Both the position numbers and the translations under genes were made by a program. A stretch of DNA of 64,000 nt from Archaeoglobaceae archaeon (GTDB lineage: Archaea; Halobacteriota; Archaeoglobi; Archaeoglobales; Archaeoglobaceae): assembly GCA_026985525.1 (NCBI GenBank), contig JALSQI010000039.1:1-64000 (forward strand), in the 5' to 3' direction. The notes below the pieces were generated by a model, which saw only the letters and a list, made by a program, of their open reading frames with translations, was not told where the DNA came from and did no database searches. How positions within the stretch are numbered: the stretch's first letter is position 1; every line of letters begins with the position of its first letter. Below are positions 1 to 64,000 of this stretch, one piece after another.

Positions 1-71
1 GTGATCAATCAGTTCAGCCAAATCTTTCGGAGAAGAATAAATCGGGATGGATCAACATCGATTATTCTCAC
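1..71 (-). pseudogene. 5' end of an unidentified gene with a probable one-base frameshift, cut by the window edge
   Basis: On the minus strand a GTG at 69-71 opens a reading frame beginning V-R-I-I-D-V-D-P-S-R-F, which then stops. A different frame reads coding-like S-P-K-D-L-A-E-L-I-D-H to the window edge. Restoring one base in the short A/T run near 38-41 joins them. The gene lies about 68 bases downstream of cas3 on the same strand. I do not recognise the family; it does not resemble the start of Cas1, Cas2 or Cas4. A sequencing indel is as likely as a real mutation. Confidence 0.3.
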
Positions 72-138
72 TTTTTACCGGTTAATACTGAATTTTAAGG
101 ACTTTCCAGTTTTTACCTTTTTTGATTAAATTATAGTA

Positions 139-2799
139 TCACAGTAATCTGTCTTCTTCATCCTTTGCTTTCAATTTGTCTTTCATAAACCTGTCAAGCC
201 CGAATTCATAGATTAACTTTACATCTTCTTCATCCACTCCCATCACATAAAATCCTTTAAATTCGTGCTTAATTAACCGCATAAGGTCATCCAAATAGAA
301 TATAGGGATATTGACAGAGTATTGATACAATCTCTTCTTTAGTTCCAGTTTGTTTACGCCAATTTCGTTTTCTATTTCTTTCCACGTCTTCTTGTTGCTT
401 TCTGGATTTTCAACAATTTCTGCAAAGGCTTTGTCGATTTCATCTCCATAAATCTTCATGACAGCTGGTATCACAACCTGAATTCCGGCAATTCTCCTGA
501 ACAATCTTTGAGCTTGAGTCTTCTTTTCTACCGTAAAATACTTAAGAAATTCTAAGTTTCGCTTAATTTCTGCAACGTATATGTCTTTGAGAGTTGCGGT
601 ATTTCCGATAAGTTTGATCATATCTGGATCTACAACTTCAACAACCTTATTGAAGACTTCACAAATCATCGCTTTTTCGTCATCGTAGCTTAAGATGTTT
701 CCTTCAAATTCCTTTAAAACCTCAATGGTTTTTTCAACGACTCTTCTGTCGTAGATGGCTGAAGTTCCTCTATCTATCTTTATTTTACCGTTCTCAGATT
801 TTCCAATAAAAATTAAGATGTTTGATTCATTTCCTTTGTAATCACAATCTCTGTTTCTGTAAATTCTACCCCACCTCTGCACTTGGCTGTCAATTGGAGA
901 AACTTCAGTGATCATTACATCAAAGTCTAAATCTACAGAGGCTTCGATTATCTGCGTGGCAACAACTATAACTCGCTCATTTTTCTCTAATTTTTCTCTA
1001 ATCTCCTTTATTCGTCTATCCTTCTCTTTTTCAATCAATCGTGAATGTAAGAGATACGCATTGGGATATTTATCTTTTAACAGTTCATATACTTTAATCG
1101 CTTTGCTCACATTGTTTAAAACGATAAATATATTTTTGTCTTCGTATTTTTTAAGGTACTCTTTTAACACTTTATCATTGACTTTAATTGAGTATTGATT
1201 CTCCTCTTTTTCTTTTTTTTCTTTTTCTTCTTTCTTTTTATATTCAACCAACCAATCATCAACGATCTTTATTTTGTGTCGCTTTAGATTGTAGTTTTTC
1301 ACGTCGTTCTTGATGGTTTTCGTATTTATTTTTTCAAAGTTAAGCTTAAACTCTTCTGAAATACCATATTTCCTTCTTTCTTCTTCGAAGAAGAACGGCT
1401 CGAAATACGGTGGCAGTGTTGCAGTCATTACGAGCACAGCACCACCGAGATCTTGGACGATTTTGAGAGTTTTGATTATTATCGATGCCATTTCCGGATC
1501 GTATGTTTGAACTTCGTCGATTACGATAGAAGATAAAGGATACACAGCAACAACCTTATCCGATCCGTAATAGTTTAGAGATGTAAGAAATACTTGATCC
1601 GGCGTGGTCAAGAGAATTGGGGAAGATAACAATTTCGATGCGGTCAGCTGTCTCTCCACGTCGAGCTTTTTGCCTTTCCTCTCCTCTTCGAGGTATTCGA
1701 TGAATGCAGTAGAATGAAGGATATCCACTAAATTACCAAAGTAATCGTCCTTAAATCTCCAAAACAGATCGTTTAAAGCCACTCTCAACGGCAAAGTGTG
1801 GATCAATTTTCTCCTATTCTTGGTATTCCACAGCAAAGCAAACTCGGTTTTGCCCGATCCAGTTGGAGCTATGAGAACTATAGATTTTAACGGTTCTACT
1901 TCTTTAAGAAGCTTTTCCTGCCATATCGATTTTGCTTCGATTTTTTCCTTTATTTTCTCATTTAAATCCGCATAAATCTCTTCAAGCTTTTTGTTTATTT
2001 CCAGATCAACTTCACCGCTTGCGGAGTAATCACACCTTCTTAAACAACCTAAGAATACGATAAAATCGTAATCTGGATTTTCATTATCTATTTTATAGAA
2101 TTCTGCAAATTCTGAGATGTCATCGTCCCTATCTTGTATTTTTCTCAAAAGTTCCTCTACCTTTTCTCTTTTAATACAACTCCCGATTACATCCAACGCA
2201 TTTCTTACGAAGTTCTCACTAAATCTACTTTCGATTTCATTGAACAAATCATTCAAAAATTTCTCGATGTAATTCCAATTGTTCAAGATAAATTCAAGAT
2301 ATTTATTTATATCTTCAAGATAACCTTGAACTATCTCCATTAAATCTTGGTATCCCACGTAATATTCGTTGTAGTGGTGGAGCAAAATGGCCGTTCTTAT
2401 CTTAGAAAACCACTCTTTCCATTCGAATATATCATCGTCGAGTAAAATAGACGCCCATATAGAGGATAGGACTTCATGATCTCGAACCTTAACTTCATGC
2501 AACGGTCTTAAGAAATCTTCAAGCTCTTTCCAATCGTCGGATTTCTTACTGTGAACTCTTTTCTGAAAATCGTAGTTAATCTTACCGAAATCGTGAAGTA
2601 TTAAAGCTATAGCCAAAGCCGTGAAGAATTTTTCATTTTTTAAAAGGGGATAAGTAATTGTATCACCGTTAGTTTCAACAAATTCCTTCAGTTGTTTTGC
2701 TCTTTCTAATGTCTCAATTGCGTGATCTTTTAATAAAATGTTCTTGCCTTCTTCACCTTCCCTTTCCGATTTCGCCCTTAACAAATTGATTAAGTTCAT
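139..2799 (-). CDS. cas3: CRISPR-associated helicase-nuclease Cas3 (N-terminal HD domain)
   Basis: Cas3 is the ATP-dependent helicase and nuclease recruited by Cascade to degrade target DNA. An HD-nuclease domain fills roughly residues 20-250, with the LHDFGK motif near 70, a downstream RDHE and an HHYNEYY histidine pair. The superfamily-2 helicase follows: Walker A APTGSGKT near 313, DEVQ box, MTATLPP, then ASVDLDFD and QRWGRIYR for motifs V and VI. At about 886 residues it is a normal full-length fused Cas3. The ATG at 2799 overlaps the cas5 stop as TGATG, so I prefer it to the GTG at 2808. It is the last visible gene of the cas operon. Confidence 0.95.
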   Translation of the reverse strand: MNLINLLRAKSEREGEEGKNILLKDHAIETLERAKQLKEFVETNGDTITYPLLKNEKFFTALAIALILHDFGKINYDFQKRVHSKKSDDWKELEDFLRPLHEVKVRDHEVLSSIWASILLDDDIFEWKEWFSKIRTAILLHHYNEYYVGYQDLMEIVQGYLEDINKYLEFILNNWNYIEKFLNDLFNEIESRFSENFVRNALDVIGSCIKREKVEELLRKIQDRDDDISEFAEFYKIDNENPDYDFIVFLGCLRRCDYSASGEVDLEINKKLEEIYADLNEKIKEKIEAKSIWQEKLLKEVEPLKSIVLIAPTGSGKTEFALLWNTKNRRKLIHTLPLRVALNDLFWRFKDDYFGNLVDILHSTAFIEYLEEERKGKKLDVERQLTASKLLSSPILLTTPDQVFLTSLNYYGSDKVVAVYPLSSIVIDEVQTYDPEMASIIIKTLKIVQDLGGAVLVMTATLPPYFEPFFFEEERRKYGISEEFKLNFEKINTKTIKNDVKNYNLKRHKIKIVDDWLVEYKKKEEKEKKEKEENQYSIKVNDKVLKEYLKKYEDKNIFIVLNNVSKAIKVYELLKDKYPNAYLLHSRLIEKEKDRRIKEIREKLEKNERVIVVATQIIEASVDLDFDVMITEVSPIDSQVQRWGRIYRNRDCDYKGNESNILIFIGKSENGKIKIDRGTSAIYDRRVVEKTIEVLKEFEGNILSYDDEKAMICEVFNKVVEVVDPDMIKLIGNTATLKDIYVAEIKRNLEFLKYFTVEKKTQAQRLFRRIAGIQVVIPAVMKIYGDEIDKAFAEIVENPESNKKTWKEIENEIGVNKLELKKRLYQYSVNIPIFYLDDLMRLIKHEFKGFYVMGVDEEDVKLIYEFGLDRFMKDKLKAKDEEDRLL

Positions 2800-3662
2800 C
2801 ACAACCACCCATAATCGGTTGGAATTTTGAAAACTCTTTTATCGTCGATCTTATACTTTTCAACTTTAATTTCTCTTTCCAAATAAACAACGTAATCGTA
2901 TCCCGTATAGATAACGGTTTCAAATTCAACTTTTCTTTCTGTGTTTTTGTTAAGCTCAGCTTTGTTTCTAATCGTTCGTCCATTGTTCTTGAATTCAACC
3001 TTTACTGGAATTGAATATACTGGAAATTTATCGTTCCTTATTGGAAATTCATCTTCTGGTTTGCAATTATCTTTCTTTTTGTTCAGTTTGATGTATGTTG
3101 AATATTTAAGCCATAAAGATCTCTTTACCGATTTTACTTGCGGTTTAACTCCTTCATCTTCCAGTATTTTGGGTTTATTCTTTAGAAAAATCACGTCTTC
3201 GCTCCTTCCAAGACACAGAACTTTTTTGGGATTTTCTAAATTTGATTTTATTATTTCTATCAAATCTTCGTTTCCTTTCACGAAAATGAAGAGATGTCCG
3301 TTGAAAAGTTCTTGCTGATAAACTGGTATCCTCTGAGCTTTGATATTTGAATGATATAGAGGATGCCATATTTTACCAAGTGGATTTCTGTCGTGTTTGT
3401 TGAGCAATCCAATTTTACCGATAGTTATTTCACCTTTGATTAACTGCTGATAATTCCAAAACATACACTCAAAACCACCGTGAACGCTGACCTTTAAATT
3501 CCAAAACCTTTCATCATAGTAGTTGTCGGTTGCGTTTTGGAGCATTCCTATTATTGTCGATTTTGGTGGTAATGGGTATGTTTGAGCATAGTAAAAAGTA
3601 AATGGATTTCTATACTGGGTAAATGGCTGGAAGATTTCGATGAACAACGTTTTCTCGGGCAT
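2799..3662 (-). CDS. cas5: CRISPR-associated protein Cas5 (type I-B-like)
   Basis: Cas5 is the RAMP-fold Cascade subunit that caps the 5' handle of the crRNA. The N terminus shows the family pattern: a short beta strand (TLFIEIFQPFTQYRNPF), then a PPKSTIIGMLQNA segment near residues 33-45 that forms the conserved helix. The length of 287 residues is on the long side for Cas5. It lies between cas7 (4-base gap) and cas3 (1-base overlap), the usual cas7-cas5-cas3 order. Only the N-terminal motif is diagnostic by eye; position supports the rest. Confidence 0.88.
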   Translation of the reverse strand: MPEKTLFIEIFQPFTQYRNPFTFYYAQTYPLPPKSTIIGMLQNATDNYYDERFWNLKVSVHGGFECMFWNYQQLIKGEITIGKIGLLNKHDRNPLGKIWHPLYHSNIKAQRIPVYQQELFNGHLFIFVKGNEDLIEIIKSNLENPKKVLCLGRSEDVIFLKNKPKILEDEGVKPQVKSVKRSLWLKYSTYIKLNKKKDNCKPEDEFPIRNDKFPVYSIPVKVEFKNNGRTIRNKAELNKNTERKVEFETVIYTGYDYVVYLEREIKVEKYKIDDKRVFKIPTDYGWL

Positions 3663-3666
3663 ATTC

Positions 3667-4854
3667 TCACTTAATTGTTACTTCAACGCTTGGATCGTAA
3701 AACACTTTAACTTGTTCTAACTCCTCCGTTTTAGATTCATCTTTAAATATCAATTCTATGAAATTCCAGACGTTGTCCTTCGAGATCAATTCTTTGTCTT
3801 TGTTTTCGTCGTTTTGGGATTTCCTGTTATTATCATCCTCTGGATTTGTTTTCTCGTTATTTTCTGATTTTCGATTAAGAATTATTTCGAACACTGGCTT
3901 TTTACTCTTGGAAACAACATGCTTGACTTTTACAATTTTCTTGCCATCCTCTTCTCTTTCCTCTATTTCATCGTAGCTTTTTTCGGTGTATTCATCTTTG
4001 AGTATAATCCTGTCTTTGTAAGTCTTGTATGGCTTATTTTTGTAAATACCTACAACCATCAGTTTTGGTGATAGAGAATTTGGTATACCCTTTATTTCTC
4101 TATTAAGTCTCAATATAGCTTCGATTAACGTTTTAATTCGTGATTTAACTTTTTCTTGAGGTAAAGTATAATGAATTTCCCAAATTTTGTTTTCGATTTT
4201 TTTAATTTCTACATTTACATTTAACTCTTTATCGTTATCGTTAATTTTTAGTGATATTACACCCTTATCTCCGTTGCCTAAGATATTCTTTAATTTTTTA
4301 ATATCGGTATCCTTAGTTGTATACACAAACAAATTTCCAACTTTATCCGCATCAATAACAACGGTATACTGGTAAAATGTCTCGTGCTCCTCTTTTGTAA
4401 ATAAGTTTATGTTCATCTTGTCTATAACACCACTTGATAACGCTCTCTTAGCAATCCAATGATTACCACAGAAGTGCGTATCGTAGTTAAAAGGAGTCAT
4501 AGACACTGCATGGCTTATCTTTACGGGAGCTTCTCTGAAATTTTGTGGATCCGTGTTAGTAATTAAAAATCCAAACAGGTCGAATTCAGGGTAAGCCATT
4601 ATTTCGCCATTAAACAGCAAATCGGGTTTCGGTTGGATTGTCGCTTTACCACCACTTTCTTTTTTCTTTTCTTGTGTAAAAACGCTACCGGGTGCTAAGT
4701 TAAACCTCGACGAATGGAGTAGGCTATACCTCAAAGCGTATCTGCTAACTAATGTATATTGTCTGCCATCCCATTTCGTGATTTTCTTAAGCTCCTGATA
4801 GTTTCCTGTCCCCTGATCATAGTTCAGGGAGCTTCCATAAAACACGATATCCAT
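3667..4854 (-). CDS. cas7: CRISPR-associated protein Cas7 (Cst2/DevR-like backbone subunit)
   Basis: Cas7 polymerises along the crRNA to form the Cascade backbone. The N terminus (YGSSLNYDQGTGNYQELKKI), the segment YALRYSLLH and a DLFGFLIT stretch near residue 100 match the Cst2/DevR branch of Cas7 seen in type I-B loci. A very polar Asn/Lys/Glu linker around residues 325-360 precedes a short C-terminal beta segment. I prefer ATG 4854, starting MDIVFYG, over the upstream GTG at 4881, which would overlap the preceding gene. The product is about 395 residues. Confidence 0.9.
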   Translation of the reverse strand: MDIVFYGSSLNYDQGTGNYQELKKITKWDGRQYTLVSRYALRYSLLHSSRFNLAPGSVFTQEKKKESGGKATIQPKPDLLFNGEIMAYPEFDLFGFLITNTDPQNFREAPVKISHAVSMTPFNYDTHFCGNHWIAKRALSSGVIDKMNINLFTKEEHETFYQYTVVIDADKVGNLFVYTTKDTDIKKLKNILGNGDKGVISLKINDNDKELNVNVEIKKIENKIWEIHYTLPQEKVKSRIKTLIEAILRLNREIKGIPNSLSPKLMVVGIYKNKPYKTYKDRIILKDEYTEKSYDEIEEREEDGKKIVKVKHVVSKSKKPVFEIILNRKSENNEKTNPEDDNNRKSQNDENKDKELISKDNVWNFIELIFKDESKTEELEQVKVFYDPSVEVTIK

Positions 4855-4864
4855 CACGATAAAC

Positions 4865-5179
4865 CTACCCACTCTCACCACCTCCGGCTGACATAATACC
4901 TAAAATTATAGAATATGCAACTCTCTCAAATTCGGAAGAGCTTAAAGGAAACATTTTTCCGATTTTCTCGGATACCTCAGCAACTTTTGGATTGTCAGAA
5001 TTTGTGTTTAAAACCCTAAAAACCATCCAGAAAAATTCTTTTTGATTGTTGCATTTCACGGCGTTAAGTAGATTGTAAATTAGCTTTTGCCTGTAATTTT
5101 TTGAAACACCTTCAAAGATTTCCCGGAAGTCTTCCATGATTGAGCTATATACTCCTTTATTCTTCACTTTCGGATTCAT
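4865..5179 (-). CDS. Stand-alone Cascade small subunit (Cas11-like), paralogue of the Cas8 C-terminal domain
   Basis: This is an all-helical protein of about 104 residues between cas8 and cas7. Its sequence can be laid over the last 110 or so residues of the neighbouring Cas8: both have an aromatic-rich start (YRSLVNEI in Cas8, YSSIMEDF here), a Y-x-L-(V/L)-x-A-(L/V)-K segment, and a nearly shared end (LVIGILSGGE in Cas8, LGIMSAGGGE here). The C-terminal helical domain of Cas8 is where type I small subunits arise, so I infer a dedicated Cas11. The ATG at 5179 sits inside the end of cas8; ATG 5137, downstream of AAAGGAG, is an alternative. The name is by inference, not by recognised family. 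Confidence 0.7.
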   Translation of the reverse strand: MNPKVKNKGVYSSIMEDFREIFEGVSKNYRQKLIYNLLNAVKCNNQKEFFWMVFRVLNTNSDNPKVAEVSEKIGKMFPLSSSEFERVAYSIILGIMSAGGGESG

Positions 5180-6773
5180 CACTTTCCACCTCACCACCGC
5201 TTAAAATTCCAATAACCAAAGCGAGAGCGTAATTTTCCCACGAAACGTCGTTTGAAACGATATTTTCAAAAACGAATCTGTTGAGCTGTAAAACTTCTTT
5301 GCTTCCAGCATTTTCCAAGAATTTTTTGAGCAACGTATTTACAAATGCAATTCTATTTCTCTTTTTAAGTGCAGATACGAGAGTGTAACTAATTTGCCGT
5401 CTCTCTTCTAAACTATTATATAATTGGGAAATTTTGATAGCGTTTGAGTTTAGCGTAGAATAGCAATCTTTGATTTCGTTGACTAAACTCCTGTAACCTT
5501 CGAAGAATTTATCTGAAAATAAATCTATCTGGTTGTTTTCCTTTATTTTTGCGTCTATGGCTAATGCGTATAGTGATGCTTTGCGATATATGCCCTTTCC
5601 GTTCTTCGCTCTCAGACAATAATATATGTGCTTCGATATTAAGTCATATAACGACTTATTCTTAATGAACTCTTCTAAAATCCATAATAATTTATCTTTA
5701 TTTTTGTATTTTTCATCTTTACCCACAGGAACTTCAATATTCAAGGCTTCTCTTACAGGATCATCTATTAGTATGCTTGCTTGGAGTTTTGAAATACCTA
5801 TATATTCTACATTTTCAAAATCTTGCTTTTGACCAACAGGTGGTTTAATTTTAATCATATACATACTTTCAAGAGACCATATAGATTCTACCTCCGTTAG
5901 AGAATCAATAATCGATCTCCAAGTAACTTTAAATATGTTAGTACCATCTTGCTCAGATTTTTCAATATACTTCCGTAATTTTTTATTCACGGAATAAGTG
6001 AATTCTAAGTTAGGTGAATATACCATTAATTGATGTTTAAGTTGAACTAAAAGTTTGGAATCTGCAATAAAAGCTAAAGGATATGTTAAGATAAAAATAG
6101 GTGCTTTAGGATTTAACTTACATAGATCGTAAATTGTAATACAACTTTTCGTATAAGGTATATTAGGAAAATCCGATAAAGAAGGTAAGAATTTGCTTGT
6201 TGCTTTGTCAATATAAATCAATAATTTATCTTCAATTTCCTTCAATCCAAGCAGTCCCATAAGAATACTTTTCTGCTTTTCAATATCGTATCTTGGTTGA
6301 AAAAGTGGAAAATTTGTAAGAACTCTATACTTTCCGGACCAGCTTAATTTTATCCTCCTTTTACCTTTTTTTGTTTCCGTTAACGATTCGTTATTTGCTA
6401 TCCAGTCCCAAGCTTTATCAAAAAGATCATATATATTTGCGATCTTAGGTGCTTTAGGTATTTTTCTAATTATGTTATCTACTTCTTTTATTTTTTCTGA
6501 ACCTTTTTTACTCTGAGCTTCTCTTACCACATGACATATATACCCTATAGGAAAATACCAATAATACACGAGTTCTGGATTCTCTTTGATTCTTTCTTGT
6601 AATTCATCCAAATCCCAGCCATAGACTTCCTCCATCAAATTCACAAACCCTAAAATTCCAGCATCGATAAACCAGTTACCAGTGAACCTTAGCTCATGAG
6701 ATATACCGCTACCTGAGTTTGTATTTCTATCATCTTTTTCAAAGAATTCATCAAGTGTCGCAATCTTGCTCAT
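5157..6773 (-). CDS. cas8: Cascade large subunit Cas8 (Cst1/Cas8a1-like)
   Basis: Cas8 is the large Cascade subunit that recognises the PAM and contacts Cas3. The start (ELRFTGNWFIDAGILGFVNL, residues about 27-46) is the typical opening of the Cst1-type large subunit, and the length of 538 residues fits. I do not see the paired CXXC zinc motif that gives some of these proteins the CXXC-CXXC name. The C-terminal 110 residues form a helical domain repeated by the downstream small gene, followed by an acidic SDESESEE tail. It overlaps cas6 by 4 bases (ATGA), so the two are probably translationally coupled. Confidence 0.85.
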   Translation of the reverse strand: MSKIATLDEFFEKDDRNTNSGSGISHELRFTGNWFIDAGILGFVNLMEEVYGWDLDELQERIKENPELVYYWYFPIGYICHVVREAQSKKGSEKIKEVDNIIRKIPKAPKIANIYDLFDKAWDWIANNESLTETKKGKRRIKLSWSGKYRVLTNFPLFQPRYDIEKQKSILMGLLGLKEIEDKLLIYIDKATSKFLPSLSDFPNIPYTKSCITIYDLCKLNPKAPIFILTYPLAFIADSKLLVQLKHQLMVYSPNLEFTYSVNKKLRKYIEKSEQDGTNIFKVTWRSIIDSLTEVESIWSLESMYMIKIKPPVGQKQDFENVEYIGISKLQASILIDDPVREALNIEVPVGKDEKYKNKDKLLWILEEFIKNKSLYDLISKHIYYCLRAKNGKGIYRKASLYALAIDAKIKENNQIDLFSDKFFEGYRSLVNEIKDCYSTLNSNAIKISQLYNSLEERRQISYTLVSALKKRNRIAFVNTLLKKFLENAGSKEVLQLNRFVFENIVSNDVSWENYALALVIGILSGGEVESDESESEE

Positions 6774-7480
6774 ACAACCTTCACCATCCCAAAACCCATA
6801 CTGTTTCTCTCTCCAAACCCTGCCTTATACCCTATCTCCAACAACTCCCTACTCCCCTTAGCATCGAAGACCATCTCAACGCATCGATGGAAAGTGTTCT
6901 TTACTTTAATACGCTTAGGCTTAGTCCTGATAGGAGTTATTTCTAAATCGTACTCTTTTGGCTCTTTTTTAAATAAGCACAGATATTTATTTATTAGATT
7001 TAATTTTAAATTTTTATAAAAATCTGGATTGTCCGGATACAAGTCTCTAACCTTACCCTCCTTAGTAGTACTAACGTTTATTGGGGACAAAGTAACGAAT
7101 CTTTCTTTTTTTCCGATGTTCCTCTCTTTAATTACTGATATTTCAGAAATCGTAAACTTTGCACCGCAAATCTCAACGTTTGGCTCGCTCAACAAACCCT
7201 CGACTAAAGCTTTAGCAATTTCATCAACAGGGGTAGAAAAGTAAAAGTAAACGTCTCTACTCACTATAACCATGTGATTGTCAACTATCTTAAACATCCT
7301 TTTGGGAACCATAAGTTTGCTAAAAGTAAAAAATTTAAAACCTTTCTTTTCGTGTAAATTTAAAGATAGAGATCCGTCAGATTTCTGAATTCTTCTGTAT
7401 ATAAGACTGGCGAGGTTGTAATTGTAATTTAAATCCAAAACAGCATCACCTATTCTTTCTAATTCAATTCGCAACCTCAC
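6770..7480 (-). CDS. cas6: CRISPR RNA endonuclease Cas6
   Basis: Cas6 cuts pre-crRNA within the repeat. This 236-residue protein has the Cas6 RAMP pattern: a beta-strand start RLRIELERIG, a histidine in the segment NLHEKKGFKFFTFS near residue 43 (the usual position of the catalytic histidine), and the C-terminal glycine-rich loop GFGERNSMGFGMVKV. The start is GTG at 7480. It is the first gene of the cas operon, so the promoter should lie in the AT-rich gap before the tRNA genes. Confidence 0.92.
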   Translation of the reverse strand: MRLRIELERIGDAVLDLNYNYNLASLIYRRIQKSDGSLSLNLHEKKGFKFFTFSKLMVPKRMFKIVDNHMVIVSRDVYFYFSTPVDEIAKALVEGLLSEPNVEICGAKFTISEISVIKERNIGKKERFVTLSPINVSTTKEGKVRDLYPDNPDFYKNLKLNLINKYLCLFKKEPKEYDLEITPIRTKPKRIKVKNTFHRCVEMVFDAKGSRELLEIGYKAGFGERNSMGFGMVKVV

Positions 7481-7608
7481 ATTAAGTTTTTAGAGTGAAC
7501 TTCAATATTAATTTTTTGATTTTATTGCAATTTAAGTTACAACAAAGATTAATTGTGTTTAAACTATGATCAAATAAACAATGTGACAATCGAGAACGAT
7601 CAGAAAAG
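7481..7608 (-). promoter_or_regulatory. Probable promoter region of the cas operon
   Basis: This 128-base AT-rich gap separates tRNA-Arg from the cas6 start. Every cas gene downstream overlaps or nearly abuts its neighbour, so a single promoter should lie here. Several TATA-like AT runs are present on the minus strand and I cannot choose one. No CRISPR repeat or leader is visible. Confidence 0.4.
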
Positions 7609-7683
7609 CGGACCCGGCGGGATTTGAACCCGCGATCTGCAGCTTAGGAGGCTGCCGCCTTATCCATGCTAGGCTACGGGTCC
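7609..7683 (-). tRNA. tRNA-Arg (anticodon CCT)
   Basis: The minus strand folds into a complete cloverleaf of 75 nt. The acceptor stem GGACCCG pairs with CGGGTCC, the anticodon stem GCAGC/GCTGC encloses loop CTCCTAA (anticodon CCT, reading AGG), and the T arm contains GTTCAAATC. The discriminator base is G. CCA is not encoded and there is no intron. Confidence 0.95.
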
Positions 7684-7690
7684 CTCAAAA

Positions 7691-7711
7691 CGTTTTTAAT
7701 CGTTTCATTTA
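7691..7711. repeat. 21-bp sequence also found inside the aCPSF1 gene
   Basis: The 21 bases between the two tRNA genes (starting CGTTTTTAATCGTTTC) recur exactly at 8941-8961, inside the aCPSF1 coding region, in the same orientation and exactly 1250 bases away. This copy is also part of a spaced inverted repeat (AACGTTT at 7689-7695 with AAACGTT at 7714-7720). Confidence 0.6.
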
Positions 7712-7726
7712 ATAAACGTTACTACA

Positions 7727-7799
7727 AGCCGCCGCCGGGATTTGAACCCGGGACCTGGTGATTACGAATCACCCGCTCTGCCAGCTAAGCCACGGCGGC
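7727..7799 (-). tRNA. tRNA-Thr (anticodon CGT)
   Basis: A complete 73-nt cloverleaf lies on the minus strand. The acceptor GCCGCCG pairs with CGGCGGC, the anticodon stem GGTGA/TCACC closes loop TTCGTAA (anticodon CGT, reading ACG), and the T arm CCGGG-TTCAAAT-CCCGG is perfect. The discriminator is T. CCA is not encoded. The gene starts directly after the mobB stop codon and 43 bases upstream of tRNA-Arg, so all three may share a transcript. Confidence 0.95.
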
Positions 7800-8252
7800 T
7801 CACTCCTCTAAGGAGTGATTAGAAATATTAACTTTGCGGATGTCAAGTATCTTTCTAACAAGCTCTTTTACATCAACTCTTCCTTCAACAACATCTCTTT
7901 CGTTCAGTCTTTCAATTACTTCACCTTCGCACGGAACGTTACCAATTACTATTTTCCTAAGGTTCTTAGACTTGAACCCTTCCACAATAACGATATCAGC
8001 TTTAACTATTTTCCCCAACTCATCCAAGCTAAGTTCTCTTCTGAGCATTAATGCAGTAAACTCTTCTCCAATCATAGCTACTTCCGCTCCAGCGTTCCAC
8101 ATTCTCCAGCTATCTTTTCCTTCGACATCAAACTTTTTACCATGCTTTACTGCTAAAACTTTAAATCCCATGGACAAAAACTCTTTTATTAACATTTCAA
8201 CGAGAGTTGTTTTACCCGAATTTGAGTAGCCTGAAACTGCAATTACTATCAT
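7800..8252 (-). CDS. mobB: Molybdopterin-guanine dinucleotide biosynthesis adaptor MobB
   Basis: MobB is a P-loop GTPase that assists the addition of guanine dinucleotide to molybdopterin. The 150-residue protein begins with a beta strand and Walker A loop (SGYSNSGKTTLVEML, residues about 7-21), followed by an AVKHG segment and a VIVEGFK stretch near residue 90, both typical of MobB. It overlaps the aCPSF1 gene by 4 bases (ATGA), so the two are cotranscribed. It fits with the moeA genes and the tungsten/molybdenum enzyme FwdB elsewhere in the window. Confidence 0.9.
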   Translation of the reverse strand: MIVIAVSGYSNSGKTTLVEMLIKEFLSMGFKVLAVKHGKKFDVEGKDSWRMWNAGAEVAMIGEEFTALMLRRELSLDELGKIVKADIVIVEGFKSKNLRKIVIGNVPCEGEVIERLNERDVVEGRVDVKELVRKILDIRKVNISNHSLEE

Positions 8253-10153
8253 ATCAGCCTCACCGTTTCCAAGTTGTAAGGTGCTCTCGTTTCAATTCTG
8301 TAAGTCTTGTATATGCTTGAAGCTAAATCTACACACTTACTTTCCTCACCGTGTACTGTTAGAATTCTTTCAGGTTTAGAGCTAAGAGCTTTAACGTAAC
8401 CCATCAACTGCCTTCTATCAGAATGGCCGGAAAATCCATCAACTGTTTCAACTCTCATGTTAACTTTAACAACTTCTCTCCTACCATCAACGCTAAAAGG
8501 TACTTCTTTCCAACCCTTTTGAACCCTCCTACCAAGAGTACCTTCAGCCTGATAACCGACAAATACGATAGTGTTCTTTTCGCTCTCAGCTAAATGTCTA
8601 AAGTATTCCATGACTGGCCCCCCGTTGAGCATACCAGAAGTAGCGAGTATTACTGCTGGACTGGGATCGTTTATTACTTCTTCTCTCTTACTAACTGAAT
8701 CCACTTTAACGAAATCCTCACTTATGAATGGATTTATGCCGTGATGGAAGATTAAATCTCGTAGGTGAGAGTTTAGGTATTCCGGATAAGCTGTATGAAT
8801 AGCCGTAGCTTCGTGAATCATTCCATCCAAGTAAACCGTTATCTCTTTCTCAAGTTTCTTTTCCCTTATCGCCTCTTCAAGTGCTATCATCACTTCCTGA
8901 CTTCTACCAACTGCAAACGTAGGAATTAGCACTTTTCCACCGTTTTTAATCGTTTCATTTATTATGGTTATCAATCTCTCTTCAGCTTCTTTTCTTGAAG
9001 GCTGGAAGTCCTGACTTCCACCATAAGTAGCTTCCATTACGAGAGTTTCGAGTCTTGGAAAATTCGTAGCAGCTTTATCGAAAAGCCTTGTTCTTTCAAA
9101 TTTAAAGTCTCCAGTAAAGGCAACGTTGTAAAGTCCTTCTCCTACGTGAAAATGAGCTATCGCAGAACCTAAGATGTGTCCCGCGTTGTAAAACGTAAGC
9201 CTAACATCTGGGCTTATATCTGTAACTATCCCGTAATCGAGAGTTATCGTGTGCTTCAAAGCCTCTCTTATGTGCTTACCTTCATAAGGAGCTTTAATGC
9301 CGTCTCTAACTGAAACTTCTATGAAGTCTTTCTGCAACAACACCATTAGATCCCTCGTAGGGGGAGTTAAGTATATTGGGCCAGAATACCTATACTTGTA
9401 AAGCAAAGGAACTAAGCCACAGTGGTCGAGGTGTGCATGTGTTATAACAATCGCATCTATTGTATCGAGTGGCTGAACTTCAGGAACGTATAGATAAGGA
9501 GAAGCTTGAATGTTGCTCACGTTAACTCCGCAGTCTATCATTATCTTACTTTCAGGAGTTTGCAGCAAATAACAACTTCTACCAACCTCTCTGGATCCAC
9601 CTAAGAAAGTAATCCTTACCCACTTGTCTTCGTATATACATCCCCTGTGAATTCTTTCTCCAATTCTCCTCAGTATTTTTTTTCTCTCCTCCCTAACGCT
9701 TAACAAGTATTTTCTGACATCTTCTACCGTTTTAGAGTGTAGAGGTGGCGTTCTAACAGGCTTAGGACTCCAGCCGACTGCTTTCATTATCTCTCTAAGA
9801 GTCGTACCCTGCTTTCCAATTACCACTCCCGGCTTCTCAGCCTCTATTATCACTTCACCGTTCTCCTCGTCAAAGAAAAAGTTTGTAATCTTAGCATCTG
9901 GTGGAACTATTTTTTTTATTATCTCTTTTGCCTCTTCAGGAGGTTTCAGACTTTTTGGGTCTGGTCTTATAGTTATTCTCTTTCTCAAATCTTTGGCGAG
10001 AGTCTTTACTATATCGCCACTCTCTGCAAATTCCTGCGGATTTTTAACGTAAATTACGACTACTGGACCCTCCACGTCAACGCTTTTTACTTTAACGTTT
10101 TTTGGAATTAGGTTTTTCACTTTGTCGATTAGCTCTTCGAGTTTGCTCGACAT
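8249..10153 (-). CDS. Archaeal CPSF-like beta-CASP ribonuclease aCPSF1/FttA (KH-MBL-beta-CASP)
   Basis: This ribonuclease terminates transcription and processes RNA 3' ends in archaea. The 634-residue protein has an N-terminal two-KH region (about 1-145, with GVVIGKQGTTLREI as the GXXG loop), a metallo-beta-lactamase domain with the zinc motif THAHLDHCG near residue 238, a beta-CASP insert, and a C-terminal FSGHSDRRQL histidine motif followed by TVHGE. All metal ligands appear intact. The length is standard. It is first in a pair with mobB. Confidence 0.95.
   Translation of the reverse strand: MSSKLEELIDKVKNLIPKNVKVKSVDVEGPVVVIYVKNPQEFAESGDIVKTLAKDLRKRITIRPDPKSLKPPEEAKEIIKKIVPPDAKITNFFFDEENGEVIIEAEKPGVVIGKQGTTLREIMKAVGWSPKPVRTPPLHSKTVEDVRKYLLSVREERKKILRRIGERIHRGCIYEDKWVRITFLGGSREVGRSCYLLQTPESKIMIDCGVNVSNIQASPYLYVPEVQPLDTIDAIVITHAHLDHCGLVPLLYKYRYSGPIYLTPPTRDLMVLLQKDFIEVSVRDGIKAPYEGKHIREALKHTITLDYGIVTDISPDVRLTFYNAGHILGSAIAHFHVGEGLYNVAFTGDFKFERTRLFDKAATNFPRLETLVMEATYGGSQDFQPSRKEAEERLITIINETIKNGGKVLIPTFAVGRSQEVMIALEEAIREKKLEKEITVYLDGMIHEATAIHTAYPEYLNSHLRDLIFHHGINPFISEDFVKVDSVSKREEVINDPSPAVILATSGMLNGGPVMEYFRHLAESEKNTIVFVGYQAEGTLGRRVQKGWKEVPFSVDGRREVVKVNMRVETVDGFSGHSDRRQLMGYVKALSSKPERILTVHGEESKCVDLASSIYKTYRIETRAPYNLETVRLI
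8941..8961. repeat. Coding copy of the 21-bp repeat
   Basis: These 21 bases lie in the aCPSF1 gene, where the minus strand encodes an INETIKNG segment, and are identical to intergenic positions 7691-7711. In a coding region the sequence is constrained by the protein, so this copy is the likelier source. Confidence 0.6.
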
Positions 10154-10195
10154 TTGACCACCTTAGTAAGAAGTTTAATTTAAAGAAAAGAAAAA

Positions 10196-10858
10196 TTATT
10201 TTCTAAATTTTTTAATTATTTCCTCTATTTCATCGCTTTCAAGTTGAACGTATTCCTTTTCAGTAATCTTCACGACATCTATCCCATCCCCAGATGCAGA
10301 ATCTCTTTTCATCGCAGAGGCTATAGCTCTAACAGCAATTTCTACACCTTCATCAACGCTCATGTCTTTGCTATACCTATCCTCTAAAACTCCGTAAGCT
10401 GTTGGACTGCCAGATCCAGTAGCTACTATGTCTTTTTCCTCGATAGCTCCACCAATTGGATCTATGGAGTATATACTCGCACCCCTGAAGTCAACTCCAC
10501 CTATTAGTAACTGGACTAAGTAGGGAAAATACCTGTAAGAGTTCAACAAGTTAGATATCATAGTAGCTATCGCCCTAACAGTCGGTTTCTCTTCTTTTCT
10601 TATTTCGTAAAGGTTGTTCTCAACTCTAATTAACCTCGCAAGGAACTGTGCGTCTCCAACGCTACCTGCAGTAGTCATAGCTACTCTATCAGCAATTTGA
10701 TAGATCTTCTTAGCCCTTCTACTCGCTATGTAGTTGCCCATCGTCGCTCTCTTTTCAGTTGCAAGTACAACTCCATCCTTGCAGACTAAACCAACAGTAG
10801 TAGTTCCCTTGAACACCATATCACCATATTGGCTCATACCCCTTTCAATACCTAACAT
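10196..10858 (-). CDS. psmB: 20S proteasome beta subunit
   Basis: This is the catalytic subunit of the archaeal proteasome. A short propeptide ends at VFKG, leaving TTTVGLV with the N-terminal catalytic threonine after autocleavage. The lysine of the active site lies in the ATEKRATMG segment, and [12 protein letters not shown] near residue 150 is the conserved SGS region. The ATG at 10858 follows GAGGAGG at good spacing, so I take it over the TTG two codons upstream. It is monocistronic as seen here; an alpha subunit is not in the window. Confidence 0.95.
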
Positions 10859-10993
10859 GATCAAACCTCCTCACTGGAAGTAAGTGTAGCTTATGTAGCT
10901 TAGAAAAGCCACTAAGGCTTTGGATTTTAACGAGTTAGATTTTTTAAATTTTTCTGTTTTAAAAGTTATTAAAAAGACTAAGAAAATAAAAAG

Positions 10994-12448
10994 TTAAATG
11001 TCTAAGTACTTCATGAATTCCCACGGAGTTATGTAGAGGCAGTACTGGTTCCACTCGTCCGTCTTTATTTCAACGAAAGCATCGTATATATGACTTCCAA
11101 GAACTTCCTGTATCACTTCATCACTCTGCAAACACTCTATAGCATCTCTAAGAGTGGTTGGCAGTTCTCCAACACCAAGTTCTCTCTTCTCCTTTGGTGA
11201 AAGCTCGTAAACGTCTTTCATCAGCGGATCTCCGGGATCTATTTTCTTCTTTATACCGTCCAGTCCAGCTGCAAGCATTGCTGAGAATGCTAAGTATGGA
11301 TTACAGCTTGGATCAGCACCTCTGTATTCACACCTTATCGCTTCTGGCTTCTTTAAGTACATGGGTACTCTAACCAAGGCAGACCTGTTCCTCGGACTCC
11401 AGCATATGTAAATCGGAGCCTCAAATCCGGGAACAAGTCTCTTGTAAGAGTTTACAGTTGGTGCGCAAAGAGCAGTTAAAGCTTTGGCGTGCTCAAGCAA
11501 ACCGCCTATGTAGTACCTACCGGTCTGACTGAGCATGAACTCGTCGTCAGGGTCTGCAAACAGAGCTTCACCCTTAAAAGGCTCACCCTTCCACAGAGAC
11601 TGGTGAGTGTGCATACCACTCGCGTTGTCCAAGTAAAGTGGCTTTGGCATGAATGTAGCTATCATGCCGTACATTGCAGCAATGTTCTTAGCCGCAAATT
11701 TGTACAAGTAGAATGAATCTCCAACGTCAACCAGCTGCTTAGGCTTGAAGTCTAATTCAACTTGCCCAGCAGTAGCGACTTCGTGGTGGTGGTACTCCAC
11801 AAACACACCTAGCTTTTCGAGGTTGTCAACTAACTCGTTTCTGTACTCTACAGTCGTATCTTCTGGAGGTGCTCTGAAGTAACCTTCCTTTGGCCTTATT
11901 ACAAATCCACCCGGTGTTAACTCAGGGCTATCAGGCATCACTCTTGGCGGACCCCAACTGTCTCCAGCACCACCGTTTGGAGAGACCCAAAGGTCGTAAG
12001 CAAGCTTTGTTGGATCTGCAGAATCGAATACGAAGAACTCTATTTCAGGACCAAATATTGCGGACATTCCTTCATCTGCTAACTTCTTCTGCAACCTCTT
12101 TGCAACGTAACCTCTTGGGTCGCAATCAGCTATTTCTTCACCCCATGCTTCACAACAGTCTCCAAACATTATCGCCGTTTTCTGTACTGGATCATCTATC
12201 CATGGAATTACCTTTATCGTAGATGGATCCGCTTTCCAAACCATGTCGCTCTGGTCTATCGTTTTAAATCCTCTTATAGAAGAGCCGTCAAAACCTATCC
12301 CCTCAAAACCGCTACCATCTGTAAACTCCCTTGCGGGAATAGAGAACTGCTGCATATATCCCCTAACATCGCAGAAAGTGCAGAGCACTTGCTTCACATT
12401 GTTCTCTTTAAGCACTTTTATAGCCTCGTTTATAGCTTCCTCAGACAT
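10994..12448 (-). CDS. glnA: Glutamine synthetase, type I
   Basis: The enzyme makes glutamine from glutamate, ammonium and ATP. The 484-residue protein has the beta-grasp start (LCTFCDVRGYMQQFSIP), the GFDGSSIRGF motif, metal-site segments EIEFFVFD and VELDFKPKQL, and the SGMHTHQSLW loop. The adenylylation-type tyrosine region near the C terminus cannot be judged by eye. A ribosome binding site GGTGATGAG precedes ATG 12448. A TATA box lies about 45 bases upstream. It pairs functionally with amt-glnK at 41.9-43.4 kb. Confidence 0.96.
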   Translation of the reverse strand: MSEEAINEAIKVLKENNVKQVLCTFCDVRGYMQQFSIPAREFTDGSGFEGIGFDGSSIRGFKTIDQSDMVWKADPSTIKVIPWIDDPVQKTAIMFGDCCEAWGEEIADCDPRGYVAKRLQKKLADEGMSAIFGPEIEFFVFDSADPTKLAYDLWVSPNGGAGDSWGPPRVMPDSPELTPGGFVIRPKEGYFRAPPEDTTVEYRNELVDNLEKLGVFVEYHHHEVATAGQVELDFKPKQLVDVGDSFYLYKFAAKNIAAMYGMIATFMPKPLYLDNASGMHTHQSLWKGEPFKGEALFADPDDEFMLSQTGRYYIGGLLEHAKALTALCAPTVNSYKRLVPGFEAPIYICWSPRNRSALVRVPMYLKKPEAIRCEYRGADPSCNPYLAFSAMLAAGLDGIKKKIDPGDPLMKDVYELSPKEKRELGVGELPTTLRDAIECLQSDEVIQEVLGSHIYDAFVEIKTDEWNQYCLYITPWEFMKYLDI

Positions 12449-12487
12449 CTCATCACCTTTTTCACTTTTTTAGCAGGAATAGGGAAT

Positions 12488-12499
12488 CAATATATAATC
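12488..12499 (-). promoter_or_regulatory. TATA box of glnA
   Basis: The minus-strand sequence GATTATATATTG is a near-consensus archaeal TATA box about 45 bases upstream of the glnA start, leaving room for a short leader with the ribosome binding site. Confidence 0.55.
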
Positions 12500-12538
12500 T
12501 TTTCTCTCTGTTTAGACATAGTGCGAAATTTTTATTAG

Positions 12539-12550
12539 AGTATATAAAAC
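12539..12550 (+). promoter_or_regulatory. TATA box, probably of the aIF1 gene
   Basis: The plus-strand AGTATATAAAAC is a good archaeal TATA box in the divergent glnA-aIF1 gap. Transcription starting about 25 bases on would give aIF1 an untranslated leader of about 100 bases, which is long for archaea. The box could also serve glnA, since it reads as TTTATATA on the other strand. Confidence 0.4.
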
Positions 12551-12673
12551 GTTGTGAACAGTATTCGAAATCCTCAAGTAAAACGCTAAGAAATTGTTTG
12601 GTTTAAATTAATTTACCGAAACTTTAATAATTCCTTCAATCTTACTTACAAAAAAAGGGGGTAATGCCAGAGG

Positions 12674-12982
12674 ATGAGTCCTGATATATGCAGCATTTGT
12701 GGATTGCCGAAAGACCTCTGCGTTTGTGAGGAGGTAGCGAAGGAGCAGCAGCAGATAGTTATAAAGATAAACAGAAGGAGATATGGGAAAGAAGTCACAG
12801 TAATAGAAGGTATAGATGGCGGGGAAATAAATCTCGAAGAGTTGGCTCGTTTTTTGAAATCTAAGCTCGCATGTGGAGGTACCGTGAAAAACGGTACCAT
12901 TGAGTTGCAAGGCAATCACGTTGCGAGAGTTAAGGAATTACTTATCAAAAAAGGTTTTAATCCTGACAGGATAAAAACGTAA
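12674..12982 (+). CDS. Translation initiation factor aIF1 (SUI1 family)
   Basis: aIF1 monitors start-codon selection on the small ribosomal subunit. This 102-residue protein has the archaeal form: an N-terminal zinc knuckle [13 protein letters not shown] (residues 6-18), then the SUI1 fold with [20 protein letters not shown] and the [20 protein letters not shown] segment that contacts the ribosome. GGGGGT lies about 11 bases before ATG 12674. An out-of-frame ATG at 12664 opens only a six-codon frame. Confidence 0.95.
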
Positions 12983-13039
12983 CTTTTTTATTTTGTTATT
13001 TTTACCTGTTTACTAATTTTTCACATTACTGGTGAAAGT

Positions 13040-14752
13040 ATGAAAACCTCTAAAATGAAAGGGGCAGTTGGTAGAATCTACGGGGAAGCTACTTCAACAG
13101 AATTTAGCTTTGTCGTTTTCGATGCAAGAGAAGTAAGGAGAACTGATTACGTTAAAGTGTGGAATGACGTTGAAGGATGGGTCTTAGCTCAAGTAGTTGA
13201 AGTAAAAGCTACGGCAGACTTACGAAGTTCAGATGTACTTGAAGGAAGAGAAGTCGAGAACGAGCTTTACATAGCAAAAGCAATAGTAGTTGGCAGGAGA
13301 GATGATGAAGGCTTCCTAAGAGTGCCAAAAACACCGTTCGTTCCGGGAGAGAACGTTTTTAAAGCTGAAGAAAGAATGGTAATTGACGTTCTAGGTTTGA
13401 AGAGAGATGGGGCTTACATAGGATACTTACAGGATACGAACATAAAAGTAAAACTAGACATAAATTCTCTCGTTCAAAAACATTGCTGTATTCTTGCAAA
13501 AACTGGAAGTGGAAAAAGCTACACGGCAGGAGTAATTGTGGAAGAACTCATAGAGAGAGGCGTTCCTCTCTTCATAATAGATCCCCACGGAGAATATTCG
13601 TCTCTAAAATATCCAAACGATGATGAAAATGACTTAGACCGAATGAAGTACTTCGGTGTAAATCCAAAAGGTTACGAAAACGTTAAAGTTTACGTTCCTC
13701 CAAGTTCTCCTTTTGCCGACGTAGCAGATGGCGTTCTTAAATTAGATGGAAAAAATTTGTCTGCTGAAGAACTAATAGAGCTGGCGGGAATAACGGGTAA
13801 TTCTTCACAGGCTTTAGTTTACCAAGCCGTAAAAAACTTAAAAAAGAGGGGGCAATACAGCGTAGAAGACGTTATAGGGGAAGTTGAGAAGATAAAGCAT
13901 AATTCTAAGTGGACGGTATTGGGAAGTTTAGAAAAAATTGCAGACGTTGGGCTTTTTGACGAAAATCCAACACCAGTTCAAATGTTACTTCAAAAAGGAG
14001 GAGTTACTGTTCTCGACATGAGAGGCGTTCCACCAGAGCATCAAGATTTAATAGTATCGAGAATATGCAGCGAGCTGTTTGAGCTTAGGAAGTTAAACGA
14101 AGTGCCAGCTGGGATGATCGTAATAGAGGAGGCTCACAACTTCATACCTGAAAGAGGATTTGGTAAAACCGTTTCAACAAGCATTCTTAGGACTATTGCA
14201 AGTGAAGGAAGAAAGTTCGGATTGGGTTTAATGGTCATAAGTCAGAGACCTGCAAGAGTTGACAAAAACGTAATAAGCCAGTGCAACACACAAATAATTT
14301 TAAGAGTTACAAATCCAAACGACATAAACGCTGTAAAGAAAGGCGTAGAAGGTTTAACATCTGAAATGGTCGATGAAATTAAAAGATTACCTCCCGGAAC
14401 AGCGATGGTCGTTAGTCCAGAGTTGGAAAAACCAATAATAGTTGAGATAAGAGTTAGAAAAAGCAAACACGGTGGTAGTGCTGTAAGCATAGTTAAAAGT
14501 GCTAAAAGTGTTGTTAAAGAAAAGAAAAGAAGGGAAATTAAAATTTTTAGAAAGGAAAAAAATTTAGGTTCGAAAAACGAATTGAGAGAAGAGAAAGTTT
14601 TAAAAGCAAAATCCGTTGAAAGAGATAAAAATCTAAATAGAGTGGAGTTTGAAAAAGTTGACGAGAGTAGTAGTAAAAAAGAAGATAAAAGTTTGGAAAA
14701 CGAAAAAACAGGTAAAGCAAAGAGTATCCTCAAAAAGATGTTTGGTATTTAA
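13040..14752 (+). CDS. herA: HerA-type DNA helicase/translocase
   Basis: HerA is a hexameric FtsK-like DNA translocase that acts with a nuclease in DNA end resection. The 570-residue protein has an N-terminal HAS-barrel-like beta domain (about 1-130), Walker A LAKTGSGKSYTAG near 155, IDPHGEYSSL after it, Walker B VIEEAHNF, and the C-terminal ISQRPARVDKNVISQCNTQ segment with the arginine finger. The last 90 residues are a Lys/Glu-rich tail that looks disordered. NurA, the usual partner, is absent; a DUF555 protein and a Cas4-like nuclease follow. Confidence 0.9.
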   Translation: MKTSKMKGAVGRIYGEATSTEFSFVVFDAREVRRTDYVKVWNDVEGWVLAQVVEVKATADLRSSDVLEGREVENELYIAKAIVVGRRDDEGFLRVPKTPFVPGENVFKAEERMVIDVLGLKRDGAYIGYLQDTNIKVKLDINSLVQKHCCILAKTGSGKSYTAGVIVEELIERGVPLFIIDPHGEYSSLKYPNDDENDLDRMKYFGVNPKGYENVKVYVPPSSPFADVADGVLKLDGKNLSAEELIELAGITGNSSQALVYQAVKNLKKRGQYSVEDVIGEVEKIKHNSKWTVLGSLEKIADVGLFDENPTPVQMLLQKGGVTVLDMRGVPPEHQDLIVSRICSELFELRKLNEVPAGMIVIEEAHNFIPERGFGKTVSTSILRTIASEGRKFGLGLMVISQRPARVDKNVISQCNTQIILRVTNPNDINAVKKGVEGLTSEMVDEIKRLPPGTAMVVSPELEKPIIVEIRVRKSKHGGSAVSIVKSAKSVVKEKKRREIKIFRKEKNLGSKNELREEKVLKAKSVERDKNLNRVEFEKVDESSSKKEDKSLENEKTGKAKSILKKMFGI

Positions 14753-14773
14753 GCTATTCTGGGGGTGATACGT

Positions 14774-15115
14774 TTGAACTACTTAGTAGTTCTCCAAGGA
14801 GCTTGGATTGTCAGAAATGCTAAAAGTGTTGAAGATGCTATGAACATAGCTGTAGCTGAAGCTGGAAAAAGACTAAATCCCGACTTGGACTTCGTTGAAA
14901 TAGACGTTGGTTACGTGGAATGCCCAAAATGTGGTGAAACTTTAAAGAGTGCTTTCATGGTAGCTGGATTAGCATTGGTCGGATTAGTTTTTGAGATGAA
15001 AGTGTTTAACGCCGAAAGTTCTGAACACGCCGCGAGGATAGCAAAGTACGAGATAGGTAGGAGGTTGAGAAAAGTTCCACTCGAAGTTTTAGAAGTCGTG
15101 GAGCTGGAGGAATGA
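14774..15115 (+). CDS. DUF555 (UPF0212) family protein
   Basis: This is an archaea-specific protein of unknown function. About 113 residues: [12 protein letters not shown] at the start, CPKCGE in the middle (half of a possible metal site), [13 protein letters not shown], and a C-terminal [14 protein letters not shown] helix, all hallmarks of DUF555. TTG 14774 follows GGGGGTGAT and gives the usual family start, so I prefer it to GTG 14765, which sits within that ribosome binding site. The stop overlaps the start of the next gene by 4 bases. Confidence 0.85.
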
Positions 15116-15768
15116 AGGATAAAGTTAGAGTTAGCGACATAACTTCTCTTCTTTTCTGCCAACGGTATTGTTATTTTAACCTGAGCTTTCCAGAGGAAAC
15201 AACTGCTTCAAAATTTCAGGCTATGAAAGAAATGTATTACAGTTATAGGAGCGATGCACAAAATTGGGAAAAATGGGCAAAGAATAGATTTTTAGCAATT
15301 TACGGTAAAGAAAGTGAAGAAATTTTCAATTCTGCTTTGAAAGAGTTTAAGATTTCTAAGGAAGTAGATGAGATCGAAAGCATTGAAACAGAAGTCGAAG
15401 TGTATAAGGAGGAGTTAAATCTAATTGGTATCTTAGACGAGCTCGTGGAAGGAAACAAGCCTTTAATTCTTGGATACAAAGCTCCAGAAAGTGGGATATG
15501 GTACAATGATAGAGTTAAACTTACAGCTTTCTGTATGATATTGGATAAAAAGGATGGATTCGTTTACTATTGCAAGTCCGGAATGCTTAAGGGTTACGAA
15601 GTTACGCCAAAAGATAGGAAAGTTATAATTAAGGCTATAGATAGAGTAAATAAATTGAAAAAAGGATTTCTTCCAGAAAAAACAGATAAAAAGAATAAGT
15701 GTAGAAATTGCAAATATAAAGAAATATGCGACGTAAAAGATGAAACTTTTGCTTCAAAGTTTTTGTAG
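15112..15768 (+). CDS. Cas4-like PD-(D/E)XK nuclease with iron-sulfur cysteines
   Basis: This 218-residue protein resembles the Cas4/DUF83 family of [4Fe-4S] exonucleases. It starts [18 protein letters not shown], with the first conserved cysteine after a Cas4-like helix. A nuclease core follows: GILDEL with the acidic residue near 105, then LGYKAP as the E/D-x-K-like strand, and a C-terminal cluster [10 protein letters not shown]. It overlaps the DUF555 gene by 4 bases and follows herA, far from the cas operon. That position suggests a repair role rather than spacer acquisition; this is inference. Confidence 0.75.
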
Positions 15769-15834
15769 TTGAATTTAACAAAAAATCGGGTTACAAGAAT
15801 GTAGGAAAAATTTAAAAAATGCAATGATTTTTCG

Positions 15835-16551
15835 TTGAAAGTGAGGCGTTGGGTATTCATACCTAGGAGTTACAAAACTTCCGAACTCCAGTGCGAAAGG
15901 GCTATATGCGTTACGCCAGCAGAAGCGGCCGAAATAATTTCTACATCTAAAGCAATTTTGGTTACTGGGGGTTTACTTTTAGAGAGAGACTACTTAGTAA
16001 ATTTTGCAGTCGAACTATCGAGATTTATGCCAGTAATAGCCACCGGAGCTTCTTCAAAGCCTTTGATTGAAAGGGGTGTTAAGCCGTTAACTTGCAGTTA
16101 CACGCTACATCATATAATTCAATTTGCGGAAGATGGTGGGTGGAAAGAACTTAAAAGGTACAATTTAATGGTCTTCCTCGGAGTTCAACCCTATTACCTC
16201 TCAAGGGTTCTCTCATCCCTTAGGCATTTTTCAAGAATTAAAACACTCAGTCTCGACGAATTTTACCAACCAAACGCAGATTACAGCTTATCTTCAATTG
16301 CAATGGCAATAGACGACAGCCTTTGTTCTGGTTGTGGCGATTGCGTTACAGTCTGCAAAACGATGTCAAAAGGTCTGGCAATAAACGTAGTAAAAGGTAA
16401 GATATACATCAAGCCATGTCTGTGCATAGGATGTGGACTTTGTGCAGAGTATTGTAGTAGAGGAGCGATAGTTTTTGAGAGAGGAGAAGGTTTACACGTC
16501 TTAATGCTGAGCGAAATGCTGAGAAACATGAGTTTGGTTATCGAACGTTAG
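15835..16551 (+). CDS. CdhB-like (CODH/ACS epsilon subunit) domain fused to a 2[4Fe-4S] ferredoxin domain
   Basis: Residues about 1-155 resemble the epsilon subunit of acetyl-CoA decarbonylase/synthase: VTPAEAAEII near the start, AILVTGG, PVIATG, then LMVFLGVQPYYLSRVLSSLRHF and SLDEFYQPNADYS, as in CdhB. The C-terminal 80 residues hold two ferredoxin clusters, CSGCGDCVTVCK near 163 and CLCIGCGLCAEYC near 193. CdhB itself is usually about 170 residues with no iron-sulfur clusters, so this is a fusion. The start is TTG 15835 or GTG 15841; no ribosome binding site is visible and an AT-rich box about 25 bases upstream fits a leaderless mRNA. fwdB follows 35 bases on. Confidence 0.75.
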   Translation: MKVRRWVFIPRSYKTSELQCERAICVTPAEAAEIISTSKAILVTGGLLLERDYLVNFAVELSRFMPVIATGASSKPLIERGVKPLTCSYTLHHIIQFAEDGGWKELKRYNLMVFLGVQPYYLSRVLSSLRHFSRIKTLSLDEFYQPNADYSLSSIAMAIDDSLCSGCGDCVTVCKTMSKGLAINVVKGKIYIKPCLCIGCGLCAEYCSRGAIVFERGEGLHVLMLSEMLRNMSLVIER

Positions 16552-16586
16552 TAAAATTTTTATCACTATAAATTTTGATAAACTTC

Positions 16587-17888
16587 ATGGTTATGGAAAG
16601 CAAAGTGAAGAGAGCAGATTACAGAAGAACAAATGCTTTCGTTTGCCCGTTCTGTGGGGCTCTCTGCGACGATCTGATAGTAGAGACAGATGGAAAAGAG
16701 ATTAAAGTTGAAAACGCTTGTGTCTTAGGCACTTCGAAAATTTTAGCGAGATATCACAGCAGAGTTTTAAAACCAGAAATAAATGGAAAAGAAGTTTCTC
16801 TCGATGAAGCAATAAAAAAGGCTGCTAAAATTCTTGTAAATGCTAAAAAACCACTTTTTTACGGATTTTCTTCAACTACTTGCGAAGCTCAAGAGCTTGC
16901 AATTGAGCTGGCTGAGAAAGTTGGTGGAGTTATAGACTGTACATCATCTGTATGCCACGGACCTACTATATTAGCCGTCCACGAAGTTGGAGTTCCCAGT
17001 TTTACACTTGGAGAAGTGAAGAACAGAGCAGATCTCGTTGTATTTTGGGGTTGCAATCCGATGCACGCTCATCCAAGACATATGTCAAGGTATTCCGTCT
17101 TTCCAAGCGGCAGGTTTTCTCAAAGCAGAATAGCGAGGAAAGTCGTCGTTATAGATGTCAGACCAACTGAAAGTTCCAAGCTCGCAGACCTCTTTATTAG
17201 AGTTGAACCGGGTAAGGACTACGAAGTTCTCAACGCTCTCAGAACAATAATAAATACGGGAGAGTGTAGATTTAAAAAAGTTGGAGGAGTCGAGGTAGAA
17301 AAGCTGTTTGAATTAGCGGAAATGATGAAGAGCTGTAAGTTCGGGGTAATCTTTTTCGGCATGGGATTAACTCATTCAGCAGGAAATTACTGGAACATAA
17401 GCGAAGCAATTAGTTTAGTCAAAGACCTCTACCGCTTTACGAAGTTTGGTATAATGCCGATGAGAGGACACTTCAACGTAACGGGCTTTAACGAAGTTTG
17501 TGCATGGGAAACTGGATATCCCTTCGCTGTAGATTTTACAAAAGGTTATCCGTGGTACAATCCCGGAGAAACAGATGCGAACAGCATACTGTCGAGAGAA
17601 GATGCTGATGCGATGTTCGTTCTCGGGGGCGATCCAGCAGCACATTTTCCGAGAGCTACTGTCAATTACATGAAAAGAATACCTCTCATAGTTGTTGATC
17701 CGTTCAAGAGCCTAACAACTAAAATTGCAAATGTTGTTATACCGTCAGCAATAGCAGGAGTGGAAGTAGAAGGTTCAGCTTACAGAATGGATTCCGTCCC
17801 GCTTAGACTGAAAAAGATAATAAATCCACCAGAAGGAATATTAAGCGACGAGGAGATCCTGAAAAGGATTTTGGAGGAAATAGAGTGA
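16587..17888 (+). CDS. fwdB: Formylmethanofuran dehydrogenase subunit B
   Basis: FwdB is the molybdopterin (Mo or W) subunit of the enzyme that interconverts CO2 and formylmethanofuran. The N terminus has the [4Fe-4S] motif CPFCGALCDDL with a fourth cysteine in ENACVLG. The metal-ligand region CTSSVCHGP lies near residue 125 (cysteine, not selenocysteine). FWGCNPMHAHPRHMSRY and a C-terminal VIPSAIAGVEVEGSAYRMD complete the family pattern. Start at ATG 16587 or 16593. No fwdA, C or D is adjacent; the neighbours are the CdhB-like ferredoxin and a KEOPS subunit, which overlaps by 4 bases. Confidence 0.93.
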   Translation: MVMESKVKRADYRRTNAFVCPFCGALCDDLIVETDGKEIKVENACVLGTSKILARYHSRVLKPEINGKEVSLDEAIKKAAKILVNAKKPLFYGFSSTTCEAQELAIELAEKVGGVIDCTSSVCHGPTILAVHEVGVPSFTLGEVKNRADLVVFWGCNPMHAHPRHMSRYSVFPSGRFSQSRIARKVVVIDVRPTESSKLADLFIRVEPGKDYEVLNALRTIINTGECRFKKVGGVEVEKLFELAEMMKSCKFGVIFFGMGLTHSAGNYWNISEAISLVKDLYRFTKFGIMPMRGHFNVTGFNEVCAWETGYPFAVDFTKGYPWYNPGETDANSILSREDADAMFVLGGDPAAHFPRATVNYMKRIPLIVVDPFKSLTTKIANVVIPSAIAGVEVEGSAYRMDSVPLRLKKIINPPEGILSDEEILKRILEEIE

Positions 17889-18355
17889 AGTACGAAGTAA
17901 AACAGGGTATATTAAAAGTTGAAAACCTTCAGGAATTTTTATTTAAGTATGGAGATAAAGTTGTGTTTCTCAATGCAGATTACATAGTCGATGAAAACCA
18001 CGTTTACTTCGCTGTGAAAAAAGCTTTGAAAGCTTGGGAAAAAGATAGGAAGGTAGCCAAATCACTACCACTCGAAGTTATGCTTTACGCTGCTGCAACA
18101 AGACAGATAAGAGATGCCATAAAGCTTGGAGTGAAAGAAGGAATTAATAAAGTAGTCGGAGTATTTTTCAACAACGTTAAAGTTGATGATTTCGAAGAAA
18201 AAAAAGTATTAGTGGAAGTGTCAAAAAATAAAGAAAAATTAAAAAGAATAGTAGATTTTTTCGATATATCTGAAGATGAACTTAAAGTCGTAGGTGCTGA
18301 AAAGATACCTCTACTAATCAGAGAAAGGATAGTACTATTCGACATAGAAAAATAA
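17885..18355 (+). CDS. KEOPS complex subunit Cgi121
   Basis: Cgi121 binds tRNA for the KEOPS complex, which makes the t6A modification at position 37. The 156-residue protein has the conserved AAATRQIRDAIKLGVKEG segment near residue 75 and ends with RERIVLFDIE, both typical of the family. It overlaps fwdB by 4 bases, so it is translated from a metabolic operon to which it has no evident link. Kae1 and Bud32 are not in the window. Confidence 0.85.
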   Translation: MKYEVKQGILKVENLQEFLFKYGDKVVFLNADYIVDENHVYFAVKKALKAWEKDRKVAKSLPLEVMLYAAATRQIRDAIKLGVKEGINKVVGVFFNNVKVDDFEEKKVLVEVSKNKEKLKRIVDFFDISEDELKVVGAEKIPLLIRERIVLFDIEK

Positions 18356-18370
18356 AATTAATAAATAAAA

Positions 18371-19234
18371 TTACTCTTTTTCTTTTTCAGCCTTTTTCTT
18401 AATGTATTCGGAAAGTGGACATATTATCTCAATCGTACCAACCTCGCTTATTTCGAAAACCCACGTCCTTGAGTCGTGTCCGCAAAGCCTACACCCGTCA
18501 ATCCTTATCGTTCTCAAAACGCTTCCTATTGGCAAACCGTAAAGACTCACATCCCACCTGTTGTCTATGAGTTTCTTGTCCAAGATTATCGTTCCATCAA
18601 CTATGTGAGCAACAGCTAATCCACCAGCAGCCTCAGCAGTGTCGCTACCCTGAGAGCTTCTTTTTTGAGAAACAAACAATCCAGTCTGCTTCCATTTTTT
18701 TAAGAAGTTAAAAAACTGTCTCACTATCTGCCTCGCCATCATTTCTCTGTGTTCGTACAATCCAGTTATGCTGTCGATTATGACGTTCGTTATCTTTTTA
18801 TCTTTTATAGCGTAAGCCATTGTGTCCAACAAAGCTCTTGGATTTTCTCTCAATTCTTCGCTCTGAGATGCATCTATAACTACAACGTTTTCCTCAACTT
18901 TTGAAAAGTCTATACCCAACGCCATGCTCTTTTGCTTTAAAGCGGTGTAGAGAAAATTGGCTGGACTCTCAACAGTTACAAACAAAACTCTATAACCGTT
19001 TCCAGCCTGAGTTACTGCAAACTGCTCAGCTAAAACACTTTTGCCGCTATCTGGAACGCCTGTCAAATTCAACACTGATAAGTAAGGTATCCCTCCAAGA
19101 GGTTTTTTTACGAACTTTCCTTCTTCATCTACTTCTATCTTGTAAAACATTTCATCTAACTTCGTACCAGTTGGTATTCCGAACAACTTTGGTGCTTTGC
19201 TTTTCAATTCTCCAAGCTCAAAGTACTCCGCCAT
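18371..19234 (-). CDS. KaiC-like RecA-family ATPase
   Basis: This 287-residue RecA/KaiC-domain protein has Walker A TGVPDSGKSVLAEQ near residue 62 and Walker B VIIDSITGLYEH near 150. It also has a QKRSSQGSDTAEAAGGLAVAH segment like the L2 region of RecA homologues. Near the C terminus a CRLCGH pair and a later single cysteine may bind a metal. Archaeoglobi carry several such proteins of unknown role. It is convergent with the KEOPS gene and divergent from the cytochrome gene. Confidence 0.75.
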   Translation of the reverse strand: MAEYFELGELKSKAPKLFGIPTGTKLDEMFYKIEVDEEGKFVKKPLGGIPYLSVLNLTGVPDSGKSVLAEQFAVTQAGNGYRVLFVTVESPANFLYTALKQKSMALGIDFSKVEENVVVIDASQSEELRENPRALLDTMAYAIKDKKITNVIIDSITGLYEHREMMARQIVRQFFNFLKKWKQTGLFVSQKRSSQGSDTAEAAGGLAVAHIVDGTIILDKKLIDNRWDVSLYGLPIGSVLRTIRIDGCRLCGHDSRTWVFEISEVGTIEIICPLSEYIKKKAEKEKE

Positions 19235-19383
19235 ATTTTAATGATAATTTTTAGGAGTATTAAACTGTTGTCTCGATGATTTTACTTAGTAGTGGTACAG
19301 CTTACAAAATTCATCGCAAACAAAATTATCACAAAAACTCGAAAATAGTAAAAAATATATCGAAATTCAACAAATTAAAAATC

Positions 19384-20205
19384 ATGCAAAATTTTAAACC
19401 GGTGCTGCTTGCAGTAACTCTTGTAGCAATTGGAATACTCGTAATGCCCCAAACAGCTTCGCTTTTCGCCGGGCAGCACTGGTGGTATAACATAAGTGGG
19501 AATGGAAATCAGATTCCGTGCCAGAAATGCCACGCAGATGTTTACGAAGAAATGCGCTTGCAAGTAGGCCCCCATACTGGTGAGACTGGTTATGTTTTCC
19601 AGTGTCAGTTGTGTCATAGAACTGCTTTTTCCGGTTTTACGTATGCGACTGTTAACAACAGTGCGATAACGAGTTATTATCCGGGAAAGCAAGCTCACGC
19701 AGCATCAACAGTAAGGTGTTTGACTTGTCACGGAGCGTATGGCAATACCGCCCATGTCGGTTATTACTTAAAGCTTGGTCCAACCACTTGCTACACATGT
19801 CACGGAAATCCGATCGTAGCTACGTCGTCATACGTAATCGCCGGAGGTTTTGGTTTAACTTCATATCCGGGAGATACTGGAAGTATGGCTGCACACAAGA
19901 TGTTCGTATTAGAGGCGATAAACAACTCAACTTTGAGGGGAGCTAACGAGGCTTGCGTTGCTTGCCATACGCACGTTGCCGTTAAGATAATTTGGCACCA
20001 CAAGAGAAGTCTTGAGTTCGACGTTAACATAACGAATCCAGTTACTCTGAGCAATGGTGTGCACAACTGGACTATTAGCGATTGGAAAGTCAATGGAACT
20101 GCAACTGCTATAAGCTGGGGTAGTGCAAATGGTAACGGAAGTATAACTTACAACAGCAGTGCATGGCCTTGGGGCAGCAGCAAACTTAGCAACGTTTACA
20201 CATAA
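19384..20205 (+). CDS. Secreted pentaheme c-type cytochrome
   Basis: About 273 residues, with an N-terminal hydrophobic segment (PVLLAVTLVAIGILVMP) acting as signal peptide or membrane anchor. Five CXXCH haem sites follow: CQKCH, CQLCH, CLTCH, CYTCH and CVACH. Extra histidines (AHKMF, WHHKR) could be the distal ligands. Such proteins carry electrons across or outside the membrane, for instance to metals or to membrane oxidoreductases. I start at ATG 19384 because the upstream extension is low-complexity. No ribosome binding site is visible. The C terminus is Ser/Asn/Gly-rich without haem sites. The function is by class only. Confidence 0.85.
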   Translation: MQNFKPVLLAVTLVAIGILVMPQTASLFAGQHWWYNISGNGNQIPCQKCHADVYEEMRLQVGPHTGETGYVFQCQLCHRTAFSGFTYATVNNSAITSYYPGKQAHAASTVRCLTCHGAYGNTAHVGYYLKLGPTTCYTCHGNPIVATSSYVIAGGFGLTSYPGDTGSMAAHKMFVLEAINNSTLRGANEACVACHTHVAVKIIWHHKRSLEFDVNITNPVTLSNGVHNWTISDWKVNGTATAISWGSANGNGSITYNSSAWPWGSSKLSNVYT

Positions 20206-20247
20206 GTAATAATTTTGAAATAAAACAAAAATAAAAATTTTTTCGAG

Positions 20248-20475
20248 TTACCTTCTAAGCTCGTCTAACCTTCTCTTTATCTCTCTAAGTCTTTCCTCCA
20301 AGTAAGCCGCTTCGTCCTCAAGCATTCTTATTTCAGTTTCCTTATCCATACTGTAGTTAACGCCGTAGTTGTAGTAATACCACCAGCACCAGCCCCTACC
20401 TCTGCCAAACTTCCAGCCCGGTCTCTCCCATGGTGGTAAATGGCTCCAAGGACCAAACCCCGGATATCTCGGCAT
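20248..20475 (-). CDS. Small DUF5320-like protein with aromatic/Gly N terminus and C-terminal coiled coil
   Basis: About 75 residues. The first 40 are rich in Pro, Gly, Trp and Tyr (PGWKFGRGRGWCWWYYYNYG); the last 30 form a charged helix (LEERLREIKRRLDEL) that looks like a coiled coil. This is the layout of the DUF5320 proteins common in anaerobes, whose function is unknown. The start ATG 20475 follows GAGGAGGTGATG closely. A perfect 20-bp palindrome lies just upstream, so regulated expression is likely. Confidence 0.7.
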   Translation of the reverse strand: MPRYPGFGPWSHLPPWERPGWKFGRGRGWCWWYYYNYGVNYSMDKETEIRMLEDEAAYLEERLREIKRRLDELRR

Positions 20476-20494
20476 GAACATCACCTCCTCAACT

Positions 20495-20514
20495 TACTGA
20501 ATATATATTCAGTA
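20495..20514. promoter_or_regulatory. Perfect 20-bp palindrome overlapping the promoter of the DUF5320-like gene
   Basis: TACTGAATATATATTCAGTA is an uninterrupted perfect palindrome ending 20 bases before the start codon. Its AT core can act as the TATA box, so a dimeric repressor binding here would block the promoter. The neighbouring methyltransferase gene ends about 20 bases below this start and runs the same way into the gap, so only the small gene is controlled. The binding protein is unknown. Confidence 0.65.
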
Positions 20515-20537
20515 TAATAGTATTTAAATCTTTTGGT

Positions 20538-21077
20538 TTATTTCTTTGACTTTAAGAGAAATGCAAAGAGTTCTTCAAAAAATAGCTTCTTTCTCCCAAC
20601 AACTTCTACCTCGTAATTTGAGCAGTTTTCGAGAAAAGTACGTAAATCGGAGAGAGATGAGAGGATTATAACCGCTCTACCACCTTCAACTAACACTTCG
20701 TCAAGCCTATTAACGAATTTTAAAGCTACTTCTATTCCCCCTTTTCCTCCATCTATGGCTTTTTCAATCCAATCGCCTCTTTTTTCAACATCACTCAATT
20801 CCAAGTAAGGAGGGTTGAAAGCAACTAAGGTAAAAACTCTCTTTAAACCAGAAAATAGATCCGTTAAAATTACGTCTATTCCTTTCTTTTTAGCCTCTTT
20901 AACGGCGAGGGGAGAAATGTCGGTTGCAACGACTTTTTTACACCTACCAATTAATTTTTCAGCAACGAATCCACTTCCAGTCCCCACTTCAAGAAAAACA
21001 TCATCTCTTCTTATCTCTTTTTCCACTACTTCAAGCAAAAGCTCTGAATCTTCGGAGGGTGGATAGACGCCGTGCAA
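20538..21077 (-). CDS. HemK/Mtq2-type release-factor glutamine methyltransferase
   Basis: This is a 179-residue class I SAM methyltransferase. The start VYPPSEDSELLLE is typical of the archaeal/eukaryotic Mtq2 (HemK2) group, followed by EVGTGSGFVAE (motif I), TDISPLAV and the catalytic NPPY (AFNPPYLEL near residue 90). The group methylates the glutamine of GGQ in class I release factors. It is the last gene of the artA-psd-pssA-mptD cluster, 4 bases after mptD. Confidence 0.85.
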   Translation of the reverse strand: MHGVYPPSEDSELLLEVVEKEIRRDDVFLEVGTGSGFVAEKLIGRCKKVVATDISPLAVKEAKKKGIDVILTDLFSGLKRVFTLVAFNPPYLELSDVEKRGDWIEKAIDGGKGGIEVALKFVNRLDEVLVEGGRAVIILSSLSDLRTFLENCSNYEVEVVGRKKLFFEELFAFLLKSKK

Positions 21078-21081
21078 AACG

Positions 21082-21438
21082 CTATTCAGAAAGCACCACC
21101 TCTTTCAAGTACATAAGCGGGTAGTCCTCAATCCATTCAAGTTTTGCTCTCACTTTACAACGTAAGTTTTCTTCTTTTACAGAAACGAGGACTTCCACTC
21201 TAAGCATTTCTGGTAAAAGCGTAGCGTACCCGTAACCCGAAATGCTTTTTCTAAGGACATCCCTATCTATCTCGACTTTAACTTCTTCTACGTAAGGTTG
21301 AAGACTTACGCAACTCTCTATAGCCCTCTCTATAATTTCAACGTTTTCGAAGCTAATTGGTAATCCGATGAACTGGTGAAAAACAGCTCCAAGCTTTATT
21401 CCTGCCTCAAATCCGGCTTTAGCTATTAATTCCCGCAA
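21082..21438 (-). CDS. mptD: Archaeal dihydroneopterin aldolase MptD
   Basis: MptD cleaves 7,8-dihydroneopterin in the pterin branch of tetrahydromethanopterin synthesis. The core GFEAGIKLGAVFHQFIGLPIS, with the HQF motif, and CVSLQPYVEEVKVEID identify the family formerly called DUF381. TTG 21438 lies 5 bases after GGGGGTGG and gives about 118 residues, the usual size; longer versions overlap pssA by 55 bases. Presence of MptD agrees with a C1 pathway using methanopterin, as does fwdB. Confidence 0.82.
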   Translation of the reverse strand: MRELIAKAGFEAGIKLGAVFHQFIGLPISFENVEIIERAIESCVSLQPYVEEVKVEIDRDVLRKSISGYGYATLLPEMLRVEVLVSVKEENLRCKVRAKLEWIEDYPLMYLKEVVLSE

Positions 21439-22019
21439 TTTTTCCACCCCCAAAGAGGTGATAATGCGTAAATCAAACACAGGAATAGTAGCAACATCGC
21501 ACCAAATTTGTTAAAGGAAAACATTAGAGCTATACCGCAGAGAAGCAAAAGTTTTTCGTTCTTCACTTTAACGTACTCGATTTTGCTAACCATTATAGCA
21601 GAGAGAATTAGAGTTATAATTCCAATTAAAAAAACGGGCATTTTCAGCCTTATTAAACAAAAAATAATCAAAGCTGAGGCTGTAACGGGTAAACCAATGA
21701 AGTTTTCACTTTTGAGTACGTTAAAACGGGCTAATCTAAAAGCTGAGCAGATAACGTAAATTGCAGAAATTAAAAAACCCTCTTTCCACATTTTTGCAAG
21801 AAAAAACGATGGAAGTAAGCCGAAGGATACCAAGTCCGCCAAAGAATCAAGCTCTACTCCGAGTTCACTTCCCCCAGCATACCTTGCAATAAAACCGTCA
21901 ATTCCGTCAAAAAAAGCTGATAAAATTATAAAGTAAACGTTGAGCGTAACAATTCCCGCAAAACCCGAAAGCAAGTTCATCATAGAAAAGAGATCAGCGT
22001 AGCTAATCTTATACCTCAT
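21426..22019 (-). CDS. pssA: CDP-alcohol phosphatidyltransferase, archaetidylserine/phosphatidylserine synthase type
   Basis: This is an integral membrane enzyme that joins serine to a CDP-activated lipid. The CDP-alcohol motif FDGIDGFIARYAGGSELG followed by VELDSLADLVSFG (near residues 36-65) has all the aspartates. About six hydrophobic segments follow. The assignment to serine rather than inositol or glycerol rests on the adjacent decarboxylase. It overlaps psd by 4 bases (ATGA). Confidence 0.88.
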   Translation of the reverse strand: MRYKISYADLFSMMNLLSGFAGIVTLNVYFIILSAFFDGIDGFIARYAGGSELGVELDSLADLVSFGLLPSFFLAKMWKEGFLISAIYVICSAFRLARFNVLKSENFIGLPVTASALIIFCLIRLKMPVFLIGIITLILSAIMVSKIEYVKVKNEKLLLLCGIALMFSFNKFGAMLLLFLCLIYALSPLWGWKNCGN

Positions 22020-22594
22020 CTTTTCACCGCTACGCGCTTTCCAGCTTTAACTCTATCCCCTTTTTTAACAACGAAAGTATGATTAGGTGGTACTTCAAGT
22101 ACAACTCTCGAACCAAACCTAATCATACCTATTTTTTGCCCTTTTTCGACTAAGTCTCCAACTTTAACGTAACAAACTATTCTTCTGGCTAAAAAGCCTG
22201 CAATTTGTGTAACTTTAAAAATCCCATCTTCGTTTTCTATCCATATCTCGTTTTTTTCTGCTGTATTCACACTTTTACTCCTTAGGAAAGCGGGAGGAAA
22301 CTTTCCCCTTTTGTACTCGACTCTGATAACTTTTCCCGTAACGGGACTTCTATTTACGTGGCAGTCAAATATGTTCATGAATATTTCAATTCTCGTTTCG
22401 TTGACGTAATCGACTTTTCCATCAGCGGGAGAAATTACGCCTCCTTCAATTTTTCTCGGTGGATCTCTGAAAAATACGGCTGAAAGTGCGGTTAGGATTA
22501 AAGAAAACATAGAAGCGTAAAGGTTAAAAAATGAAAGTGTCAGAGAAGCTAAAAGTTCTGCGAGTACTATCTTCCTACAACTGGTTTCTATCAT
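22016..22594 (-). CDS. psd: Archaetidylserine/phosphatidylserine decarboxylase proenzyme
   Basis: The enzyme decarboxylates the serine headgroup to ethanolamine. This 192-residue short form has an N-terminal membrane segment, the VISPADGKVDYV motif, FMNIFDCHVNRSPV with the conserved His, and the self-cleavage site IRFGSRV near residue 160, where the GS bond yields the pyruvoyl group. It is directly downstream of the archaeosortase gene (ATGA overlap) and upstream of pssA. Confidence 0.9.
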   Translation of the reverse strand: MIETSCRKIVLAELLASLTLSFFNLYASMFSLILTALSAVFFRDPPRKIEGGVISPADGKVDYVNETRIEIFMNIFDCHVNRSPVTGKVIRVEYKRGKFPPAFLRSKSVNTAEKNEIWIENEDGIFKVTQIAGFLARRIVCYVKVGDLVEKGQKIGMIRFGSRVVLEVPPNHTFVVKKGDRVKAGKRVAVKR

Positions 22595-23358
22595 GGACTA
22601 CCACCACCAACCTTTTTTACTTCCTCAATAAGTGACCATATAAGCTCTTCGAGCTCTGGAAGGATTCTGAAAACAGCGTAAGCGATTGCAAAAAGTGCAA
22701 TTGTTGCCAAAACCTTCGAAATAACGTTGTGGGCTATGTAAAAACTGTTTTCTCCAAACCAAGATTCTGCGTAGCTAACCATCACGAACGCATCTCTCAA
22801 CAAGTTCAGAAAGTATATTACCGGTACTGAAACTAAGAAAGCCTTAATTTTTCTCTTAAATTCAGCTTTTATTCCAAGCGTTGCTCCGGCAAAAAGAGAG
22901 ATGCTTTGTATTCCCGTACAAGCCAAAATCAAAGTTACATGTTTTCCGTTCATGTATATCTTATTTCCTTCAGCGTACATTTTAAATCCGAATAAGTTTC
23001 CTATTAAAGTGCTCTGCTTTGCGACTGCGTAAATTAACATTTTTCCGAGAGGTGTAAACGCAAATAGAAAGTAAATTGCTATAGATAAAGCCGAAAAAGA
23101 GGTAGTTTCAATAAAAACGTTCAGTTTCGAAGTTCTGAGTATGGAAATTGCTATAAGAGTAAAGAGGAAAAAAGCAGCCACCATTATAGCCGTGTTGTAG
23201 TAATCGCATATGGATATGTAATGAGGAATGTCAAAAAGCCATGCAACGCCAAATAGAAACCAAGCAAAAGCGCCCAACTCTCTTTTACCTGAATAGATAA
23301 AGAGGAGCATGATTAGTAAGGATACGCAAGACAGTAGTGTGAAACTTACGCTTACCAT
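22591..23358 (-). CDS. artA: Archaeosortase A-like membrane transpeptidase
   Basis: Archaeosortase cuts C-terminal PGF-CTERM signals and helps attach the protein to a lipid. The 255-residue protein has about eight membrane helices. The catalytic cysteine is in ACTGIQS near residue 158, the conserved arginine in FLNLLRDAFVM, and a basic third position in YIAHNVISK. The ATG at 23358 follows GGAGGTGAAGC, a strong ribosome binding site. The operon with psd and pssA matches the known link between archaeosortase and ethanolamine lipids. I saw no PGF-CTERM protein in this window. Confidence 0.85.
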   Translation of the reverse strand: MVSVSFTLLSCVSLLIMLLFIYSGKRELGAFAWFLFGVAWLFDIPHYISICDYYNTAIMVAAFFLFTLIAISILRTSKLNVFIETTSFSALSIAIYFLFAFTPLGKMLIYAVAKQSTLIGNLFGFKMYAEGNKIYMNGKHVTLILACTGIQSISLFAGATLGIKAEFKRKIKAFLVSVPVIYFLNLLRDAFVMVSYAESWFGENSFYIAHNVISKVLATIALFAIAYAVFRILPELEELIWSLIEEVKKVGGGSP

Positions 23359-23418
23359 AGCTTCACCTCCTAAACCCGGAATCGTAAAATCCTTAATACT
23401 TTTTCGGAGACTTCCTGC

Positions 23419-24390
23419 ATGCAAACAGAAGAGAAACTTAAGCTTATCAAGAGAAATGCAGTAGAAATTGTTACTGAAGAAGAGCTAAGAGAGCTCGTGG
23501 AGAGAGAAAGTAAGCCGGTAGCTTACGTAGGTTACGAGCCAAGCGGGGAAATACACTTAGGCCATTTGATGACTGTGAACAAACTAATGGATTTGCAGAA
23601 TGCGGGATTTAAGGTTAAAGTTCTTTTAGCCGACGTTCACGCCTACTTAAACGAAAAAGGAGATTTCGAAGAAATAGAGAAAATCGCAAAATACAACAAA
23701 AAAGCTTTTATCGCATTGGGGTTGAGAGACGATGCCGAATTCATTCTCGGCAGCAGTTACCAATTAGAAAAAGATTACGTTCTCGATGTGCTAAAAATGG
23801 CGAGAATTACGACACTTAACAGAGCAAGAAGAAGTATGGACGAAGTTAGCAGGAGAAAAGAAGATCCAGTAGTTTCTCAGATGATTTACCCTCTTATGCA
23901 GGCAGTTGACATAGCTCACCTTAGAGTAAATCTCGCAGTTGGAGGTATAGACCAGAGAAAAATACACATGCTTGCAAGGGAGAATTTACCAAAACTTGGG
24001 TATTCATCTCCAGTGTGTTTGCACACACCAATTCTTCTGGGATTAGATGGAGAAAAAATGAGCTCTTCGAAGGGCAATTATATATCCGTAAGAGATAGCG
24101 AGGAAGAAGTTGAGAGAAAAATGAGAAAAGCCTACTGCCCAGCAAAGCAAGTGGAGAACAATCCAGTAATAGAAATAATGAAATACCACATATTTCCAAG
24201 GTTTGAAATAGTTGTAGTTGAAAGAGATGAGAGATTTGGAGGAGATGTAGAATACTCCAATTTTGAGGAACTTGCAAAAGATTTTGAAAGTGGAAAACTT
24301 CATCCAGCCGATTTAAAAGCTGCTGCTGCGAAGTATTTAAATAAACTGCTGGAAAAACCAAGAAAAAGGTTAAAGGAGGTGATTGATTGA
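23419..24390 (+). CDS. tyrS: Tyrosyl-tRNA synthetase
   Basis: This is a class I aminoacyl-tRNA synthetase. The 323-residue protein has the HIGH-type motif GEIHLGHLM (residues about 40-50), the tyrosine pocket segment [24 protein letters not shown] and the KMSSS loop [11 protein letters not shown]. The short length without an S4 domain is normal for archaeal TyrRS. It is divergent from artA and overlaps the aIF1A gene by 4 bases. Confidence 0.93.
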
Positions 24391-24674
24391 GTGAAGAAGT
24401 TATAAGAGTGAGATTACCTAAGAAAGAAAAAAACGAGATGTTTGGAATAGTCGAATCTATGATGGGTGCTGGACACATAAAAGTCAGGTGTGAAGACGGT
24501 AAAGAGAGGCTCGCGAGAATTCCGGGAAAGATGAGAAAGAAAATATGGATAAGAGAGGGGGATGTAGTTATAGTCGTTCCTTGGCCTTTTCAAGACGATA
24601 GAGCTGACGTCGTTTGGAGATATACTAATCCACAAGTAGAGTGGCTCGAAAGAAAAGGTTATCTAAGGTTTTAA
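24387..24674 (+). CDS. Translation initiation factor aIF1A
   Basis: aIF1A binds the A site of the small ribosomal subunit during initiation. This 95-residue OB-fold protein has [21 protein letters not shown] and [19 protein letters not shown], the standard eIF1A core. The start is TTG 24387 with a very strong ribosome binding site, AAAGGAGGTGAT, inside the end of tyrS. It is convergent with the next gene, overlapping by 12 bases. Confidence 0.95.
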
Positions 24675-25472
24675 ACAACTTTTGAGTTTTCCAAGTTTCT
24701 TGAGGGATTCAACATCTCTGAAAAAAGGATCGGCTAAAACGAATCCCTCGTAGGGTAGAGAGGTTATTTTTTCCGCAACCTCTGTCAATTTTCCGCTTAT
24801 AGAGAAGTTTTCGAGTAATAAATTTTCACTAACAACGCACCTCTCCAACTTGGAATTTTTTATCATACTAATTATGTCCACCGATTTTAAAGCTTTAAAC
24901 TCTCTTTCAAAACCAAAAGCTTTTGCAAAACTCTCGTTACTCGACATAACGAGCATAGAAGCTATAAGAAGTTCGTCTCTCTTTTCACTCGGAAGAATTA
25001 AAGATGGGCCTATAGGCAGTACTTCCTCCCACTCTAATCCTTGTAAAACCCACTCTATAAACTCTTTTTTAACGTAATTTGGCATTATTCTTAAGTTTTT
25101 AAATGCGTTGTAAGCTTTTTTTGCTAAAACTCTTCCAGAACACCCGACGTAAACTTCCATGACGTCTCTTTTACTAAGTTTTTCGAGGCAGAAGACAACT
25201 CTTTCCACAGCTTTTTTTCCACTTCCAGCCGGAATTACGCAAACGTCATACTTCTCAGCAAGTTTTAAAGCTCTTTCAGGTCTTACTATTAAAGCTGGCT
25301 TGAGAGATGAATGTTCTTCAACAAGCTTTAGAAGCTGAAGAGGGTCTCTAAACACTTCGAGCTCGCCAATCCAAACTCTCTTAACACCACTTTTTTCAAC
25401 AAGCTCTATAGCCTGCAAAAGGTAGTTTTTACTCAGGCTTTTACTCCAATTCAAATTAACTTCCAGCTTCAT
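24663..25472 (-). CDS. Divergent luciferase-like (LLM family) TIM-barrel protein
   Basis: The 269 residues show the beta/alpha rhythm of F420-dependent luciferase-like enzymes: a first strand KLEVNLNW, a [20 protein letters not shown] segment like the first helix and strand of that family, and [13 protein letters not shown] late in the chain. The usual N-terminal signature is weak, so substrate and cofactor are uncertain. It abuts the RHH-domain gene with no gap. Confidence 0.45.
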
Positions 25473-26042
25473 CTACCAGTCGAGTAGCTTTCTTACGTTA
25501 CCTGAAAACTTTTTCTTCTTGTCTTCCTCTATGCTTAGAAGTTTTCTAACTTTCTTTTTCTCTTCAAGCTCTAAATCCTCCTCCATTTCGCTTTCTATTC
25601 TGTTGAAAGCACTTCTGTATCCCAACCTATCTCCGTACATCTGAACGACTAATTTTGCTGCAAGCCTTGCCAAGTCGTAAGTTTTGTCCACGAAATCTCT
25701 CTCTATTTCTTTTATCTTGTCTTCTCGCTTATCGACGAAGTAAGGACAGAACAAGCACTTGTATGGAACAATAGGTTCCGGCTCTTTATCTTCAAACAAA
25801 TCGCTAAAGACTTCTCTGGCACAATGCCTGCCATCGCTGTACTTACAGTACTTAATTCTCTCAGCAGCACACTGATTGGCTATCCTTAGAAATTCAGAAA
25901 TCTTTCCAGTCTCTTTTTTCCTCCTAAGGAAGTACCAATCGAGAAGAGATAAGATAAACTCAGATGGCGAAATTCCCGATTTTTCACACTTCTCCAACAG
26001 TGCCTGTTCTATATCTGGTGGAATTTCGATAGTTACCTTCAC
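25473..26042 (-). CDS. RHH-domain protein with a cysteine cluster, function unknown
   Basis: The first 45 residues (KVTIEIPPDIEQALLEKCEK, then GISPSEFILSLLDWYF) look like a ribbon-helix-helix DNA-binding fold. A middle section has spaced cysteines (QCAAERIKYCKYSDGRHC and later CLFCPYF) that could bind a metal or iron-sulfur cluster. The last 80 residues are helical and charged. I do not recognise the whole protein. It is in line with the luciferase-like gene and downstream of eS1. Confidence 0.55.
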   Translation of the reverse strand: MKVTIEIPPDIEQALLEKCEKSGISPSEFILSLLDWYFLRRKKETGKISEFLRIANQCAAERIKYCKYSDGRHCAREVFSDLFEDKEPEPIVPYKCLFCPYFVDKREDKIKEIERDFVDKTYDLARLAAKLVVQMYGDRLGYRSAFNRIESEMEEDLELEEKKKVRKLLSIEEDKKKKFSGNVRKLLDW

Positions 26043-26077
26043 GAAAATGAGTTGAAACTCTTAAAATTTAATACTTT

Positions 26078-26716
26078 CTAAGCCGTAACCTCTGCTTTTG
26101 GCGTTTCCTGAATTTCAACGTTCTTGGGTTCATATAGCAACTCTATTTTCCTAATCTCCACCCTTCTAAGAGGATATATCTTCTTCGCCCTCTTGTAAAT
26201 CTCAGACGGTATTTTTCCAAGAACGCACTCTTGAAGGAACTGTACGAAGTTCTCTTCCTGAGCAAACTGCTGTACCGTTTCTCTCATTATCGCCCTTATT
26301 GCTCTCTTCTGTGAACTCTTGCATCTCTTTATAGTGAAAGCTACTGGCTTCACTCTAAGCTTGTAACCATCCGCCGTAGTAACGTCTATAACATCGTCTA
26401 TCTTACTCGTCCTCCTCTTTACAAGACTGTTTAAGTAATCCCTCGTCAACTCGAAGCGGTGGAATTTCGTGTAAGCGTTGTCCCCAGCCACTTTATAGAC
26501 TTTGAATATCAGCTTTTTGTACGGATTCTGGTTTGAAAAATCGTTCGTCAGTTCTGCAAGCGTAATTTCTACAGTTCTGTTGACGACTTTACTATCGTCA
26601 TCTGCGGGAGTTTCACCTATTTCCGCCATTCCAAAGTACTCTGGAGCTATCAAAGTGTACCACTTCTTCATAGTCCACTTATCCTTAACCCTCGCATGTC
26701 TCCTCTTTCTCGCCAT
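26078..26716 (-). CDS. rps3ae: Ribosomal protein eS1 (S3Ae)
   Basis: This is a small-subunit protein at the mRNA exit region. The 212-residue sequence has the eS1 pattern: a basic start (ARKRRHARVKDKWTMKKWY), LIAPEYFG, then NPYKKLIFKVYKV and KRRTSKIDDVIDV, and a CVLGKIPSEIYKRAKKIYPLRR segment near the end. Monocistronic as seen here. Confidence 0.95.
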   Translation of the reverse strand: MARKRRHARVKDKWTMKKWYTLIAPEYFGMAEIGETPADDDSKVVNRTVEITLAELTNDFSNQNPYKKLIFKVYKVAGDNAYTKFHRFELTRDYLNSLVKRRTSKIDDVIDVTTADGYKLRVKPVAFTIKRCKSSQKRAIRAIMRETVQQFAQEENFVQFLQECVLGKIPSEIYKRAKKIYPLRRVEIRKIELLYEPKNVEIQETPKAEVTA

Positions 26717-26787
26717 ACCTGATCCCCATGAAAGTGAGTATCTGCAACAGTTCGGGACAATTAATAAAGTTTTTCCCCTTTGGCAAC

Positions 26788-27486
26788 TCAGAATATTTCT
26801 TCCCTTTCAAACACAACTATTCCACTATCCGTAATCTCGTAGGGCTTGGGCACTCTTGAATGTTTAACTCTCCTCATTTTAACGACTTCTATGCCAAGTC
26901 TAACTTCATCCAACTCACTACCCCGAATATACTTCAAACTTATCGCTCCATCGCATATGTACTCCAACAAGCCGTACTTTGAAGACGTGGGGTTGTTTTT
27001 GTCAGCCTCGCTCGTAATTATTGCAGTAACGCCTGCACTTTTCAAAACGTTTCTTATAGATGAAAGAGCTTTATACCTCTCACTTTCGTCAAACAACGCC
27101 TCAAAAACGCTAATCGTATCGACAAGAACTCTACTCGCGTTCATAGCTTTTATGACTTCAGGCAAATCGCTTTTTATCTTTCTCAGAGATTCTTTTACTT
27201 CTGATGCTTCAAGCCTCGTTATTTCTAAGTTCTCCGCATAACTTTCAAAATCCATTCCAAAGCTTATCGCATCCTGAAATAGACTTTCTTCGTCCTCGTC
27301 GAAGCTCAAAATTATACATTTCTCTCCATTCTGCAAACCAGCATACACAAAGTGTAAGCCGAGAGTAGTTTTTCCAGTACCATACTGACCAACAACTGCG
27401 ACTATGTGTCTTTTTGGTATTCCCCCTCCGAGCATGTAGTCCAAACCGTCAATGCCAGTGGAAAGAAGTTCCATATTCGAACCCAT
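26788..27486 (-). CDS. KaiC-like RecA-family ATPase (intact P-loop)
   Basis: This 232-residue single KaiC domain starts LSTGIDGLDYMLGGGIPKRH and has Walker A VGQYGTGKTTLGLHFVYAG near residue 33. It has SFDEDEES, a Walker B VLVDTISVFEALF, and EVVKMRRVKHSRVPKPYEI at the end, the usual layout of archaeal KaiC-type proteins. The role is unknown; such proteins are linked to signalling and motility. A paralogue with a degenerate P-loop lies immediately upstream in the same operon. Confidence 0.8.
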   Translation of the reverse strand: MGSNMELLSTGIDGLDYMLGGGIPKRHIVAVVGQYGTGKTTLGLHFVYAGLQNGEKCIILSFDEDEESLFQDAISFGMDFESYAENLEITRLEASEVKESLRKIKSDLPEVIKAMNASRVLVDTISVFEALFDESERYKALSSIRNVLKSAGVTAIITSEADKNNPTSSKYGLLEYICDGAISLKYIRGSELDEVRLGIEVVKMRRVKHSRVPKPYEITDSGIVVFEREEIF

Positions 27487-27520
27487 ATTTCAAACTGGTA
27501 TTTCCAAGAAAAAAGCTTTA

Positions 27521-28303
27521 CTACATTATCCTTACAAGCTGGGAGATGACAAAACCTTCGTAGGGGTCGATTCTTATGCTGTACTTAGCTATCTTTTTCT
27601 TTTCTAATATTGGAAGAATGCCAAGTAACTTTCTTATGTACATCCACCTCGTAACCCCTTCTTTGTGTACTTCCCACTCAAAAACAATCGTTCCGTCAGC
27701 CTGATCGACGAGTTCCTCTTCCCTCCCCTTGTCAAGCATACCTTTCGTTAGAGTTGTTAAAACGAGTACATTCCTCCTCACGCAGACTTTTCTTATTCCT
27801 TTTATTAGGTCGATTAAATCGTTCCAACTTATTCTATTCCTCGTCAACCTAACGAGGTCGCTCATGCTGTCGAGAAAAACTAAGCTCCCTTCTGGGATGT
27901 CATCGCATACCTTTACCAATTCGCTTAGAATGTCGCTTTCTTTTTTCTTAAAAGCTCTAAGGCTCGGTTTGCCTCCAACCCACCAGTACGGAATTATTGA
28001 ACTTTCGAAGTAAAGCTCTTCTAAGCTAACTATTTTTACTTTTTCTTCAAGCTCTTTTAACCTCTCTTCAGCTCCTTCAGGAAAGCACAACTTTGAATCT
28101 CTTATAACTTCTTCCCTACTTGAAGACATGGCTATGTAAGTAGCCTTAAAATGCTTCTCGGCACCCCTGAATATCATGGACAAAGCGAACTCTTTACCAC
28201 CAGCCCCTACTTCTTCTAACAGAACGACTACTCCGGGATAAAAACCTCCAGTTTGTTTGTCAAAAAATTCAATACCTGTTGGAAATCTTTTCTCATCCTT
28301 CAT
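27521..28303 (-). CDS. KaiC-like protein with degenerate P-loop
   Basis: The 260-residue protein follows the KaiC plan: FPTGIEFFDKQTGGFYPGVVV, a Walker A position, VFLDSMSDLVRLTRNR as Walker B, and a final ISQLVRIM. The Walker A reads EEVGAGGKEFALS, with glutamate where Ser/Thr should follow Gly-Lys. ATP hydrolysis is therefore doubtful. It overlaps nadE by 4 bases (ATGA) and precedes the intact KaiC paralogue by 34 bases, so the two may act together; that is inference. Confidence 0.7.
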   Translation of the reverse strand: MKDEKRFPTGIEFFDKQTGGFYPGVVVLLEEVGAGGKEFALSMIFRGAEKHFKATYIAMSSSREEVIRDSKLCFPEGAEERLKELEEKVKIVSLEELYFESSIIPYWWVGGKPSLRAFKKKESDILSELVKVCDDIPEGSLVFLDSMSDLVRLTRNRISWNDLIDLIKGIRKVCVRRNVLVLTTLTKGMLDKGREEELVDQADGTIVFEWEVHKEGVTRWMYIRKLLGILPILEKKKIAKYSIRIDPYEGFVISQLVRIM

Positions 28304-29100
28304 AGCAAGTCTCTTAACTCAACGACTGGTGGTAACTTTCTCTTATGAGCGTTTGCTCTTACCATTTCAACGACCATTTCGACTTCTTTTTTCTTAGCTC
28401 CACTAATCTCAGCTATTTTTTCTATTTCTTTCTCTCCAACTTCCTCGTCCAATAACTTCAGCTTCTCCATCGCTTTGAGTATTGAGTCGAGAACTGCATA
28501 GCTTATACCCATTTCCTCTTCGTCTATCTGCCCTTTCCACAACCTCGCACTCGGCTTCTTCTTCCTAATTCTCTCAGGAATTCCAAGAAATTCTGCAAGT
28601 TCAAAGACCTCAGTTTTATAAAGATCGCCTATGGGGAGAAAGTCAACCCCACCATCTCCGTACTTAGTGAAATATCCAGCTAAAAGCTCGCTTTTATTTC
28701 CAGTCCCCGCAACAAGCCTGTTCATCGAGTTTGCATAGTAGTATAGACATATCATCCTGACTCTCGGCTTTATGTTTGCTAAGGGAATGCCGTCTGCACA
28801 GCCGAGCATATTGCAAAAAGCGTTTACAGCCGGAGAAATCTCTATTATCTTTCTCTCTATACCCAAATCGTCACACAAGGCTATGGCGTCTTCCACATCT
28901 TCCCCCGGCGTTACACCTTTCTCAGGCATTATGAGTGCGAGAACTCTTTCACTACCGAGAGCTAAGGAGCATAACTTTGCCACGCAAGCGCTGTCAACTC
29001 CACCACTGACTCCGACAACCACTCCTTCAGCTTTTGCCTCGCTAACGTACCTACTTACAAAATCAGTTATCCTTCTCACAACTTTTTCCCACAACATCAA
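28300..29100 (-). CDS. nadE: NH3-dependent NAD+ synthetase
   Basis: NadE amidates nicotinic acid adenine dinucleotide to NAD+. The 266-residue protein has the N-type ATP pyrophosphatase P-loop [19 protein letters not shown] near residue 30, [25 protein letters not shown] and [20 protein letters not shown], all standard. No glutaminase domain, so it is the ammonia-using type. It overlaps argF by 4 bases. nadM at 41.1 kb supplies the preceding step for nicotinate mononucleotide. Confidence 0.95.
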
Positions 29101-30020
29101 TCGTATTCATCTCCTATGAGCTTTAACAGTATCGCCTTCTGAGCGTGTAATCTGTTCTCTGCCTGATCAAATATCACTGAGTTTGCCCCTTCTATCACTG
29201 CATCTGTTATCTCCTCTCCCCTGTGAGCTGGCAGGCAGTGCATAACTATAACATCGTCCCTCGCATAGTTTACGAGTTCCTCGTTTACTTGATAGGGAGT
29301 GAAAATTCTAACTCTCTCTTCTCTTTCACTTTCCTGCCCCATAGAAGCCCAGACGTCTGTATATATAACATCTGCATCTCTAACAGCAGCTTTTGGATTT
29401 GCTTCAAATACAATCTTCACATTTTTAGAGATTTTTTTAGCTTTTTCAACTATTTTCTCATCCGGTTCGTAACCTCTCGGCGTTGAAATTACGAGTTTCA
29501 TTCCAACCATCGCAGCGGCGAGTATTAGAGAATTGCAAACGTTGTTACCGTCACCAATCCAAGCAACTTTTACATCACTCAAGCTTCCCTTGTACTCTTT
29601 AATAGTAAGTAAATCGGCTATTATTTGGCAAGGATGCTCCAAGTTGCTGAGAGCGTTTATTACTGGCACTTCAGAGTATTTTGCAAATTCTTCTATGGTA
29701 GAGTGTTCTCTAACTCTCATAGTTACAGCGTGTACGTAACGACTCAATACTCTGGCAGTATCTTTTATTGGTTCACCCCTCCCAAGCTGTAAATCGTTCC
29801 AGTTGAGGTACAAAGCATGTCCACCCAAGTCTGTCATCGCAACTTCAAAGCTAACCCTCGTCCTCGTAGATGGTAATTCGAAAATCATAGCTAAACTTTT
29901 GTTTTTCAAATAATCCGTAACGACGCCTTTGTACCTCTCAGCCTTTAGTTTTTCTGCAAGCTCTATGATTTCTATCAGCTCATCACTGCTCAAATCTGAA
30001 ATAGATATCAGGTGCTGCAT
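29097..30020 (-). CDS. argF: Ornithine carbamoyltransferase
   Basis: The enzyme makes citrulline from ornithine and carbamoyl phosphate. The 307-residue protein has the carbamoyl-phosphate motif STRTR ([13 protein letters not shown] near residue 54), [12 protein letters not shown], and the ornithine-side motif [13 protein letters not shown] near the C terminus. It starts a four-gene run argF-nadE-KaiC-KaiC. argH lies 2 kb away on the other strand. Confidence 0.96.
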
Positions 30021-30134
30021 TTGGACACCCCATTTCGAGGATTATTAAAAAAAGTTAACCTTTTTGATTTTTTACCTTTTCCAATGAGGTGGTTGGAAGG
30101 AAAACAGTTAATACTTTAACCACAATCAGAAGTT

Positions 30135-30731
30135 ATGAGACTGCTGAGTTTAGAAGAAGGAGAAATAGCTGTAAAGCTGGCAAGAGCAGCTATAGAAATT
30201 TACCTCTCATCTGGTGAAATAATTCAGGAGAGGTACTCAGGTGTTTTTGAAGAAAAAAGAGGAGTTTTCACAACTTTAACAAAAAGAGGTTTGCTCAGAG
30301 GATGTATTGGCTTCCCCTACCCAATAAAGAGATTAGATGAAGCAATAATTGAGTCTGCAATAGCAGCTGCTACTCAAGACCCAAGATTCCCAAGAGTTAG
30401 ATTAGAAGAAATGGACGAAATATGTGTAGAAGTTACAGTACTAACGCCACCTGAAAAAATAGAAGCCAAACCTACGGATTTACCAAAATACGTTGAAATA
30501 GGTAAGCACGGTCTCATGGTTCAGATGGGACCTTATTCGGGTTTGCTTTTGCCGCAAGTAGCGGTAGAATTAAACTTAAGTCCCGAAGACTTTTTGAGCG
30601 AAACTTGCATGAAAGCTGGTTTACCTCCGGATTGCTGGCTTTCGGGAGCTGAAGTTTACAGATTTGAAGGACAGATATTCAAAGAGTTAGAGCCGAGGGG
30701 TAGAGTAGTAGAAGTAAACTTAACGGGGTAA
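30135..30731 (+). CDS. AMMECR1 family protein
   Basis: This 198-residue protein has the invariant AMMECR1 motif LRGCIGFP (near residue 56), followed by [10 protein letters not shown] and [13 protein letters not shown], and [10 protein letters not shown] later. AMMECR1 proteins are conserved from archaea to humans; the biochemical role is unsettled, with links to a radical-SAM/MEMO partner. Neither partner is adjacent. It is divergent from argF. Confidence 0.92.
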
Positions 30732-30774
30732 ACTATTTAAGCTAATTCCGTAAGCGAGAGAAGAGGTGATGTTC

Positions 30775-31161
30775 ATGCGCTGGCATGGAAGAAGTAGGAG
30801 ATCTTATACCGGTAAGCTCCTCAGGCCATTCAGGAAGAAGAGGAAGTACGAGTTGGGTAGAGAACAGGTAGAAACGCTAATAGGTGAAAGAAAAATAAAA
30901 AAAGTGAGGGTTAGGGGTGGTAATTTCAAGATAAAAGTGTTCAGAGATAAATATGCAAACGTATATGTACCAAAAGAAGGTAAAGTCGTTAAAGCAGAGA
31001 TAATTTCAGTAGTAGAGAATCCAGCTCACGTGCACTACGCAAGGAAAAACGTCATAACGAAAGGGGCAATAATAAAGACGAGTGTTGGAGAAGCAAAAGT
31101 TACGAGCAGACCAAACCAGCACGGAGTGATAAACGCAGTACTAATTGAAGAGAATGCTTAA
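30775..31161 (+). CDS. rps8e: Ribosomal protein eS8
   Basis: A 128-residue small-subunit protein starting RWHGRSRRSYTG, with KRKYELGREQ and a C-terminal QHGVINAVLIEE, diagnostic of eS8. ATG 30775 follows GAGGTGATGTTC, so I prefer it to the upstream codons. The stop overlaps the next start by 8 bases. Confidence 0.95.
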   Translation: MRWHGRSRRSYTGKLLRPFRKKRKYELGREQVETLIGERKIKKVRVRGGNFKIKVFRDKYANVYVPKEGKVVKAEIISVVENPAHVHYARKNVITKGAIIKTSVGEAKVTSRPNQHGVINAVLIEENA

Positions 31162-32140
31162 CGCTTTTTTAGATTTGATTTTGGGTATTTTGTTAGTCCT
31201 CTTTTCAGCATTTGGATTTGTAAATGCTGTTGAGTACGTTGGTTACAAATTAAAACTCGGTAGCTCTTTTGTTGGAGCAATAATTTCTCCTCTTTTCACT
31301 TCATTACCTGAACTAACAGTTTTTTTAGTAGCTCTGTTTTCTGGCGTAAGAAATGGCGAGGAAATAGGAATAGGTACTATATTTGGTCAACCTTTTATGG
31401 CTTCAAGCCTTTCGTACGGCTTAGTTGGTGTAACAGCTTTAATTGGATACATAAAAGGTAGGAGGAGTAGTCCAAACTTAAAAGTGGAAAAATCTCTATA
31501 CCTGCCATACGCATTCGTAACTGTTTTGTTTCCCCTAACTATAATCCCCGAATTCGAAAAAAGATTGAAAACTTTGTTTAGCTTAGTGTTTTTTTCAGGA
31601 TTTGTAGCTTACGCTTTTATCATGTACAGAAAAAAGGAGTTAGGACTTATCGAAGAAGCGGAAGAGCTGTACATGGGCAAAATATTCCGAGAAAACGTTT
31701 ATACAGCGTTATTACAACTTATACTGTCAACTTTAATTCTATATTACGGATCAGAGCGTTTAGTGTATTCAGTATCCAAAATATCGCTTTTAACTGGAAT
31801 ATCTCCTCTCGGCATTTCTCTCATTTTAATTCCAGCCGCTACTGCAATACCTGAAACTGCGAGCGCTATGATATGGGGATTTAGAGGAAAAGACACGCTA
31901 AGCATGGGATCACTCGTGGGAGAGAAAATACTGTACTCAACGTTCTATCCTGGATTAGCGTTATTTCTAACCGACTGGAAAATAGACGATCACGCAATTT
32001 TTAGTGTTATTACGACAACTATAGTTTCTCTAATAATATTAAAATACATTTTAAAAGGTGAAATTCCTTGGAAAGTTTTAATTTTAGGTTCTGCATTCTT
32101 TTTCATATATTCATTTATAATCTTCTTTTTACACGCCTAA
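31154..32140 (+). CDS. Sodium/calcium exchanger-family membrane protein (CaCA)
   Basis: About 328 residues with some ten membrane helices. Both alpha repeats of the CaCA superfamily are visible: ISPLFTSLPELTVFLVALFSG near residue 50 and GISPLGISLILIPAATAIPETASA near residue 230, each with the conserved glutamate. The ion exchanged cannot be told from the sequence. It overlaps eS8 by 8 bases and argH by 1 base (TAATG), so all three may be cotranscribed. Confidence 0.82.
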   Translation: MLNAFLDLILGILLVLFSAFGFVNAVEYVGYKLKLGSSFVGAIISPLFTSLPELTVFLVALFSGVRNGEEIGIGTIFGQPFMASSLSYGLVGVTALIGYIKGRRSSPNLKVEKSLYLPYAFVTVLFPLTIIPEFEKRLKTLFSLVFFSGFVAYAFIMYRKKELGLIEEAEELYMGKIFRENVYTALLQLILSTLILYYGSERLVYSVSKISLLTGISPLGISLILIPAATAIPETASAMIWGFRGKDTLSMGSLVGEKILYSTFYPGLALFLTDWKIDDHAIFSVITTTIVSLIILKYILKGEIPWKVLILGSAFFFIYSFIIFFLHA

Positions 32141-33624
32141 TGAGAACTTTAAAATCCATAAACAGGTATAGAAACAGCATGGTTGTGAGAAGTAGGATGG
32201 ACAAAGATATGGATTCTCTCGCTTTCTCCCTAACCTCGTCCTTAGAACACGACGTAAACATATGGATGTACGATATATTAGTGGACATAGCTCACGTCAT
32301 AGGATTGCTGAATCAGGGATATTTAAGCGAAAGAGAAGCAGCTGAAATAGTTGCAGCTTTAATGGAAATAGCCAAGGAAATTGAAGAGAAAAAAGAGTTG
32401 CCAAAGAAAGGAGAAGACGTTCACGAAGCAATTGAAGCGAGATTAACGGAAATAACTAACGCAGGTATGAAAATGCACACTGCGAGGAGCAGAAACGATG
32501 AAGTAGCAACATGTCTAAGAATGTTTGCGAGAGAGGGCGTGCTATCTCTTGCCATGACTATATTAGAACTTAGAAAAGCTTTGATAGAAAAGGCAGAAGA
32601 GAACCTAAACGTTTTAATGCCGGGATTTACCCATTTACAATACGCTCAGCCAACTAAGCTATCTCACCACCTAATAGCAATTAACGACATGTTGGAGAGA
32701 AGTTTTGAAAGGTGCATTCAAGCTTTTGATAGGATAAACCTCTGCCCTCTCGGTTCAGCCGCTTTTGCTTCAACTTCTTTCAAGTTGAACAGAAAGTTAG
32801 TTGCTGATTTGCTCGGTTTCGACGGAGTTTTAGAAAACAGCGAAGATGCTGTTTCTTCAAGAGATTTTCTAATAGAAGCAATTTTTGTTGCATCTGAAAG
32901 CTGTCTAACTCTTAGCAGGTTGGCTGAAGAATTAATACTTTGGTCATCTGAGTTTGATTTTGTGGAAATACCTGATGAATACGCTTCTTCATCATCCATA
33001 ATGCCACAAAAAAAGAATCCAGATGTAGCAGAAATAATTAGGGCTAAATCCGGCAAACTATTGGGTGAGCTAACTTCTGCAATGTCTATATACAAAGCAA
33101 TGCCTTTAGCATACAATAGAGATTTTCAAGAAATGAATCCACTGCTATACGAAAGTTTAAAAGACGCTTGTCTTTGCTTCAAAGTTTTTGCAGAAATGTT
33201 CCGTAAAATACGTTTCAAAACAGAGGTCATGGAAGAAAAAGCGGGAAAGGGTTTTGCTTCAGCAACTCACATAGCAGAGGAGTTGACAAAAAGAGGAGTT
33301 CCGTTCAGGAGAGCACATCAAATAGTGGGAAAGCTAAGTAAATGTAAACCGAGTTACGAAAAGCTAATAGAAATTATGAAAGAGTTTGGTTGTGAGCAAA
33401 AGATAGAAAGGGAGGAATTCGAAAAGTGGTTAGACGTTAAAAACGTCGTTGAAAGTAGAGATGTTTTGGGAGGGACTTCTGAAAAAGCTGTAAAAGAAAT
33501 GTTAGAAAAGAGAAAGAAAAAAATCGAAGAAGATGAGAAAAAAGTTAAAGAGAGAGAAGAAAGAATAGTTAAAGCGATAGAAAGGCTAAGGAGCTTAGCT
33601 GTGGAGCTTGTTGAAAAGCTTTGA
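32140..33624 (+). CDS. argH: Argininosuccinate lyase
   Basis: The last step of arginine synthesis, splitting argininosuccinate into arginine and fumarate. The fumarase-superfamily signature SSSIMPQKKNPDVAEIIRAK lies near residue 285, after HTARSRNDEVAT and MPGFTHLQYAQPT. At 494 residues it is complete, with a Lys/Glu-rich helical tail after residue 455 that looks like a coiled coil. ATG 32140 shares a base with the preceding stop; longer versions run back into the exchanger gene. Confidence 0.95.
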   Translation: MRTLKSINRYRNSMVVRSRMDKDMDSLAFSLTSSLEHDVNIWMYDILVDIAHVIGLLNQGYLSEREAAEIVAALMEIAKEIEEKKELPKKGEDVHEAIEARLTEITNAGMKMHTARSRNDEVATCLRMFAREGVLSLAMTILELRKALIEKAEENLNVLMPGFTHLQYAQPTKLSHHLIAINDMLERSFERCIQAFDRINLCPLGSAAFASTSFKLNRKLVADLLGFDGVLENSEDAVSSRDFLIEAIFVASESCLTLSRLAEELILWSSEFDFVEIPDEYASSSSIMPQKKNPDVAEIIRAKSGKLLGELTSAMSIYKAMPLAYNRDFQEMNPLLYESLKDACLCFKVFAEMFRKIRFKTEVMEEKAGKGFASATHIAEELTKRGVPFRRAHQIVGKLSKCKPSYEKLIEIMKEFGCEQKIEREEFEKWLDVKNVVESRDVLGGTSEKAVKEMLEKRKKKIEEDEKKVKEREERIVKAIERLRSLAVELVEKL

Positions 33625-33668
33625 AGAAGTAAAATTTTATTAATTTTTTAAATAATTTTGAAAGCAAG

Positions 33669-34781
33669 ATGAAGCTTATGAGAGATGAAAAGTCAGTCTC
33701 ACCTTTAATCGGTACGGTAATTATGCTATTGATTACTGTAGTCTTAGCTGCTGCGATTTTAAAGTATTCAAACGTGTTTATTCAATCACCTCCAAGTGTA
33801 GCTCTCGACGTCGAACTTTACACTGTAAACAAAGCAAATGCCACAAAAGTAGTGGTAAAGGACTTAGGTGGCAATCTTTACTTCAAAAACAGACACGTTT
33901 GGATTTTCTTAAACGGTCAAAAATTCGATTTCAGACCTTTTACTGAAAGAGGTTACCTCTCAGCAGGAGACGTAGGAATATTAGTCGTTCCTTACGGCAC
34001 TAAGGTAAACAAGGTGGTTACAGTTAAGCTTGCTATCGGTGGAACTATCATTTTTTCGGACGAATATTCAGAGATATTTTACTCTAAAAGAGTTATAGTC
34101 CAAAAAGCCAAACAAATCGAAAATGGATTGTTAGCGGAATGGCATTTCGAAGAAGGAGTAAATCAACTCAAAAACGATCCAGATGGCGATGGATACACAA
34201 TTTACGACCTATCTGGAAGAAATATTAACGGAGGCTTCACTTACGGATTTTGGTCGAACGACAACTATGTAAATGGAATAAATGGAAAAGCCATACACTT
34301 TGACGGAGTTAATGACTACGTTTGGATAGACTACTCTTTAAAGGATAAGATAAGCCCAACGAAACAAGTAACGTACGAAGCTTGGATATATCCGGAAGAT
34401 ACGAGCAAGTTGCAAGACATAATTTTAAACGGAGCGTGGTACAGAAGAGTCATTGTTGGTTACGGAAAAATTGGATTTGAATTAATGATTAACAATCAAG
34501 ACAAGCTACTATGGTCTAACACTAATATCCAACCAAACAAATGGTACTACGTAGTAGCGACTTACGACGGTTCTAAGATGAAGCTGTATATAAACGGTAA
34601 ACTCGATAGCGAATTGCCTGCATCCGGTTCAATTGGTAGCCCTTACACCAGCACGTACATAGGTGCACAACCACCAAAAGAGTATTTCAACGGCACAATA
34701 GATGAAGTTTATATATGGGATAGAGCGTTAACGCCAAAAGAGATTAAAGAAAGATATGAAATGTATGCGAACTCTATATAA
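33669..34781 (+). CDS. Type IV pilin-like surface protein with LamG/concanavalin-like domain
   Basis: The N terminus (RDEKSVSPLIGTVIMLLITV) is a class III signal peptide followed by the hydrophobic helix of archaeal type IV pilins (DUF1628 group). Residues about 150-360 form a LamG/concanavalin A-type fold, with LLAEWHFEEG, VNDYVWIDYS, WYYVVATYDGSKMKLYING and FNGTIDEVYIWDRALTPKEI. I infer a minor pilin or surface protein with a sugar-binding head. It overlaps the GH114-like gene, hinting at shared cell-surface carbohydrate work. Confidence 0.82.
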   Translation: MKLMRDEKSVSPLIGTVIMLLITVVLAAAILKYSNVFIQSPPSVALDVELYTVNKANATKVVVKDLGGNLYFKNRHVWIFLNGQKFDFRPFTERGYLSAGDVGILVVPYGTKVNKVVTVKLAIGGTIIFSDEYSEIFYSKRVIVQKAKQIENGLLAEWHFEEGVNQLKNDPDGDGYTIYDLSGRNINGGFTYGFWSNDNYVNGINGKAIHFDGVNDYVWIDYSLKDKISPTKQVTYEAWIYPEDTSKLQDIILNGAWYRRVIVGYGKIGFELMINNQDKLLWSNTNIQPNKWYYVVATYDGSKMKLYINGKLDSELPASGSIGSPYTSTYIGAQPPKEYFNGTIDEVYIWDRALTPKEIKERYEMYANSI

Positions 34782-35541
34782 GATTTTAATCGTTATAGTA
34801 CTTTTAACGTTCATAGTCTTAACGTTGTCAAAATTCGTGTGTGAACGTAATCAAAACGAAAGTATGCTAAGCACTTTAAATTCCGTTGAAAGTATAAAAA
34901 ACTATGCAGTTTACTATGGAAAAGATAGTATCGATAGACTTTCTAACTTCGACTTAGTTATAGTACAGCCGGAAGAGTATTCTAAAAAAGAAATAGAAAC
35001 TCTGAAAAAACACAAAACGATAGTTTTAGCATATCTAAGCTTGGGAGAAGTAAGTGAACGATACCTTAAGTACGCAAAAGGATGCATCGTAGGAAAAAAC
35101 AAAAATTGGAATACATACTACGTAAACGTGTCTTGCAAAAAGTGGCAGAATTTTATACTAAACAAAGCAATCCCAAGCATTTTGAACAAGGGTTTTAACG
35201 GGTTATTCTTAGATTGCGTTGATGTGAATAAGATGACAACTAAAAAAGGAATGATAAATTTAATAAAAAAGATACGGCAAAAATATCCAGACATTATTTT
35301 AATCCAGAATAGAGGATTTAGTATTATAAACGAAACCGCACCTTACGTAAACGGCGTTTTGTTCGAGTGCTTTACCACCCACTACAACTGGTCTTCTAAA
35401 AAATACGAGTTGTGGAAAGGAGAAGATTTAAAATGGATCGAGATAAAAGCAAAAGAATTGCTAAGATTAAAAAAGAAGTACGGTTTGGTAGTACTAACAC
35501 TTGACTACGCTGAAAACAAAACGCTAAAAAAGTTTGTTTAA
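34765..35541 (+). CDS. GH114/TM1410-like glycosidase domain protein, frameshifted near the C terminus
   Basis: An N-terminal membrane helix (ILIVIVLLTFIVLTLSKFVC) is followed by a TIM-barrel domain like endo-alpha-1,4-polygalactosaminidase: NFDLVIVQPEEYSK, VLAYLSLGEVSE, NKGFNGLFLDCVD with the conserved Asp, and IILIQNRGF. The frame stops at LKKFV, but one extra base in the A6 run near 35526 opens LKHAEKYEFIPYTSNIYLNK, ending at 35609, which is the expected end of the family. So the gene is either broken near its 3' end or has a sequencing indel. Confidence 0.75.
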   Translation: MRTLYKILIVIVLLTFIVLTLSKFVCERNQNESMLSTLNSVESIKNYAVYYGKDSIDRLSNFDLVIVQPEEYSKKEIETLKKHKTIVLAYLSLGEVSERYLKYAKGCIVGKNKNWNTYYVNVSCKKWQNFILNKAIPSILNKGFNGLFLDCVDVNKMTTKKGMINLIKKIRQKYPDIILIQNRGFSIINETAPYVNGVLFECFTTHYNWSSKKYELWKGEDLKWIEIKAKELLRLKKKYGLVVLTLDYAENKTLKKFV

Positions 35542-35647
35542 AACACGCTGAAAAATACGAATTTATACCATATACTTCAAACATTTACTTAAATAAAATA
35601 TTAAATTAACATAAAAACGATGTAACGGTAAGTTTTTTAGATTCGAC

Positions 35648-36427
35648 GTGGGAACAAAAAACGTGCCGTACATACTGGACGTTGACGGGGTTATTTGTAG
35701 AGGTAGTAAGCCAATAGTAGAAGGTGTAAAGGCAGTAAAGCTCCTAATTGATAGAGGTGAAAAGTTCGTTTTCGTATCGAATAATTCTACGAGGAGTAGA
35801 AGGATGCTCTTAGAGAGGTTTAGAAGTTTTGGTCTTGACGTAAGCGAAGATAAAATAATAGTTGCTACTTATGCAACATCTATATATTTAAAAAAGAGAT
35901 ATGGAAAATTGAAAATATTTACTACTGGTGAAAAAGGATTGATAGACGAGTTGAAACTGGCTGGACATGAAATAGTTGATTATGAAGATGCTGAATGTTT
36001 GGTTGTAGCATCTAATAGAAATCTCGATTACAATTTAATGACTAAAGCGTTAAGGTGTTGTATGAAAACAGATATATATGTAGCTACAAATCCTGATAAA
36101 ATATTTCCCGGATGGGATGGACCTATTCCAGGAACTGGAATGATAATTGGAGCTTTGTACTGGATGACGTCGAGGATGCCAACGGTCGTTGGAAAACCGT
36201 CAGAGATAATTATGAGAGAAGCAATTGAAAGGTTAGGAGTAAAAGAGGAAGAGGTCGTCGTAGTTGGAGACCAGATAGAAGTTGATGTCGTTGCTGGAAA
36301 GAAGTTGGGGTGCAAAACAGCATTAGTTCTGAGTGGAGTAACCAAGCAAGAAAGCTTAAAAGATCTTAGTGAAAAACCAGATATAATAGCAAAAGATTTA
36401 TTCCAGCTCGTTCATGAGCTTCTCTAA
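35648..36427 (+). CDS. HAD-superfamily IIA phosphatase (NagD/PGP-like)
   Basis: This 259-residue hydrolase has motif I YILDVDGVICRG, motif II VSNNSTRSR, a C2-type cap, and VVVVGDQIEVDVVAGKKLGCKTALVLSG as the final acidic motif. These are the features of the NagD, 4-nitrophenylphosphatase and phosphoglycolate phosphatase group; the substrate is not evident. Start is GTG 35648. It is convergent with the Lrp gene, overlapping by 30 bases. Confidence 0.88.
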   Translation: MGTKNVPYILDVDGVICRGSKPIVEGVKAVKLLIDRGEKFVFVSNNSTRSRRMLLERFRSFGLDVSEDKIIVATYATSIYLKKRYGKLKIFTTGEKGLIDELKLAGHEIVDYEDAECLVVASNRNLDYNLMTKALRCCMKTDIYVATNPDKIFPGWDGPIPGTGMIIGALYWMTSRMPTVVGKPSEIIMREAIERLGVKEEEVVVVGDQIEVDVVAGKKLGCKTALVLSGVTKQESLKDLSEKPDIIAKDLFQLVHELL

Positions 36428-36874
36428 GTCTATGCAGTGCGTTTCTTTAACTACATTTAACACGAGCATTGTATAAGTTTTCTGCACGTGTTCCAAGCCC
36501 GCAATTCTTTTAACAAAAGCGTTTAGAGATTCCCTATCTTTAAATTTAGCCACAGTTATAACGTCGAACTGTCCCGTAACGTCGTACACAGCCGTTACGT
36601 TTGGCTCGTTCGCTAACATTTCCTCCACTTCTACTAAATGCCCACCTTCAGCAGTTATTCCAATAACAGCTATTAAATCGAATCCGAGCTTTGAGTAATC
36701 AATTACTGGTATGAACTTTTTTATTATTCCCAATTTTTTTAACTTGTTTATCCTATTGTAAACAGTTCCTTCCACAACTCCAAGTTTTTCAGCTATCTCT
36801 CTCAGACTCTTTCTTGCATCCTCTTGCAGTTCAACGAGTATCTTTATGTCCAGAGAATCTATTTTATCCGGCAT
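36398..36874 (-). CDS. Lrp/AsnC-family transcriptional regulator
   Basis: About 158 residues: an N-terminal helix-turn-helix (SLDIKILVELQEDARKSLRE, then LGVVEGTVYNRINKLKKLGI) and a C-terminal RAM ligand-binding domain with VTGQFDVITVAKFKD. Such proteins sense amino acids or similar ligands and form octamers on DNA. ATG 36874 is preferred over a TTG upstream. Target genes are not evident. Confidence 0.92.
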   Translation of the reverse strand: MPDKIDSLDIKILVELQEDARKSLREIAEKLGVVEGTVYNRINKLKKLGIIKKFIPVIDYSKLGFDLIAVIGITAEGGHLVEVEEMLANEPNVTAVYDVTGQFDVITVAKFKDRESLNAFVKRIAGLEHVQKTYTMLVLNVVKETHCIDLEKLMNELE

Positions 36875-36992
36875 AATTTTCAATAAAAAATTAAAGTATT
36901 TTAATTTTTCTTCTCAAGATTCTAAATGTTTTTGAAATTCCTCAAATTTAGATTTCTTAAATTTCGTGCATTCAATACCAGATTTAAACTAA

Positions 36993-37334
36993 TCATTTGA
37001 CGTTCAATTGCCAGCTATCTACGATTTCCACGTTCTCAGGCTTAACGAAAAGGCACGAAAAGCCTTTTTTCGCCTTCCATTTAAATTGAATTACTACTCT
37101 TTTACCAGCCGGAATTTCAACTTTTTCTCTGTGTATCTCGTATTCAGGTTTAGTGTATTTTTCCATTTGTTCCTTAGACAGTATTATTTCTGGCGCCCAA
37201 TAAAAAACGGCGTCGAACTTACAACTGTCTCCCGTATTCCTTATCACAGCCTCAATAGTTATTTCTTCACCTTCCATAGGTGATGGGTTCGAAAACCTTA
37301 AGTTTTCCAGATTGAGGTTTCTCACTCCACTCAA
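36993..37334 (-). CDS. Single Ig-like (CARDB-type) domain protein
   Basis: The 113 residues look like one beta-sandwich: [22 protein letters not shown] is the characteristic first strands of a CARDB-like domain, and [16 protein letters not shown] the later ones. No signal peptide, so it is either cytoplasmic or exported by another route. The start is TTG 37334, supported by AGGAGGG eight bases upstream. Function unknown. Confidence 0.6.
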
Positions 37335-37402
37335 CTTTAAACCCTCCTAAGTCCCATTTAATTTCGGCTACATATTTATACCCTTCCTCTCATTTGTTTT
37401 GG

Positions 37403-38755
37403 ATGTTCGCTGAAATCAGATATCACAGAGGAACATTAGTAGTTAGAGGTAACGTACACATTCCATCTTACTTAGGAACTTACGATTCAAAAGAGAAGTG
37501 TTACAGATTAATGGCTTTCAAGTATAGGGATTTAATAGAATACTTGGAAAGGTCTGGAGTAGAATATAGAGATTGTGTGTTAAATCCTATTCCATGTCCA
37601 GAATTCGATGTAGAATTTGAGCTTAGAGAATATCAACAAAAAGCTCTTGACAGGTGGATGGAGGATAAAAGAGGATGCATAGTAATGCCAACTGGAAGTG
37701 GAAAAACTTACGTAGCCATGTCTGCAATAAACGAACTGTCAAAAGCGACAATGGTAGTAGTTCCAACCATAGACTTATTAGATCAGTGGATCGAAAAGCT
37801 TAAAATTTTTGGAGAAGAGAACGTAGGAGAGTTTTCGGGAAGAAGAAAAGAGCTAAAGCCGATAACTGTATCAACTTACGATTCCGCTTACATAAACGCA
37901 GAAAAGTTGGGCAACAGGTTCGAACTTTTAATATTCGACGAAGTGCACCACCTTCCTTCTGAATCTTATTCTTTAATAGCTGAAATGAGCGCCTCCCCGT
38001 ACAGAATGGGACTAACTGCCACTTACGAGAGAAGTGATGGTTTGCACGAGAGATTGAACGAACTTGTTGGTGGTAAAGTTTTCGAAATTGGCGTAAAAGA
38101 GTTAGCGGGAAAGCACTTAGCAAACTATACTGTAAAGAGGGTTTACGTTTCTCTAACTGAAAAAGAAAAAGAAGAATACGAAAAAAGAATGAAAAAAATA
38201 AGAGCTTTCCTAAGGTCGAGAAACATTAAAATTAAGAGCGTAGAAGATTTCAACAAAATAGTGATGTCAGTAAAATCGGATAGAGAAGCGTACGAAACTC
38301 TTAGGGCATGGGAGGAAGCGAGGAGAATAGCTTACAACACTCCAAGTAAGTTGAAAAAGTTAAACGAGATACTCAAAAAGCACAGAGGAGACAAAATTAT
38401 AATTTTTACCCGATACAACGACCTCGTGTATAAAGTATCGAAGCTTTTTCTCATACCGGCTATAACTTACAAAACTGGAAAGGAGGAGAGAAAAGAGATA
38501 CTAAATGGATTCAAAAGTGGCAGGTTCAAAGCCATAGTTAGCAGTCAAGTTTTAGATGAAGGTATAGACGTGCCAGATGCGAATGTTGCAGTCATTTTAA
38601 GTGGAACTTCAAGTGTTAGGGAGTACATTCAGAGGTTGGGCAGAATACTAAGACCTGCAAAAGGTAAAAAGGCAATACTGTACGAAGTTGTAACAAGAGG
38701 CACTGGAGAAGTCAGAACCGCGAAAGTCAGGAGGAAAGGTATAAATGCTACCTAA
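37403..38755 (+). CDS. xpb: XPB/Rad25-type DNA helicase
   Basis: This is a superfamily-2 helicase used in repair and possibly transcription. The 450-residue protein has an N-terminal damage-recognition-like part, [20 protein letters not shown], Walker [34 protein letters not shown], and [13 protein letters not shown] for motif VI. The insert around residues 260-310 fits the thumb of archaeal XPB. It overlaps the bax1 gene by 11 bases, the conserved archaeal pair. Confidence 0.93.
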
Positions 38756-40094
38756 GGAATTGCTCGAAGTAAGGAGAGTTAGGGGAAAGATAATACCCGT
38801 TTTTGCAAGTGAAAAAGACGTGGAGTTAGCTGAGAAAGTGTTAAAGGTATTCAAAAGTGGAATTGGTAAGAAGTACGGGAGTGTATTAAAAGCTCTAAGA
38901 GAAATAGAAACTGCTGATAACTTCAAGAAAGTAAGAGGTTTTGCTAAGATTCTGGAAAACTACTGCGTTGACAGAGCTTGTTCGATAGATTCCGAGTTAA
39001 TCCCTAAGGACATAAGGATGTTTTTATTTGAAAGAGGGTACGTAACTTCAAAAGAGGAAAGAGATAAGGTAATCGAGTACGCAGCTAAATACTTTGGAGT
39101 TAGCGTTGAAGAGATAGAAAGGGCTATGTACGCTGATAGAGAAGAAGAATTACTAATAACGAGGGTTGAAAGTATAACACCACAAGAAATCGTAAAGAGG
39201 TACAACCTATCTTTACTGCAAACAGCTTTATTCGATAGTATTTCCGCTATCTTAGATTTTTCAGGAAACTACTCGAGAATTTTTAGAGCCATAAAGTATT
39301 ACGGACTTATGTACGACTTTATTTCGTGTAAAGAAGTAGTAGAAGTAGAAGTTACAGGTCCAGCATCTCTAATAAAGATGACGAGGAAGTACGGAACTGC
39401 AATAGCAAAAGTCCTGCCAGAACTAATGAGAGCAGATTGGTGGAGAATTAAAGCCAAAATTTTAGATGGAAGTAGAATTTACGAATTGGAGATTGACAGC
39501 TCAAAGAGAAATTTGTTTCCGGAACTAAAATCTAAGGAAAAGTACGATTCTTCTCTCGAGGAGGAGTTTTGCAGGAGGATGAGAAATCTCGGATATGAAA
39601 TAAGAAGAGAACAAGTGGTCGTTAAAGCTGGAAACAAAGCTTTCATACCAGATTTTGTAGTATGGAAAAAAAGCTGGAAAAACAAAGTTTACGTCGAAAT
39701 AGCTGGGTTTTGGACTGTAGAGTACATTAAAAAGAAAGTTGAAAAAATCAGAGAAGCAAAAATTCCTTTAGTGGTTATAGCAAGAGAAGAGTTTGGAGAC
39801 GTTAGAGGTGCTGAGTTTAACACCGAACTTGTTATTTTTTCAAAGAAGTTCGATTACGGAAAAATATTGAGAGCTATAAACAAGTTAGCTAAGAAAGAGA
39901 AAGATCAGCAAAAAAACATCTCAGAATTAAAAGAAAAAGTAAAGGAAGTAAGAGATTTTGAAGAACTGGAAAGAATTCTGAAAGAGTGTGGCTTAGGAAT
40001 TAACGATAGCATTCTGAAAAAGCTGGGAATTAACGTAGTATGGAAGGGGCTTAAAGCTGAGATAACTCATCATGACAATAACTCAAACTTTTAA
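38745..40094 (+). CDS. bax1: Bax1 nuclease, partner of XPB (DUF790)
   Basis: Bax1 is the structure-specific nuclease that works with archaeal XPB. The 449-residue protein begins [20 protein letters not shown], a DUF790 hallmark. The nuclease domain near residues 265-340 has [17 protein letters not shown] with the conserved Asp, and [18 protein letters not shown] with the E-x-A/G-G-F motif. The last 60 residues are helical. Gene order and overlap with xpb agree. Confidence 0.92.
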
Positions 40095-40119
40095 AAATGA
40101 CTTGATAGTAATGATAATC

Positions 40120-40758
40120 ATGAAAGTAAGTGCAGTGATGGCAGTTGTAATAGCCTCAATTCTCTGCCTGCTAAGTTTTAACGTTTTTACACTCTGTAAA
40201 TCCACTAATGCCATCGATTTCCTTAAAGTAGCGGATAGCAAAGCAGATTCTTTTATCTTCGAAAATGGATACGGCGTATTGACATTTGGAAGAGATAAAG
40301 TTTATTTATCAATAGGTAAAAATATTTTTGGAAAAGAAAAAACATACATGGGAGTAAAATTATTTGAAAAAGATGGATATGCAGAAGCTGTTTTAAACGG
40401 AATTACAATTTTTGGCAAAGAGTCTTTGGTAAAGAAAGTTATAAGAGATGTTTTTTCCGGTCACAACGTTTACAACTACTTGGAAAACTTAGGTTTAAAG
40501 GAGTTTAGTAAAGTCGTCAAAATTTACTTGCTAAAAAGTAATTACTGCCCGTTTAGCAACAACACATTTGTTATTGTAGTAGAAAAAACTGATAAAAAAA
40601 CTAATAATCAATATATAGCTTTAGTTTACGACCACGGATGGAAAAAGTTCAGAATTAAAGACGTTAGAACTATGTACCACGTAAAAAGAGTTCTTTACTT
40701 TAACGTTACGTTTAACTTTTCGAGTTTTAGAAGTTCAAGCTTGATATCTACGCCCTGA
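40120..40758 (+). CDS. Exported or membrane-anchored protein of unknown function
   Basis: About 212 residues. The N-terminal hydrophobic stretch (MKVSAVMAVVIASILCLLSF) is a signal peptide or anchor; the rest is a soluble mixed alpha/beta domain with no motif I recognise. The 3' end overlaps the convergent ogt gene by 64 bases, and the final Ser/Phe-rich segment lies opposite ogt coding sequence, so the original stop may have been lost. Start at ATG 40120 or 40111. Confidence 0.5.
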   Translation: MKVSAVMAVVIASILCLLSFNVFTLCKSTNAIDFLKVADSKADSFIFENGYGVLTFGRDKVYLSIGKNIFGKEKTYMGVKLFEKDGYAEAVLNGITIFGKESLVKKVIRDVFSGHNVYNYLENLGLKEFSKVVKIYLLKSNYCPFSNNTFVIVVEKTDKKTNNQYIALVYDHGWKKFRIKDVRTMYHVKRVLYFNVTFNFSSFRSSSLISTP

Positions 40759-41153
40759 CTGTAACCACCAATTCCATTTTTAGAAACAACTCTGTGGCAT
40801 GGAATTACGACTGGAGCGGGATTTGCCTTTAAAGCTTGACCTACAGCTCTCGGAGACGTTCTTAGCTCTTTTGCGATGTCTCCATAAGTTAAAGTTTCAC
40901 CGTAACCAATTTTTCTGACTCTATTCAAAACTTTTCTAACAAACTCACTTTTTATTTTAACTCTATACTTAGAAAAATCGACTTTCTCACCTGAAAAATA
41001 CCTTTCCAAGTCCTCTTTGAGTGAAAGAGAGTAATCGGATAAACAATACTCCTGTGCGTTTACTTCTGACCTGAGAAATCCTGTTCTAACGTACAAATCT
41101 TCAACTACTACTTCTAAGGGATACTTCCAAGCAACGACGAATCTCTCAAACAT
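40695..41153 (-). CDS. ogt: Methylated-DNA-protein-cysteine methyltransferase
   Basis: Ogt removes alkyl groups from O6 of guanine onto its own cysteine. The 152-residue protein has the helix-turn-helix GYGETLTYGDIAKELRTSPR, RAVGQALKANPAPVVIPCHRV with the acceptor cysteine near residue 125, and GGYSQGVDIKLELL. It overlaps nadM by 8 bases and is cotranscribed with it. Confidence 0.96.
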   Translation of the reverse strand: MFERFVVAWKYPLEVVVEDLYVRTGFLRSEVNAQEYCLSDYSLSLKEDLERYFSGEKVDFSKYRVKIKSEFVRKVLNRVRKIGYGETLTYGDIAKELRTSPRAVGQALKANPAPVVIPCHRVVSKNGIGGYSQGVDIKLELLKLEKLNVTLK

Positions 41154-41688
41154 CCCTATTAGCTATCTCCCTTATCCTCTCAACTCCACCGACTTCTTCC
41201 ACTATTCTTACAACACAATCCGGAACGCACTTCTTCCACTCGTCCCCTTCAATCATTTTTTTCCTTATTTCCGTACCCTGATAGTCAACTCTTTTGTAGA
41301 GTTTGGTTTTTCTAACTTCAATTCCGGCCTCTCTGAACAACCTTATAACGAGTGGATTGTTTGAATAAACTACTTCAAAAGAGGGAACCATAGAGAGAAC
41401 ATGACTGACCCAGAGAGAATTCCTGTATATATCCTCCAAAGGAACTACGTAAACTTTCTTCCTCCTGTCTATTTCGCCTCTTTTCAACATGTCTTCTATA
41501 AGCTCGTCTATTACAGTAGAAACCATTAACATTCTCTCTCCAGCCGTAAATGGGTTTTCGAGAGTGTGGCTTTCCTGTGCACTACCTATTCCAATGATTA
41601 GTTCGTCAACCTCTTTAAGCACGTCCCTTAAAACTTCTACATGTCCCAAGTGGCAGGGTTGAAACCTACCTATGAAGAACGCTCTCAT
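41146..41688 (-). CDS. nadM: Nicotinamide-nucleotide adenylyltransferase
   Basis: NadM joins NMN (or the nicotinate form) with ATP to make NAD+ (or its acid). The 180-residue archaeal type has the nucleotidyltransferase motif FIGRFQPCHLGHVE at the start, IGSAQESHTLENPFTAGERM and, late, YQGTEIRKKMIEGD. With nadE at 28.3 kb the window holds two steps of NAD synthesis. Confidence 0.96.
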   Translation of the reverse strand: MRAFFIGRFQPCHLGHVEVLRDVLKEVDELIIGIGSAQESHTLENPFTAGERMLMVSTVIDELIEDMLKRGEIDRRKKVYVVPLEDIYRNSLWVSHVLSMVPSFEVVYSNNPLVIRLFREAGIEVRKTKLYKRVDYQGTEIRKKMIEGDEWKKCVPDCVVRIVEEVGGVERIREIANRDV

Positions 41689-41824
41689 CTTTTTGCCAAA
41701 AAAGTGAAAGTCTTTAAAACTATTTTGCAGGACTTAGCTCTTAGTCAAATTAGTTTGAAGCACTTCATTAATTTCATATTGCAACTACCTTTTGTGAAAA
41801 TTTATGAACGAGTTCAACCCATTA

Positions 41825-41857
41825 ATGAAAAAACTTTAAAAACCCATACTTTTTCAT
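41825..41857 (+). promoter_or_regulatory. Inverted repeat around the amt promoter
   Basis: ATGAAAAA at 41825-41832 and its complement TTTTTCAT at 41850-41857 flank CTTTAAAAAC, a TATA-like element about 35 bases before the amt start. The symmetry suggests a nitrogen-responsive operator, but the arms are low-complexity, so chance is possible. Confidence 0.35.
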
Positions 41858-41874
41858 AATGCGACGGTGGTTAC

Positions 41875-43089
41875 ATGGTAAGCAACATAAGTCCGGGAGA
41901 TACGGCTTGGCTGTTAACGGCAACAGCTTTGGTTATGCTAATGACCCCCGGTCTCGGTCTTTTTTACGGGGGGATGGTTAGAAAGAAAAACGTCCTTTCA
42001 ATGATAGCACTATCGTTCATAGCCTACGCAATAGTAAGCATACAGTGGGTAGTTTACGGATTTAGCCTCGCTTTTGGCAAAGACGTTCACGGATTCGTAG
42101 GCAACTTGTGCTACTTTTTACTACCCAACTTTTACAACAAAATATGGCCGGGAACTCACATTCCAGCCTTAGTTTACGTAGCTTTCCAGCTCGTTTTTGC
42201 AGCGATAACTTTGGCAATAATAACTTCAGCTTGTGCAGAGAGAATTAAGTTAAGTGCGTTCATAGTCTTTGGTCTGCTTTGGACTACTTTCGTTTACGAC
42301 CCCTTAGCACACTGGATATGGGGTGGTGGATGGACGGCAAGCTTAGGAGCTCTCGACTTTGCCGGAGGTACTGTAGTTCACATAAGCTCAGGATTTGGAG
42401 CTTTAGCCTTAGCTCTCGTAATAGGAAAGAGAAGTGGTTTTGGCGAATACGATATGGAACCGCATAACATACCGATGACTTTACTTGGAACAGCGTTGCT
42501 GTGGTTCGGCTGGTTTGGATTTAACGCTGGAAGTGCCGTAGCTGCTAACGCTTCAGCCGCTAATGCCTTTATTGTAACTAACACAGCAGCAGCTACCGCT
42601 GGATTGTCATGGATGTTTGCAAGCTGGATAAAGGAAGGAAAACCCGGCTCACTCGGATTTGCAAGCGGTGCAGTGGCGGGTTTAGTAGCTATTACTCCAG
42701 CAGCTGGTTACGTAGGAATTCCGGGTGCAATAGCAATTGGAGCAGTAGTAGGAGTTCTCTGCTACGGAATGATGCTTTTCAGGATTAGCAGAGGATTGGA
42801 CGAGAGCCTCGATGCTTGGGCTGTACACGGAATGGGTGGACTCTGGGGAGCTATAGCGACTGGAATATTCGCGACAAAAGCAGTAAGCGATTATTCGGGA
42901 TTGATATACGGTAACGTACACCAATTCGTCGTTCAGATAATTGCCGCCTTAGCTGCCGTTGCTTACGCATTCATAGTTACGCTGATACTCGCGAAGATAG
43001 TGGATGCGGTCATAGGACTGAGAGTTAGCGAAGAAGAAGAGTACGTCGGATTAGACATATCACAGCACGGAGAAACTGCATACGCTTAA
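41875..43089 (+). CDS. amt: Ammonium transporter Amt
   Basis: This 404-residue membrane protein has 11 helices. Family features: [20 protein letters not shown] near residue 25, [23 protein letters not shown] with the pore histidine, [12 protein letters not shown], and [18 protein letters not shown] with the second pore histidine. No cleaved signal is evident. The ribosome binding site is GGTGGTT. It precedes glnK by 13 bases, the standard amt-glnK pair. Confidence 0.97.
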
Positions 43090-43102
43090 TGGGGTGGTTT
43101 AG

Positions 43103-44805
<1,703 letters not shown>

Positions 44806-44820
44806 AGTTAAACCAAAATT

Positions 44821-44961
44821 TTAAATGGCTTTTACTCTCTTCTTCATAGCTGGTGGTCTTGGCTTCATGAGTATTCTGCTCCCACACTTTGTGCACTGAA
44901 CTCTTTCACCCGGCTCTATATCCACTTCAGCACCGCATATAGCGCACACGTAAACCGGCAT
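44821..44961 (-). CDS. rpoP: RNA polymerase subunit P (Rpo12)
   Basis: A 46-residue protein: MPVYVCAICGAEVDIEPGER, then VQCTKCGSRILMKPRPP and a basic tail. The two CXXC pairs (CAIC and CTKC) bind zinc and the RILMKPRPP segment is the Rpo12 hallmark. It is an essential archaeal polymerase subunit, cotranscribed with the cbiA-type gene. Confidence 0.93.
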   Translation of the reverse strand: MPVYVCAICGAEVDIEPGERVQCTKCGSRILMKPRPPAMKKRVKAI

Positions 44962-45027
44962 GTTTTAACTTCTTGAAGGAGAAGTATATATCAGTTATCA
45001 ATCAGTTATCAAAGGGGGTTAGAATTG

Positions 45028-45744
45028 ATGAAATCAGCAAAACTAATTAGAGAAATGGAAAAGTTAGAAATTCCAAAAACTCTCGAAGAAATGAGAAAAA
45101 TACAAAAAGAACTTTCAAGAAAAGTTATTACGAGGGGCAAATTTGAAGCCGATTACGTAATAGGCGTTGACCAAGCCTTTTCAGGAGATACTGTAATTTC
45201 TGCCTGCGTAGCCTTAGACTTAGAATTAAACGTCGTGTGTAATGTTATACACGCAGAAAGAACGGAAGTTCCATACATACCAACTTACCTAATGTTCAGA
45301 GAAGGCCCATCAGCTGTAAACGCTGTTAAAAAAATCCTAAAAAAGCTCGATTCAGACAAAGTATGCATCATGGTTGACGGCAGTGGTATAGCCCATCCAA
45401 GGAAGTGTGGTCTTGCAACATATGTTGGGCTTTCTCTAAGCGTTCAGAGCATTGGAATTACGAAGTCAAAACTTTATGGATTTTACAAAAAAGAGCTAAA
45501 AGAAGTTCTCGATTGCACTGAAATCTTCGATGAAAAAGGAGAAAAAATTGGATACGTATTGAAAACGTGCAAGAAGTGTAAACCCATATACATATCTCCG
45601 GGACACATGATATCTCCTGATGAAGCTTTAAAGGCAGTTTTAGTCTGCTTGAAAGGATACAAACTACCAGAGCCAGTAAGATTGGCTCACGAACTTGCAA
45701 CTCTTACTAAGAAGAAGGGTTGCTTAACTCTCGACTCTTTCTAA
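45028..45744 (+). CDS. nfi: Endonuclease V
   Basis: Endonuclease V cuts near deoxyinosine from adenine deamination, important at high temperature. This 238-residue protein has IGVDQAFSGDTVISACVAL with the first Asp, EVPYIPTYLMFREGPSAV, MVDGSGIAHPRKCGLATYVG with the catalytic Asp, and GHMISPDEAL. ATG 45028 follows GGGGGT. It is convergent with dtxR, overlapping by 21 bases. Confidence 0.95.
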   Translation: MKSAKLIREMEKLEIPKTLEEMRKIQKELSRKVITRGKFEADYVIGVDQAFSGDTVISACVALDLELNVVCNVIHAERTEVPYIPTYLMFREGPSAVNAVKKILKKLDSDKVCIMVDGSGIAHPRKCGLATYVGLSLSVQSIGITKSKLYGFYKKELKEVLDCTEIFDEKGEKIGYVLKTCKKCKPIYISPGHMISPDEALKAVLVCLKGYKLPEPVRLAHELATLTKKKGCLTLDSF

Positions 45745-46299
45745 TAGGATTAGGGAAGCGTATTTCTCAGAAATTTTGAATTCGACTCCGTTTAAGGATA
45801 CAGTAAGTTTTTCTTTAACTTCTAAAACTTTACCGGGAACTATACCCGTTTTTTCAAAAGCTTTTGGAGAGAGAACTACTCTGTAAAATCCACTTTCGAC
45901 CTCGTCAAGCCTTTTAAACTTAAAATTGCATTCCTCACAAACTTCACATATACCAGCTATTAAAGCACAAACCTTATTCGCAACGTTTTCACTTACGTGG
46001 TGTTCTATCTCACAGCTAAGCTTTTTTGCCTCTTCTCTACTGACTCCAAGAAATTCTTTAAAAAACGTTTCAAATATTTCGTGATACTTTTTAATCTTCT
46101 CTGCGAGTTTGAAACCCTTCTTAGTCAAAACAACCCCTTTGTAAGGCATGTAGTCAACGTAACCCATATCTTTCAACCTGAGCAACATTTCCGTTACGCT
46201 CGAAGGTTTAACATCGAGAGCCTTAGCTAAATCGGTAGTTCTTGCAACTCTTTTGCTACTCTTCTGAATGTTGTATATTGCTTCGAGGTAATCTTCTAC
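45724..46299 (-). CDS. DtxR-family metal-dependent regulator, start codon not canonical
   Basis: The full reading frame has the DtxR winged helix (VEDYLEAIYNIQKSSKRVAR, then LAKALDVKPSSVTEML and YMPYKGVVLTKKG), the dimerisation region with CEIEHHVSENVANKV metal ligands, and a C-terminal SH3-like FeoA domain (PGKVLEVKEKLTVSLNG). The conserved start has no ATG, GTG or TTG: a GTA at 46297-46299 lies six bases after GGGAGG, where a start should be. Starting at the first ATG (46188) would delete the DNA-binding helix. About 191 residues in full. Probably controls iron or manganese genes. Confidence 0.85.
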   Translation of the reverse strand, partial: VEDYLEAIYNIQKSSKRVARTTDLAKALDVKPSSVTEMLLRLKDMGYVDYMPYKGVVLTKKGFKLAEKIKKYHEIFETFFKEFLGVSREEAKKLSCEIEHHVSENVANKVCALIAGICEVCEECNFKFKRLDEVESGFYRVVLSPKAFEKTGIVPGKVLEVKEKLTVSLNGVEFKISEKYASLILLERVES

Positions 46300-46312
46300 T
46301 CTTTTCCTCCCG

Positions 46313-47263
46313 CTAATTAGAAGTCCACCCCTCTAATCTATCCATTATCTCTTCAATCGCTTCTTCAACAGCATCTCTGATATCCTCACCTTTCTCCTTA
46401 AGCTTTTCAAGAAGTTTTAAATCGTTTTTATCTCCAATTTTGCCCAGCAGATATATTACGTCCTGAATAATCGTATTATCCTCCTTAGTTTCTCCCCTTT
46501 CAAGCATTTCAACCAATCGATCTTTTACTATTTTGAGTTTTTTAGGATCACTACATATCTCTTCAAGAATCATTATGGCTCCAACTCTCGCCATGATTTC
46601 CGGCTTTTCGAGAACGTTAACCAAAGCTAAAAGCTTTTCGTCGCTATCTATGTCAGCTTTAACTTCGTCTATCCTACCTTCTTTTAGGAGAGTCACGTAG
46701 TATTCAGTTTTGTAATTTTCACCGCAAAGAACTTTTCTTATCCAACTGAGCAACTCTTCAGTTGAATACTCTCCGACTAACTTTACGTCACCAACGACTA
46801 CTGTTGGAGCTGAAGTTACTCCGTACTTTTCTCCCAATTCTGGATAAAGTGTTACGTCTATAACTTTGACTTTAACGTTTGGATTTGCTATAGCTATCTT
46901 GTTTAAAGCTTCAACTACCTGAGCGCAGTGTGGGCATATAGGTGCTATAAATACTTTTACTTCCAACTCTCCTTTGCACTCTATTTTTAAGTCTCGCTTT
47001 AAGTCCTGCACTCCCTCTACTAAGTAAGCTAAGGTCCTCAAAAAAGGTTCAAATTCCATTTGAATTGGTACTGCCATGTAAACTATTTCCACTTCTCCAT
47101 TTGACAAGGTTATGTACGAATTCGAGTCATTAACAATCTCCACATCAGCTCCAAAATCCCTTAGCTTTTCGAATTCTTTCATTTCCTTTGTTGGATTGAC
47201 TATTTTTACTTTCACACCTTCAAGGTTAGGCAGAATTTTTTCCGCCTTCTTTACGTCAAACAA
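46313..47263 (-). CDS. Thioredoxin-like PDO-type protein with helical C-terminal domain
   Basis: About 316 residues. The N-terminal 90 residues form a thioredoxin-like fold without cysteines. The second domain has the redox motif CPHC in VFIAPICPHCAQVVEAL, followed by GVTSAPTVVVGDVKLVGEY, as in archaeal protein disulfide oxidoreductase. The last 120 residues are helical, suggesting HEAT-like repeats (ALVNVLEKPEIMARVGAIMI and NTIIQDVIYLLGKIGDKNDL). The TTG at 47263 follows GGAGG. The helical addition is unusual. Confidence 0.75.
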   Translation of the reverse strand: MFDVKKAEKILPNLEGVKVKIVNPTKEMKEFEKLRDFGADVEIVNDSNSYITLSNGEVEIVYMAVPIQMEFEPFLRTLAYLVEGVQDLKRDLKIECKGELEVKVFIAPICPHCAQVVEALNKIAIANPNVKVKVIDVTLYPELGEKYGVTSAPTVVVGDVKLVGEYSTEELLSWIRKVLCGENYKTEYYVTLLKEGRIDEVKADIDSDEKLLALVNVLEKPEIMARVGAIMILEEICSDPKKLKIVKDRLVEMLERGETKEDNTIIQDVIYLLGKIGDKNDLKLLEKLKEKGEDIRDAVEEAIEEIMDRLEGWTSN

Positions 47264-47298
47264 TTCTCCCGCCTCCAAATAATTTTAAAATAAAAAAT

Positions 47299-47775
47299 TT
47301 AGGCTTCTTCTAGAATTTCTAATTTTCCTTCATCTATTTCTCTTTGTACGTCTTTGGGGTGTTTTCCTTCTACGCTGATACCCATAGAAACACAAGTTCC
47401 CAAAACTTCTTTAACTGCGGCTTTCATAGTATAGCTAAGCATCTCTGGCTTCTTCATCTTAGCTATTTTTATGACCTGTTCCATTTTCAAGTCAGCTATG
47501 AATTCTCTCCCAGTTTTACTCGAACCCTTCTCTATTCCGAGCTCTCTTTTTATTAAAGCAGAAGTCGGTGGTACGCCTACTTCTATTTCAAAACTCCTGT
47601 CGTCATGTACAATTATTTTCACTGGAACCGATAAACCATCGAACTCCTTCGTAGCTTCGTTTATCTTGTCCACTACTTGCTTGACGTTCAAGCCGAGAGG
47701 TCCAATAACCGGGCCAAGTGGAGGGCCCGGAGTAGCCTTACCGCCCGGAACTAAGACTTCAACAACTCTTGGCAA
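47299..47775 (-). CDS. rpl11: Ribosomal protein uL11
   Basis: Large-subunit protein of the GTPase centre. [20 protein letters not shown] and [19 protein letters not shown] are diagnostic. TTG 47775 lies six bases after GGAGGTG; a GTG at 47784 is part of that ribosome binding site and is not usable as a start. About 158 residues. Part of the archaeal FtsZ-SecE-Spt5-L11 order. Confidence 0.95.
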
Positions 47776-47825
47776 CTTCTTCACCTCCTCGACACGCAGT
47801 TTCTATTCGCTTTAAAAACATATGG

Positions 47826-48281
47826 CTACTCTTCTCTCTTATCAACTATCCTAACGTTGTCGGCATTAACGGTAACTGGTATAGGCACGACCGCATCTCT
47901 TAGCTCTACGGTAATCTCGTTTCTCGATTCGTCAACTCTCTTGACTACCGCTAATTCTCCTTTAAAAGGACCTGAGATTATTTCCACGGTATATCCCTCT
48001 TTTATCTGTTCCGCAGCTTTCCTTGGAGTTAAGAAGTGCTCTATTTCGTTAAAAGATACTACACCTTTTACGACGCCTTTTACGTGCGGCAATCCTTTTA
48101 TAGCTTGTAGCAAATCTTCCATTTTTTCAGCTTCAACTATAACGTATCCTTTTAACTCCTTTGGCGCAAGTATTGAATATATTTCCAACCCGTACTTTTT
48201 AACCGACATTTCCATAAGATTTGCAACAACCCTTTCCTGATTGGCAGTAGTCTTTATTACGAAAAACTTGTTCTCGCTCAT
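47826..48281 (-). CDS. spt5: Transcription elongation factor Spt5 (NusG)
   Basis: Spt5 clamps RNA polymerase during elongation. The 151-residue protein has an NGN domain (FFVIKTTANQERVVANLM, LKGYVIVEAE, VKGVVKG) and a KOW domain (VEIISGPFKGELAVVKRVDESR). ATG 48281 follows GGTGAAGAGT. Cotranscribed with secE and rpl11. Confidence 0.94.
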   Translation of the reverse strand: MSENKFFVIKTTANQERVVANLMEMSVKKYGLEIYSILAPKELKGYVIVEAEKMEDLLQAIKGLPHVKGVVKGVVSFNEIEHFLTPRKAAEQIKEGYTVEIISGPFKGELAVVKRVDESRNEITVELRDAVVPIPVTVNADNVRIVDKREE

Positions 48282-48298
48282 ACTCTTCACCGACTTAA

Positions 48299-48520
48299 TT
48301 AGTGCCTTAGAGAGGTGGGCAGAACGCTCATTAATAAGTAGATTATGAATCCTATTGTTCCAACTACGAACATAACCGCTACGGAAACCTTAGTCGTCAT
48401 GAAAAACTCTTCTTTATCAGGTTTCCTTGTCATTTTTAACACGTTTATGTACTCGTTAAGTTTAGCCCTGAACTTCTCTCTATCCGTTAGCCAACTGAAG
48501 TCAAACTGAAATTCCGACAT
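48299..48520 (-). CDS. secE: Preprotein translocase subunit SecE (Sss1)
   Basis: A 73-residue single-pass membrane protein: a soluble N-terminal part with EYINVLKMTRKPDKEEF, the SecE amphipathic helix, then one membrane segment (VSVAVMFVVGTIGFIIYLLM). ATG 48520 follows GGAGTGATTTTC. Position between ftsZ and spt5 is the standard archaeal order. Confidence 0.93.
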   Translation of the reverse strand: MSEFQFDFSWLTDREKFRAKLNEYINVLKMTRKPDKEEFFMTTKVSVAVMFVVGTIGFIIYLLMSVLPTSLRH

Positions 48521-48551
48521 GAAAATCACTCCACAAAAAGAGTAAATAAAA

Positions 48552-49637
48552 CTACCTCACCAAATCGATTCCATACCTCTTACTCGAAACTGGCTTCCTG
48601 CCAAGTATCTGCGGGGATTTTACGCCAGTAACTATCACAAGTGTTCTCATAGTGTTTTCTAATTCTGGATCTATCATTGCTCCCCAGATTATCCTAGCAT
48701 CTGGATCTACTTTTGCGTATATCTCCTCTATGACTTTCTCCGCTTCTTCTATGGTCATGTCTGGGCCACCAGTAACGTTAACTAAAGCAGCTTTAGCTCC
48801 GGATATGTCAACTTCTAAAAGTGGACTTCTCAAAGCTTTTCTTATAGACTCTGTCGCTTTGTCTTCTCCACTTGCCTCACCCAAACCAATCATCGCAACT
48901 CCGCCTTTCTCCATAACAGTCCTGACGTCTGCAAAGTCTAAGTTTACCAAAGCTGGCTTTGTTATAAGCTCGGTTATTCCCTTAACAGCCCTCATCAAAA
49001 CTTCGTCTGCAACTTTGAAAGCGAGTTGTAGAGGGTAGTTTGGAACCACTTCAAGTAATCTGTCGTTTGGTATTACTATTACTGTGTCCGCTACTTCTCT
49101 TAACCTTTCGAGTCCTGCTTCAGCGTTCGCTCTCCTTATAGCACCTTCGGCGGAGAAAGGATAGGTTACAGTTGCGATAGTTAAAGCTCCTGCCTCCTGA
49201 GCCGCTTCAGCTACGACTGGAGATGCACCAGTTCCAGTACCACCACCGAGACCACAAGTTACGAATACCAAGTCCGCACCTTCTACTAACTTCTTTATTT
49301 CTTCTTCGTTTTCCCTCGCAGCCTCCTCGCCCACCTGAGGCAAGCTACCAGCACCAAGTCCTCTCGTTCTCTTTTTGCCTATCAACAACCTTCTATGAGC
49401 CTTAGTGTAGTAAAGCTGTTGAACGTCAGTATTTATAGCAATTAATTCAGCTCCGGCTATACCTTCTTCATACATCCTCGTAATAGTATTACAACCTCCA
49501 CCACCCACACCTATGACCTTGATATTTGTCTTGAGCTGTTCTAACATTTCTATTATTTCGTCTTCCACTCCTTCAGGTTCAAAATCCATCCTTTCTCTTT
49601 CAGCCCTAGCCAGTGCTTCTTCAATTATTGATTTCAT
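48552..49637 (-). CDS. ftsZ: Cell division GTPase FtsZ
   Basis: FtsZ polymerises at the division site. The 361-residue protein has [17 protein letters not shown], the tubulin signature [16 protein letters not shown] near residue 125, and the synergy-loop region [17 protein letters not shown] charged 35-residue N-terminal extension is normal for archaeal FtsZ1. It heads the run ftsZ-secE-spt5-rpl11. Confidence 0.96.
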
Positions 49638-49690
49638 TTTTATCCCCTCTTGGGCTTCGCTAAAAAGTCAAAGTTTTTACGCCAGCAATA

Positions 49691-49700
49691 CTATATAAAC
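49691..49700 (+). promoter_or_regulatory. TATA box of pyrC
   Basis: CTATATAAAC sits with its centre about 26 bases before ATG 49721, the spacing at which transcription would begin at the start codon. This implies a leaderless pyrC mRNA; no ribosome binding site is seen. Confidence 0.55.
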
Positions 49701-49720
49701 CTTTGTTATCCACATGCCAC

Positions 49721-50920
49721 ATGTACGGTAAGATCCTTTACAGAGGTAGAATTGTTGAAGTTGGAATAGAAATAGAGGGAGAGAGGATAAAGAAGATTGG
49801 AAAGAGCGTGAAGGGTAGAAAAGTAAGAGGATTAATACTCCCCGCAGCTATAGACGTTCACGTTCACTTCAGAGACCTTAGAGAAAAACACAAAGAAACG
49901 ATAGAATCGGGTTCCCTCTCAGCAATACACGGCGGAGTTTGCTTAGTAGTTGATCAACCAAACTGCAATCCAGCAATTACAGATTCGGAAGTTTACGAGG
50001 AGAGGATGAGAAGAGCAAAAAAGAAATTGTACTGCGATTACGCTCTAAATTTCGCTCTAACGGAAAAAAATCGAGAAAAAATAGAGGAGGAGGTCAAAAA
50101 AGTTTCCAAGAAGTACTTCGTTCCAGCAATAGGTGAAGTTTTTCTCCAGCATTCACAAGGGTTGCAAGTTAGCTACAACACTCTATTCTCTTTAAAAGCC
50201 GATATGATAACAGTACACGCAGAGGATGCTGAGCTTGTAAAGTGCAATTCTATACCCAACTTCGATTGTAGGCCAGAAGAGGCAGAAGTTAAAGCTGTAG
50301 AGATGTGCATAAAAGGCTTGAAAAAATGTCACTTCTGCCATATCTCAACCGTAAAAGCTCTCGACGTAATATGCAAAGCAAAGAAAGATTTTACAAAAGA
50401 AGTAACTCCACACCACATGCTACTAAGCGTTAAAGACTACGAGAGACTCGGCAGTTTCGTCAACGTAAATCCACCTTTGAGAAGTGAGCCTTTACTGAAG
50501 TATCTCGATTTCTTTGAAATCATAGCTTCCGATCACGCACCGCATACACCAGAGGAGAAGAAAGAAGGCTTGCCCGGATTTCCGGGAGTTGAAACGATGT
50601 ATCCAATAATAGTAAGCTTGATAAAAGAAGGAGTCATAGGTTTAAAAGCAATAGACAAGCTAACGTCCAATCCAGCAAGAATTTTCGGATTCGACAAATT
50701 TGGTTATGGAGAGATAGAAGAAGGCATGCTCGCAAACTTCGCAGTTTTCGACTTTTCTAAGGAGTGTAGAATAAGTTCGAGAAACCTACACTCTCTTTGC
50801 GGATGGACGCCTTACGAAGGTTACAAGGCAATATTTCCGAGTGAGGTTTGGCTTAGAGGGGAAAACGTTTTACCAGATGTAAAAGCTGGCAGAGTGTTAG
50901 GCAGAGTGTTAGAAATATAA
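49721..50920 (+). CDS. pyrC: Dihydroorotase
   Basis: The enzyme closes carbamoyl-aspartate to dihydroorotate in pyrimidine synthesis. The 399-residue amidohydrolase has LPAAIDVHVHFRDLREKHKE with the first metal histidines, a VHAEDAEL histidine, CHFCHISTVKAL, and IIASDHAPHTPEEKKEG with the catalytic Asp. ATG 49721 is chosen because of the TATA-box spacing. It is divergent from ftsZ. Confidence 0.94.
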   Translation: MYGKILYRGRIVEVGIEIEGERIKKIGKSVKGRKVRGLILPAAIDVHVHFRDLREKHKETIESGSLSAIHGGVCLVVDQPNCNPAITDSEVYEERMRRAKKKLYCDYALNFALTEKNREKIEEEVKKVSKKYFVPAIGEVFLQHSQGLQVSYNTLFSLKADMITVHAEDAELVKCNSIPNFDCRPEEAEVKAVEMCIKGLKKCHFCHISTVKALDVICKAKKDFTKEVTPHHMLLSVKDYERLGSFVNVNPPLRSEPLLKYLDFFEIIASDHAPHTPEEKKEGLPGFPGVETMYPIIVSLIKEGVIGLKAIDKLTSNPARIFGFDKFGYGEIEEGMLANFAVFDFSKECRISSRNLHSLCGWTPYEGYKAIFPSEVWLRGENVLPDVKAGRVLGRVLEI

Positions 50921-50927
50921 AAAATTA

Positions 50928-51659
50928 TTATTCTTCTATTCTCGGTGCTAATATGTACTCTACTTTTGCCTTTCCATCGCAAACGTCAAATATCAATCTA
51001 ACCGGATAGTTCGTTCCCAAGTATATAGTGAGCAAGTCTCCACTACCAGCAATTTTTACGAACTCTTTCAAGTATTCCACTGAAAACATGCTCCTCGCAA
51101 CAGCCTTATTAAACTCTATTAACTCCCCTTCACTCATGTGAAACTCTATTTTGTCAACGTCCCCTTCAGCTTCTATGTAAAATCCCGAGTCGTCACTGCG
51201 AAATACGACGTGATCGCTTATCTTATCTGCAGCCTGTATTACTTTTTTGAATTCTCCTGCATCCATTACTATTTTTGCGGGAAGTTCGAGATTGGGTACT
51301 TTTGGCTCTTTCCTTATGGCTGAAGGATCTATTAACTGTACAGAGTACTGCACACTCCCAAATTTTATTGTCATCGTAGAACCTTCAACTTTAAGCTCGA
51401 CAAGCTCCTTACTCTTTATCGTTTTTGAAATGTCATGCACTCTGTTTACGTCAACTCCAATAACTTCTTCCTCATCAACGGAATAAACTTCGAAGCTATC
51501 GGAAGGCACGTCAACTATAACCATAGCAACGTTTGCGGGATCAACAGCTCTGGAATGAAAGCCTTCACTTTTGAAGTGGAATCTCGCTTCGCTAACCAAA
51601 GCGACCATGGCTTTTGCCATTGTTTTCAAAACATCGCCGGTAAGAATGACGTCAATCAT
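50928..51659 (-). CDS. pcn: Sliding clamp PCNA
   Basis: PCNA is the ring that tethers DNA polymerase and repair enzymes. The 243-residue protein starts IDVILTGDVLKTMAKAMVAL. It has RAVDPANVAMVIVDVP, a typical interdomain region (LNPS-like LIDPSAIRKEPKVPNLELPA), and ends with KVEYILAPRIEE, the conserved PCNA tail. ATG 51659 follows GGGGG. A longer N-terminal version is not supported. Confidence 0.95.
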   Translation of the reverse strand: MIDVILTGDVLKTMAKAMVALVSEARFHFKSEGFHSRAVDPANVAMVIVDVPSDSFEVYSVDEEEVIGVDVNRVHDISKTIKSKELVELKVEGSTMTIKFGSVQYSVQLIDPSAIRKEPKVPNLELPAKIVMDAGEFKKVIQAADKISDHVVFRSDDSGFYIEAEGDVDKIEFHMSEGELIEFNKAVARSMFSVEYLKEFVKIAGSGDLLTIYLGTNYPVRLIFDVCDGKAKVEYILAPRIEE

Positions 51660-51778
51660 CGCTAACCCCCAGATTAAGCGAAACAATAAAAAATATTTAA
51701 TTTTTTCCTTAAGGAGGTTCAAAAGCTATTGGTTATAAAAATCGCAAAAACCTTTAAGGTTTAAAGCAACTTAGATTC

Positions 51779-52537
51779 ATGGACGTATTCGACTCACACA
51801 CGCACGCAAATACTATGCAAAATTCAGTTTTAGAGCTAATGAACGTAGCTGGAGTAACAGAGCTGGCTGTTTGTAGCTTTGTACCTCTCGCAAAAAATCC
51901 AGAAACGCTGAGAGATCACTTCGAAGAACTCTGCACTTTTCAAAAGGAGAGAATAGAAAAATATGGAATGGAAGTACACGTTTTCGTTGGAATTCACCCC
52001 CTATGCATACCTGAAAACTGGAAAAAAGCTATAGAGTTCGTTGAAGAGTTTTTAGCAGAAGACATGGCTACGGGAATAGGAGAAGTTGGTTTACACTTCT
52101 TAAACGAGGGGGAAGAGGAAGTCTTACTGCATCAGTTAAAACTCGCAAAAGAGTACAGCGTTCCTGTAATCGTACATACACCACCAGTAAACAGGATAGA
52201 TGCAGTAGAGAGAACTTTAAAAATTGCAGAGAAAGCAAAAGTAAATTTCGACAATTTGGTGATAGACCACACTTCGATAGATACTATTGGAATCGTTAAA
52301 GAGAACAACGCAATAGCAGGAGTTTCAATAAAACCGGGATTAGTAACTCCAGAAACGATTGTAGAGAACTTAGACGACTTCGAAGATTGCTTACTGAACA
52401 GCGATTGTGCAAACGTAACGGATACAGATCCCTTAGCCGTTCCAAAAACTGTAAGGTATATGATGAGAGAAGGTATTGAAAAGAAAACGATAAAAAAGAT
52501 GTGCTTCAATAATGCGAAAAAGGTATATAAAGTTTAA
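51779..52537 (+). CDS. TatD-family metal-dependent hydrolase
   Basis: A 252-residue amidohydrolase-fold protein, close to the archaeal TatD-like group. FDSHTHANTM at the start holds the first metal histidines; VFVGIHPL, GIGEVGLHF, VIVHTPPVNR and VIDHTSIDT follow; NSDCANVTDTDPLAVP holds the last Asp. TatD proteins are DNases, but in this subgroup the activity is unproven. Confidence 0.82.
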   Translation: MDVFDSHTHANTMQNSVLELMNVAGVTELAVCSFVPLAKNPETLRDHFEELCTFQKERIEKYGMEVHVFVGIHPLCIPENWKKAIEFVEEFLAEDMATGIGEVGLHFLNEGEEEVLLHQLKLAKEYSVPVIVHTPPVNRIDAVERTLKIAEKAKVNFDNLVIDHTSIDTIGIVKENNAIAGVSIKPGLVTPETIVENLDDFEDCLLNSDCANVTDTDPLAVPKTVRYMMREGIEKKTIKKMCFNNAKKVYKV

Positions 52538-52626
52538 GTTTTAATTCCAGTTTTTATTTCGGTTCGTTATTTCGGTTTGATTTTAGAACAAAAATTATTT
52601 TAAAAACAGTTTTTGAGTTTTAAATC

Positions 52627-53403
52627 ATGAAAAAGCTCGTAGTTTTGATATTGCTGTTAGCCGTAGCTTTCGCGGGATGCACAAACGTTTCGAATAACGT
52701 TAAGTTAAACCAAGCACGGATGCACGGTAACGCCACGCATGGCAACGCTCAGGGTAGAGCTATGATGGGTAATAGTCAGGGAGCTATGATGAGAAACGGT
52801 CAGAAAGGGATTGTGATGAGAAACGGTAGCGTAAGCGTTCACACAATGTGGAACGAAGTAATGGGGATAAAAGCTGGAAACTTAACTCCTCAGGAAATAA
52901 AAGACATACTGTACATGAGACAGGAAGAAAAGCTCGCTCACGACGTTTACATTACCCTATACAACAAGTGGCACCTACAGATTTTCAAGAACATAGCGAA
53001 CAGTGAGCAAACCCACATGGATGCTGTAAAGATGCTGATAGAGAAGTACAACTTAACAGATCCCAACAAAGGAAAGGGTATTGGAGAGTTTGAAAACCCG
53101 AACTTCACTAAGCTTTACAGAGAATTGGTGGCAGAAGGAAACAAATCGGTCTTAGATGCACTTAAAGTTGGAGCGATAATAGAAGAATTAGACATAATCG
53201 ATTTACAGCACTGCTTAAACAACACAAACAAGAGCGATATAAAGATAGTGTTCGAGAACCTAATGAAGGGTTCAAGAAACCACTTAAGAGCTTTCGTGTC
53301 GAATATGGAAAGAATGGGCTACAACTACAAACCTAAGTACTTAAGTGAAGAGGAGTTCAAACAAATAATAAGCAGCGGAACTGAAAGAGGTTCAGCAAAG
53401 TAA
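52627..53403 (+). CDS. Ferritin-like DUF2202 lipoprotein
   Basis: A signal peptide (KKLVVLILLLAVAFAGC) ends in a lipobox cysteine, so the protein is probably a lipid-anchored outside-facing protein. A Met/Asn/Gly-rich linker of about 60 residues follows. The domain (about 95-240) is a four-helix bundle with MRQEEKLAHDVY, NSEQTHMDAV, IIEELDIIDLQ and GSRNHLRAF, the Glu/His spacing of a ferritin-like di-metal site. Methionines and histidines in the linker could bind copper or other metals. Confidence 0.82.
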   Translation: MKKLVVLILLLAVAFAGCTNVSNNVKLNQARMHGNATHGNAQGRAMMGNSQGAMMRNGQKGIVMRNGSVSVHTMWNEVMGIKAGNLTPQEIKDILYMRQEEKLAHDVYITLYNKWHLQIFKNIANSEQTHMDAVKMLIEKYNLTDPNKGKGIGEFENPNFTKLYRELVAEGNKSVLDALKVGAIIEELDIIDLQHCLNNTNKSDIKIVFENLMKGSRNHLRAFVSNMERMGYNYKPKYLSEEEFKQIISSGTERGSAK

Positions 53404-53406
53404 ATT

Positions 53407-54297
53407 TTATTTTTCTTTTTCAAAAAGTTCTCTTTCTAAATCCAGTTCTGTTTTTATACCCAGCGCGTGTAAAGCTTCGTTAGCTTCATCTATACTTTTA
53501 CAGCCTTTAACTGCTTTAGCCATCTCATTCAGTTCGAAAAGAATTTCAGATTTAACAAAGAAAATCAAAGCGTTTAAAATTGAAACGTTGATTTTGAAAT
53601 CCCACGACTCGTATTCTCCGTAATAGCCCGTTGCAGCTAATAAAGGAATTTTCGATGCGTGACTTTTTACTCTTTCAGCTTTCTTTAATACGTCCTCAGC
53701 CAAGTTTTTTTCCAATAATCTAACGCCAATTAAAGCATCCAACTCAGCCAGCTCGCTCAAGTACTTTTCTATCTCATCTCTACTCAACTCTCCATCGCTA
53801 CCAAAACCCGTAACTGCTACTGGGGCTTTCATCTCAGCTAAGGCACAAAGCATAATCGAGTCGCATAGCGGGCTAAACACTCTCTCTTTACCTCTCGCCA
53901 ATATATCTCCTCCAGCATCAACTCCAACGGGTTGGAGTCCGTTAGAGTAACAGAAGTCCTTTATAGACTTGGCGATTTTGTTTGGCTTTGTTATATCTAT
54001 GCCTACTGCATCTCCAGCAATTTCAGCTATCTCTGCAACAGCAGGCTTGAAACCGTTTGGCAGTAAGGCATTTCTCATCCAAGCAAGACAGTCGTTAATT
54101 CTGCGAGCGTTTAAAATTTCTTTAATGCTTCTCGGTCCCGGTTTTTTATCAAATCTGTATCTCTCCCAAATAGCTCCTCCACAAATGAAGTCGGAGTTAA
54201 ACTCCTTTTTTAGCATTAAACCAACAAAGTAAGCACTTAAAACGTCCCCTCCACCACCAGCTCCAATGGTAAAAAATTTGCAGAGCAAAAGTATCAC
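53407..54297 (-). CDS. DUF1152 family protein
   Basis: An archaeal family of unknown function. The 296-residue protein has IGAGGGGDVLSAYFVGLMLK at the start, a glycine-rich nucleotide-binding-like loop, and GVDAGGDILARGKE in the middle, both conserved in DUF1152. GTG 54297 directly follows the mdh stop, so the two are cotranscribed. Confidence 0.78.
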   Translation of the reverse strand: MILLLCKFFTIGAGGGGDVLSAYFVGLMLKKEFNSDFICGGAIWERYRFDKKPGPRSIKEILNARRINDCLAWMRNALLPNGFKPAVAEIAEIAGDAVGIDITKPNKIAKSIKDFCYSNGLQPVGVDAGGDILARGKERVFSPLCDSIMLCALAEMKAPVAVTGFGSDGELSRDEIEKYLSELAELDALIGVRLLEKNLAEDVLKKAERVKSHASKIPLLAATGYYGEYESWDFKINVSILNALIFFVKSEILFELNEMAKAVKGCKSIDEANEALHALGIKTELDLERELFEKEK

Positions 54298-55185
54298 CTA
54301 AGCTATTTTATCGAGCCACTCTTTTAGAATTTTAGCTGAATTTCTGAGATTTTCCAAATCCTCCTCGCACAACTCAACTTCCAAAACTTCAGCTCCTTTT
54401 TTACTTAATACGACTGGAACACCAATAGAGACGTCCTTTATACCGTATTCTCCATCTAAAACGATGCTCGCGGGAATTACTTCCTTAGTATCTTCTAAAA
54501 TTGCTCTAACCATTCTGTAAATACAAACAGCTGGACCAAAAATAGTGGCTCCCTTTTTCTTTATAACTTCTGCGGCTATTTCTCTCGTTTTCTTTAAAGC
54601 TTCTTGCAAATCTCCCTCTACGAATGTTTTAGCGGCGAACATACTATCTCCATGCTCTCCAAGAATCATCGCTTTTTCCCATCCTTCTATACCCATTCTC
54701 TTAGCTATCAACTTAAAACGAGATGTATCAAGCAATCCACCCATTCCTATTACTTCAAATCTGCTTTTACCACAGAGTTCGTTTAGCTTCTTCCACATAA
54801 CGTAATTCATCAAATCCATTGGATTCGTTACGACTATTACCTTAGCCCCACAACAGCATTCCGCTATTTTTTCTGCTATGCCCCTTATTATCCCAGCATT
54901 TTTTTCTGCTAAATCTAATCTCGTCATCCCCGGTTTTCTCGCCATACCTGCTGAAACTACGATTACATCGCTACCCTCTAAGAGAGAGTAATCGTCTCCT
55001 CCAACAACATCAACATTCTTTCCAAGAGCTGAAGCTGAATGAGCTAAGTCCTCAGCCTCTCCCTCAGCCAAGTCCTTTGCGATATCTACAAGAGATATAT
55101 CTACATCCATGTTCAAAAGGCATGTAAAGGCAGACGTGGAGCCGATTCTGCCAGCACCGACAAACCCAACTTTACCGAGTTTCAT
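54298..55185 (-). CDS. mdh: Malate dehydrogenase (LDH-like type)
   Basis: The enzyme interconverts malate and oxaloacetate. The 295-residue protein has the NAD fold GFVGAGRIGSTSAFTCLL, ARKPGMTRLDLAEKNAGI with the substrate arginines, VVTNPMDLMNYVMWK, GMGGLLDTSRFKL, and the catalytic histidine in ILGEHGDSMFAAK. It matches the archaeal Archaeoglobus-type enzyme in length and motifs. It overlaps the NADH oxidase gene by 4 bases. Confidence 0.92.
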   Translation of the reverse strand: MKLGKVGFVGAGRIGSTSAFTCLLNMDVDISLVDIAKDLAEGEAEDLAHSASALGKNVDVVGGDDYSLLEGSDVIVVSAGMARKPGMTRLDLAEKNAGIIRGIAEKIAECCCGAKVIVVTNPMDLMNYVMWKKLNELCGKSRFEVIGMGGLLDTSRFKLIAKRMGIEGWEKAMILGEHGDSMFAAKTFVEGDLQEALKKTREIAAEVIKKKGATIFGPAVCIYRMVRAILEDTKEVIPASIVLDGEYGIKDVSIGVPVVLSKKGAEVLEVELCEEDLENLRNSAKILKEWLDKIA

Positions 55186-56843
55186 CTCTCGCCCACCTCT
55201 ATTCCATAGCTTTCAAGAACTGGCTGGAAGAAAGCGTAACCTCCGTCAACAACTTTAACACTCTTACCTTTTTGCATTAGAAATCTTGCAGCCTCGTAGC
55301 TTCTCGTACCAACTTGGCATATGAGAATGGCTTTGTCAGGTACCTCTTCGTACCTCTCCCTAAGTTCAGATAGAGGTACGTTTTTTACTCTGTCGTCTAT
55401 TACGCTTCTCGCTAAGAACTCCTTCTCCGTTCTCACGTCAATAACTGTAAAACTTTCATCGCTCTTCAGCATTTCTGCAAACTCAAGAGGAGATATGCTT
55501 TCCACCAATCCCAAAAGCTTGTTCTTAGCCATGTTGGCAGAAGCTATTATCAGGTCTATAGCAGTAGAGTAAGGTGGTGCGTAAGCCAAATCGAAGTTAG
55601 AGAGGTCATCAACTGTAGCATTCATTTGAATTGCAGAAACTGCAATGTCTAATCTCTTATCTATAACTCCAAATCCAGCGGCTTGGAATCCAACTATTCT
55701 TTCTCCATCTGCTATCAGTTTCAACCTTATGGGTTTGTGTTCTGGATGGAAGTGGAATCTATCAGCCCCAGCAACTCTGCTAATAACTGGATTGCAAACA
55801 TCTCTTTCACACAAGCCCGTTCTTCCAACGTTCATTCCAAATATTTGGAATATCACTGTCCCAAGAACGCCCGGAAATCTTGAATCTATTCCGCATATGT
55901 TATCCCCTATAACTCTACCGTGCTTGTTAGCAACCGATCCCATTGGCGTATAGATAGGTTTACCCGTGATTAAGTGAACGTTTTCAACGCAATCCCCTCC
56001 AGCGTAAATGCTTTTATCACTCGTCTGCATTCTATCGTTAACTTTTATCGCCCCAGTTTCCCCAATTTCAAGTCCAGCTTTAACGGCAAGATCCACGTTT
56101 GGTCTTACTCCAGTAGCCACGACTACTAAATCAGTTTCTAATTCTTTTCCATTAACTATAGCTCCCGTAACTCTCTCACCATCGTTAAGAATTTTCTCAA
56201 CTCTCGAAGAAGTCATCAACTTTATCTTTTTCTTTATGTGGGATTCAACTATTCTCGCTACATCCTCATCTAAAATTGACGGAACTATGTGATTCATTAG
56301 CTCAACAACAGTTACTTCCATGTCCAAGTTGTGTAAAGCTTCTGCACATTCCAAGCCTATTAAACCAGCCCCGATTATCAAAGCTTTTTCTGCATCCTCA
56401 TCCCAAGCATCGAGTATTTTCTCTGCATCCTCCAAAGAGTGCAAAAAAGTTATTCCTTCGACTTCTTCCTGCAAACCCTCTATCGGAGGTTTAACGGGCT
56501 TAGAGCCAGTAGCTATTACCAGGTAGTCGTAACTGAATTCGTCTCCTTCAGTTCTGACTAACTTTTTGCTTCTATCTATCTCTACTACTTTCGTTTCAGT
56601 AAGTACTTCTATGTTTTTTACTTTTCTAAAGTAGTCCACATCTCTTACAGCTCCGTAAGTTGTTTCCAACAAGTTTTTCGGTTCCTGAAGTAAACCTCCG
56701 ACGTAAAAAGGTAAGCCACACCTCGAAATTGATGGATACTTTCCAGCTTCAATTACAGTTATTTTAGCCTCATCGCTGAGTCTTCTCACTCTCGCTGCAG
56801 CCTTTAAACCAGCAGCACCTCCACCAATTACTACTACTTCCAA
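55182..56843 (-). CDS. CoA-disulfide reductase/NADH oxidase with C-terminal rhodanese domain
   Basis: This flavoprotein has FAD-binding VVVIGGGAAGLKAAARVRR at the start, the catalytic cysteine in SISRCGLPFYVGG, NAD-binding ALIIGAGLIGLECAEAL, GGDCVE, and a rhodanese domain (about 455-545) with active cysteine in ICQVGTRSYEAARFL. Such fusions reduce CoA persulfides or polysulfides. The start is TTG 56843 after AGGTGATAGC; a longer frame upstream only runs antisense to moeA. About 553 residues. It is divergent from moeA1. Confidence 0.88.
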   Translation of the reverse strand: MEVVVIGGGAAGLKAAARVRRLSDEAKITVIEAGKYPSISRCGLPFYVGGLLQEPKNLLETTYGAVRDVDYFRKVKNIEVLTETKVVEIDRSKKLVRTEGDEFSYDYLVIATGSKPVKPPIEGLQEEVEGITFLHSLEDAEKILDAWDEDAEKALIIGAGLIGLECAEALHNLDMEVTVVELMNHIVPSILDEDVARIVESHIKKKIKLMTSSRVEKILNDGERVTGAIVNGKELETDLVVVATGVRPNVDLAVKAGLEIGETGAIKVNDRMQTSDKSIYAGGDCVENVHLITGKPIYTPMGSVANKHGRVIGDNICGIDSRFPGVLGTVIFQIFGMNVGRTGLCERDVCNPVISRVAGADRFHFHPEHKPIRLKLIADGERIVGFQAAGFGVIDKRLDIAVSAIQMNATVDDLSNFDLAYAPPYSTAIDLIIASANMAKNKLLGLVESISPLEFAEMLKSDESFTVIDVRTEKEFLARSVIDDRVKNVPLSELRERYEEVPDKAILICQVGTRSYEAARFLMQKGKSVKVVDGGYAFFQPVLESYGIEVGER

Positions 56844-56931
56844 GCTATCACCTGCCAAGCGTCGGTTTGTAAGCAAATAAAATTTGCTCACGAAACATTT
56901 AATAAATCGATGTGTACGTCTATGCATAACA

Positions 56932-58173
56932 ATGATTAAAAAAAGAAAAGCTCTAAAAGAAGCTGTAGAAGAGTTCTTGGGAGAAATAAAGCACAGAACT
57001 AAAAGAGAAAAAATTGAAGTTTTGGATTCGTGTAACAGAGTTTTGTTAGAAGACGTTAAAGCAAAATTGACAATGCCACCGTTCGACAGAGCTGCGATGG
57101 ATGGGTACGCTGTAAAAGCCGAAGACACTTTTGGAGTTGACGAGAGTAATCCTTCACTGTTGAGAGTTGTGGGAGAAGTTGAAACTGGAGAAGAGGCTAA
57201 GGTTAGAGTTGAAAGGGGTGAAGCTGTAAGGATTTCTACTGGCGCAATGATGCCTGAGGGAGCTAATGCAGTTGTGATGGTTGAATACACTAACGAGAGA
57301 GATGGATATGTGGAGATTTACAGGAGTGTAGCTCCGGGTGAGAACGTATCCAAAAAAGGTGAGGATTTCTTTTCCGGAAAAGTTATTTTAAAAACTGGCA
57401 ATGTTATCCAGCCTTTTGACGTCGGTTACTTGCTATCTGCAGGAGTTAGAAAAGTTGAAGTTAGCGGAAAAGCCAAGGTTTCTATAGCATCTACTGGAAA
57501 TGAAGTGTTTGACGTTTTAAAACCTTCCAAAGGTAAAATTCCCGACTCTAACAGGCCAAACATAATAAGCCACTTGAAAAGTTGGTGTGACCTTTTAGAC
57601 TTGGGGATAGTTAGAGACAGTAAGAAAGAAATGAGTAAAGCTTTTGAAAAAGCTCTAAGTTCAGACGTAATCGTTTTTACGGGTGCGACGTCAGCTGGGA
57701 AGAAAGATTACATGCCAGAAATACTGAAAGAGTACGGAGAGCTTTTAGTTCACGGAGTTGCAATAAAGCCGGGAATGCCCATAGCTCTTGGAATTGTAGA
57801 TGGTAAGCCTGTAATATTATTGCCCGGTTCCCCAGTAGCTTGTATGATTACTTTTAAACTGTTCGTCATACCCGCAATATGGAAAGTTCAAAACACAGAA
57901 GTTGTAGCTTATCCAAACGAAGTAATTAAAGCTGAGCTGAGCAGGAGAGTTCCTTCGACTGCGGGAACTAAGACTTTTGCAAGAGTTAAGCTGAAAAAAT
58001 TGGATAAGTATGTAGCGTATCCCGTCATGACTTCTGGTTCTGGAATTCTTTCATCTCTCTCAAACGTTCACGGTATAGTAGAAGTTCCTGAAAGCTTGGA
58101 AGGATTCGAGGCTGGAGAAGTCGTGGAAGTTAAGTTAACGAGGCATTTAGTAAAGTCAGAGCTGAGGTGGTAG
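56932..58173 (+). CDS. moeA: Molybdopterin molybdenumtransferase MoeA (first copy)
   Basis: MoeA inserts molybdenum or tungsten into molybdopterin. The 413-residue protein has PPFDRAAMDGYAVKAEDTFG, RISTGAMMPEGANAVVMVEY, KAKVSIASTGNEVFDV, FTGATSAGKKDYM and GVAIKPGMPIALG, the whole MoeA set. In place of the usual GG-T-S-A-G motif it reads GATSAGKK. Positions 57082-57348 are identical to the second copy. The 12 N-terminal codons before ATG 56932 are not used. Confidence 0.92.
   Translation: MIKKRKALKEAVEEFLGEIKHRTKREKIEVLDSCNRVLLEDVKAKLTMPPFDRAAMDGYAVKAEDTFGVDESNPSLLRVVGEVETGEEAKVRVERGEAVRISTGAMMPEGANAVVMVEYTNERDGYVEIYRSVAPGENVSKKGEDFFSGKVILKTGNVIQPFDVGYLLSAGVRKVEVSGKAKVSIASTGNEVFDVLKPSKGKIPDSNRPNIISHLKSWCDLLDLGIVRDSKKEMSKAFEKALSSDVIVFTGATSAGKKDYMPEILKEYGELLVHGVAIKPGMPIALGIVDGKPVILLPGSPVACMITFKLFVIPAIWKVQNTEVVAYPNEVIKAELSRRVPSTAGTKTFARVKLKKLDKYVAYPVMTSGSGILSSLSNVHGIVEVPESLEGFEAGEVVEVKLTRHLVKSELRW
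57082..57348 (+). repeat. 267-bp block identical to 58338-58604 (in moeA copy 1)
   Basis: Base for base, these 267 positions (89 codons, FDRAAMDGYAV through PGENV) equal those in the neighbouring moeA2 gene, offset 1256 bases. On both sides the two genes differ at DNA and protein level (PPFD against PTFD; SKKG against VFAG). This is a direct repeat confined to one domain. Confidence 0.95.
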
Positions 58174-58175
58174 TT

Positions 58176-60113
58176 TTGAGAAAAATTTTTAGAAACTTGG
58201 TTTCGATTGAAAAAGCGTTAGAGATAGTTGAATCGATGAAAAGCCTCGTAAGTCCAGAATTCGAAGTTGTAGATATAACAGATGGTTACAGCAGAGTTAT
58301 AGCAGAGGATGTTTTCTCACCTTTAGATGTACCAACATTCGACAGAGCTGCGATGGATGGGTACGCTGTAAAAGCCGAAGACACTTTTGGAGTTGACGAG
58401 AGTAATCCTTCACTGTTGAGAGTTGTGGGAGAAGTTGAAACTGGAGAAGAGGCTAAGGTTAGAGTTGAAAGGGGTGAAGCTGTAAGGATTTCTACTGGCG
58501 CAATGATGCCTGAGGGAGCTAATGCAGTTGTGATGGTTGAATACACTAACGAGAGAGATGGATATGTGGAGATTTACAGGAGTGTAGCTCCGGGTGAGAA
58601 CGTAGTTTTTGCCGGAAGCGACATAATGGCAGGAGAGTTGTTAGCCAAAGCTGGAAGTGTTTTAACTGCAAGAGAAGCTGGATTGCTTGCTGCAACGGGA
58701 ATAGGCAAAGTAAAAGTTTACAAAAAACCAGAAGTAGCTATAATATCAACTGGAAACGAAATATGTGGATGGAACGAAAAGCTAAAGCCGGGAAAGATAT
58801 ACGACGTAAACACGGCAACACTATCTCTCGCAGTAGTAGAAAATGGCGGAAAAGTTGTTTTTAGAAGAGTTGTTGGAGATGACGAGGAAGATTTGAAAAA
58901 AGCGATAATTGATGCGACTAAGGTTGCAAAAATAGTCATAACTTCTGGAGGAACTTCAGCTGGCGAAGGAGATATGATCTACAGATTGCTTGAAAGAATA
59001 GGTAAAGTCTTACTTCACGGAATTGCAGTTAAGCCCGGAAAACCTGCTGTTTTTGCAGTCGTCAGAAACAAGCCAGTTTTTGCTCTTCCCGGATATCCTA
59101 CATCTGCTTTCATGATATTCGAAGTTTTCGTATCTCCGTTTTTGAGGTACCTCTCAGGACTTAAAGAAGAGAAAAGAGAAGTTGAAGCGATAACTGGTGT
59201 TAGAATTCACTCACCTCAGGGAAGGAGAGAACTAAGACCGGTATGCTTAACAAAGACGAGAGATAGCTACTACGCTTATCCTATTAGTGGAAACTATTCA
59301 GCTATGGTATCAAAGCTCGCAATCGCCGACGGATTTGTAGAAATAGAGGAGAACAGAATAATACTCGAAGGAAAAGTTAAAGTAAAACTTTTTTCGACTT
59401 TAAAACCTTCAGATTTGGTGATAATAGGAAGTCACTGCATTGGAGTTGACGTCATACTAAGGCTTTCGGGTATAAGAGCCAAAACGATAAATGCCGGTTC
59501 TACTGGTGGTTTATTAGCTGTAAAGAGAGGTGAAGCTGATATAGCTGGAACGCACCTCTTAGACGAAAGTGGAGAATACAACGTTCCGATTATGAGAAAG
59601 CTCGGAGTTAATGCTCTCTTAGTTAAGGGATATTTGAGAGAGCAGGGATTTATAGTAAAAAAGGGAAATCCAAAAAAGATAAAGTGGTTTGAAGATTTGC
59701 TGAGAGAAGATGTAAGGTTTGTAAACAGAAATCCCGGTTCTGGAACGAGAGTTCTGTTAGACATGCACCTCAGAAAAATAGCTGAAGAGAAAGGAGAGAA
59801 GTTCGAAGAAATCACTAAGAAAATTAAAGGTTACGAAATAGAAGCAAAAACTCACACTTCCGTAGCAGTAGCTGTTCTATCTGGAAAAGCTGACGTTGGA
59901 CTTGGTATAAAAAGCGTTGCCGAAATGTACGGGCTCGATTTTATACCGGTTAGGGCTGAAGAGTACGACTTCGCTCTTAAAAAAGAGAAGTTGAACAAAG
60001 AAAGCGTTAGGAAGTTCTTAGAAACATTGAGGAGCGAAGAGTTCGCTGAGGAAATAGAAAAACTTGGCATGAGAGTGTGGGAGAGAACTGGAGAAGTAAT
60101 CGAAGTTAACTGA
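58176..60113 (+). CDS. moeA: MoeA-like protein fused to a PBP-like C-terminal domain (second copy)
   Basis: The first 400 residues are MoeA (PTFDRAAMDGYAV, ISTGAMMPEGANAVV, ISTGNEI, TSGGTSAGEGDMIYRLL, GIAVKPGKPAVFAV, LPGYPTSA). From about 410 a periplasmic-binding-protein-like domain follows (DLVIIGSHCIGVDVILRLSG, NAGSTGGLLAVKRGEADIAG, NRNPGSGTRVLLD, VAVLSGKADVGLGIKSVAEM), which probably senses a metal or substrate. TTG 58176 follows GAGGTGG and overlaps nothing. About 645 residues. The GTSAG motif is intact here, unlike copy 1. Confidence 0.92.
   Translation: MRKIFRNLVSIEKALEIVESMKSLVSPEFEVVDITDGYSRVIAEDVFSPLDVPTFDRAAMDGYAVKAEDTFGVDESNPSLLRVVGEVETGEEAKVRVERGEAVRISTGAMMPEGANAVVMVEYTNERDGYVEIYRSVAPGENVVFAGSDIMAGELLAKAGSVLTAREAGLLAATGIGKVKVYKKPEVAIISTGNEICGWNEKLKPGKIYDVNTATLSLAVVENGGKVVFRRVVGDDEEDLKKAIIDATKVAKIVITSGGTSAGEGDMIYRLLERIGKVLLHGIAVKPGKPAVFAVVRNKPVFALPGYPTSAFMIFEVFVSPFLRYLSGLKEEKREVEAITGVRIHSPQGRRELRPVCLTKTRDSYYAYPISGNYSAMVSKLAIADGFVEIEENRIILEGKVKVKLFSTLKPSDLVIIGSHCIGVDVILRLSGIRAKTINAGSTGGLLAVKRGEADIAGTHLLDESGEYNVPIMRKLGVNALLVKGYLREQGFIVKKGNPKKIKWFEDLLREDVRFVNRNPGSGTRVLLDMHLRKIAEEKGEKFEEITKKIKGYEIEAKTHTSVAVAVLSGKADVGLGIKSVAEMYGLDFIPVRAEEYDFALKKEKLNKESVRKFLETLRSEEFAEEIEKLGMRVWERTGEVIEVN
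58338..58604 (+). repeat. 267-bp block identical to 57082-57348 (in moeA copy 2)
   Basis: Second copy of the direct repeat described for 57082-57348, in frame with it and in the equivalent MoeA domain. Confidence 0.95.
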
Positions 60114-60121
60114 AGTGCAAA

Positions 60122-60145
60122 ACGAATAAAAATGTTTTTATTCGT
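60122..60145. promoter_or_regulatory. 24-bp inverted repeat between moeA2 and nikR
   Basis: ACGAATAAAAA and TTTTTATTCGT are perfect complements around a TG centre, 20 bases before the nikR start. It could be an operator for NikR autoregulation or a terminator hairpin of moeA2; the A/T-rich arms and the position before the nikR start favour an operator. Confidence 0.5.
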
Positions 60146-60164
60146 CAATTGTTAGAATTACTGC

Positions 60165-60578
60165 ATGGAAGAAGGAGTTACGAGAATTGGGGTAAGTCTT
60201 CCAAAAAATTTGCTGGAAGAATTTGACAGCATAATAAAGACAAGGGGTTATTCCTCAAGGAGCGAAGCTATAAGAGATGCTATAAGAAACTACATAGCTG
60301 AGTACAAGTGGCTTGAGAAAGAAGAAGGAGAGATAGTAGGCGTAATAACGATACTGTACAACCACCACTACAAGGGAACGAGTGATGCGATAATATCACT
60401 TCAACACGAGGCTGTTGACTTAATTGCTACTACTATGCACATACACTTAGACAGCGACAACTGCCTTGAGATGGTGATAGTAAAAGGAGAGATGTCAAGG
60501 ATAAAGAAGCTAATAGACAAAATAACTACTATAAAAGGAGTAAACAACGTCAAGCTTATAACTGCAATAAGGGAGTAG
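60165..60578 (+). CDS. nikR: Nickel-responsive regulator NikR
   Basis: NikR is a ribbon-helix-helix repressor with an ACT-like nickel domain. The 137-residue protein has [20 protein letters not shown] and [15 protein letters not shown] in the DNA-binding part. Nickel ligands are visible in YNHHYKG, LQHEAVD, and [13 protein letters not shown] (His-x-His and Cys). It is downstream of moeA2 and next to a strong inverted repeat. Confidence 0.95.
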
Positions 60579-61055
60579 CTATTGAAGTTTTTTTCCGAAT
60601 TCTACAAGCCCACCGCACTCGATTATTTGTTCGAGGAATTCTGGTAAGGGTTTTATCTCGTATTCCTCACCTTTAGTTTTATTTATGATAATCCCTTTAC
60701 TGTAATCGACTTCTATTTCGTCACCTTCTTCTATTCTATCCGCATCTTTGCACTCCAAGACTCTAAGCCCTATGTTTATAGCGTTTCTAAAAAATATCCT
60801 CGCAAAAGACTTTGCAATTACCGCCGAAACTCCAGTTGCTTTAAGTGCTAAGGGTGCGTGTTCTCTACTACTCCCGCAACCAAAGTTTTCTCCAGCAACG
60901 ACGAAATCTCCTTTTTTAACTTCTTTCGCAAATTCCGGTCTTACATTCTCGAAAACATGCTTTGCCAATTCTTCAGGTTCGTTTATGACTAAGTACTTAC
61001 CCTGAATTATCACGTCCGTATCGATATCATCTCCAAATTTCCAGACTCTACCCAT
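60579..61055 (-). CDS. leuD: 3-isopropylmalate dehydratase small subunit (LeuD/HacB type)
   Basis: The 158-residue small subunit swivels onto the large aconitase-like subunit. [36 protein letters not shown] and [16 protein letters not shown] are the family motifs. The substrate (isopropylmalate or homocitrate) depends on the partner, which is not in the window. It abuts the nikR stop on the opposite strand. Confidence 0.9.
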
Positions 61056-61086
61056 GAGAAAAAGCTGTTTGAGGAGTTAAAAAAAG

Positions 61087-63372
61087 TTATGGGAAGTAAA
61101 CGAATTCTCCACTTTCAACGTATTTTTCTGGATTTATTTTTCGCCTTTCCCCCTTTAACCACTTCTCCGCAGATAGCATAGCCCCAATTCTGTTAAGAGG
61201 CGTGTTGTTGTTTCCGCAGTGATAACTGTAAGTGCATTTAGGACAGCCCTCAATTCTACTGCAATCGCAGTTCTTTAAAACATCGTAAGCTACTTTAAAA
61301 GCCTTTTCCAGCCTTTCGAAGAGTAATTTGCTGAGTCCAGAACCACCTTTTACCGCATCGTAAACGAATATATCACCTTCTGGGGTAGATATTCCACCTA
61401 TGTGTTGACTTCCTCCAGTTAAAGCGTCGCTCGACTCTATTAATACGTGCTCAAGTGCGTGAAAACTTCCAGCGTAATAATCCTCGTAATCCCTTTCTTC
61501 AGGGAAAGGTGCGGTTAAAATGAACCCCTTAGTCGGGAAAGTGTAACTTACTGGATCTATGTAGCAAGTCTTCAGTTTTTTGTTGTTAAATATATCCTTC
61601 ACTACGTAACCGTAAACTGAAATAGTTATTTCCATGGAGCAGTAAGCGGAATCTTCTTTTAACAACTCTACTTTTTTCACTACGGGAATAGACGAGTAAA
61701 GAGGTTCGGTTATAAGATTAAACTCATCCTTAGAACACTTCTCTAAGATGGCTTTAGTGTTTTTCAGTTCAATGCACTTGTACTTAACACCTCCGTGAAT
61801 TATTAAGCTGCCGGGAAACAGCTCTTTTATAGCAACTGGAAGAGTTCTTTCACCAACTTTTTTACCTTCGTGTATCATATCTATTTTATCTCCTATGCCC
61901 CTCATGCTAAAGCTTTTCATAAATTCCATAGCCTTTTCAGAAGGAAATAGCTTCAATCCATGAAAACTCGCAAAACCTTTTTCAACTAAGTATTCCACTG
62001 CCTTCATCCATTCATCTCTTATTTCTAACAAATCGAGCGGCTTTTCTATACACATCGAGAGCAAGTGGTGTCTCATCAACTCTTCGTTCATCTTTTCTGC
62101 ATAGCAATGCATTTCATCTCTAAGGTATTCCTCAGGCTTGAGTTTGTAGTACTGAGCTATCGTATCTTCCTCTCTCATGAGCAAAATACCTATGCAGTCC
62201 TGACCTTTTCTACCAGCCCTACCAGATCTCTGAACAAACGTAGAGTAGTTTACAAGTTCTGAAATTACGGCATCTACATCTCCAATATCTATTCCAAGCT
62301 CCAAAGTTGAAGTCGAAACTACAACTGGCAGTTCACCGTGCTTAAATGCTCTCTCGACTCTTTCCCTCCTATCTCTCGTAAGACCCGACTTATGAACTTC
62401 AGCCATTATACCGTTTTGTCTCAAAATCCAAGCGGCGGTTTCAACGAATCTGTAAGAATTTCCAAAAACCAAGACTTTTTTACCTCTAAGTGCTGAAACG
62501 ACTTCGAGTAGAGACGTGTATATCGAAGGAGTTAGCCTCATGATAAAGTGCATCCTTGATTTTCTGTGATTCCCCGCAACGTGATAAAATTCCCTATCAA
62601 AAATACTACTTGCAAAATCTTTTGGATTTGCAATAGTGGCGGAAGAGCAAACAACTCTGTAGTCAGAAAACCTATCCAACCTAACGCTTAAGTAGTGCAT
62701 GTTTGTTCCAAGTATTCCAGAATAAGCGTGCAGTTCGTCAACAACTAAAAACCTTAGCTCTTTCACAACCTCTCTAAACCTTGGGTTGTTTCTAAGGTGG
62801 TAGTCTATCATGTCTGGGTTACTAAGCAAAACGTCTGCTTTTCCGGAAAAAACTTCTCTTCTTTCCTCGTAGCTCGAATCACCGTCGAACTTAACGACTT
62901 TCAATCCAAGAAAAGAAGAGTAGTAAGATATTTTCTCGTATTGATCCCTCGTTAAAGCCTTAGTCGGATAAAGCACTATAGCCATTCCTCCTCTACTGAT
63001 TTCGTCTATGACTGGTAAGGAAAAAGCCTCTGTTTTTCCAAAACCTGTAGGTGCTGTAATTACAACGTTTTCTCCTCGTTTAATCCTATCTATAGCTTCT
63101 TTTTGAAATGGGTAGAGTTTTTCTATCCCCCTACAACGCAGAGCTTCTTTCAGCTCTTTGGATAAATTAACTCTATCAAGCTCTACAGATGGATCTTTTC
63201 TGTAAGGTTCAAAACACTTATAAAAAATTATTTCGTCTTCTGTATCAAATAGGGGTCTTAGCTCTTCGTTTGGACATATTTCCAGATTTTTCTGTCTTCT
63301 CGTTTTTTTACTACATACACATCTACTTTTGAGCATTCCACATTTCGGGCAGAATAGGTCGTTGACGTCCAT
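61087..63372 (-). CDS. DEAD/DEAH helicase with N-terminal zinc knuckle and C-terminal DUF1998 domain (MrfA/Hrq1-like)
   Basis: The 761-residue protein starts with a zinc knuckle, CPKCGMLKSRCVC (residues 8-20). The helicase core has Walker A APTGFGKTEAFSLPV, DELHAYSG, CSSATIANPKDFA, and STLELGIDIGDVDAVIS with QRSGRAGRKGQ. The DUF1998 region ends with a cysteine cluster, CDCSRIEGCPKCTYSYHCG, as in the MrfA/Hrq1 helicases that repair mitomycin-type damage. The knuckle is like that of aIF1 in the same window. Confidence 0.87.
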   Translation of the reverse strand: MDVNDLFCPKCGMLKSRCVCSKKTRRQKNLEICPNEELRPLFDTEDEIIFYKCFEPYRKDPSVELDRVNLSKELKEALRCRGIEKLYPFQKEAIDRIKRGENVVITAPTGFGKTEAFSLPVIDEISRGGMAIVLYPTKALTRDQYEKISYYSSFLGLKVVKFDGDSSYEERREVFSGKADVLLSNPDMIDYHLRNNPRFREVVKELRFLVVDELHAYSGILGTNMHYLSVRLDRFSDYRVVCSSATIANPKDFASSIFDREFYHVAGNHRKSRMHFIMRLTPSIYTSLLEVVSALRGKKVLVFGNSYRFVETAAWILRQNGIMAEVHKSGLTRDRRERVERAFKHGELPVVVSTSTLELGIDIGDVDAVISELVNYSTFVQRSGRAGRKGQDCIGILLMREEDTIAQYYKLKPEEYLRDEMHCYAEKMNEELMRHHLLSMCIEKPLDLLEIRDEWMKAVEYLVEKGFASFHGLKLFPSEKAMEFMKSFSMRGIGDKIDMIHEGKKVGERTLPVAIKELFPGSLIIHGGVKYKCIELKNTKAILEKCSKDEFNLITEPLYSSIPVVKKVELLKEDSAYCSMEITISVYGYVVKDIFNNKKLKTCYIDPVSYTFPTKGFILTAPFPEERDYEDYYAGSFHALEHVLIESSDALTGGSQHIGGISTPEGDIFVYDAVKGGSGLSKLLFERLEKAFKVAYDVLKNCDCSRIEGCPKCTYSYHCGNNNTPLNRIGAMLSAEKWLKGERRKINPEKYVESGEFVYFP

Positions 63373-63375
63373 ATT

Positions 63376-63828
63376 TTAGCTCATTTCATTCATTTCTTTT
63401 GACAAAATTTCTATCTCCTCCATAGCTCTGTCTATGCTCTCCTTAATCTCTTCAAAAGTTGAATCGGGCAAATCGACGCCAATTTCTTTTATAGTTTCTT
63501 CTATACTCTCGTTCAGCTTTTTCTGCGTATCCTTAAGCAGTTGTAATATCATGGAGTAGTGTTCTTTCAGCTGAGTTAAAGCGTACCTCTTAAGCTTTTT
63601 CAAGTTGTCCTGTGCATCTTCAACAGAAACTTCTCCAGACATGAAGATATGAGTTATCGATTCGGCGTCGTTTCTAAACATGTCCAAAACTACTTCTGGA
63701 TCTCTCAAATCCTTAGAAACTCTTTTTATGTCTTCCATAGCCTCGTCAACAGTCTTTGACAACTCCATACAGTACTTCATAAGCTCCCCAATTTTTTCCA
63801 GATACGTGTTTCTATAAGCGAGAGTCAT
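63376..63828 (-). CDS. Helical coiled-coil protein of unknown function
   Basis: The 150 residues are nearly all helical and charged, in two or three long antiparallel helices. No cysteines beyond one, no signal peptide. The pattern resembles PhoU-like bundles, but no motif is conclusive. It lies 5 bases downstream of the hel308 stop and just upstream of the DUF1998 helicase, so the three form one operon and a DNA-repair link is possible. Confidence 0.6.
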   Translation of the reverse strand: MTLAYRNTYLEKIGELMKYCMELSKTVDEAMEDIKRVSKDLRDPEVVLDMFRNDAESITHIFMSGEVSVEDAQDNLKKLKRYALTQLKEHYSMILQLLKDTQKKLNESIEETIKEIGVDLPDSTFEEIKESIDRAMEEIEILSKEMNEMS

Positions 63829-63833
63829 GAAAC

Positions 63834-64000
63834 TCAGCTTTGTTGAGAAGACTTAAGGTTTTTGCCTCTCAAAGCTTTTTCCACAACTCTCTTGCCAATT
63901 AACTTTTCTGCTTTTTCCCTCATTTTAATTAGTTCACTCAAATTCCTTATACCATTACTGTAAAGCTTTCTCGCTCTAACTCTACCTACTCCTTCCAACT
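63834..64000 (-). CDS. C-terminal end of Hel308-type helicase (partial)
   Basis: Only the last 54 residues are in the window. LEGVGRVRARKLYSNGIRNL is the helix-hairpin-helix that closes Hel308 (Hjm), a Ski2-like helicase acting at stalled forks. The frame ends with TGA at 63834-63836 and is open to the right edge of the window. Confidence 0.75.
   Translation of the reverse strand, partial: LEGVGRVRARKLYSNGIRNLSELIKMREKAEKLIGKRVVEKALRGKNLKSSQQS

Follow-up and report, generated by a model that had tools for sequence, protein, structure and literature searches.

A stand-alone cas11b gene beside cas8 in an archaeal type I-B operon: a probable old paralogue of the Cas8 C-terminal domain

Between cas8 and cas7 of the operon studied here lies a small gene, which raises the questions of what it encodes, how it is related to the C-terminal domain (CTD) of Cas8, and whether it does the work that an internal start within cas8 does elsewhere. 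In our judgement it is very probably cas11b, the gene for the small subunit of type I-B Cascade, with a start of its own. Its product and the Cas8 CTD would be paralogues that separated long ago, and the cas8 gene beside it would have lost the internal start.

The window, that is, the whole stretch of 64,000 nucleotides analysed, begins at the start of its contig, and its closest relatives belong to Archaeoglobaceae. All genes of the operon are on the minus strand: cas6 (6770-7480; TIGR01877 E 1e-48, PADLOC Cas6 E 3e-83); cas8b, encoding a large subunit of 538 residues of what we call the two-gene variant (5157-6773; PADLOC PDLC01542 Cas8b E 7e-118); the small gene, cas11b, encoding a stand-alone small subunit of 104 residues when counted from ATG 5179 (4865-5179; PDLC01541 E 6e-33); cas7 of the Cst2/DevR type, with a likely start at GTG 4872 (3667-4881; TIGR02585 E 6e-69); cas5 of the Cas5t type (2799-3662; PADLOC CAS-I-B Cas5 E 3e-45, TIGR02593 over its cut-off, and TIGR01895 at E 7e-26, below that model's curated cut-off); and cas3, encoding HD nuclease and helicase (139-2808; TIGR01587 E 1e-70, TIGR01596 E 8e-19, PADLOC Cas3b E 7e-122). 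The type I-B effector genes cas6, cas8b, cas7, cas5 and cas3 are thereby found together in a single operon. In the family scans, cas8b matched no Pfam or NCBIfam family significantly, and both cas8b and the small gene had significant matches in PADLOC only. A tandem-repeat search found no CRISPR array in the window, where the contig starts beside the end of cas3 and the flanking genes are missing; in a close relative (G031), cas2, cas1 and cas4, named by eye, lie beyond cas3. Two tRNA genes, Arg-CCT and Thr-CGT (7608-7683 and 7726-7800, minus strand), directly adjoin the cas operon.

As read from the sequence, overlapping starts link cas8 to cas11 and cas11 to cas7. The small gene overlaps cas8, and although its frame is open from the codon at 5197, its probable start is ATG 5179 or GTG 5182, which lie just downstream of a Shine-Dalgarno (SD) sequence, GAGGTG (5187-5192, minus strand; duplex energy -10.8 kcal/mol), within the end of cas8 (...GGTGGTGAGGTGGAAAGTGATG...). 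The SD of cas7, GGAGGTG (4879-4885, minus strand; -15.8 kcal/mol), lies within the end of cas11 (...GGAGGTGGTGAGAGTGGG...) and is part of the codons for the Gly-Gly-Gly-Glu tail of Cas11. Translation of cas11b would thus begin at its own start by means of a strong SD in the last cas8 codons, and cas7, which starts within the last codons of cas11, would be translated likewise.

The small protein and the C-terminal domain of Cas8

The sequence-only reading had aligned the small protein with about the last 110 residues of Cas8 and left the matter to profile and structure comparisons, and both bear the alignment out. When an alignment of seven Cas8 CTDs was compared with one of nine Cas11s, hhalign gave a probability of 96.7% and a score of 59.2, well above the controls (a maximum of 24.5 in 100 column shuffles, and 11.7 with a reversed profile). 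The probability was still 95.6% without the glycine-rich tails and 85.8% without the entire last helix. For the window pair alone, the pairwise BLOSUM62 score of 77 was reached by none of 1000 shuffles. The PADLOC Cas11b profile PDLC01541, which spans residues 20-106 of the small gene's 110-residue open frame, independently matches Cas8 at residues 456-528 (E 7e-6), within the Cas11-like CTD at residues 418-538 (5160-5522, minus strand), a domain also seen in the AlphaFold2 model. Conversely, PDLC02050, the Cas8b profile of systems with one gene only, matches the window's small protein through its C-terminal positions (E 1e-8); in two-gene genomes these positions find the stand-alone Cas11 and not the genome's own Cas8 CTD.

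AlphaFold2 predicts a five-helix bundle for both the small protein and the Cas8 CTD rather than different folds. In the Cas11 model (pLDDT 87, pTM 0.81) the helices are at residues 3-21, 27-42, 46-59, 65-76 and 81-96, so that the protein of 104 residues falls within the size and all-helical fold of a Cas11 (about 100-150 residues). In the model of Cas8 segment 395-538 (pLDDT 86, pTM 0.81) they are at 27-55, 61-76, 80-93, 98-112 and 118-131 and are preceded by one extra helix. Helix order and aligned residues agree between the two models. A Foldseek search of the PDB returned nothing significant for either model: the highest probability for Cas11, 0.41, was for a type I-A Cascade chain (7tr6_E), and the search with the Cas8 CTD was uninformative. 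PDB sequence searches from the Cas11 and Cas8 alignments gave nothing relevant, and a search for Cas11 in plasmids gave no match. Taken together, the identification of the small gene as a stand-alone cas11b whose product is homologous to the Cas8 CTD is supported.

Among the motif pairs offered earlier in favor of the alignment, YTLVSALK/YNLLNAVK and VIGIL/ILGIM do fall in the aligned core, but the shared GGE ending has to be set aside. Its codons form the SD of the downstream gene, and in one locus where cas8 and cas11 do not overlap (L028) the tail is absent from both proteins; the shared tails are therefore explained by translation signals and not by descent, and we rejected them as evidence for homology.

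Internal starts within cas8

It had been claimed that cas8 lacks an in-frame ATG, GTG or TTG from about residue 395 to 450. The start-free stretch is genuine and even longer, covering residues 351-480 (5334-5723, minus strand). However, permutation of the codons of this gene gave a P of about 0.11 for zero starts 88-145 codons from the end, and of about 0.09 for any start-free run of that length, so the absence of starts from this single gene was rejected as significant by itself. Because a P of about 0.1 means that one gene proves little, 50 cas8 genes were compared in three sets: two-gene systems (n=11), one-gene Thermotogota (n=16) and one-gene archaea (n=23). Each was scored by the best anti-SD duplex before an in-frame start 88-145 codons upstream of the stop, with -8 kcal/mol or below counted as strong.

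The sets differed clearly. Two-gene cas8 genes had a median of -3.7 kcal/mol and a strong internal site in only 1/11, the exception (L090) being a good SD-ATG 132 codons from the end, which counts against our preferred explanation. For one-gene Thermotogota the median was -12.1 kcal/mol, with 14/16 at -8 or below (e.g. GAGGTGAAAGATATG), and for one-gene archaea it was -10.7 kcal/mol, with 17/23 at -8 or below; the Cst1 genes of Archaeoglobaceae (L104-L112) reached -13 to -17, including one (L111) from the window's own genus. The two-gene set differed from each one-gene set with Mann-Whitney p values of 1e-5 and 3e-5, shared ancestry being ignored. The window cas8 has zero internal sites, against these one-gene medians, and does not look like a gene from which Cas11b is translated internally. 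Across the 50 cas8 genes, those with a separate cas11 beside them mostly lack the internal start, and those without one mostly have it.

Two trivial reasons for this pattern were considered and rejected. That two-gene archaea use no SDs is contradicted by the strong ones before cas11 (-7 to -15 kcal/mol) and mostly before cas7 (mostly -9 to -16 kcal/mol) in these same genomes, and the missing site inside cas8 is therefore specific. Nor does the pattern merely separate bacteria from archaea, as one-gene archaea, including L111, have the site and a two-gene Thermotogaceae genome (L030) is without it. Four one-gene Thermotogota were exceptions: L080 and L081 had no strong site, and in L082 and L084 it was present only at 88 codons. 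They are presumably comparable to Thermotoga maritima, in which the internal start is weak when expressed in E. coli (PMC13199841). The internal products predicted for most one-gene Thermotogota (101-113 residues) are about equal in length and N-terminal position to the stand-alone Cas11s (about 95-118 residues).

It might be argued that the small gene is not a working subunit and that a product of cas8 itself, made from a non-standard start or by cleavage, still serves, since ATA, ATT and CTG codons do occur in frame in the region. However, the window gene is without ATG, GTG or TTG over 130 codons, the sites are weak in 10/11 two-gene genes, and cas11 is conserved with a strong SD of its own, all of which makes such a product highly improbable. 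In the explanation that we favor, the roles of the two window proteins are taken from a published type I-B structure, in which the belly that supports the non-target strand is made up of the Cas8 CTD and three copies of Cas11b (PMC11096372). By analogy, the Cas8 CTD would stay attached as the fixed end of this belly, and free Cas11 copies, lined up on the Cas7 backbone, would lengthen it and give support to the displaced DNA strand; the incorporation of Cas11 into the complex and its copy number would presumably follow the same model. In one-gene relatives a single sequence would do both jobs through the internal start, while in the window the two jobs would be divided between two genes, with the internal start lost.

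Distribution, age and origin of the two-gene form

The order cas8-cas11-cas7-cas5-cas3 was observed in every complete two-gene locus examined, so that cas11 has the same two neighbours, cas8 and cas7, in all of them as in the window. The operon recurs in G031, G027, L026-L028, L030 and L089-L092. Its gene order is shared by Archaeoglobaceae, Methanobacteriota, one Thermoplasmatota metagenome-assembled genome (MAG) and one Thermotogaceae MAG; the sequence-only reading had suggested looking for the pair in related Archaeoglobales. The profile pair PDLC01541 and PDLC01542 also matches the two-gene relatives tested. Cas11b of the PDLC01541 type is rare, being present in 4/394 genomes of the window's phylum, all within the window's family, and in 5/152 of the Methanobacteriota set, plus one disrupted match. 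A scan of genome contigs added the Thermoplasmatota MAG, two other archaeal MAGs, Methanobrevibacter curvatus and the Thermotogaceae MAG. Cas11 distances are correlated with those of the N-terminal part of Cas8 (Mantel r 0.73, p 2e-4), which argues that the cas8-cas11 pair travels together.

Several further observations were made during these searches. In one Methanobacteriota genome (L093; G535:C158:1945-2169), a Cas11b-like stretch is degraded by five stop codons and is perhaps the relic of a two-gene system. One Archaeoglobales genome (G148) has an orphan Cas11b of 95 residues (PDLC01541 E 4e-22; L020 7564-7851, minus strand, the same as L031 6013-6300), adjoining Elp3-like and thioredoxin-like genes; DevR-type Cas7 genes lie elsewhere, and a search of that genome for a matching Cas8 found none. 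In two two-gene loci, what by eye appears to be a HEPN-MNT toxin-antitoxin pair lies just before cas8 (L019 4262-4962; L026 52-519), in the former between cas6 and cas8. In one Thermotogota genome (G457; L085 701-2451), cas8 is split into genes of 399 and 184 residues with a stop/start overlap; this may be a frameshift, or else fission as another way of arriving at a separate Cas11. Finally, a protein of about 132 residues is conserved in Methanobacteriota, outside any cas operon in seven genomes (L140 4691-5089, L141 4468-4866, L144 4694-5101 and L146 4778-5176; in reverse-complement coordinates, L142 4553-4951, L143 4603-4998 and L145 4530-4952). It matches only the C-terminal end of Cas8b/Csh1 (PF09484 positions 497-601, E 4.5e-25) and mostly stands behind a gene for about 170 residues and one or two genes for about 300 residues; it would be a Cas11-like gene standing alone, away from CRISPR.

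In an unrooted tree of CTDs and Cas11s, the stand-alone Cas11s form a single clade (98.5/99) and the two-gene Cas8 CTDs are set apart from the rest (98.3/99). Cas11 and the Cas8 CTD of one lineage do not come out as sisters, as they would after a recent tandem duplication, and approximately unbiased (AU) tests reject duplication within single lineages (p 2.5e-61 for the window with G031, and 1e-4 for Methanobacteriota). The split therefore appears to be old and, as far as the Cas11b family has been sampled, to have occurred once. The earlier description of this locus as a direct picture of how separate cas11 genes arise is not supported if a recent event is meant, as the pair is old and present in several archaeal and bacterial lineages, with AU p values of about 1e-4 or less. 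Rooting of the tree with Cst1 and Csh1 was dropped because their C-terminal regions show zero detectable similarity to the Cas11/CTD family (hhalign probability <=1%).

About 100 residues can be aligned, and they allow for duplication, for capture, or for fusion followed by loss. We tentatively derive the second copy from the 3' end of cas8 by duplication in tandem, and we give roughly even chances to the full version of this history, in which a gene within a gene was resolved by duplication: while the fixed copy diverged, the free one retained what is typical of Cas11 and evolved at a slower pace, and cas8 lost its internal ribosome-binding site. Consistent with this, Cas11 is slower than the CTD (mean distance 1.49 vs 1.93). 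One-gene CTDs of the PDLC02050 group are closer to the stand-alone Cas11 than to the two-gene CTD (hhalign score 59.4 vs 43.6), as it should be if the constraints common to both continued to act on the free copy, but also if cas11, as the detached CTD of a one-gene type I-B system, was captured by a Cas8 whose CTD was already different. Such a capture, which would differ from duplication in origin only and not in function, also agrees with the separate position of the two-gene CTDs, and AU tests do not reject a grouping of Cas11, or of the two-gene CTD, with either one-gene group (p 0.35-0.46). However, the stand-alone Cas11s group in a single clade, with distances that run parallel to those of Cas8, and a slower free copy after local duplication would give the same picture, so we find capture possible but rather unlikely. 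As the tree is unrooted and does not fix the order of states, and as the small subunit is a separate protein in other Class 1 systems (PMC11899642, PMC3150331), namely I-A, I-E and type III, the separate cas11 might even be ancestral, the CTD having arisen by fusion, with one-gene systems having lost the gene and gained the internal start. Yet one-gene systems are present in several Cas8 families, and within the window's phylum and the Methanobacteriota set the two-gene form was found in only the few genomes counted above, which makes this order of events improbable. Most likely, then, the separate cas11 gene took over the role of the internal start long ago. Of the earlier proposal that gene duplication replaced internal initiation, the replacement fits the mostly absent internal start beside a separate cas11, and duplication has capture and fusion as competitors.

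Comparison with known systems

The Cas11b gene family is not new: PDLC01541 is listed in PADLOC as a type I-B small subunit (CAS-I-B effector_SS), and the window pair matches both this profile and PDLC01542 strongly; the PADLOC library gives family names only. A resemblance between small subunits and the Cas8 C-terminus had likewise been suggested before (PMC3150331). A 2023 review describes the evolutionary lineage of type I Cas11 as unknown and raises, as an untested possibility and with no worked example, that cas11 was duplicated to give a gene of its own (PMC10212523), and a separate cas11 gene has been listed only for I-A and I-E (PMC7064716, PMC13199841), a picture that the two-gene I-B variant does not fit. 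In the literature searched, which did not extend to McBride et al. 2020, the central study of internal translation, neither the Cas8-CTD paralogy nor the lack of an internal start was described for the two-gene variant. What seems to be new is a worked example with one-gene counterparts, together with an internal start that is present or absent in reciprocal fashion. Natural one-gene/two-gene pairs, even inside one archaeal genus, allow gain and loss of the internal start to be compared directly; and in heterologous applications, type I-B systems that naturally have a separate cas11 might be spared the internal-start failure reported for Thermotoga maritima in E. coli (PMC13199841).

Type I-A Csa5 and type I-E Cse2 are, like the window's Cas11, separately encoded helical small subunits, although sequence similarity to it was undetected in the PDB search, and no description of a Cas8 CTD paralogue of this kind was found for I-A or I-E in the literature searched. 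Closer are the type I-B Cas8b proteins of Thermotogota (strong and weak PDLC02050 matches), whose CTD is homologous (hhalign 91.6-96.6%); these systems have one gene only, with cas8 followed directly by cas7 and an internal SD-start in most. In the type I-B systems of Haloferax volcanii and Synechocystis 6714, Cas11b is the C-terminal part of Cas8b, produced from an internal cas8b start (PMC11899642, PMC11096372). Role and protein region are the same as for the window's Cas11b, but here, unlike in those two systems, Cas11b has its own gene and cas8 is without the internal start.
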